The translations under genes were made by a program, and so were the position numbers. A model generated the notes under the pieces. That model searched no databases. It was given only the letters and a program-made list of their open reading frames with translations, and had not been told where the DNA came from. From Alphaproteobacteria bacterium (GTDB taxonomy: Bacteria; Pseudomonadota; Alphaproteobacteria; Rickettsiales; SXRF01), in NCBI GenBank assembly GCA_013288305.1, contig JABDCD010000013.1, positions 1 to 33,082 on the forward strand: DNA of 33,082 nt, written 5' to 3'. Positions 1 to 33,082 of the stretch are shown here, one piece after another; the first letter of the stretch is position 1; each line of letters starts with the position of its first letter.

Positions 1-1833
1 GAGCAGATGGGCGGGGAGACGGAGCATCTCGAAGCCGAAAGCATGGAAAAAGGGCTGGCGCAGCTGCTCGAAAAAGAAGGCGGCCGCGTCGCGCTGATCA
101 TCGTCGGCAGCATCGAGGCGGAAGGCCGCTTCGGCAAACTGCGCGCCCTGCCGTGGATGCGCATGGTGCGCCTCGCCAGCCAGCATACGCAGGTGGAAAT
201 CGTCCCGCTTTCCGGCGTGCATTTCCGGCAGAGCCTGGCGGAAAAACTGCATCTGGGCGCCCTGCGGCCGAAGGATTTCGCCTGCGCGCTGCTGACAGTG
301 GGCGCGGCCTATGTCGGCGCATTGTTCCTTAAATCGCTGCTGCCGCCGGCGCTGTTCCGCATCAACGACCAGAACGTGGCGCTGCTGTTCATGATCGCCT
401 GCGCCTTCGCGGCCGGGCGTTTCGGGCTGCTGCCCGGACTGGTGGCGTCGGTGGCCAGCTTTTTTACCGTCAATTATTATTTTACCGTGCCGTACCATGT
501 CCTCAAGCTCGCCACGGTGACGGACATGCTCAACATGGGGCTGTTCCTGTTCGCGGCGCTGCTGATTTCGCTGTTCACCAGCCAGACCAGGGATTATGCG
601 CGGAAAGCCGCCAAGCGCGAGCTGAGCACCAATGCGCTGTTCACGCTCTACCGCGTCGCCGCCAATGCCTTCTCGCGCGAGCAGGCGCTGGAAAAACTGC
701 AACGCAAACTGGAGCGGATGCTGGAAGTGCATGTGGCGTTCTTTCTGCCGCCGGTGTTGAATCCTGCAGACATCGAGCCGGCCTTCCCGGTCGGACTGAC
801 ATTGGACGGCGCCGACCGCAAGGCGCTCGACGCCTGCTGGGCGGAGATGAAAACGACCGGCGCCGCTTCGCCGTTCAATCCGGGCACGGCGTGGCGCTTC
901 GAGCCGATGATTTCCCAGGCGGGCGAAATCGGCGTGCTGGGCGTCAGGGCGCGTGGCAAGGCGCATCTCGATGCCTGGTTCGGGCGGTTGCTGGCGGCCA
1001 TTGCCGACCAGACGGCGAGCGTGCTCGAACATATCGAGCTGGAACGCTCGATGGCGGAGACGCGCATCCGCGAGGAGCGCGAAAAGCTGCGCTCGATGCT
1101 GCTGTCCAGCGTCTCGCATGATTTCAAGACGCCGCTGGCCGGCATCATCGGCGCGCTTTCCGTCCATCGCAGCCTGGGCGAAAAGCTGACGGCGCACAAA
1201 CGCGACGAGTTGATCGAAGCCGCCATCGAGGAAGCGCAGCGGCTCGACAGTTTCATCACCAACATTCTCGACATGACGCGGCTGGAGAGCGGCAATATCC
1301 AGTTCCGCAAGGAATGGCACAGCGTGCAGTCGATGATCGACCATGTGACCAGGCGTATGCGGCATCGTTGCCGGCAACATACGCTGGTCGTGCATCCCTG
1401 CCCCGATGTCGAAATCCATATGGATGTCATGATGACCGAACAGGTGCTGCAGAACCTGCTCGACAATGCCTGCAAATATACGCCCGCGGGCACCAGCATA
1501 GAGATTCTCTGCAGCGCGGCGGAAGGCAAAGGGATGCTGTGCGAAGTGCGCGATCACGGGCCGGGATTGCCGCTGGAAAAAGTGGAGCGCGTTTTCGATA
1601 AATACGAGCGCCTGGAGAAGAAAGACGCGCAGGTGGCGGGCACCGGCCTGGGCCTGGCCATCAGCAAGGCGGTGATGGAAGCGCAGGGCGGCTGGATTAC
1701 CGCCGCCAACCATCCCGAAGGCGGCGCCCTTTTTACCCTGTGCCTGCCTGAGTGGCGCGTAAATCCTGCGAGGCGCGAAGCGACTGCGCAGGATCAAAAT
1801 GAATCAACTAAAGGTATCCTGCGCAATCGCTAA
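1..1833 (+). CDS. kdpD: KdpD-type potassium-sensing histidine kinase, N-terminus outside window
   Basis: This is the C-terminal two thirds of KdpD, the membrane sensor kinase that reports K+ or osmotic status to KdpE. The frame is open from base 1, so the usual N-terminal KdpD domain lies upstream of the window and the start is not visible. Visible in order are the end of the cytoplasmic input region, four closely spaced hydrophobic segments typical of the DUF4118 membrane module (about bases 280-600), a GAF-like linker, a HisKA domain with the phospho-acceptor His in VSHDFKTPL (codon 1117-1119), and an ATPase domain with N box (NLLDNACKYT), DHGPGL and GTGLGLAIS. The last ~20 residues run beyond the usual kinase end and are encoded by two palindromic elements (1763-1848). 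The structural genes kdpABC are not visible here. The family is clear; the exact stimulus is inferred from the family. Confidence 0.93.
   Translation, partial: EQMGGETEHLEAESMEKGLAQLLEKEGGRVALIIVGSIEAEGRFGKLRALPWMRMVRLASQHTQVEIVPLSGVHFRQSLAEKLHLGALRPKDFACALLTVGAAYVGALFLKSLLPPALFRINDQNVALLFMIACAFAAGRFGLLPGLVASVASFFTVNYYFTVPYHVLKLATVTDMLNMGLFLFAALLISLFTSQTRDYARKAAKRELSTNALFTLYRVAANAFSREQALEKLQRKLERMLEVHVAFFLPPVLNPADIEPAFPVGLTLDGADRKALDACWAEMKTTGAASPFNPGTAWRFEPMISQAGEIGVLGVRARGKAHLDAWFGRLLAAIADQTASVLEHIELERSMAETRIREEREKLRSMLLSSVSHDFKTPLAGIIGALSVHRSLGEKLTAHKRDELIEAAIEEAQRLDSFITNILDMTRLESGNIQFRKEWHSVQSMIDHVTRRMRHRCRQHTLVVHPCPDVEIHMDVMMTEQVLQNLLDNACKYTPAGTSIEILCSAAEGKGMLCEVRDHGPGLPLEKVERVFDKYERLEKKDAQVAGTGLGLAISKAVMEAQGGWITAANHPEGGALFTLCLPEWRVNPARREATAQDQNESTKGILRNR
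1763..1794. repeat. Palindromic element A in the 3' end of kdpD
   Basis: ATCCTGCG at 1763-1770 is exactly complementary to CGCAGGAT at 1787-1794, giving a hairpin with a 16-nt loop. It lies inside the reading frame of kdpD and codes for part of its extra C-terminal tail. The same terminal words recur in a second element 21 bases downstream. Confidence 0.6.
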
Positions 1834-1848
1834 AGCGATTCGCAGGAT
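1816..1848. repeat. Palindromic element B spanning the kdpD stop codon
   Basis: ATCCTGCG (1816-1823) pairs with CGCAGGAT (1841-1848), and AATCGC (1825-1830) pairs with GCGATT (1835-1840). This gives a 14-bp stem with one bulged base (1824) and a TAAA loop that includes the kdpD stop codon. It sits just before the ribosome binding site of the next gene, so it could act as an mRNA 3' stabiliser or weak attenuator. There is no T-run, so a classical terminator is unlikely. Confidence 0.65.
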
Positions 1849-1863
1849 TTATTGGAGCAACCA

Positions 1864-2289
1864 ATGCCCCTTTTGAACAAGCATATCGTGGCCATTGACG
1901 ACACGCATTCCATCCTCACCTTCCTGCGCATATCGCTGGAGGCGCTGGGTGCGAAGTTCCACGGCGCGGCGACGGCGGCGGGCGGGCTGGCCTTGTGCGA
2001 AACGGAACATCCCGACCTGGTCATCCTCGACCTCGGGCTGCCGGACCAAGAAGGGCTGAACATCCTGTCCCGCCTCAAGCGCATCGACAAGGAGCGCAAC
2101 CTGCCGGTGGTGGTGCTGACCGTGCGCAAGGAACAGGAGACCGTGAAAGCGGCGATGGACCTGGGAGCAGACGCCTACGTCACCAAGCCGTTCATCATGG
2201 ACGACCTGATCGAGGTGATCCATAACCAGCTGGGATTGCCGGCGGACAATCCGCGCCTGAAACTGGTCAAGCCTGGAAATGCGGCGTAG
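1864..2289 (+). CDS. Single-domain response regulator (receiver only)
   Basis: This is a stand-alone CheY-like receiver of 141 residues with no output domain. The acidic pocket is D12-D13, the phospho-acceptor is D56 in ILDLGLP, and the conserved Lys is K108 in VTKPF. I chose ATG 1864 because GGAG at 1854-1857 sits 6 bases upstream; an upstream TTG at 1852 would overlap that site. It lies 30 bases after kdpD on the same strand and is probably co-transcribed with it, whereas kdpE is convergent and its stop directly abuts this one. It may be a second phosphoryl acceptor for KdpD or a phosphate sink. That partnership is inferred from position only. Confidence 0.88.
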   Translation: MPLLNKHIVAIDDTHSILTFLRISLEALGAKFHGAATAAGGLALCETEHPDLVILDLGLPDQEGLNILSRLKRIDKERNLPVVVLTVRKEQETVKAAMDLGADAYVTKPFIMDDLIEVIHNQLGLPADNPRLKLVKPGNAA

Positions 2290-3024
2290 TCAGGCTTGCA
2301 GCGCTTCCGGTAATACTTCCGGCATTCGCGCCGTCACCGTTTCCATCCGGTAACCGATGCCCGGCTCGGTGATGATATAGGACGGTATCGTCGCATCGGG
2401 TTCGATTTTCTCGCGCAATTGCCGGACATAGACGCGCAGATATTGCATATCCTCGGTATGGGCGGCGCCCCAGACTTCCTTCAGTATCTGCTTATGGGTA
2501 AGCATTTTGCCGCGGTTGACGAGGAAATAGCGCAATAGCTCGTATTCCTTGGGCGTGAAAATAATTTTCTTTCCGTTCATGAACACTTCGTGGCGCACGA
2601 GATCCATGCGGATGCCGCCGTTGGCGAGGGTCGGCTCTCCCGCCTCATGCGTAGCGGCTTTGCGCAGATTGGCGAGGATGCGCGCCAGCAGCACCTCCGG
2701 ATTGAACGGCTTGGTGACGTAGTCGTCGGCGCCCGCCGATAATGCCCGGATGACTTCATCGTCGCTATTGCGCACCGAGCAGATGATGATCGGCACCTGC
2801 GACCATTCGCGCACGCCGGCGATGACGTCCTTGCCGTCGATGTCGGGAAGCCCGAGATCGAGCAAAATCAATTCTGGGCCGATGGACGCGGCGAGGCGCA
2901 TCCCTTCCCGGCCGTTGTCGCACTCGACCACTTTATAGCCCGCGCTTTCCAGCGAGATGGTCAACACTTTGCGTATCGGCGGTTCGTCCTCGATGATGAG
3001 CACAGTGCTTTTCTTCTGGTTCAT
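2290..3024 (-). CDS. kdpE: KdpE-type OmpR-family response regulator
   Basis: This DNA-binding response regulator of 244 residues matches the usual KdpE length. The receiver domain (about 7-120) has E12-D13, phospho-acceptor D56 and K105 in VTKPF. The OmpR/PhoB winged helix (about 134-232) carries the typical FTPKEYELL and the recognition-helix region YLRVYVRQLREKIE. KdpE normally activates the high-affinity K+ transporter kdpFABC. Start ATG 3024 is preceded by a strong GGGAGG. Unlike most kdpDE pairs, which are co-directional and overlapping, this gene is convergent with kdpD and has its own promoter region (3025-3210). Assignment as KdpE rather than another OmpR regulator rests on sequence and on its kdpD neighbour. 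Confidence 0.88.
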   Translation of the reverse strand: MNQKKSTVLIIEDEPPIRKVLTISLESAGYKVVECDNGREGMRLAASIGPELILLDLGLPDIDGKDVIAGVREWSQVPIIICSVRNSDDEVIRALSAGADDYVTKPFNPEVLLARILANLRKAATHEAGEPTLANGGIRMDLVRHEVFMNGKKIIFTPKEYELLRYFLVNRGKMLTHKQILKEVWGAAHTEDMQYLRVYVRQLREKIEPDATIPSYIITEPGIGYRMETVTARMPEVLPEALQA

Positions 3025-3210
3025 AACGCCTCCCTAATAATTCACTCCACTATAATTATATCCCCGCGATAAACGAAGCACAAAATATTATCGGCTTAAA
3101 TTTTATCCTATTGTTTTATAAGTATCTTTATGAGAATCTTATAACTTCCGCGACGAACCGCATGGTCGTTTTAGGCGCTCCGGCGCAATGTATCGTTGTA
3201 GGAGAAAAAT
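3025..3210. promoter_or_regulatory. Divergent intergenic region between kdpE and the CsbD-like gene
   Basis: This 186-base AT-rich gap must hold the promoters of kdpE (minus) and of the CsbD-like gene (plus). I see several TATAAT-like words (near 3050 and 3140) but no convincing -35/-10 pair at proper spacing. I also see no GGAAC EcfG-type -35 for the stress gene. AGGAG at 3200-3204 is the ribosome binding site for the ATG at 3211. Confidence 0.45.
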
Positions 3211-3429
3211 ATGGAGACCATGCTTCCGGCAAAAATTTCATGCGATTGGCAGGCGTTGCAGGCGCAACTATTATCGCAATGGAACCGCCTGACGGCCAAA
3301 GAATTGGATAACACCATGCAAAACCGCCGCCGCATCGCGTTGCTCGTCGAATGTAAATACGGCATCCCTTACCGGCTGGTGGAAAACTACCTGCGCAATT
3401 TCGAACGGACGATGCCGCTGGCAGCGTGA
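3211..3429 (+). CDS. CsbD/YjbJ-like small stress protein
   Basis: This small soluble protein of 72 residues has no signal peptide or membrane segment. The pattern W-x6-L-x4-W-x2-LT-x2-EL, then a helix, then YGI-x6-V-x3-L-x2-FE follows the CsbD/YjbJ general-stress family (W..LK...W..LT..DL......R..L...YGI). The family is strongly induced by general stress in many bacteria, but its biochemical role is unknown. The start ATG has AGGAG 6 bases upstream. The stop codon directly abuts the stop of the convergent hybrid kinase gene. The match is by pattern and the sequence is divergent, so I hold the family call at moderate confidence. Confidence 0.68.
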   Translation: METMLPAKISCDWQALQAQLLSQWNRLTAKELDNTMQNRRRIALLVECKYGIPYRLVENYLRNFERTMPLAA

Positions 3430-5049
3430 TTAAGCGCGCGCCGACAGGTTGGCCAGCGTGCGGCGCAGGTTATTGTAATCGATGGGCTTGGTCATGTGCA
3501 GGTCGAAACCGGCCTCGTGCGCCTGCCGCTGGTCTTCGTCGCGGCCGTAGCCGGTCATGGCGATGACGTAGGACGACGAAAGCGCGTCGTCCTGGCGCAG
3601 CGTGCGGACGACCTGGTAGCCGTCCATGCCCGGCAGGCCGATGTCGCACAGAACAATCTGCGGATGAAAAGTGCGGGCAGTCTCCAAAGCGGTCGGGCCG
3701 TTGCTGGCCGTCTGTACGTCGTAGCCGTCGTCGCTCAGAAGCAGTCGGGTGCTTTCGGCCGTGAGCTGGTTATCCTCGATCAGAAGAATCCGGTATTTCG
3801 TCGCTTCCGGAATTGCCTCGGCGGGCGCCGGTGCGGCGATTGCGGCGGGCATCGCTTCCACCGGCAGGCGGATGGTGAATGCTGCGCCTTTGCCCGGGCC
3901 GCCGCTCATGACGCTGACTTCACCGCCGTGCAGCTCGACCAGTCCTTTCACCAGGGCCAGGCCAAGGCCAAGCCCGCCGCGGCTGCGATCCAAGCCCTGA
4001 TCGGCTTGGCGGAAGACGTCGAAGACGTGCGCCAGCATCCGGCGCTCGATGCCGATGCCGGTGTCGGATACGGTGATGACGGCGGCGTGTCCGTTTTTCT
4101 CCACCTCAAGGCTTACCGTAACCTTGCCGCCGGCGTCGGTGAATTTATGGGCATTGTGCAGCAAATTGCCGACGGCCTGCACCAGCCGCGTCGGATCGCC
4201 CACCGTCCAGGCCGGAACCTCAGGAACATCGACCTCCAACTGCAAACCGCCGGCATCGAAGATGCTGCGGTAGTCGAGCGCCGTCTGGCGGATGATCTGC
4301 GCCAGGTCGCAACGCTCCTTCCGAAGCAACACCTTGCCGTGGGCGAGGCGCGTGGCGTCGAGCAGATCGTCGATCAGCCGCGTCATGTGCTTCACCTGGC
4401 GGTCGACGATGCCGCCCAGTTCCTCCAGGCGCGGCTCCTTCGGCGCCATGCGGCGCAGCAGGTGCGCGGCGTTCAGGATGGGCGCCAGCGGATTGCGGAG
4501 TTCGTGGGCGAGCATCCCTAAAAATTCGTCCTTGCGCCGGTCGGCTTCTTCGGCTGCCGTGCGCCGGGCGCGCTCCTCGGCTTGCGAGGCGGCCTGGCGG
4601 CGCATCTGCGACAGCTCGATGAAAACGCGCACCTTGGCGCGAAGTATCTCCGGCACGATGGGCGTCGGCAGGTAATCGACGGCGCCTGAGGCATAGCCCT
4701 GCGCCATGCGCACCTCGTCGGTGAAGGCGGTGAGGAAAATGATCGGCGTGCGCGCCGACTTTTTGCGGCTGCGGATCAGGGTGGCGATCTCGAAACCGTT
4801 CATCCCCGGCATGTTGACGTCAAGCAGGATGACGGCGAATTCGTGCTTGAGCACCAGCTTCAGCGCGTCCTCGCCGGAGCGGGCGGTCATCAAATTCTGG
4901 CCGGATTCTTCCAGGATCGAGCGATAGACCAGCTGGTTTTCCGGCAGGTCGTCTACGATCAGGATATTGACCCGTTCGCTGTCGTCCGGCGTCGCCGCCT
5001 CATCCCGTTTCCAGTCGTCCGCCGGTTTTTTTGCCGCTGCCACGTTCAT
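3430..5049 (-). CDS. Hybrid histidine kinase, REC-HisKA-HATPase-REC
   Basis: This is a cytosolic hybrid kinase of 539 residues with no membrane segment. The N-terminal receiver (about 27-145) has D33-D34 and phospho-acceptor D77, but the conserved Lys position reads LPTPIVPE, with T129 instead of Lys. A coiled linker (150-175) is followed by HisKA with H182 in LAHELRNPL. The ATPase domain follows (NLLHNAHKFT, DTGIGI, GGLGLGLALVKGL), and a C-terminal receiver has D469 and K521. Start ATG 5049 has GAGG 7 bases upstream. The gene begins 10 bases after the giant multi-HAMP kinase and surely shares its transcript. A receiver-first kinase beside a large hybrid kinase suggests that phosphoryl groups pass from the latter into this protein. 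That direction is inference. Confidence 0.92.
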   Translation of the reverse strand: MNVAAAKKPADDWKRDEAATPDDSERVNILIVDDLPENQLVYRSILEESGQNLMTARSGEDALKLVLKHEFAVILLDVNMPGMNGFEIATLIRSRKKSARTPIIFLTAFTDEVRMAQGYASGAVDYLPTPIVPEILRAKVRVFIELSQMRRQAASQAEERARRTAAEEADRRKDEFLGMLAHELRNPLAPILNAAHLLRRMAPKEPRLEELGGIVDRQVKHMTRLIDDLLDATRLAHGKVLLRKERCDLAQIIRQTALDYRSIFDAGGLQLEVDVPEVPAWTVGDPTRLVQAVGNLLHNAHKFTDAGGKVTVSLEVEKNGHAAVITVSDTGIGIERRMLAHVFDVFRQADQGLDRSRGGLGLGLALVKGLVELHGGEVSVMSGGPGKGAAFTIRLPVEAMPAAIAAPAPAEAIPEATKYRILLIEDNQLTAESTRLLLSDDGYDVQTASNGPTALETARTFHPQIVLCDIGLPGMDGYQVVRTLRQDDALSSSYVIAMTGYGRDEDQRQAHEAGFDLHMTKPIDYNNLRRTLANLSARA

Positions 5050-5059
5050 ATGGATCCCT

Positions 5060-10816
<5,757 letters not shown>

Positions 10817-10983
10817 AACTCATTGCTCCGTAAACAAAAAAATCCACAGCTCATGCCAGCTTAGTGAAAATGCGTAAGCGGGCAACTTATATTTATAAAT
10901 GAAGCATCAAAAGCGCATAAACCGGCTATATGGTTTTTGCGAAAAAATTATAAAAAACCCATAAAGGCGATGGCGGGACGTGT

Positions 10984-11115
10984 TTAGAAATCGCTTTCCA
11001 GGTCGAGGGGCTCGCCGGGGTCGACGACGCCGTAGGCGGTCTCCCAGCGGTTGGCGTCAAAGTCAGAAAACAGGAAGATAGCCAGGAGCAGGCTTACTAT
11101 TTCGAGGTTGCGCAT
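10984..11115 (-). CDS. Small hydrophobic peptide, unknown
   Basis: This is a 43-residue reading frame that begins MRNLEIVSLLLAIFLF and ends in an acidic tail. The N-terminal ~16 residues form a hydrophobic segment that could be a signal or membrane anchor. ATG 11115 has GGAAGGA about 8 bases upstream, a good ribosome binding site. The frame stays open further upstream but that part looks non-coding. No family is recognised. The flanking sequence is AT-rich and holds nothing else I can identify (10817-10983 and 11116-11320), so this could also be chance. Confidence 0.4.
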   Translation of the reverse strand: MRNLEIVSLLLAIFLFSDFDANRWETAYGVVDPGEPLDLESDF

Positions 11116-11320
11116 GGCGATGTTCCTTCCGTCAAAAAGAGGAAAGCGAGAGGGCGGATTGATTACGAATAGTGTACCGCCGCCGCCTGAAAAACGCAAG
11201 GCTGAATAGCATTTTTAATAATAAAATTCAATATGTTATTTAATAAAAGACGCGCAGTATTTTAATCAAATGCTGCCCATTCCGCTTGACCGCGGCGGCG
11301 CGCGCCTCTACACCCAATCC

Positions 11321-12076
11321 ATGCACATTGCGAAATATTTTTGCCTCTTTGCCGTAGCCGGCCTGGCGGGCTGCACGCCGATTAAAAAAACCGCCCCGGC
11401 CGAGGCAGCCGACCGTGCCGTCACCTGCGAGGCGGGAGCGGATTGCGAAGAAAAATGGCACCGGGCCGGGGAGTGGGTAGACGCCAATTCGGCCTATGAA
11501 GTCAAAGTGCAATCGGGCAGCCTGATCGAAACCACCGGGCCTTTGGGGCTGGACGACCATCTGGCATTCACCGTCACCAGGAAACCGGGCTTCAAAAAAC
11601 CCGATGCACCGCCTGCCGCCGCCGCGCCGTTACCCGATCCTCATGCGCCGCCGGCGCCGGCACCCGTTCCCGCCAAGGACATGTATGACATCGCGCTGTT
11701 TACCCGCTGCAATAACTGGTTCGGCTGCGTTCCTTCGCAGCATGAGGCGAAAGCCCTGTTCGCCGAGTTCGTCATGGGTGCGGCGGCTGCGGCGAAGCCG
11801 GTGCTGGGGGTGAAGGTCGTCGCGGTATCCCCGGACATGGCGCAGAAGATAAAAATGCCCGGCATCCAGGGCGTCGCGGTTACCGAAGTTACGCCGAATT
11901 CCCTGGCCGACAAAGCCGGACTGCATAATGGCGATATTATTGTGCGCTATGACGGCGCGCCGGTGGCGACGGAAGCGGCGCTGTTGGAACTGGTGTCCAA
12001 AACCCCGCCGGGACAACATGCCAGCCTGGACATCATCCGCGGCCGGGTACAGCAGGTGCTCACCGTCAATTTCTGA
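11321..12076 (+). CDS. PDZ-domain lipoprotein
   Basis: This is a predicted lipoprotein of 251 residues. I chose ATG 11321 because it opens directly into a signal sequence with lipobox LAGC (Cys18); the frame extends 17 codons upstream but those codons do not look like protein. A Pro/Ala-rich linker lies in the middle (about 99-125). The C-terminal ~85 residues form a PDZ domain (LGVKVVAVSPDMA... GVAVTEVTPNSLADKAGLHNGDIIVRYDG). Lipoproteins with a lone PDZ usually bind C-terminal peptide tails or serve as envelope scaffolds. No protease domain is present. The gene overlaps the 3' end of the convergent glycosyltransferase by 11 bases. Substrate and partner are unknown. Confidence 0.8.
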   Translation: MHIAKYFCLFAVAGLAGCTPIKKTAPAEAADRAVTCEAGADCEEKWHRAGEWVDANSAYEVKVQSGSLIETTGPLGLDDHLAFTVTRKPGFKKPDAPPAAAAPLPDPHAPPAPAPVPAKDMYDIALFTRCNNWFGCVPSQHEAKALFAEFVMGAAAAAKPVLGVKVVAVSPDMAQKIKMPGIQGVAVTEVTPNSLADKAGLHNGDIIVRYDGAPVATEAALLELVSKTPPGQHASLDIIRGRVQQVLTVNF

Positions 12077-13115
12077 ACCGCCAGCGCAGAATGACGGCCG
12101 TCAGCGCTTTTTCGATGCGCTCGGCCACGCTTTCGATGGAATAGCTGGTCTTGGCCTTGACGAAGGCGTTGGTGGCGAGGTCACCGGCCAGGTTGGGCTC
12201 GTCCAGCAGTTTCGCCATGGCGGCGGCCAGTTCGGAGGCGGATCCGGCCTTGACCAGCAGCGCATCGAAATTGGGCGTAATGATGTCGCGCGGCCCTTCG
12301 GAATCGCTGGCCACTACCGGCGTGCCGTGGACGAACGCCTCCAGCAGCACGATGCCGAACGGCTCATGCAGCGACGGCAGGCAGAACATGTCTACATGGG
12401 TGTAGAAATGTTTTTTGTCTGCGATCCAGCCGGGGAAGGTAAGTATATCCCCCAGCCCGGCTGCCGCGGCCTGGCGCTTCAGGTTTTTTTCCTCCTCACC
12501 GGCGCCGCCCAGTATGGCCGTGAAGCGGTAGTGGCGCTCCATCAGCATTTTCAGCGCCTCGATATACACGTCGAAGCCTTTCTTTTTGACGAAGCGCCCC
12601 ATGCTGCCGATGACCGACGGACGGTTGGGCGCTCCGCGATGCGGCAGCTCATGGCAGCGCACCATGTTGGGGATGTGATAGATGCGGTCTTCGGGCACGC
12701 CCAGTCCCTTGACGAAATGGATGAGGTCGTGCGTGGTGGTGAAGACGGCGTCGGCGGCGGTCATGCGGCGGATGCGCTTGTGGTAGTTATGCGCCACGCC
12801 GACCAGCGGCCAGCGCCCGGCGGCGGCATAATGCGCCAATGTGCAGGAGCGCGTGGTATGGGCGATGACGGCGTCGGGGGCAAGGCGGTGCAAATGCCGC
12901 CGCAGACGCCAGACGGCGACGGCGTCGAATTCGCCCATGTTGCGTAAGCTGACGGGCTTGATGCCGAGCGCCTTCAGTTGCGCATTGACCGCGGCGGCCG
13001 GATGGGTGACGGCGGTGACGCGGTGGCCGCGCCCCTGCAGCCCTTCGCAGTAATCGACGAAGGCCTGCTCGATGCCGCCGGCCTGGGCGCTGAACATGAT
13101 GTTGACAATATGCAT
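12066..13115 (-). CDS. Glycosyltransferase family 4 (GT-B)
   Basis: This protein of 349 residues has the two Rossmann-like halves of a GT-B retaining glycosyltransferase. The N-terminal half opens with HIVNIMFSAQAGGIEQ, the glycine-rich acceptor loop typical of GT4. The C-terminal half has SMGRFVKKKGFDVYIEAL and the E-x7-E nucleotide-sugar motif in HEPFGIVLLEAF. Such enzymes build LPS core, O-antigen or capsule sugars. Its start lies only 24 bases from the start of the divergent GT2 gene, so the two probably share a regulatory region and a pathway. The exact sugar and acceptor cannot be read from sequence. Confidence 0.9.
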   Translation of the reverse strand: MHIVNIMFSAQAGGIEQAFVDYCEGLQGRGHRVTAVTHPAAAVNAQLKALGIKPVSLRNMGEFDAVAVWRLRRHLHRLAPDAVIAHTTRSCTLAHYAAAGRWPLVGVAHNYHKRIRRMTAADAVFTTTHDLIHFVKGLGVPEDRIYHIPNMVRCHELPHRGAPNRPSVIGSMGRFVKKKGFDVYIEALKMLMERHYRFTAILGGAGEEEKNLKRQAAAAGLGDILTFPGWIADKKHFYTHVDMFCLPSLHEPFGIVLLEAFVHGTPVVASDSEGPRDIITPNFDALLVKAGSASELAAAMAKLLDEPNLAGDLATNAFVKAKTSYSIESVAERIEKALTAVILRWRFRN

Positions 13116-13139
13116 GATTAAGGCCTTACAGTATTTCGC

Positions 13140-13925
13140 ATGATTGATAAACTGCCAATTTCCGCATTTCTAATCGCCCATGACGAAGCCGACCGCATCG
13201 CGCTGGCCATACACAGTGTGCGCGAATGGGTGGACGAGGTCATCGTCATCGACAGCGGCAGCCGTGACGATACGGTGAAAGTGGCTGGGGCGCTTGGCGC
13301 GCGCGTTATCCATCATGACTGGCCGGGTTATGGGCTGCAGAAACGCTTCGGCGAGGAGCAATGCAAAAACCGCTGGCTGCTCAACCTCGATGCCGACGAG
13401 GAAATCACGCCGCCATTGGCCGACGAAATTCGCGGATTATTCGCGCGCGGTGAGCCGCCGCTGGCCGGCTATGTCCTCTGCATCCGCGATTTGCTTCCCG
13501 GCGAAACGACACTGGCGCCGCTGGCGCACACCAATTATGCGCTGCGCTTATATACCCGCGACAAGGCACGGTTTTCCGATAGTCCGGTGCATGATACGGT
13601 TCAGGTGAATGAAGGCGGAACAAAGATGCTGAAAGCTCCCGTGCTGCATCGCTCGTTCCGCTCGCTCGCCCATGCGCTGGAGAAGATGAATTTTTACACC
13701 TCCATGCAGGCGGAGCATCTGCGCAAAAAAGGCATGAAGTTTCCCATGTTGCGGCTGATCACCGAATTTCCCGTGGCGTTTTTCAAGGATTATATCCTGC
13801 GCGGCTATATCCTGCGCGGGCGGCGGGGGTTCGTCAATTCGGTGCTCTATGGGTTTACGAGGTTCGTGCGGGTGGCGAAGTATTTAGAAATCGAGAAGTC
13901 GGGAAGTCGGGAAGCCGAGAAATAA
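13140..13925 (+). CDS. Glycosyltransferase family 2, WaaE/KdtX-like
   Basis: This GT-A inverting glycosyltransferase of 261 residues has ISAFLIAHDEADRI at the start of the fold, DSGSRDDT in the nucleotide-binding loop, and the DxD-type NLDADEE motif. It resembles the WaaE/KdtX group that adds a glucose to the LPS inner core heptose region. The C-terminal part is basic and aromatic (FFKDYILRGYILRGRRG), suggesting peripheral membrane contact. The last ~10 residues (EIEKSGSREAEK) are encoded by a low-complexity GAAGTC-type repeat (13890-13980) and are probably not conserved. The gene is divergent from the GT4 gene. Confidence 0.88.
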   Translation: MIDKLPISAFLIAHDEADRIALAIHSVREWVDEVIVIDSGSRDDTVKVAGALGARVIHHDWPGYGLQKRFGEEQCKNRWLLNLDADEEITPPLADEIRGLFARGEPPLAGYVLCIRDLLPGETTLAPLAHTNYALRLYTRDKARFSDSPVHDTVQVNEGGTKMLKAPVLHRSFRSLAHALEKMNFYTSMQAEHLRKKGMKFPMLRLITEFPVAFFKDYILRGYILRGRRGFVNSVLYGFTRFVRVAKYLEIEKSGSREAEK

Positions 13926-13980
13926 AAGCTGAACTCCCTTATTCTCGACTTCTACCGTTCTCGACTTCTTGACTTCTCTC
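13890..13980. repeat. Low-complexity inverted GAAGTC/GACTTC repeats between convergent genes
   Basis: TCGAGAAGTC, GGGAAGTC and GGAAGCCGAGAA on the left face TTCTCGACTTCT (13942-13953), TTCTCGACTTCT (13958-13969) and TGACTTCTC on the right. Several alternative stems are possible, the best being CGAGAAGTC with GACTTCTCG-like partners. The element runs through the last codons of the GT2 gene and up to the stop of gapR, and may act as a two-way transcription end for both convergent genes. There is no clear T-run. Confidence 0.6.
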
Positions 13981-14253
13981 TTAAGCCGCCTCTTCCAGCT
14001 CCGGCAACATGCCCAGCGCGTGGAGGTAAGTATCGAGCACGGTTTCCTGCTCCTCGCGTTCCTGCGCGTCCATCTTGCGCATCTTGACGATGGTGCGGAT
14101 GGCGCGCACGTCGAAGCCGTTGCCCTTGGCCTCGGCGAACACGTCGCGTATGTCGGCGCTGATGCCCGCTTTTTCCTCTTCGAGCTTTTCAACGCGGCCG
14201 ATGATGCTTTTGAGTTGATCGACGGCGACGCCGCCGGTTTTGGCTTTGGTCAT
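13981..14253 (-). CDS. gapR: GapR (DUF2312) nucleoid-associated protein
   Basis: This 90-residue protein matches the length and hallmark motifs of the DUF2312/GapR family: RVEKLEEEKAGISADIRDV, FAEAKGNGFDVRAIRTIVKMRK and a C-terminal YLHALGMLP. In Caulobacter GapR is an essential-type nucleoid protein that encircles AT-rich, overtwisted DNA ahead of replication and transcription and aids topoisomerases. The family is nearly confined to alphaproteobacteria and their phages, so it helps to place the genome. Start ATG 14253 has AGGAG 6 bases upstream. The promoter region contains odd ATCCGAT repeats. Confidence 0.94.
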   Translation of the reverse strand: MTKAKTGGVAVDQLKSIIGRVEKLEEEKAGISADIRDVFAEAKGNGFDVRAIRTIVKMRKMDAQEREEQETVLDTYLHALGMLPELEEAA

Positions 14254-14270
14254 GGGATTCTCCTGATGTT

Positions 14271-14356
14271 GATGATCGGATCATCCGATTATCCGATGGG
14301 CAGTGAAAAATAAAGCTAAAAATTTGATTCACGGATCATCCGATCATCGGATTATC
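14271..14356. repeat. Paired GGATCATCCGAT palindromic repeats upstream of gapR
   Basis: GGATCATCCGAT occurs at 14278-14289 and again at 14333-14344. Each is flanked by further CGGAT/ATCCG words (GATGATCGGATCATCCGATTATCCGAT-like on the left, GATCATCGGATTATC on the right). Each copy can fold on itself and the two copies are 55 bases apart. They lie just before gapR and could be operators or a small intergenic repeat family. Confidence 0.6.
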
Positions 14357-14424
14357 GCCGTTGGTGTCGACGATGTACCAAAATGAAGTAATTATTCTCA
14401 AAAATCAATATACTAAAAATATTA

Positions 14425-14453
14425 ATAAATTAATTAAAATTTAATTAATTTAT
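14425..14453. promoter_or_regulatory. AT-only perfect palindrome containing two overlapping CtrA-like boxes
   Basis: Bases 14425-14438 are the exact reverse complement of 14440-14453 around a single central A. Inside are two exact TTAA-N7-TTAA matches, 14430-14444 and 14434-14448, the binding pattern of the alphaproteobacterial cell-cycle regulator CtrA. It sits 31 bases before the start codon of a receiver gene. The flanking DNA is very AT-rich, so chance contributes. No base of the second half site is followed by the preferred C. Confidence 0.5.
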
Positions 14454-14483
14454 ATTATAGTGGAATCATTGGGAGGAAAAATA

Positions 14484-14999
14484 GTGATTGCTGCAGAGTA
14501 TTCCATTCCAGCGCTTGTGGCTAAAAAGAACAGTCCGTTCTCACCCGAACGGTTTGCGAACGCGCGCATTCTGGTAGTCGATGATCTGGCGCTCAACGTA
14601 AAGCTGATCAGCGTCGCTCTGCAGGCAGCGGGATACTCCCATATCGGGTCGGCGTCTAATGGCCTGGAAGCCTTGAAAGAGACCTACCATTTTCAACCCG
14701 ACCTGGTGCTGCTTGATCTCATGATGCCGGTGCTCGACGGATTTGGATATTGCGAAAAAATCCGCAGCGATCCCGGCGCGCGGCGTATGCCGATTATCGT
14801 GCAGACGGCGCTGGGCGAACGCGAGGACAAGCTGCGCGCGCTCTCGTGCGGCGCCGACGATTTCATCAATAAGCCGATCGACCGCGAAGAGCTGATCCTG
14901 CGCGTGCATGTGCATCTGGAGCGTTATTTCATGTTCCAGGACACCGATATGTATTGGGGTCAGCAGAGCCTTATGAACGAATTCCGTCCTAATAGCTAG
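14484..14999 (+). CDS. Stand-alone PleD/DivK-like receiver protein
   Basis: This 171-residue protein has one receiver domain (about 27-145) with D33-D34, phospho-acceptor D78 in LLDLMMP and K130 in INKPID. The opening ARILVVDDLALNVKL resembles the first receiver of PleD. A short C-terminal tail (FMFQDTDMYWGQQ) has no recognised domain. I chose GTG 14484 because GGGAGG lies 7 bases upstream; the frame is open to 14460. The gene has its own AT-rich promoter with CtrA-like boxes and ends one base before the stop of the convergent DAHP synthase. It probably takes phosphate from a kinase encoded elsewhere; its output is unknown. Confidence 0.87.
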   Translation: MIAAEYSIPALVAKKNSPFSPERFANARILVVDDLALNVKLISVALQAAGYSHIGSASNGLEALKETYHFQPDLVLLDLMMPVLDGFGYCEKIRSDPGARRMPIIVQTALGEREDKLRALSCGADDFINKPIDREELILRVHVHLERYFMFQDTDMYWGQQSLMNEFRPNS

Positions 15000-15000
15000 C

Positions 15001-16350
15001 TTATCCCTTCTGCTTCTTCAGCGTTTCCGCAATTAAAAATGCCAGTTCCAGCGCTTGGCTGGCATTGAGGCGGGGGTCGCAGTGGGTGTGGTAACGGTCG
15101 CTCAAATTCAACTCCGAAATGGCCTGCGCGCCGCCCAGGCATTCGGTGACGTCCTGACCGGTCATTTCGAAATGCACGCCGCCGGCGAAGGTGCCCTCGG
15201 CCTTGTGGATGGCGAAGAACTGGCGCACTTCGGCCAGGATGTCGGTGAATTTGCGCGTTTTGTAGCCGTTGGGCGACTTGATGGTGTTGCCGTGCATCGG
15301 GTCGCATGACCAGACGACGGTTTTGCCGGAATTTTTGACGGCGCGGATCAGTGGCGGCAGCAGTTCGCCGACCCGGGTAGCGCCCATGCGCGAAATCAAT
15401 GTCAGCCGCCCGGCTTCGTTATCGGGGTTCAAAAGGTCGATCAGTTTCAACAGCCCGTCCGCTGTCATGCTCGGGCCGACCTTGACGGCGATGGGGTTGG
15501 CGATGCCGCGCATGAATTCGACATGCGCCTCGCCGGGATCGCGCGTGCGGTCGCCGATCCACAGCATGTGCGCCGAGGCGGCATAATACTTGCCGTCGGT
15601 TTTATCGAGGCGGGTCAGCGCCGCTTCGTAATTGAGCAGCAGCGCTTCGTGCGAGGTGAAAAAGCTGGCCTCGGAGAATTGCTCGACCTCGTCGATGGGC
15701 AGGCGGCAGGCCCGGATGAAGCCGACGCATTCGTTGATGCGCGCGATCAAATCCTCGAAGCGCTTACCCTGCGCCGAGCTTTGCGCGAATTCCATGTTCC
15801 AGCGGTTGATGCGGGTGAGCGACGCATAGCCGCCGCGCGCCAACGTGCGCAGGTAATTGATGGTGGCGGCACCCTGGTAATAGGCGCGCAGTAGGCGCTC
15901 GGGGTCGGGCGCGCGGCTGCCGGCGTCGAAATCCATGGCGTTGACCATGTCGCCGCGATAGGCCGGCAGTTCCAGCTCGCCTTTTTTCTCGGTATTGTCG
16001 GAACGCGGCTTGGCAAACTGCCCGGCGATGCGCCCGACCTTGACCACCGGGCAGGACGCGCCGTACATCAGCGCCATCGTCATTTGTAATAATACGCGGA
16101 AAAAGCGCCGCAGATTATCCTCGGAAAATTCGGCAAAGCTCTCGGCGCAATCACCGCCCTGCAACAGGAAGGCTTTTCCTGCCGCCACGTCCGCCAGCTC
16201 GCGCTTGAGCGCCCGCGATTCGTCCGGCGAGGCCAGCGGCGGTAGGGTGGAAAGCGTTTTTTCCACACCCTGCAACTGCCCGGTGTCAGCATAGTCCGGC
16301 TGCTGCTTGATGGGGAGTTTCCGCCAGCTATCGGTGGTCCAGGATTGCAT
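15001..16350 (-). CDS. aroG: Class II 3-deoxy-7-phosphoheptulonate (DAHP) synthase
   Basis: This enzyme condenses phosphoenolpyruvate and erythrose 4-phosphate to DAHP, the first step of the shikimate pathway. At 449 residues it has the usual length of the plant/mycobacterial class II type. The conserved metal and substrate residues are visible: Cys in [11 protein letters not shown], His in CDPMHGNT, Glu in GGVHFEMTG and Asp in HTHCDPRLN, plus [11 protein letters not shown] and WIGDRTRDP. The start [10 protein letters not shown] is typical of the family, although only a weak GGA precedes it. A gene for prephenate dehydratase, a later step toward phenylalanine, lies 2 kb away, separated by an unrelated gene. 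Confidence 0.96.
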
Positions 16351-16465
16351 GATCCATTCTGTATCACTGTAAATTAATTCACCGTTTCCAGAGAGAATTT
16401 TTTAGGATTTTTCGCACCTTATGTCCAGTTTAATCGCTTCATGGCAAAAATGATGCGGATTACGC

Positions 16466-18361
16466 TTACATAGCAGGCGTGGATTTGGCTTTAGACTGCG
16501 CTCTCAGCTTCGCCATAGCGTCTGCTTCCCGTATATTCGCCTCTATGTTAGACCGTATAGCTTCCAGCCAATGCCTGCCGCGCTCGGTAGATTGTGGACC
16601 GATCATTTCGTTCATAATATCATGTATATTAGATCTACACGTTGTATAGTCCATGCCCTCCTTATCCCTATCCAGGTAGTGCCACCTCAAAGACAATGGC
16701 TCGCAAGGCGCCACATCGTCTCCTCCGGCGGCTGCAGGCAAACAATAGGCCATAATATAAACCCCGCCGGGATGCCACTTTTTCATTTGCATATTATTTA
16801 AATCTTTAGCTTCTGTTGACAGCATTTTTTCCAAAGCTGCCGCATCTATAGATTTATCGCGATGCGCCTGGATATAAAAGTTAGAGTGAAGTTCTTCCAA
16901 CTTATTCAGGCAGCTACAGAATTTTTTAAAACTGCTTATTGCAGAATCCAGCTCCCGCTCGACATTCCCATTGGCTGTTTTTTCCGGCAGATAGAAATAG
17001 GATTGGTCGGCATAGTGGTGAAACCCTTCCAACAAGGCTTTTTTCTGGATAACATCGCTTTTCTGAGTAGCCGTAGTGTCACTGCTTTGAACAACGTTAT
17101 CTTCCAAGAGAATATTGCCTCCCTGGACAAGGCGCTCTACCTCAATTGCGCGGGCCAACTTTTGGAGGGGAGAAAAATAGGCTGCCGCCGAAGGCGCCGC
17201 ATAAAATTGCTCGCGCATGACAACATGCATGGCGGCAGCAATAGTCAAAAATTGCATTATGTCCTCATTTGAGCCAAACCCCTCCCGAAAACCGTAATAT
17301 AGCCGTGCAAGGCGTTGGTTAAAATCCAGCAGTGAGGTGGCGAGCTTAGCCAGTTTAACGCGTTTTTTGGGAGATACTTCTCCCGCATCCATCAGTTCAT
17401 CAATCGATTCCACAAGAAAGAGAAATTTCTCGCAGAAATCATGCACCGGGTTCACTCGCTTAATGGAATGGGTACCGATGCGTATGGGCTCACAATTATC
17501 GTCATCCTTATCGTCCGCGCCCGGGTTTCTGCGCACCGGATCAAGCGTCGCATTAACTGGAATTTCCAACGGTGGAGGTTGCTGGAAACGTGTTTCCATA
17601 AATAGCGCGAGAGGTATCCGGTCTTCCGTCGCCATAAAGGTGTCTTTTGCAAATATATGGAAGTCTGGCTGCGTTTCCTTTACAGCTTGTGTATAATCGG
17701 CATTAATCGCCTCAACCACTTCCTTCCGGAATTTTCCGTTCTCCACAAGGCCATCAATGACTTGCTGGCTAACAGGATCAAGCGGCATATCGAGCGAGTC
17801 TAGCAATGCCCTTAAATTCTGTGGCGTAACCGATAGATTCAAAACCGCCGTCATCTGCTTGTGCCTGATATTGCTCGAATGCACCTTGAAATCATCGGTA
17901 TAGCCAATATCAGGAGGCGCGCCTAACCCGGCAATTACATATGGCAATTCAATAGGCGTGGTGTTCCACTGGGCAGTAAATGATTGAATCTGTTTGGCTA
18001 TCTCACCAGAATCGACTTTCGCATCGCCTCGATAGCACATCAGATCGATATCCTGAGGATATTTGTGCATCAATACATAGTTTTCTGTTGTACCCGTTTC
18101 GGTTTCTTCGATTGTTTCGCTGCCGTGTCGCACCAGGCGATCCAGCAAAGACGGCGGAAGATTCCTACTTAAATGCCGAAACAACGCTTGCCCCAGCAAC
18201 ATTGTCAGCACCGATACCGTACGGTTGTTAGCTGCTTTCACACCCATGGCCGCAAAGTAAAACTGCCGCGGAGCTTTATTCAACCTGCGTTTGGAACGAT
18301 CAGAGTTTACTTCCGAGGTTGAAACTGGCTCTGACTTGCGTTCCCCTGGATTTGATGTCAT
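16466..18361 (-). CDS. Unknown 631-residue protein of lower GC
   Basis: No family is recognised. The product is soluble-looking with no signal peptide or transmembrane helix. Its parts are a basic, Ser-rich N-terminus (1-35), a mixed alpha/beta segment (about 35-190) with PQDIDLMCYRGD, and a long mostly helical C-terminal half with several aromatic-rich helices (EGFHHYADQSYFYLPE, KWHPGGVYIMAYCLP). The DIDL word recalls the paired acidic residues of DNA-polymerase-beta-type nucleotidyltransferases, but the preceding Gly-Ser motif is not convincing. I prefer ATG 18361, with AAGG 9 bases upstream, over TTG 18382. Base composition is visibly more AT-rich than its neighbours, and the gene sits between aroG and the divergent pheA, suggesting later insertion. 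The function is not inferred. Confidence 0.75.
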   Translation of the reverse strand: MTSNPGERKSEPVSTSEVNSDRSKRRLNKAPRQFYFAAMGVKAANNRTVSVLTMLLGQALFRHLSRNLPPSLLDRLVRHGSETIEETETGTTENYVLMHKYPQDIDLMCYRGDAKVDSGEIAKQIQSFTAQWNTTPIELPYVIAGLGAPPDIGYTDDFKVHSSNIRHKQMTAVLNLSVTPQNLRALLDSLDMPLDPVSQQVIDGLVENGKFRKEVVEAINADYTQAVKETQPDFHIFAKDTFMATEDRIPLALFMETRFQQPPPLEIPVNATLDPVRRNPGADDKDDDNCEPIRIGTHSIKRVNPVHDFCEKFLFLVESIDELMDAGEVSPKKRVKLAKLATSLLDFNQRLARLYYGFREGFGSNEDIMQFLTIAAAMHVVMREQFYAAPSAAAYFSPLQKLARAIEVERLVQGGNILLEDNVVQSSDTTATQKSDVIQKKALLEGFHHYADQSYFYLPEKTANGNVERELDSAISSFKKFCSCLNKLEELHSNFYIQAHRDKSIDAAALEKMLSTEAKDLNNMQMKKWHPGGVYIMAYCLPAAAGGDDVAPCEPLSLRWHYLDRDKEGMDYTTCRSNIHDIMNEMIGPQSTERGRHWLEAIRSNIEANIREADAMAKLRAQSKAKSTPAM

Positions 18362-18420
18362 AATCGATGGCCTTCGCCTCAAATATATTTACACTTGTTA
18401 ATATACATAAGTAATAAATC

Positions 18421-19287
18421 ATGTCCAGCGCAACCACAACCGACCCCGAAAATACCATTGCCTTCATGGGCGTGGAAGGGGCCAATGCCGATTTGGCTTG
18501 CCGCCAGGCTTGTCCGTATATGCATACGCTGGGAGTGGCGTCGTTCGAGGATGTGTTTCAGGCGGTGGCGGAAGGGCGCGCGGCGCTGGGGATGATTCCG
18601 ATCGAGAATTCGCAGGCGGGGCGTGTCGCCGAGATTCACCCTTTATTACCCAAAACCAATCTGCATATCGTCGGCGAATATTTCCAGCATATCGAGCATT
18701 GTTTGCTGGCGCCCAAGGGCGCGACGCTGGCCACCGTTAAGGATGTCTATTCGCATCCGCAGGGATTGCTGCAATGCCGCGAGCATTTACGCGAATTGAA
18801 GCTGACCACCCATACCTATTCCAACACGGCGCAGGCCGCCGCCGATGTCGCACAGTGGAACGATAAAACCAAGGCCGCCGTCGCCTCGCCGCTGGCGGGG
18901 GAGTTGTATGGGCTGGCCGTGCTCAAGGAGCATATGCAGGATTCGGACGATAACGTGACGGTGTTCATCATCATCGCCCGCGAGCCGGTCGATCCCGAGC
19001 CGTCCGAAAGTGCCCGCGTGCTGACGACGCTGCTTTATACCGTGCGCAACCTGCCGGCGGCGCTGTATAAATCGCTGGGCGGGTTCGCCACCAACGGCGT
19101 CAATATCCTGAAGCTCGAAAGCTATATCCCCCCCGGCGCGGCACGCGACTCAGCGCAGTTTTTCCTCACCTTCGAGGGCCACCCGCGCCAGCCGAACGTT
19201 CAACATGCGCTGGAGGAATTGAGTTTCTTCTGCAAAAAAGTGACGGTGCTGGGGGTTTATCCGGCGGATAAGGCGAGATTTTCGTGA
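18421..19287 (+). CDS. pheA: Prephenate dehydratase with ACT domain
   Basis: This enzyme converts prephenate to phenylpyruvate in phenylalanine synthesis. At 288 residues it has the size of the mono-functional enzyme with no chorismate mutase part. The catalytic half (about 10-185) shows FMGVEGANAD, IPIENSQAGRV and SHPQGLLQCR, and the C-terminal ACT domain (about 200-280) binds phenylalanine for feedback control (NLPAALYKSLGGFATNGVNI, LESYIP). The usual T-R-F signature reads DDNVTVF here: the catalytic Thr (T180) is kept but the next Arg is Val (V181). I see no good ribosome binding site before ATG 18421. The gene is divergent from the unknown 631-residue gene across 59 bases. Confidence 0.94.
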   Translation: MSSATTTDPENTIAFMGVEGANADLACRQACPYMHTLGVASFEDVFQAVAEGRAALGMIPIENSQAGRVAEIHPLLPKTNLHIVGEYFQHIEHCLLAPKGATLATVKDVYSHPQGLLQCREHLRELKLTTHTYSNTAQAAADVAQWNDKTKAAVASPLAGELYGLAVLKEHMQDSDDNVTVFIIIAREPVDPEPSESARVLTTLLYTVRNLPAALYKSLGGFATNGVNILKLESYIPPGAARDSAQFFLTFEGHPRQPNVQHALEELSFFCKKVTVLGVYPADKARFS

Positions 19288-19333
19288 TTCATCCCCGACA
19301 ACAAAAAACGCTTGCCAAGCCATCCCAGTTTTG

Positions 19334-19348
19334 TTAAAATCTCGTTAA
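19334..19348. promoter_or_regulatory. CtrA-like box TTAA-N7-TTAA upstream of csrA
   Basis: TTAA at 19334-19337 and TTAA at 19345-19348 are separated by exactly seven bases (AATCTCG). This is the full CtrA recognition pattern, in DNA that is not purely AT. It lies about 150 bases before the csrA start, at the likely promoter. This is a motif match only. Confidence 0.45.
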
Positions 19349-19386
19349 TTCTTTTCTTCGCCTAATTGAATTCACGTTTGAATCCA

Positions 19387-19489
19387 ATAGGAAAGAAGAC
19401 CATGGAGGAGGGTAGACCATTGCAACTTCGCAATGTAGATCCCTTCTCTGACCCGTATGGCCTACCCCCGCAGGTAGGTCAGAAAGGAG
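19387..19489 (+). promoter_or_regulatory. csrA leader with two hairpins and several GGA motifs
   Basis: The leader contains hairpin 1, CATTGC (19418-19423) with GCAATG (19430-19435) and a 6-base loop. Hairpin 2 is CCTACC (19461-19466) with GGTAGG (19473-19478), extendable by CTGA (19448-19451) with TCAG (19479-19482). The GGA triplets preferred by CsrA occur at ATAGGAAAG (19387-19395) and ATGGAGGAGG (19402-19411), and AAGGAG (19484-19489) is the ribosome binding site itself. This layout suits CsrA autorepression of translation, as known in E. coli. Confidence 0.6.
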
Positions 19490-19495
19490 CCAACC

Positions 19496-19720
19496 ATGTT
19501 GGTTCTTTCGCGTAAGCTTGGTGAAAGCGTGTACATCGGCGAGGACATCCGCATCACTGTCGTGGAAATCAGGGGAAATCAGATCCGATTAGGGATCGAA
19601 GCGCCCCGGAACGTCCCCGTCTACCGGCAGGAGCTTCTACCGCTCAAGCCGGAGGAGGAAGCGCCTGAACCGCCGCCCGCCGAGAGCCCGCAAAACAAAC
19701 TGCCAGACACCCATGTCTAA
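19496..19720 (+). CDS. csrA: CsrA/RsmA carbon storage regulator
   Basis: CsrA is an RNA-binding dimer that recognises GGA in mRNA leaders and controls translation of motility, biofilm and carbon-metabolism genes. The first ~55 residues match the family closely ([42 protein letters not shown]). The C-terminal ~20 residues are Pro/Glu-rich and variable, giving 74 residues in total, a little longer than E. coli CsrA (61). AAGGAG is 6 bases before the ATG. The gene is monocistronic, with a strong terminator 18 bases after the stop. CsrA is uncommon in many alphaproteobacterial groups, so its presence is taxonomically useful. Confidence 0.97.
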
Positions 19721-19738
19721 ACACGGGTAGCTGGCGAA

Positions 19739-19783
19739 AGAGGGGTGTACAAACCGCAAGGGGAGTACACCCCTCTTTTTTTT
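19739..19783 (+). terminator. Strong Rho-independent terminator of csrA
   Basis: AGAGGGGTGTAC (19739-19750) pairs perfectly with GTACACCCCTCT (19765-19776), a 12-bp stem with a 14-base loop, followed by a run of seven T (19777-19783). The T-run overlaps the last base pairs of the convergent ccmI gene, so it also marks the end of the ccm operon. Confidence 0.95.
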
Positions 19784-20417
19784 ACGGATTATTTTTCCCC
19801 CTCTCCCTATCGATCATCTCCTTCACCGGCGAACCCTCCGGCAGGGAGCGGTATAATTCCTTCATCTCTTTCATCGCCTCCTGCGTATGGCCGTCCTGCA
19901 GCTGGCGCACGGCGAGGTAATAGCGCGCTTCAGGGTTTTCCGGCTGTTGCAGCAATACCATGTGCAGGCTTTTTTGGGCATCGTCGGTGATTTTGCCGTC
20001 GGCGGCGAAAATCAGCGCCTGGGCGTAGGCCATGATGAACAGCGGGTTGCCGTGCGACAGCACTACCGATTGCTTGAGCGCATTGGCTGCGGCGGAAAAC
20101 TGCCCGGTTTCCATGAAGCATTGCCCCAGCTCGACCCACGCCGCCAGGTTTTTGGGATTGGCTTTGATCTCCGCCGAGCGCCGCACGATGGTTTCTTTCA
20201 GCGCCGCCAGCTCCGTGTTACGGGCGGCCAGCAACGGCACGATTCCTGGCGAGCCCAGCACGGCATAGAGCGCGAAGGCGCCGATGAAAAAAATCGCAAC
20301 GACGGCGAGGATAAAATTCCGCCGCTGTTTTTCCGGTATGGTATCCGCCTTGAATACCGGCGCCAGCAGCATGGCAAGCGCCGCCAGCAGGAGCAGCGTG
20401 AAGACGGCGTAAATCAT
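19782..20417 (-). CDS. ccmI: CcmI/CycH-type cytochrome c maturation protein, short form
   Basis: CcmI is a membrane-anchored chaperone that presents apocytochrome c to the CcmF/CcmH haem ligation complex. Visible are two membrane helices (about 3-20 and 35-56) bracketing a short loop, then a periplasmic TPR domain (about 85-200; LAAWVELGQCFMETGQFSAAANALKQ, PEARYYLAVRQLQDGHTQEAM). At 211 residues it is clearly shorter than typical alphaproteobacterial CycH proteins, which carry a further C-terminal periplasmic domain. The start overlaps the ccmH stop by 4 bases (translational coupling). It is the last gene of the operon. Confidence 0.88.
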   Translation of the reverse strand: MIYAVFTLLLLAALAMLLAPVFKADTIPEKQRRNFILAVVAIFFIGAFALYAVLGSPGIVPLLAARNTELAALKETIVRRSAEIKANPKNLAAWVELGQCFMETGQFSAAANALKQSVVLSHGNPLFIMAYAQALIFAADGKITDDAQKSLHMVLLQQPENPEARYYLAVRQLQDGHTQEAMKEMKELYRSLPEGSPVKEMIDRERGKNNP

Positions 20418-20818
20418 CCCTGTTTTTTATCCTTGGCGCTTTCCCGTCTCATCCCTATCCATATCAACCCGCAGGCAAGCAGCAGCATCGCCGTCGGCCC
20501 ACCCCAGAGTATGGCGGTTTTGACGGTAAGCGGCGGCCGCATCAGGATGGCATCGCCGTAGCGCGAGATGAGGAATGTCTTGATGTCGTCGGTGCCGTCG
20601 CCGGCGGCGACGCGCTCGCGGATGGTCCGGCGCATGTCGGCGGCGACGTCGGCGGGCGAATCGGCAATCGACTGGCCCAGGCAGACGACGCAGCGTATCT
20701 GGTGAAACAAGGCGTAGGCTCTGGCTTCCTGCGCCGCATCGGGCAACGGTGATTCCACCGCGAGAGCCGAAAACGTGAACAACATCAGGCATCCGGCCAT
20801 CAGCAATTTATTTAGCAT
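20414..20818 (-). CDS. ccmH: CcmH/CycL thiol-disulfide component of cytochrome c maturation
   Basis: CcmH is a periplasm-facing, membrane-anchored protein that reduces the CXXCH thiols of apocytochrome c or forms a mixed disulfide with them. It has 134 residues: a signal peptide (1-20, cleavage near ALA-VES), the redox motif IRCVVCLGQSI with C43 and C46 (family consensus LRCxxCQNxSI), and a C-terminal membrane helix (about 102-122). It overlaps ccmG by 11 bases and ccmI by 4 bases. Confidence 0.93.
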   Translation of the reverse strand: MLNKLLMAGCLMLFTFSALAVESPLPDAAQEARAYALFHQIRCVVCLGQSIADSPADVAADMRRTIRERVAAGDGTDDIKTFLISRYGDAILMRPPLTVKTAILWGGPTAMLLLACGLIWIGMRRESAKDKKQG

Positions 20819-21353
20819 TCAGTTTCTCCACCAGCGGCAGGATGAGGTTATCGGCGAGGTCGTCGGTCAGCGCTCCATTATAGTGATAGGCGATGAGGCC
20901 GTCCCTGTCGAGGACGAAGGTTTCCGGCACGCCGGTCAGCGCCAGCGCGACGGTGCTTTTGCCGTGCTCGTCGACGCCGATGGCCTGATAGGGATTGCCG
21001 CGCTGGCGTATCCACTCGGTTGCTTTTTCCGGCTTGTCGCGCCAGGCCAGGCCGTAAACGGCGACCTTGCCGCTTTTCGCTATCTTCATCAGCACCTCGT
21101 GCTCGACGGCGCACGGCTCGCACCATGAGGCAAAGACATTGAGCACCGCCACCCGCCCCTGCCACGCCGCCGGGGAAAAATGCGCCTCCTTATTGCCCAA
21201 TAACGGCACGTCGAACGGCGCCACATGGTAGCCGATCAGCCGCTCGTTCAGCCCGCCGGGTGCATTGCCGCTGAACAGGCCGAACGCCAGCGCCGTCGCC
21301 AGCAATAGCATGGCGATAAACGGCGCGGCGCGCAGTAATTCAGCTTTGGTCAT
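20808..21353 (-). CDS. ccmG: CcmG/DsbE periplasmic thioredoxin-like protein
   Basis: This membrane-tethered thioredoxin-fold protein of 181 residues supplies reductant for apocytochrome c. The N-terminal anchor helix is at about 8-27. The active site is WCEPC (C78, C81), in NVFASWCEPC, and the cis-Pro loop is GVPET. The family-specific acidic surroundings (EPCAVEHEV) distinguish it from generic thioredoxins. The start overlaps ccmD by 14 bases, and the stop overlaps ccmH. Confidence 0.94.
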   Translation of the reverse strand: MTKAELLRAAPFIAMLLLATALAFGLFSGNAPGGLNERLIGYHVAPFDVPLLGNKEAHFSPAAWQGRVAVLNVFASWCEPCAVEHEVLMKIAKSGKVAVYGLAWRDKPEKATEWIRQRGNPYQAIGVDEHGKSTVALALTGVPETFVLDRDGLIAYHYNGALTDDLADNLILPLVEKLNAK

Positions 21354-21501
21354 GGAGTTCGGCGAGACTTTTCTGCGCCTTCCGGAGCGAGCGCAAACTG
21401 GTCACCACCATGTACAGCATCGCCAATGCCGTAATGATGAAGGACGGCCAGATATACCCGCCATACCCGCCCATGGCTAAAAGGTTTGTTAATTTTTCCA
21501 T
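21340..21501 (-). CDS. ccmD: CcmD haem exporter small subunit
   Basis: This 53-residue membrane protein opens MEKLTNLLAMGGYGGYIW and has one transmembrane helix (about 18-37, SFIITALAMLYMVV) followed by a basic cytoplasmic segment (SLRSLRKAQKSL). The GGYxxYIW-S pattern is the CcmD hallmark. CcmD holds CcmC, CcmE and haem together and aids release of holo-CcmE. It is the first gene of the visible ccm operon and overlaps ccmG by 14 bases. No ccmABC, ccmE or ccmF is seen in the window, so the pathway is split over several loci. Confidence 0.9.
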   Translation of the reverse strand: MEKLTNLLAMGGYGGYIWPSFIITALAMLYMVVTSLRSLRKAQKSLAELHDQS

Positions 21502-21626
21502 GCTACGCCATCTCTCAAGGAGTGGCGGTGAGTAAATCGCGGCCGGCTCACGCTGTCAAGCAACAAAGAGGTGGTGGTTTTCAGCATTTTATTATACAAT
21601 GGATTTCGCCTTAAGAAACCGTTTGA

Positions 21627-22358
21627 ATGAAAACCATGCAAAGCCAGACCGATCCCGCGGACGAGGATTACGCCGCCATCGCCGAGAGCGTCAAGAGCGG
21701 CGAATATTTCCGCAAGGCGCGCGCCATGTACGATCTTTCCGTGCACGACCCGATGGCCGAGCGCTACCTGTATCTCTTCATCACGGCGTTGTCGCTGCTT
21801 TCCTTCATCATCGCTTTTAGCGCCATGCAGTCGCTATATCCGCTGCAGACGCCGGTGCCTTTCATTTACAGCACGAACAACATCGCCGACGACATTCCGC
21901 ATATCCAGTCGCTGCTGGCGCGCAAGGGCGAGAATCCAAGCGCGGCGCTGCTGCGCTTCCTGGTGCAGAATTACGTGACGCTGCACGAGGAATACAACAT
22001 CGATACCTTCGACCGCGACGTCAGCGGCGTCGAAAGCCAGAGCGCGCCTGCGGTCGCGGCCGAATTCCGGCAGGCCGTCGATCCGCGCAATCCCGACAGC
22101 CCCGTGGCGCTTTACCAGCGGCATTCCAAGCGCAGGATTACCATCGTCTCGTCCCGGCGCATCGGCGAGGCGGATGCGATGGAGGTGACGTACGAAGCAG
22201 CGGTGGAAGGCAAAGGCGAGGGTAAAAAATCGCGCTGGCAGGCAAATATCGCTTTCAACTATAGCGGCCTTGCGTTAGATGAGAAAACAGGAAAAGTGAA
22301 CCCGGTGAGTTTTGTCGTAACCCAGTATCGCAGCAAGCGGCTTCAGGACATCAAATGA
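21627..22358 (+). CDS. virB8: VirB8-like type IV secretion inner-membrane protein
   Basis: VirB8 is a bitopic inner-membrane protein of the type IV secretion channel. It has 243 residues: a cytoplasmic N-terminus with the family motif EYFRKARAMYDLSVHDP, one membrane helix (about 47-70), and a periplasmic domain containing FLVQNYVTLHEEYN and a C-terminal VSFVVTQYRSKRL that closes the NTF2-like fold. It overlaps virB9 by 4 bases (ATGA). No ribosome binding site is obvious before ATG 21627, and an in-frame ATG follows at 21636. No virB4, virB10, virB11 or virD4 lies in the window, so the rest of the machine must be elsewhere or lost. Confidence 0.86.
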   Translation: MKTMQSQTDPADEDYAAIAESVKSGEYFRKARAMYDLSVHDPMAERYLYLFITALSLLSFIIAFSAMQSLYPLQTPVPFIYSTNNIADDIPHIQSLLARKGENPSAALLRFLVQNYVTLHEEYNIDTFDRDVSGVESQSAPAVAAEFRQAVDPRNPDSPVALYQRHSKRRITIVSSRRIGEADAMEVTYEAAVEGKGEGKKSRWQANIAFNYSGLALDEKTGKVNPVSFVVTQYRSKRLQDIK

Positions 22359-23113
22359 AAACGATCTATCTACTGGCCATAGCATGTGCCGCCCTGCTTC
22401 CCGCCGCCGCCCACGCCACGCGCGAATCCCGCCCGATACAGGTCGACCACCGCGTGCGCATCGTCATGTACCAACCCGACGCCGTCTATAAATTCACCGG
22501 CCATTACCGCTACGAATCGTCGATCGAATTCGAGGAAGGCGAGGAAATCAAAACCATCTCCATGGGCGATTCCACCGCCTGGATGATGAATCCCTCCGGC
22601 AACCGGCTGTTTTTAAAGCCGGTCGAGCAGGACGCTACCACCAACATGATGCTGATCACCAACAAACGCGTTTACCTGTTTGAACTGCACGCCCGCGAGA
22701 CCGACGACATCGAGGACAAGGACATGATTTTCATCATGCGCTTCGTCTATCCCGAAGACAACCAGACCCTGACGGTGAGCAATTATCTCGATGCGGTGCC
22801 CGATCCCGATAGCGAGCCGGGCAAATATAATTTCAACTATACCATTTCCGGCACCGACCTCATCGCGCCCCTGCGCATCTTCGACGACGGCCAGTTCACC
22901 TACTTCCAGTTCAAGAATAAAAACGCCGACCTGCCCGCCTTCTTCATGGTGGATGCCCACGGCAACGAATCGCTGATCAATTACCGCACGCGCGGCGACT
23001 ACATCGTCGTCGAGCGCGTGGCCAAGCAATTCACCCTGCGGCACGGTGCCGACATCGCCTGCGTGTTCAACGAGGGGAAACCGGCTGCCATCGTAGCGCC
23101 GCCGGCAAAATAA
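22355..23113 (+). CDS. virB9: VirB9-like type IV secretion outer-membrane complex protein
   Basis: VirB9 belongs to the periplasmic/outer-membrane core of type IV secretion systems. This protein of 252 residues has a clear signal peptide (1-21, cleavage after AHA). The N-terminal beta domain includes VYKFTGHYRYESSIEF and STAWMMNPSGNRLFLKP, and LITNKRVYLFEL is typical of VirB9/CagX. The C-terminal domain (about 150-235; FNYTISG, PLRIFDDGQFTYFQF, VDAHGNESLINYRTRGDYIVVERVAKQFTLR) is the VirB7/VirB10-contact module. It starts inside the virB8 stop (ATGA), and its stop TAA shares a base with the gpsA ATG. Confidence 0.92.
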   Translation: MKTIYLLAIACAALLPAAAHATRESRPIQVDHRVRIVMYQPDAVYKFTGHYRYESSIEFEEGEEIKTISMGDSTAWMMNPSGNRLFLKPVEQDATTNMMLITNKRVYLFELHARETDDIEDKDMIFIMRFVYPEDNQTLTVSNYLDAVPDPDSEPGKYNFNYTISGTDLIAPLRIFDDGQFTYFQFKNKNADLPAFFMVDAHGNESLINYRTRGDYIVVERVAKQFTLRHGADIACVFNEGKPAAIVAPPAK

Positions 23114-24123
23114 TGAATGCGAACAACAATTACCGCGTAGGCGTTATCGGCGGCGGCGCCTGGGGCACGGCGCTGGCCATCCTGGCCAACCGCGCCGGCA
23201 GCGCCGTCACGCTCGGCACGCGCAACAACAACGTCATCCAGTCCATCGCCGAGCGTCGCACCAACGACATCTACCTGCCGTCGGTTTTTATCGATCCGGA
23301 TATAAAAGTGACTGATAAAATCGGGGAAGTATGCCAGAACGACCTGCTTATCCTGGCGGTGCCGTCGCATATCCTGCGCTCGGCCTGCATCACCATATCG
23401 GACACGCTGTCGGTCGAGGTGCCGGTCGTACTCGCCGGCAAAGGCATCGAGCGCGGCAGCCTGATGCTGATGAGCGAGGTGGCGAAATCGATCCTGCCGA
23501 AGAATCCGGTCGGCGTCATCTCCGGCCCCAACTTTGCCGACGAGGCGGCACGCGGGCTGCCGACGGCAACGACCATCGCCTGTGCCGAGGAGGCGTTGTG
23601 GGACCTGCTGATGTATGCGGTGGGCGGGCGGCTGTTTCGGCCCTACATGACGACCGACATCATCGGCACGCAGATCGGCGGCGCCGTCAAAAACGTCATC
23701 GCCATCGCCTGCGGCATCGCGCTGGGCAAGAATTTCGGCGAGAATGCACGGGCGGCGCTGGTGACGCGCGGCTTTGCCGAGATCGCCCGGCTGACCCTGG
23801 CCAAGGGCGGCAAATATGAAACGCTGATGGGGCTGTCGGGGCTGGGCGACCTCATACTCACCTGCGGCAGCGTCAAATCGCGCAACCTGTCGTTCGGCAT
23901 CGCCATCGGCCAGGGGAAATCGAAAGAGGAAATATTGATAAGCCGTGGCCGCAGCGCCACTGAAGGCGTCATCGCCGCCGAATCGGTCAACCGGCTGGCT
24001 AGGAAATTCGGCCTATCGATGCCGATTTCCGATGCCGTCTACCGCATATTATACGAGAACGCCCCGGTGGACCGGATCATCGCCGAGCTGCTGGAGCGGC
24101 CGTTTGTCGATGAGGGAAGTTGA
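23113..24123 (+). CDS. gpsA: NAD(P)-dependent glycerol-3-phosphate dehydrogenase
   Basis: GpsA reduces dihydroxyacetone phosphate to sn-glycerol 3-phosphate for phospholipid synthesis. At 336 residues it has the normal family length. The Rossmann dinucleotide motif GVIGGGAWGTALA lies at residues 10-22, followed by LAVPSHILR, SGPNFADE and the catalytic Lys (K193) in GGAVKNVIAI, with SGLGDLILTC and GRSATEGV further on. It overlaps virB9 by one base (TAATG), so a core lipid gene appears translationally coupled to a secretion gene, which is an unusual pairing. A hairpin follows at 24160-24179. Confidence 0.96.
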   Translation: MNANNNYRVGVIGGGAWGTALAILANRAGSAVTLGTRNNNVIQSIAERRTNDIYLPSVFIDPDIKVTDKIGEVCQNDLLILAVPSHILRSACITISDTLSVEVPVVLAGKGIERGSLMLMSEVAKSILPKNPVGVISGPNFADEAARGLPTATTIACAEEALWDLLMYAVGGRLFRPYMTTDIIGTQIGGAVKNVIAIACGIALGKNFGENARAALVTRGFAEIARLTLAKGGKYETLMGLSGLGDLILTCGSVKSRNLSFGIAIGQGKSKEEILISRGRSATEGVIAAESVNRLARKFGLSMPISDAVYRILYENAPVDRIIAELLERPFVDEGS

Positions 24124-24159
24124 ATTTGAAGCGTTGCATAAATGTGACAGTGATTGAAA

Positions 24160-24179
24160 TTCTCAACCGTTTTTGAGAT
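24160..24179 (+). terminator. Weak hairpin after gpsA
   Basis: TCTCAA (24161-24166) pairs with TTGAGA (24173-24178) across a 6-base loop, extendable by one A-T pair. There is no T-run after it, so it is at best a weak or Rho-assisted end for the virB8-virB9-gpsA transcript. The remaining 117 bases up to the next gene are AT-rich and hold its promoter, which I cannot define. Confidence 0.35.
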
Positions 24180-24296
24180 TGATGGCGACATATATAGGGA
24201 AAAATGTTAGATTATAGATATATAGGCAAAAATTACCTATTGCATTTATAAAAATTGCTAATAAAGGATTAATATCATCATTAGCAAGTAACGATT

Positions 24297-25025
24297 ATGT
24301 CAAAGCCAGACTTACATAGCGACAGCAATTCCACGCAGAATTTTCTCGAGGGCCTGCAAGATTCCATCGTGCGCCGCCTGTCGAGAACGCAATTATCGCG
24401 CGACGAGCCGATCGTCTATGAATTCACCAACGATCGCGCACTGTTGCACCAGTATTACCACATACGCGAAATCATGTACCGCAAGACCGCTAATGCCCAT
24501 AGGATGGGCGATGAAGACGTCTATGATAAACTCGGCCATATTCTCATCGCGCGGCGCGGCAAGCTGTGCATCGGCGGCTGTCGCCTGATTATCCGCGAAG
24601 CCGACGAGGATTTCATGCTTCCCATGGAAAGCTCGGATTTCAAATTACGCAACGTATTCCCGAATTTGCCGCTCAAAAAGTTGCGTCATGGCGAAATTTC
24701 GCGGTTTGCTATTATGGATGATGACGATGATAAAATGGAAATCATGCTTGCGATAAGCCAGTTAATTATTGAAAAATGCATTAGCTCCGACTTAGGATAC
24801 GTATTTTTTAAGTCCTATCTTTCCATGTCTCGCAACTGGCGGAAAATCATCTATACGCATTGCGGGCAAAAAAATGTCAGGATCTGCACGGAAATCAAGG
24901 TGCCGGAAAATCCGATGCTTCCCGAAATCACATGGTATATTACCGAAGTGCGTTTGCCAGCGGCTGAGGTGACACCCCTGTATGACAATATGCTTGCCCG
25001 CCCGATTGCATCGCTGGTGCATTGA
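24297..25025 (+). CDS. LuxI/FeeM-type N-acyl (amino acid/homoserine lactone) synthase-like acyltransferase
   Basis: This soluble 242-residue protein has the GNAT-like fold of autoinducer synthases and N-acyl amino acid synthases. Order of motifs: R57 in HIREIMY, acidic GDEDVYD (72-77), GGCRLI with R96, FPNLP (121-125) and the hallmark EISRFAIM (E133, S135, R136, F137). These match the conserved R...E.D.(F/Y)D...RL...E(x)SRF set of LuxI and FeeM families. LuxI proteins join acyl-ACP to S-adenosylmethionine; FeeM-type enzymes join an acyl chain to an amino acid. No LuxR regulator is adjacent, which favours the FeeM or exosortase-associated side. It converges on the E1-nitroreductase gene, 20 bases apart. 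The substrate is unknown. Confidence 0.78.
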   Translation: MSKPDLHSDSNSTQNFLEGLQDSIVRRLSRTQLSRDEPIVYEFTNDRALLHQYYHIREIMYRKTANAHRMGDEDVYDKLGHILIARRGKLCIGGCRLIIREADEDFMLPMESSDFKLRNVFPNLPLKKLRHGEISRFAIMDDDDDKMEIMLAISQLIIEKCISSDLGYVFFKSYLSMSRNWRKIIYTHCGQKNVRICTEIKVPENPMLPEITWYITEVRLPAAEVTPLYDNMLARPIASLVH

Positions 25026-25045
25026 CAGTCAAAATTGGTGCGAGG

Positions 25046-27010
25046 TCAAATCAACATCTCGTTGAGCGGTTTTCTTAAAGAACGAGAATCCAAAATTCCA
25101 GCCGGGATGCCAACGCGCCCCATGAAGACGATATCGTTGATATATTTTTCGTACAGTTGAGCGAAATTCGCCGCGAGTTTTTGTGCCTTTTTATTCAATA
25201 TCTCCTCTTTGCTGAATGCTATCCGGCGTGAGCCCAGATAGCCAAAAACCAATGCTGCGTAAGATGGCTGGAGGGCAAGACCGAGCTTTGTGATGGTAAG
25301 CCAGAAGCGCTGGATCGCGCCGCCCATGGTAAGCAGTGCATCCGTATCGTTTTTATTCAGCGGTTTTTTCGATGCCAGGGTAAAATGCGCGGCAGCGCAG
25401 AGGCCCGGGACGATATCCATTTCCAGGCGCGGCATGAGTGTCCCGGCTAAGTATGTATTGAGAAAATCTATCCGCTTCCAGCTTTTCAATGCCCAGCGCA
25501 TCATGCGGAGCGTCACCGGCGATAGCGGCAAGGTGCCCACCGGAATCCGGTCGCTGCTGAACCGGTTGTCCCAATCCAATATGTCTTGAATTTCCGCGTA
25601 GGATTTATGTTCCCGGAGCCTTATATCGCTGGCCCGGGCATTGAGCCAGGCGCATTTCAGTTTCTCGCGAAATCCAAGGTGCCAGGAAACGGACAGCGCG
25701 TTACCCACGGAGCGCTCGAGTTCTTCTTTCTGGCTTAAGGTCAAGGGGGTGGTTTTATATTTTTTTCGGTTGACCGAGCGGATGGAAATATAGGGGAAAA
25801 GGGGATCTTTATGCACCGAATCGCTTGGGGTGAGGTTGACATCTATATGCAAGATGTTGTCCGTTTCCTGGAATTGATATGCGGTTGCCATTCTCTCCCA
25901 TGATGCCGCAATCCTTATATTTTCAAGCATCATACCTGCCGTCAGCACGTTGGGTAGGCCATCCCGAATTTCAAACAACGAAGGAGTACTGGTGGCATAT
26001 CTCCCGGCATGAACCGTAAAACGATGGTCATCCTTGATGTCAAATCGCCAGGGCTGGCGATTATCGCCGCTGGGCGTCCACAGGGCGGCGTCGATGATGC
26101 GTTCTATGGGTTTTTCTTTCGGCTTGGGCATGAGCGGTCTGGGTTGATCCGCCAGTTTTTTCAGCAACCGGCTGGTGGCCGTTTTTCTGAGCCGCATCAG
26201 CGGATTCCTCATTCCCATCCTGAGTTTGCCGCGCACGAATCTGTTAAGGTAAGGGTCGAACTGCTGGTAATAAGGCGCGCTGTAAACCTTGCCGCGGCCG
26301 AGCAGGATTTTCATGGTTTCGGTGACGGCCACCGCAGATGAGATCTGGCAGGCCATGGGAGTGGTCACGCCACGCTTCGACTTCAGGTTTATCAGGCTGG
26401 GATCGGCAATATAACCCCAATGCAGAAATTTCGGCGCTATGCCGATGAAAAGATTGAGTTGTTGTTCCTGAGGCGACAGCCCGTTGAACGCGAAATAGTC
26501 ATCGAACGTCATTTTGCCCGGCATGAAGGTGATATAAGCGCTGCCGGTGCCGAACGGCCCGGCCGTGATCGCCGGAATGCCGTTAGCGGCGCAATGCTTG
26601 AACACCAGTCTTTTGGCATCGATGGCGAACGCATCGATCCCGTCGATAAAGACATCAACGCCTTCTAAAAACGCATCGATATTGCTTTCATCGATATTGC
26701 CGAAAATGCCTATATCCAGTTCCGGATTGATGTCCCTGGCCATGCCGGCCATCACATCGGCCTTGTTCTTGCCGATGGTACTCATCATCGCGCCGGCCTG
26801 ACGATTGAAATTGCCTAGTTCAAACACATCGCTGTCGGCGATATGGAACACCCCGACGCCGAGCCGGACGAGAGTAAGCAAATGACTGCCGCCGACACCA
26901 CCCGCTCCCGCTATCGCCACTCTTTTGCCGCGCAGTTGCTGCAATTCAAGCTCGGTCAACCACCCCAGAGAGCGGCTAAAAGCTTCTTCGAAGTGGAATG
27001 TTCCGATCAT
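25046..27010 (-). CDS. E1-like (ThiF) adenylyltransferase fused to nitroreductase
   Basis: This fusion protein has 654 residues. The N-terminal ~260 residues form a ThiF/E1-type ATP-binding Rossmann domain: VAIAGAGGVGGSHLL (31-45), acidic ADSDVFELGNFNRQ (58-71) and the E1 signature VDVFIDGIDAF. A basic linker (about 262-300) follows. The C-terminal half is a nitroreductase-type FMN oxidoreductase beginning ERIIDAALWTPSGDNRQPWRF and ending with YEKYINDIVFMGRVGIPAG, an FMN-enzyme tail. No CxxC zinc site or obvious catalytic Cys is seen in the E1 part. The architecture is that of the Rv1355c-type E1-nitroreductase proteins, thought to act in small-molecule or peptide modification. The reaction is not established. 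Confidence 0.88.
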   Translation of the reverse strand: MIGTFHFEEAFSRSLGWLTELELQQLRGKRVAIAGAGGVGGSHLLTLVRLGVGVFHIADSDVFELGNFNRQAGAMMSTIGKNKADVMAGMARDINPELDIGIFGNIDESNIDAFLEGVDVFIDGIDAFAIDAKRLVFKHCAANGIPAITAGPFGTGSAYITFMPGKMTFDDYFAFNGLSPQEQQLNLFIGIAPKFLHWGYIADPSLINLKSKRGVTTPMACQISSAVAVTETMKILLGRGKVYSAPYYQQFDPYLNRFVRGKLRMGMRNPLMRLRKTATSRLLKKLADQPRPLMPKPKEKPIERIIDAALWTPSGDNRQPWRFDIKDDHRFTVHAGRYATSTPSLFEIRDGLPNVLTAGMMLENIRIAASWERMATAYQFQETDNILHIDVNLTPSDSVHKDPLFPYISIRSVNRKKYKTTPLTLSQKEELERSVGNALSVSWHLGFREKLKCAWLNARASDIRLREHKSYAEIQDILDWDNRFSSDRIPVGTLPLSPVTLRMMRWALKSWKRIDFLNTYLAGTLMPRLEMDIVPGLCAAAHFTLASKKPLNKNDTDALLTMGGAIQRFWLTITKLGLALQPSYAALVFGYLGSRRIAFSKEEILNKKAQKLAANFAQLYEKYINDIVFMGRVGIPAGILDSRSLRKPLNEMLI

Positions 27011-27125
27011 ACTGCATAATGTAGGATTGGCTAATAAGACACGGAAAGTTATAGCAGAGTTTTGTCAGGGCGCAATCAGGATTCAGGCTCGTTTTGTGCC
27101 ATTCTGGCAACATCCAGGTGATTAT

Positions 27126-27183
27126 TTGTTCAACGCTAAAAACTTAATCTAATTTTAATTAAATACGATTAATTTCTAATCGT
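27126..27183 (+). promoter_or_regulatory. Promoter region of the TonB receptor operon with operator-like palindrome and CtrA-like box
   Basis: A possible promoter is TTGTTC (27126-27131), 18 bases, then TAATTT (27150-27155). A TTAA-N7-TTAA box lies at 27144-27158 over the presumed -10. A perfect 7-bp inverted repeat, ACGATTA (27165-27171) and TAATCGT (27177-27183), lies just downstream where a repressor could bind. All are motif readings in AT-rich DNA. The rest of the 201-base divergent gap (27011-27211) shows nothing else clear. Confidence 0.45.
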
Positions 27184-27211
27184 TATATAAAACCATAATG
27201 GGGAATCAGCC

Positions 27212-29167
27212 ATGGCATACGGGCGGACATTGACGGCGTTGACAGGTCTTAGCATAGTGTTGTTTGCAGCCGGAATGGCACAGGCTGACGATCTTTCTCC
27301 TCAGGCCGTACTAAATATGTCGCTTCAGGACTTGACCAACGTGGAGGTAACCTCCGTATCCAAAAAAGTGGAGAAAGCTAACGAAGCTGCGGCCGCCATT
27401 TTTGTTATTACGCAGGAAGATATCAGGCGTTCGGGCGCTACCAACATTCCCGAAGCATTGCGTATGGCTCCGGGAATTAATGTGGCACAGGCCGGAGCGC
27501 ATGGTTGGGCAATTAACTTTGGATCTAATAGTCAGTTTGCCAACAAATTCCTCGTGCTGATCGATGGGCGGACGGTGTATTCGCCGCTTTTTTCCGGCAC
27601 ATATTGGGAGTTGCAGGATACGCTACTCAATGATATCGACCGCATCGAGGTGATTCGCGGGCCGGGCGCCACGCAATGGGGCGCCAATGCCGTCAACGGC
27701 GTCATCAATATCATCACGAAAAATGCCAAGGATACGCAAGGCGGCTTGGTGACGGCCAGTGCCGGTAACATGATTAAATCCGATGATGGCACCCGATATG
27801 GCGTCAAGATCGGCGATGACAGCTATGCGCGCCTCTATGCCAAATATAATGACGACGCCCCGGAATATAACGTTGGCACCGGCCGCAGCGGCGACGGCTG
27901 GCATAAAAACCAGGGCGGGTTCCGCAGCGATTCCAGACTGACCGACCAGGATACCCTGACCGTTCAGGGCGATCTCTATAAATCGATCGAGAGCACTAAC
28001 CATATTTACCCGAGTCTTGCCAGTCCTCCTGCTGTCATGACTCCGGATGACGTCAATGCGTCGGGCGCCAACGTATTGGCGCGCTGGACGAGAAACATAA
28101 GTCCGCAATCCTCCACCACGACGCAATTGTATGTGGACAATACCCAATATAAAACCGGTTTTTACAGCTACAATACCCTGACCAGCGACTTCGATTTCCA
28201 GCATACCTGGACCGGCTGGGAGCGTAACGAAATCATCTGGGGAGCCGGCTATCGCCTGGTGGTGGATCATACCAGCCCGACCACCTTGTTCAGCCTGGCG
28301 CCCACCGAGCGCAACACAAGCTTGTATAGCGCTTTTTTACAGGACAAATATACGCTGCATCCGGACGATCTCTTCCTTACGCTGGGCTCAAAATTCGAGC
28401 ATAACGCTTTTTCCGGATTCGAAGTGCAACCCACCGCCCGGCTATCATGGCTGATATCGGACACCCAGATGGCCTGGGGTTCCGTATCGCGCGCCGTGCA
28501 TACGCCCGACCGCTTTACGTCCGACGGGCAGTTGACGTTGGCGGTTTTGCCTGGCCCTATCCCGATAACGAACGTGAGCAATCCGCGTTTGGATTCCGAA
28601 GAATTGGTCGCCTATGAACTGGGTTATCGTGTGCAGCCAACCAAAACTGTCTCGCTGGACATTGCGACTTTTTATAATGATTACAGCAAGCTCTTTCTCT
28701 CTGATTTTGGCAACAACTTCCCGGCTGAGTCTCCGACTAATAACTATGCGGCGCATTCGCTGGGTTATGAAATCACCGCCAAAGTTGATGCGATGAAAAA
28801 CTGGCAGCTGGCGGGATCATACGGCTATCTCGATTTGCATTTCAACAACCAGATTACCGGCGTCCTCTATTCCGCCATAGGCCAGCAGCCGAAAAACACC
28901 TTCAATGTCCGCTCAACCTACCTATTCCCCTATAATATAGAAATGACTAACTCACTGTATTACGTGAATGGTTTCAGTGTTTCCGACATCCCCGGCTATT
29001 ACCGCTTCGATACCAAGCTTTCCTATGAAGTCATGAAAGGCGTGGAAGTAAGCCTCGTCGGCCAGAATCTGTTGACGGCGTATCATCGGGAATTCGGACC
29101 CTTCCTCTATCAGGCTCCCGTGGAAATCGGCCGCAGCGTCTACGGCAACATCACATGGAAGTTTTAG
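27212..29167 (+). CDS. TonB-dependent outer-membrane receptor
   Basis: This protein of 651 residues begins with a signal peptide (cleavage near AQA-DD). A plug domain (about 45-170) follows, with IFVITQEDIRRSGATNIPEALRMAPGI, FLVLIDGRTVYSPLFSG and DIDRIEVIRGPGATQWG..VNGVINIITK, then a beta-barrel ending in the terminal aromatic (WKF). No clear TonB box is visible before the plug. Such receptors import siderophores, cobalamin, sugars or other ligands. The direct neighbours, YfiR-like and kinase genes on the same strand with 3- and 10-base gaps, suggest that it feeds or senses a signal rather than acting as a plain transporter. The ligand is unknown. Confidence 0.93.
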   Translation: MAYGRTLTALTGLSIVLFAAGMAQADDLSPQAVLNMSLQDLTNVEVTSVSKKVEKANEAAAAIFVITQEDIRRSGATNIPEALRMAPGINVAQAGAHGWAINFGSNSQFANKFLVLIDGRTVYSPLFSGTYWELQDTLLNDIDRIEVIRGPGATQWGANAVNGVINIITKNAKDTQGGLVTASAGNMIKSDDGTRYGVKIGDDSYARLYAKYNDDAPEYNVGTGRSGDGWHKNQGGFRSDSRLTDQDTLTVQGDLYKSIESTNHIYPSLASPPAVMTPDDVNASGANVLARWTRNISPQSSTTTQLYVDNTQYKTGFYSYNTLTSDFDFQHTWTGWERNEIIWGAGYRLVVDHTSPTTLFSLAPTERNTSLYSAFLQDKYTLHPDDLFLTLGSKFEHNAFSGFEVQPTARLSWLISDTQMAWGSVSRAVHTPDRFTSDGQLTLAVLPGPIPITNVSNPRLDSEELVAYELGYRVQPTKTVSLDIATFYNDYSKLFLSDFGNNFPAESPTNNYAAHSLGYEITAKVDAMKNWQLAGSYGYLDLHFNNQITGVLYSAIGQQPKNTFNVRSTYLFPYNIEMTNSLYYVNGFSVSDIPGYYRFDTKLSYEVMKGVEVSLVGQNLLTAYHREFGPFLYQAPVEIGRSVYGNITWKF

Positions 29168-29170
29168 TGC

Positions 29171-29722
29171 GTGCTGAAACATATGTTACGATATGGGCTT
29201 GCCGCCTTTGCTGCCTGCGCCCTGGCGCTGGCTCCGCCTGGCGCACGCGCCGACGATAATAAAGAATACCTGGTCAAAGCCGCCTTCATCTATAATTTTG
29301 TCAAGTTCGTCGAATGGCCCGGTGCCCTGGCCATCGTCAAGCACTCCAATATCGACATCTGCGTCGTCGGCGACAGCCCGTTAAGCGACACCGGCAGCGT
29401 TTTCAAAGCTGCGTCGACGGCAAAGCTCACCCTGTCGCTGGTGGATGAAAAAAACTGGCGCAACGCCTCCCAGCATTGCCACATTCTTTTTATCAGCGAT
29501 TCCGAAGCCGGAAAACTGGGCGAGATACTGGCGAGCTTGAAAAACCAGCCGGTCCTGACCGTCAGCGACATGGATAATTTCGCGGAAAAAGGCGGCATGA
29601 TCGGATTTGTCGTCAGCGACAACAAGATCAAGCTGGTCGTGAATACGAAATCGGTCGCCGCCGCCGGGATGCGCGTAGACGCGCAGCTGCTGGAAATCGC
29701 GCTTAAAGTGATAGACAGATAG
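29171..29722 (+). CDS. YfiR-like periplasmic protein (DUF4154)
   Basis: This secreted periplasmic protein of 183 residues has a signal peptide (cleavage near ARA-DD) and then the DUF4154 hallmark YLVKAAFIYNFVKFVEWP. Further family pattern is ICVVGDSPL, CHILFISDSE, VLTVSDMDNFAEKGGMIGFV and IKLVVNTKSVAAAGMRVDAQLLEIA. In Pseudomonas, YfiR binds the periplasmic CHASE8 domain of the cyclase YfiN and keeps it off. GTG 29171 has GGAAG 9 bases upstream; an in-frame ATG follows at 29183. It lies 3 bases after the TonB receptor and 10 bases before a CHASE8-type kinase. Confidence 0.91.
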   Translation: MLKHMLRYGLAAFAACALALAPPGARADDNKEYLVKAAFIYNFVKFVEWPGALAIVKHSNIDICVVGDSPLSDTGSVFKAASTAKLTLSLVDEKNWRNASQHCHILFISDSEAGKLGEILASLKNQPVLTVSDMDNFAEKGGMIGFVVSDNKIKLVVNTKSVAAAGMRVDAQLLEIALKVIDR

Positions 29723-29732
29723 GGCGCGGCGT

Positions 29733-31307
29733 ATGATGGGATTGCTCAAAAACACTTCGATCAAGCAGCGGCTGACCTCCATCATCATGTCGATCAGCTT
29801 CATCTCGGTCGTGCTTACGACGCTGGCCATTTCAGTGTTCGGCTATTACAACCTGAAGGACAATATCAAGAGTGATCTCAGCGGCTCGGCGTCGCTGGTC
29901 GGCGACCGCAATGCCGCCGCGCTGAAATTCGATTCCTATGATAACGTCGCCACCAATCTCGGCGTCTTAAGCGTGAAGAAGACCATCGTGCAGGCCTGTC
30001 TGTACGACCATAAATCCCTGGCCGGCGACATCATCGATAAAAATGTCGGGCGTTACGTCCGGGCACAGGAAGATAGCAAAAAAGACGATGCCGGAAAAAA
30101 CGACGCGCCGATCCATGATTGCCCGGCCGACCTGACGGAAAATATGGTCATCGGCAAAAACCGCATCGAATTGATGAAGACCATTTTAGACAGCGAGAAC
30201 CAGCCGATCGGCTCGATTTACATCGAATCGACGCTGGATGAAATCGACCAGTATATTCAGGCGCAAACCACCATCGCCCTTACCGTCGCCGTGTTCGCGC
30301 TGGCCATTTCCTATCTGCTGGCGATCAGCCTGCAAAACGCCATATCGCGGCCGATCCTGAGCCTCGCCGATACGGCGCGCCAGGTTTCCAAGCACAAGGA
30401 TTACAGCATCCGCGCCGCGCCGCTGGGCGATGCCGAGAAGGAAGACCGCAACGAACTGGTCATCCTCACCAATTCCTTCAACGACATGTTGACGGAAATC
30501 GGCGCGCGCAACCAGCAACTCAAGCAGCAGAACGTCGAGCTCGAGAAAGCCAGGGATACCGCCGAAAGCGCCAACCGCGCCAAGTCGCACTTCCTGGCCA
30601 ACATCAGCCATGAGCTGCGCACGCCGCTCAACGCCATCATCGGTTTTTCCTCCATCCTGATGAACCAGCTGTTCGGCACGCTGGGCGACCAGAAATACCT
30701 GGAATATGCCCGCGACATCAACGAATCGGGCACCCACCTGCTCGACATCATCAACGACATCCTCGACCTGTCGAAAGCCGAAGCCGGCAAGCTGGCGCTC
30801 GTCTACGAGGAAGTCCACGTCGGCAAAACCGTCAATAAATGCATCACCATCCTTTCCGAGCGCGCCGCCAAGGGCAAGATCGCCATTAGCACCGACGTCC
30901 CGAAAATGCTGCCGCCGCTGATCGCCGACCGCCTGCGCGTCATCCAGATATTGCTCAATATCCTCTCCAACGCCATCAAGTTCACGCAGGAAGGCGGCAA
31001 AGTCCATATCGCGGCACAGACCAGGGAAAGCGGTGGCGAAATGTCGCATTTCGTTATCACCATCCAGGATAGCGGCATCGGCATGAGCAAGGGCGACATC
31101 GACAAGGCCTTCCAGAGTTTCGGGCAGGTCGATAGCGGCCTCAACCGCAAATACGAGGGCACCGGCCTCGGCCTGCCGCTGACCAAGAAACTGATGGAAC
31201 TGCACCACGGCACCATCGGCATCGACAGCGAACCCGGCAAAGGCACGCTGGTGACACTGACCCTCCCGGCACTGCCGCCGGCGGGGGTTGAGTATAAGGC
31301 AGAATAA
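29733..31307 (+). CDS. Membrane histidine kinase with CHASE8-like periplasmic sensor
   Basis: This sensor kinase has 524 residues. Order: TM1 (about 14-37), a ~140-residue periplasmic domain (38-177) with the CHASE8 pattern SASLVGDRNAAALKF, TM2 (178-200), HAMP (201-255), a coiled coil (256-285), HisKA with H293 in [15 protein letters not shown], and ATPase with ILSNAIKFT, DSGIGM and GTGLGLPLTKKL. No receiver domain is attached. The periplasmic domain type is that of YfiN/TpbB, and the gene just upstream encodes a YfiR-like protein, so the two probably interact in the periplasm. The cognate response regulator is not adjacent. The stop codon is directly followed by a palindromic repeat. Confidence 0.91.
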   Translation: MMGLLKNTSIKQRLTSIIMSISFISVVLTTLAISVFGYYNLKDNIKSDLSGSASLVGDRNAAALKFDSYDNVATNLGVLSVKKTIVQACLYDHKSLAGDIIDKNVGRYVRAQEDSKKDDAGKNDAPIHDCPADLTENMVIGKNRIELMKTILDSENQPIGSIYIESTLDEIDQYIQAQTTIALTVAVFALAISYLLAISLQNAISRPILSLADTARQVSKHKDYSIRAAPLGDAEKEDRNELVILTNSFNDMLTEIGARNQQLKQQNVELEKARDTAESANRAKSHFLANISHELRTPLNAIIGFSSILMNQLFGTLGDQKYLEYARDINESGTHLLDIINDILDLSKAEAGKLALVYEEVHVGKTVNKCITILSERAAKGKIAISTDVPKMLPPLIADRLRVIQILLNILSNAIKFTQEGGKVHIAAQTRESGGEMSHFVITIQDSGIGMSKGDIDKAFQSFGQVDSGLNRKYEGTGLGLPLTKKLMELHHGTIGIDSEPGKGTLVTLTLPALPPAGVEYKAE

Positions 31308-31397
31308 CCGTCATTGCGAGAAGCCGTAGGCGACGAAGCAATCCAGTCTTGCAGCGTTCTGGATTGCCGCGATCGCTTCGCTCTCTCGCAATGACGG
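31308..31397. repeat. 90-bp palindromic repeat element (GTCATTGCGAG type)
   Basis: CCGTCATTGCGAG (31308-31320) is the exact reverse complement of 31385-31397, a perfect 13-bp stem. An inner stem is GCAATCCAG (31338-31346) with CTGGATTGC (31359-31367). Palindromes with these same words (CGTCATTGCGAG, GAAGCAATCCAG, CTCGCAATGACG) are scattered in many unrelated bacterial genomes as small non-autonomous elements. This one begins at the first base after the kinase stop codon. No transposase is present. Confidence 0.88.
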
Positions 31398-31471
31398 AAT
31401 TCTCCGGCATTTAAATCAAATTTTAACGATTAACCGCTAAGGTAAGGGTAACCCAAACTGCGAGGCCGTTC

Positions 31472-31930
31472 TTGAAACAAATCTACACCGAATCCATCCT
31501 GCTTATCGAGCGCCTACACCGGCGTTTTCTCGACGTGGTGAAAACCGAGCTCGACCGGCTCAAGATCGACGACATCAACAACGTCCAGACGCTGATTCTC
31601 TATAACATCAGCGCCGAGCAGCTGACCATCGGAGAACTCACCAACCGCGGCTATTACCTCGGCTCCAATGTGTCGTACAACGTTAAGAAGCTGGTGGAAA
31701 ACGGCTATTTGATGCAGGAGCGCGCGCCGCACGACAAGCGCTCGACGCGCATCCGCCTGTCGGACAAAGGCCTGCAATTATGCAAGAAAGTCGATGAATT
31801 ATACCAGCGCAACGTCGAGCTGGTGTCGAAGGAAATGGATGCCGCTGCACTCACCACGCTCAACAACACCCTGTCCCAGCTTGAGCGCTTCTGGACCGAT
31901 TATATCAACAATATTTATAAGATTAAATAG
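31472..31930 (+). CDS. ldtR: LdtR-like MarR-family transcriptional regulator
   Basis: This winged-helix regulator has 152 residues. The MarR DNA-binding core is visible (LTIGELTNRGYYLGSNVSYNVKKLVENGYL, then the wing ERAPHDKRSTRIRLSDKG), flanked by dimerisation helices. The RGYYLGSNVSYN..KLVE stretch closely follows LdtR, an alphaproteobacterial regulator of an L,D-transpeptidase gene and of stress tolerance known from Liberibacter and rhizobia. The start is TTG 31472 with GAGG 6 bases upstream. No L,D-transpeptidase gene is adjacent. The promoter region shares a GGTAAGG word with that of the next gene. Confidence 0.84.
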   Translation: MKQIYTESILLIERLHRRFLDVVKTELDRLKIDDINNVQTLILYNISAEQLTIGELTNRGYYLGSNVSYNVKKLVENGYLMQERAPHDKRSTRIRLSDKGLQLCKKVDELYQRNVELVSKEMDAAALTTLNNTLSQLERFWTDYINNIYKIK

Positions 31931-31978
31931 CTTAACTTCTCCCCCGTAGCGGGTAAAGATTCACAAAATCTTCATAAA

Positions 31979-32002
31979 ACCTTGCCCAACTTGTGGTAAG
32001 GT
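31979..32002. promoter_or_regulatory. Inverted repeat upstream of the GNAT-like membrane protein gene
   Basis: ACCTTGCC (31979-31986) faces GGTAAGGT (31995-32002), an 8-bp inverted repeat with one G-T mismatch, 7 bases before the start codon. The word GGTAAGG also occurs at 31441-31447, before the LdtR-like gene. It could be an operator for LdtR or simply part of the ribosome binding region (TAAGG). Confidence 0.35.
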
Positions 32003-32008
32003 ATCCCT

Positions 32009-33061
32009 ATGGACAGATTGCAACCGCCGGAACCGGAAATCGCCGCCGTCGAGACATCCCTCTATAACCGGATGCTCAGGAACGCCTTTGCCGGCTTCAT
32101 GAAGAGTGCTGCCATCGGCGCCGCCATCGGGCTGGTGCTGGGTGGTTTGTTTGCACTGGGCGTCCATGCCAATGTTTTGCCGCACGTGCCCCTTTTAGGC
32201 CAGGCGTCCGATAGCTTGGGCAAAATGCTGCTTTCGGGCGCAGTGCATGGGGCGGCATGGCTGGCCGGGGCGGCCGGAAGTTTCGGTGCCGTCGCCGGTA
32301 TCCAATCGACGCGCGATACGCGCCGCTGGTTTTTACAGCATGAATCGCCCGAACGCACGCAGGAACCGGCAATTGTCCTCCAGCCGCAGATAGCCGTTTC
32401 CGACCGGTTGCCAGTCACTTTTGAGGTGATTGATAAAAACACGCCCGGGTTTCTCGAAAAAATCGGCAAGAAAGAACTGGCCATGCTCGTGCAAATGCTC
32501 GAAGACCTGGAGCATCCCGCTCTCGACCTGACCGCAAAAGCTTACGGCTATAACGGCGGAGAGTGGGATGAGGCGGCGCTGGCGGCCTATAAAAACGGCC
32601 GGCTGCGGGATCGGTTTTCCAATGAAAACTATACGTTCTTTCTATTGCGCGATGCGAAAGGGGAAACGGTGGCGCTGGCGTCGGGAAATGCGCTGGAGGA
32701 TAAATCGCAGCTTCGCATCCTGAATTTTACCCCCGATCGCGGGCACAGGGGCAATGGCTATGACAGGGAGCTGATGAAGCGCATCGCGCATTACGCGGCG
32801 GAACGGGAATTCGAGAAAGTCGTCATGCCGCTTAGCCATCACGCCGTCGCCAAAGGCGATGTCGAATTATACCGGCATATCGCTGAAACGGTGGAACTGG
32901 AAACCGCCGTGCGCCCGCACCCGTGGGATCCAAAAAGCGTCGAGTTCGTCGCCTCACCCAAAAAATTTCTGTCACTGACGCATGGCGATGACGGCATGTT
33001 GCCGTTCGCGCTGGCCAATGCTAGACTTTCCTCCCCTTCAGCTGATATACATACGAGATAA
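32009..33061 (+). CDS. Membrane protein with C-terminal GNAT-like domain, function unknown
   Basis: This protein has 350 residues. The N-terminal third holds two Gly/Ala-rich hydrophobic segments (about 31-52 and 72-98; AAIGAAIGLVLGGLFALGV) that look like a membrane hairpin. The C-terminal part (about 150-300) has the outline of an acetyltransferase fold: FFLLRDAKGETVALASGNAL, LRILNFTPDRGHRGNGYDRELMKRIAHYA (GHRGNG at 245-250 replaces the usual (Q/R)xxGxG/A acetyl-CoA loop), then VELYRHIAETVELE. It follows the LdtR-like gene by 78 bases and may have its own promoter. The acetyltransferase reading is tentative because the first residue of the loop is not Gln or Arg. Confidence 0.7.
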   Translation: MDRLQPPEPEIAAVETSLYNRMLRNAFAGFMKSAAIGAAIGLVLGGLFALGVHANVLPHVPLLGQASDSLGKMLLSGAVHGAAWLAGAAGSFGAVAGIQSTRDTRRWFLQHESPERTQEPAIVLQPQIAVSDRLPVTFEVIDKNTPGFLEKIGKKELAMLVQMLEDLEHPALDLTAKAYGYNGGEWDEAALAAYKNGRLRDRFSNENYTFFLLRDAKGETVALASGNALEDKSQLRILNFTPDRGHRGNGYDRELMKRIAHYAAEREFEKVVMPLSHHAVAKGDVELYRHIAETVELETAVRPHPWDPKSVEFVASPKKFLSLTHGDDGMLPFALANARLSSPSADIHTR

Positions 33062-33082
33062 TCTTCGCCACCGCTTCGTAAT

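Follow-up and report, generated by a model that had tools for sequence, protein, structure and literature searches.

A convergent LuxI/FeeM-fold acyltransferase gene and OxzB-type fusion gene beside a TonB-dependent receptor-YfiR-kinase cassette: a candidate oxazolone-type locus

Introduction

Acyl-oxazolones are formed in bacteria through the combined action of an acyltransferase, a ThiF protein and a flavin-dependent oxidase (PMC10404671, PMC12856293). In Pseudoalteromonas rubra, as related in these two papers, OxzA and OxzB (de Rond et al. 2021, doi 10.1038/s41589-021-00808-4) are encoded by an acyltransferase gene and a ThiF-nitroreductase fusion gene, and both OxzB and the mycobacterial TrzS convert N-acyl amino acids into oxazolones by cyclisation and desaturation. 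TrzS is a ThiF-FDO fusion of Mycobacterium tuberculosis with TrzA as its partner acyltransferase (Rv1356c/Rv1355c), and cyclic-di-GMP genes adjoin the pair (PMC12856293), which is no more than suggestive of signalling for the locus described here. In TyzA/TyzB/TyzC of the same species the ThiF and oxidase activities reside in separate proteins (PMC10404671). Clusters of separate NAS, ThiF and nitroreductase genes in Stieleria, Massilia and Thalassotalea serve the formation of N-acyl dehydrotyrosines, for which the product is an open acid (PMC12479983).

Here we describe a related locus in a 33,082-nucleotide stretch of alphaproteobacterial DNA (the window). A first-pass annotation had suggested that an acyltransferase and an E1-nitroreductase fusion encoded there might together N-acylate, activate (with ATP, at a carboxylate) and oxidise one small molecule. 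This suggestion is well supported and coincides with the scheme published for OxzAB, TyzABC and TrzAS; its companion statement, that the joint role of the two families is undescribed, is wrong in the light of the papers cited above.

Results

The two genes are arranged tail to tail. The acyltransferase (AT) gene (24297-25025, plus strand) encodes a 242-aa N-acyltransferase of the LuxI/FeeM fold that falls in an order-specific clade, as assigned by fold search, alignment and tree. The fusion gene (25046-27010, minus strand) encodes a 654-aa OxzB-type protein comprising a ThiF cyclase and an Acg-type flavin oxidase, as assigned by domain matches, alignment and structure. Both open reading frames and their convergence are as first annotated, with 20 bp between the stop codons. 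A congener (G002) retains this arrangement; its fusion protein has 70% identity and its AT gene is split over two contig ends. The domain and fold matches, the retention of the pair in G002 and the wider co-occurrence reported below argue that both genes are coding and that their linkage is not due to chance. Just upstream of AT, ATATATAGGNAAAAAT occurs twice, 28 bp apart (24190-24233); this 16-nt direct repeat (starting at 24190 and 24218) has no clear counterpart in relatives.

The fusion protein contains a ThiF/E1 domain at residues 7-269 (26204-26992, minus strand; Pfam ThiF at residues 18-260, 8e-40) and an Acg-type domain of the nitroreductase superfamily at residues 298-654 (25049-26119, minus strand; nitroreductase match 7e-6), which bears out the earlier description of a ThiF/E1-nitroreductase fusion. 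The ATP-site residues (GxGGVG at 35-40 with G35/G37/G38/G40, D61, N69-R70-Q71, K83 and D126) show no variation in two alignments. In an alignment of 30 ThiF-FDO fusions that spans their full length, mean column identity is 55% and the oxidase residues, including the motif W311-x-PSGDN-x-Q319, are also invariant; the window protein shares 39-46% full-length identity with the 29 others, and its relatives are in Pseudomonadota. It scores above the cut-off for PRK08223, below that for the Acg family of FMN oxidoreductases (NCBIfam, 1e-20) and far below that for the Rv1355c family (134 bits; cut-off 476). In the predicted structure (mean pLDDT 87) the E1 half resembles ThiF/MoeB with a Z score of about 25, and the C-terminal half (298-654) resembles the Mycobacterium smegmatis Acg homologue 2ymv (Z 26.6, rmsd 3.1, 294 residues). 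The best 50 rows of a Foldseek search with the fusion protein are all of E1 type, and the 2ymv match emerged in a second look.

Sulfur-carrier E1 enzymes such as MoeB have a CxxC zinc site. The ThiF half of the fusion, read from its sequence, has two cysteines within residues 1-290 (C140 and C221) and lacks CxxC; with no carrier recognised beside the gene, identity as a sulfur-carrier E1 (ThiF/MoeB) was rejected. The fold is common to ThiF, MoeB and MccB, and the domain could instead activate a protein or peptide at its C-terminus, in E1-like or MccB-like conjugation or peptide modification, with the oxidase acting on that substrate. This is very improbable, however, as no peptide precursor was recognised near the fusion gene either, the zinc pair is missing, and the fusion groups with the OxzB/PRK08223 type (the OxzB tree being a quick version). 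The invariant D126, R464 and Q581 are plausible counterparts of D217, R540 and Q651 in TrzS, guessed by position; a search of plasmids for an actinobacterial TrzS with which to map these residues gave no match. A gene for an N-acyltransferase of the LuxI/FeeM fold adjoins the fusion gene, as is expected of the OxzB type. By sequence and model, the fusion has the OxzB/TrzS architecture, that is, the known 'oxazolone synthetase' type, and is predicted to form oxazolones.

AT is more distant from its described counterparts. Its AlphaFold model, of moderate confidence (mean pLDDT 70), has FeeM as its first match (2g0b; E 4e-7, TM-score 0.66 by target length), followed by LasI, and BjaI is also among the top matches, in agreement with the LuxI/FeeM likeness first proposed. 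Residues R57, D77, R96, E133, S135 and R136 are invariant in 46 aligned ATs and D74 is nearly so; the conserved R, D, D, R, E and R residues of the LuxI fold family are kept, under what we take to be the equivalence of each AT residue with its LuxI counterpart. The score against FeeM (Pfam PF21926; E 0.019, 15.2 bits) lies below the gathering cut-off of 27. The exosortase-associated acyltransferase model TIGR03694 gives 1e-5 and 25.1 bits, far under its cut-off of 111.95, and a PEP-CTERM/exosortase identity was rejected on this account. Identity to the acyltransferases that usually partner OxzB is 12-23%. A tree built with 95 acyltransferases has a 99/97 branch that parts the ATs of the window's order from 40 OxzA-type and 6 FeeM-type rows; this branch and the low identity exclude AT from the OxzA-type clade. 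Members of the AT clade are present in 51 of the 263 genomes from the window's order and practically nowhere else in the class. Among the AT loci examined, the fusion is present in the window and G002 only.

A further group of genes lies directly to the right of the pair. A 201-bp intergenic region (27011-27211) separates the fusion gene from a divergently oriented gene for a TOL_0244-like TonB-dependent receptor (27212-29167, plus strand; 602.7 bits, cut-off 645), and contains an A+T-rich imperfect inverted repeat (27125-27191) for which an operator search found no clear counterpart in relatives. The receptor gene is followed, on the same strand, by genes for a TOL_0243-like, YfiR-like periplasmic protein (29171-29722; 115.8 bits, cut-off 125), a membrane histidine kinase of the YfiR-associated type (29733-31307; 147.7 bits, cut-off 194) and a MarR-family regulator (31472-31930; Pfam), which is situated 3' of the kinase gene in several relatives too. 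Receptor, YfiR-like protein and kinase thus stand in the gene order of the NCBIfam cassette, each scoring below its cut-off. The first-pass annotation was right that no LuxR is nearby, as Pfam finds none in the 24-33 kb part of the window, but it overlooked the receptor, YfiR-like protein, histidine kinase and MarR regulator. The region between the kinase and MarR genes (31308-31397) has a 39-nt inverted repeat, 74% complementary with a 12-nt spacer, that resembles a dispersed palindromic element. Scans for promoters and terminators found no excess over shuffled sequences.

Across the order, a receptor of the window's type lies within 6 kb of 38 of the 52 AT loci (within 1.5 kb of 34), with a YfiR-like gene at 31 and a window-like kinase at 24. 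Chance would account for about 0.6% per locus, from a receptor density of ~0.4 per Mb in relatives; AT loci are related by descent, such that a binomial figure overstates the significance of the linkage, although many families are involved. The cassette also occurs at other loci without AT, and the window's genome has a second copy (L254; G000:C12:12200-26000) that lacks an acyltransferase. The cassette itself is already known, its three proteins being named in NCBIfam, and its coupling to an acyltransferase was not found described: a literature search found no paper coupling an N-acyl amino acid synthase to a TonB receptor or YfiR.

The oxidative enzyme that adjoins AT or the receptor is variable. 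It is the OxzB-type fusion in the window, a P450 with an FAD oxidase in G001, and a P450 in G011. G002 has P450 and fatty acid desaturase genes 5' of the fusion gene on the same strand (L071:43-2486), and the desaturase open reading frame overlaps the start of that of the fusion. All P450s of the slot type found in the window's family either adjoin the receptor or sit just upstream of the fusion (G001, G002, G008, G011, G012 and G014), and an FAD oxidase homologue adjoins AT in G038. OxzB shares the place beside AT or the receptor with other oxidative tailoring enzymes, and we infer that the enzymes in this slot act on the AT product. A 350-aa ThiF protein in G004 (L226:7523-8575), most like the OxzB/PRK08223 type, although its 158 bits against PRK08223 fall short of the cut-off, is encoded directly before a receptor-YfiR-kinase-MarR cassette that has no AT. 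The ThiF gene beside AT at locus L201 codes for an ordinary MoeB and is not a second oxazolone locus.

Acyltransferases commonly accompany such cyclases elsewhere. Fifteen OxzB/TyzB-type loci outside the window's genus were present in a phylum sample (L072-L086), and 14 have an acyltransferase of the LuxI/FeeM fold within about 6 kb (13 recognised with an HMM built up from the window's AT and one more by Pfam FeeM). When named genomes were then scanned using only the cyclase alignment, 80 OxzB-type loci were obtained; an acyltransferase lies no more than 5 kb away at 57 of them, and some contigs end too soon for a decision. The co-occurrence that the first-pass annotation proposed as a check is thereby confirmed. 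On pDVUL01 of Nitratidesulfovibrio vulgaris (L256:4062-7031), FeeM, ThiF and nitroreductase are joined in one 989-aa protein, PRK14852. The proximity of acyltransferases to cyclase loci and this triple fusion argue that the three activities belong together.

Some observations count against a shared pathway in the window. The genes converge and so do not form one operon, and none of the 60 other OxzB-type loci that include an acyltransferase gene is convergent: at 45 the genes are in tandem with AT leading, at 13 they diverge, and at 2 OxzB leads a tandem pair. AT scores under both family cut-offs, its model is moderately confident, and its low identity to the usual OxzB partners and its occurrence mostly without OxzB suggest that it may have a role of its own. 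The two genes could then be mere neighbours, with AT serving the receptor locus through an acyl amino acid, or another acylated product, of its own, and OxzB inserted beside it and drawing its substrate from elsewhere. The order-specific distribution of AT fits such an arrangement, as does G001, which is 95% complete and has AT (59% identity) with no fusion gene found. We nevertheless consider it quite unlikely, because the pair is kept in G002, the slot in relatives is filled by enzymes of like oxidative type, and OxzB needs an N-acyl amino acid, while no second homologue of AT was found in the window's genome, which is ~55% complete such that the absence of other genes there is uncertain.

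Elsewhere in the window, VirB8- and VirB9-type genes of type IV secretion (21627-23113) are located directly 5' of a glycerol-3-phosphate dehydrogenase gene. A 638-codon open reading frame (16466-18382) with 48% G+C among genes near 60% has no NCBIfam match. Genes for a class II DAHP synthase (15001-16350) and a prephenate dehydratase (18421-19287), both of aromatic amino acid synthesis, lie 5-9 kb away from AT and the fusion gene; their proximity is probably coincidental, although the oxazolone pathway usually acts on aromatic amino acids.

Discussion

AT and the fusion probably constitute an oxazolone-type pathway, in which a lineage-specific locus for an acyl amino acid and a receptor has recruited known chemistry. 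AT, with its observed fold and LuxI-type residues, would take a fatty acyl group from a thioester and attach it to an amino acid. By homology with OxzB and TrzS, the ThiF domain would adenylate the carboxylate of the resulting N-acyl amino acid, which would cyclise to an oxazolone, and the Acg-type domain would desaturate the oxazolone using FMN and O2. The product might be taken up or sensed via the linked TonB-dependent receptor, which is conjecture. To the folds, conserved residues and linkage observed at the locus, this scheme adds substrates, an order of steps and a product that we infer.

The oxazolone could also be transient, with the fusion desaturating the acyl amino acid by way of it and hydrolysis leaving a free acid like the thalassotalic or kyonggic acids or the stieleriacines as the end product. 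Producers of such acids carry NAS, ThiF and nitroreductase genes with no oxazolone seen (PMC12479983), and oxazolones are easily hydrolysed. However, gentle extraction yields oxazolones from the OxzB and TrzS fusions (PMC12856293), and we regard a free acid as an unlikely end product.

The novelty of the proposed oxazolone-type locus lies in an acyltransferase of a separate family that, in the window's order, stands next to a receptor and a sensor kinase, an arrangement that hints at a signal. A more doubtful extension is a synthase-receptor circuit without LuxR, in which a lineage-specific acyl amino acid synthase and an exchangeable oxidative tailoring enzyme (OxzB in the window, a P450 or FAD oxidase in relatives) would make a ligand that the receptor recognises at the outer membrane, relayed via the YfiR-like protein and the kinase. 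With oxazolone genes beside a candidate receptor and signal chain, the locus offers a concrete candidate for a sensing or uptake route for such lipids. The AT-receptor linkage is kept across many genera of one order, and the tailoring enzymes found in one slot provide a set of natural swaps.

Comparison with OxzA/OxzB of P. rubra, as far as PMC10404671 and PMC12856293 describe that system, reveals the same two genes and, in the fusion, the same domain order and fold; the window differs in having an acyltransferase of another clade, convergent genes and an adjoining receptor-YfiR-kinase cassette. TrzA/TrzS likewise combines a ThiF-FDO fusion with a partner acyltransferase, although the window fusion falls well short of the Rv1355c family cut-off. 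TyzA/TyzB/TyzC has the same three activities and, as in the window, an acyltransferase gene on the opposite strand, whereas the ThiF and oxidase parts that are separate there are fused here. The Stieleria, Massilia and Thalassotalea clusters share the three functions, in genes that are not fused. The PRK14852 triple fusion of pDVUL01 has 31% identity to the window fusion over the shared part, but includes a FeeM-type acyltransferase and has PEP-CTERM/XrtA surroundings. Finally, although the window proteins score below the three cut-offs, the TOL_0244 receptor, TOL_0243 YfiR-like protein and YfiR-associated histidine kinase of NCBIfam represent the same three families, encoded in the same order.
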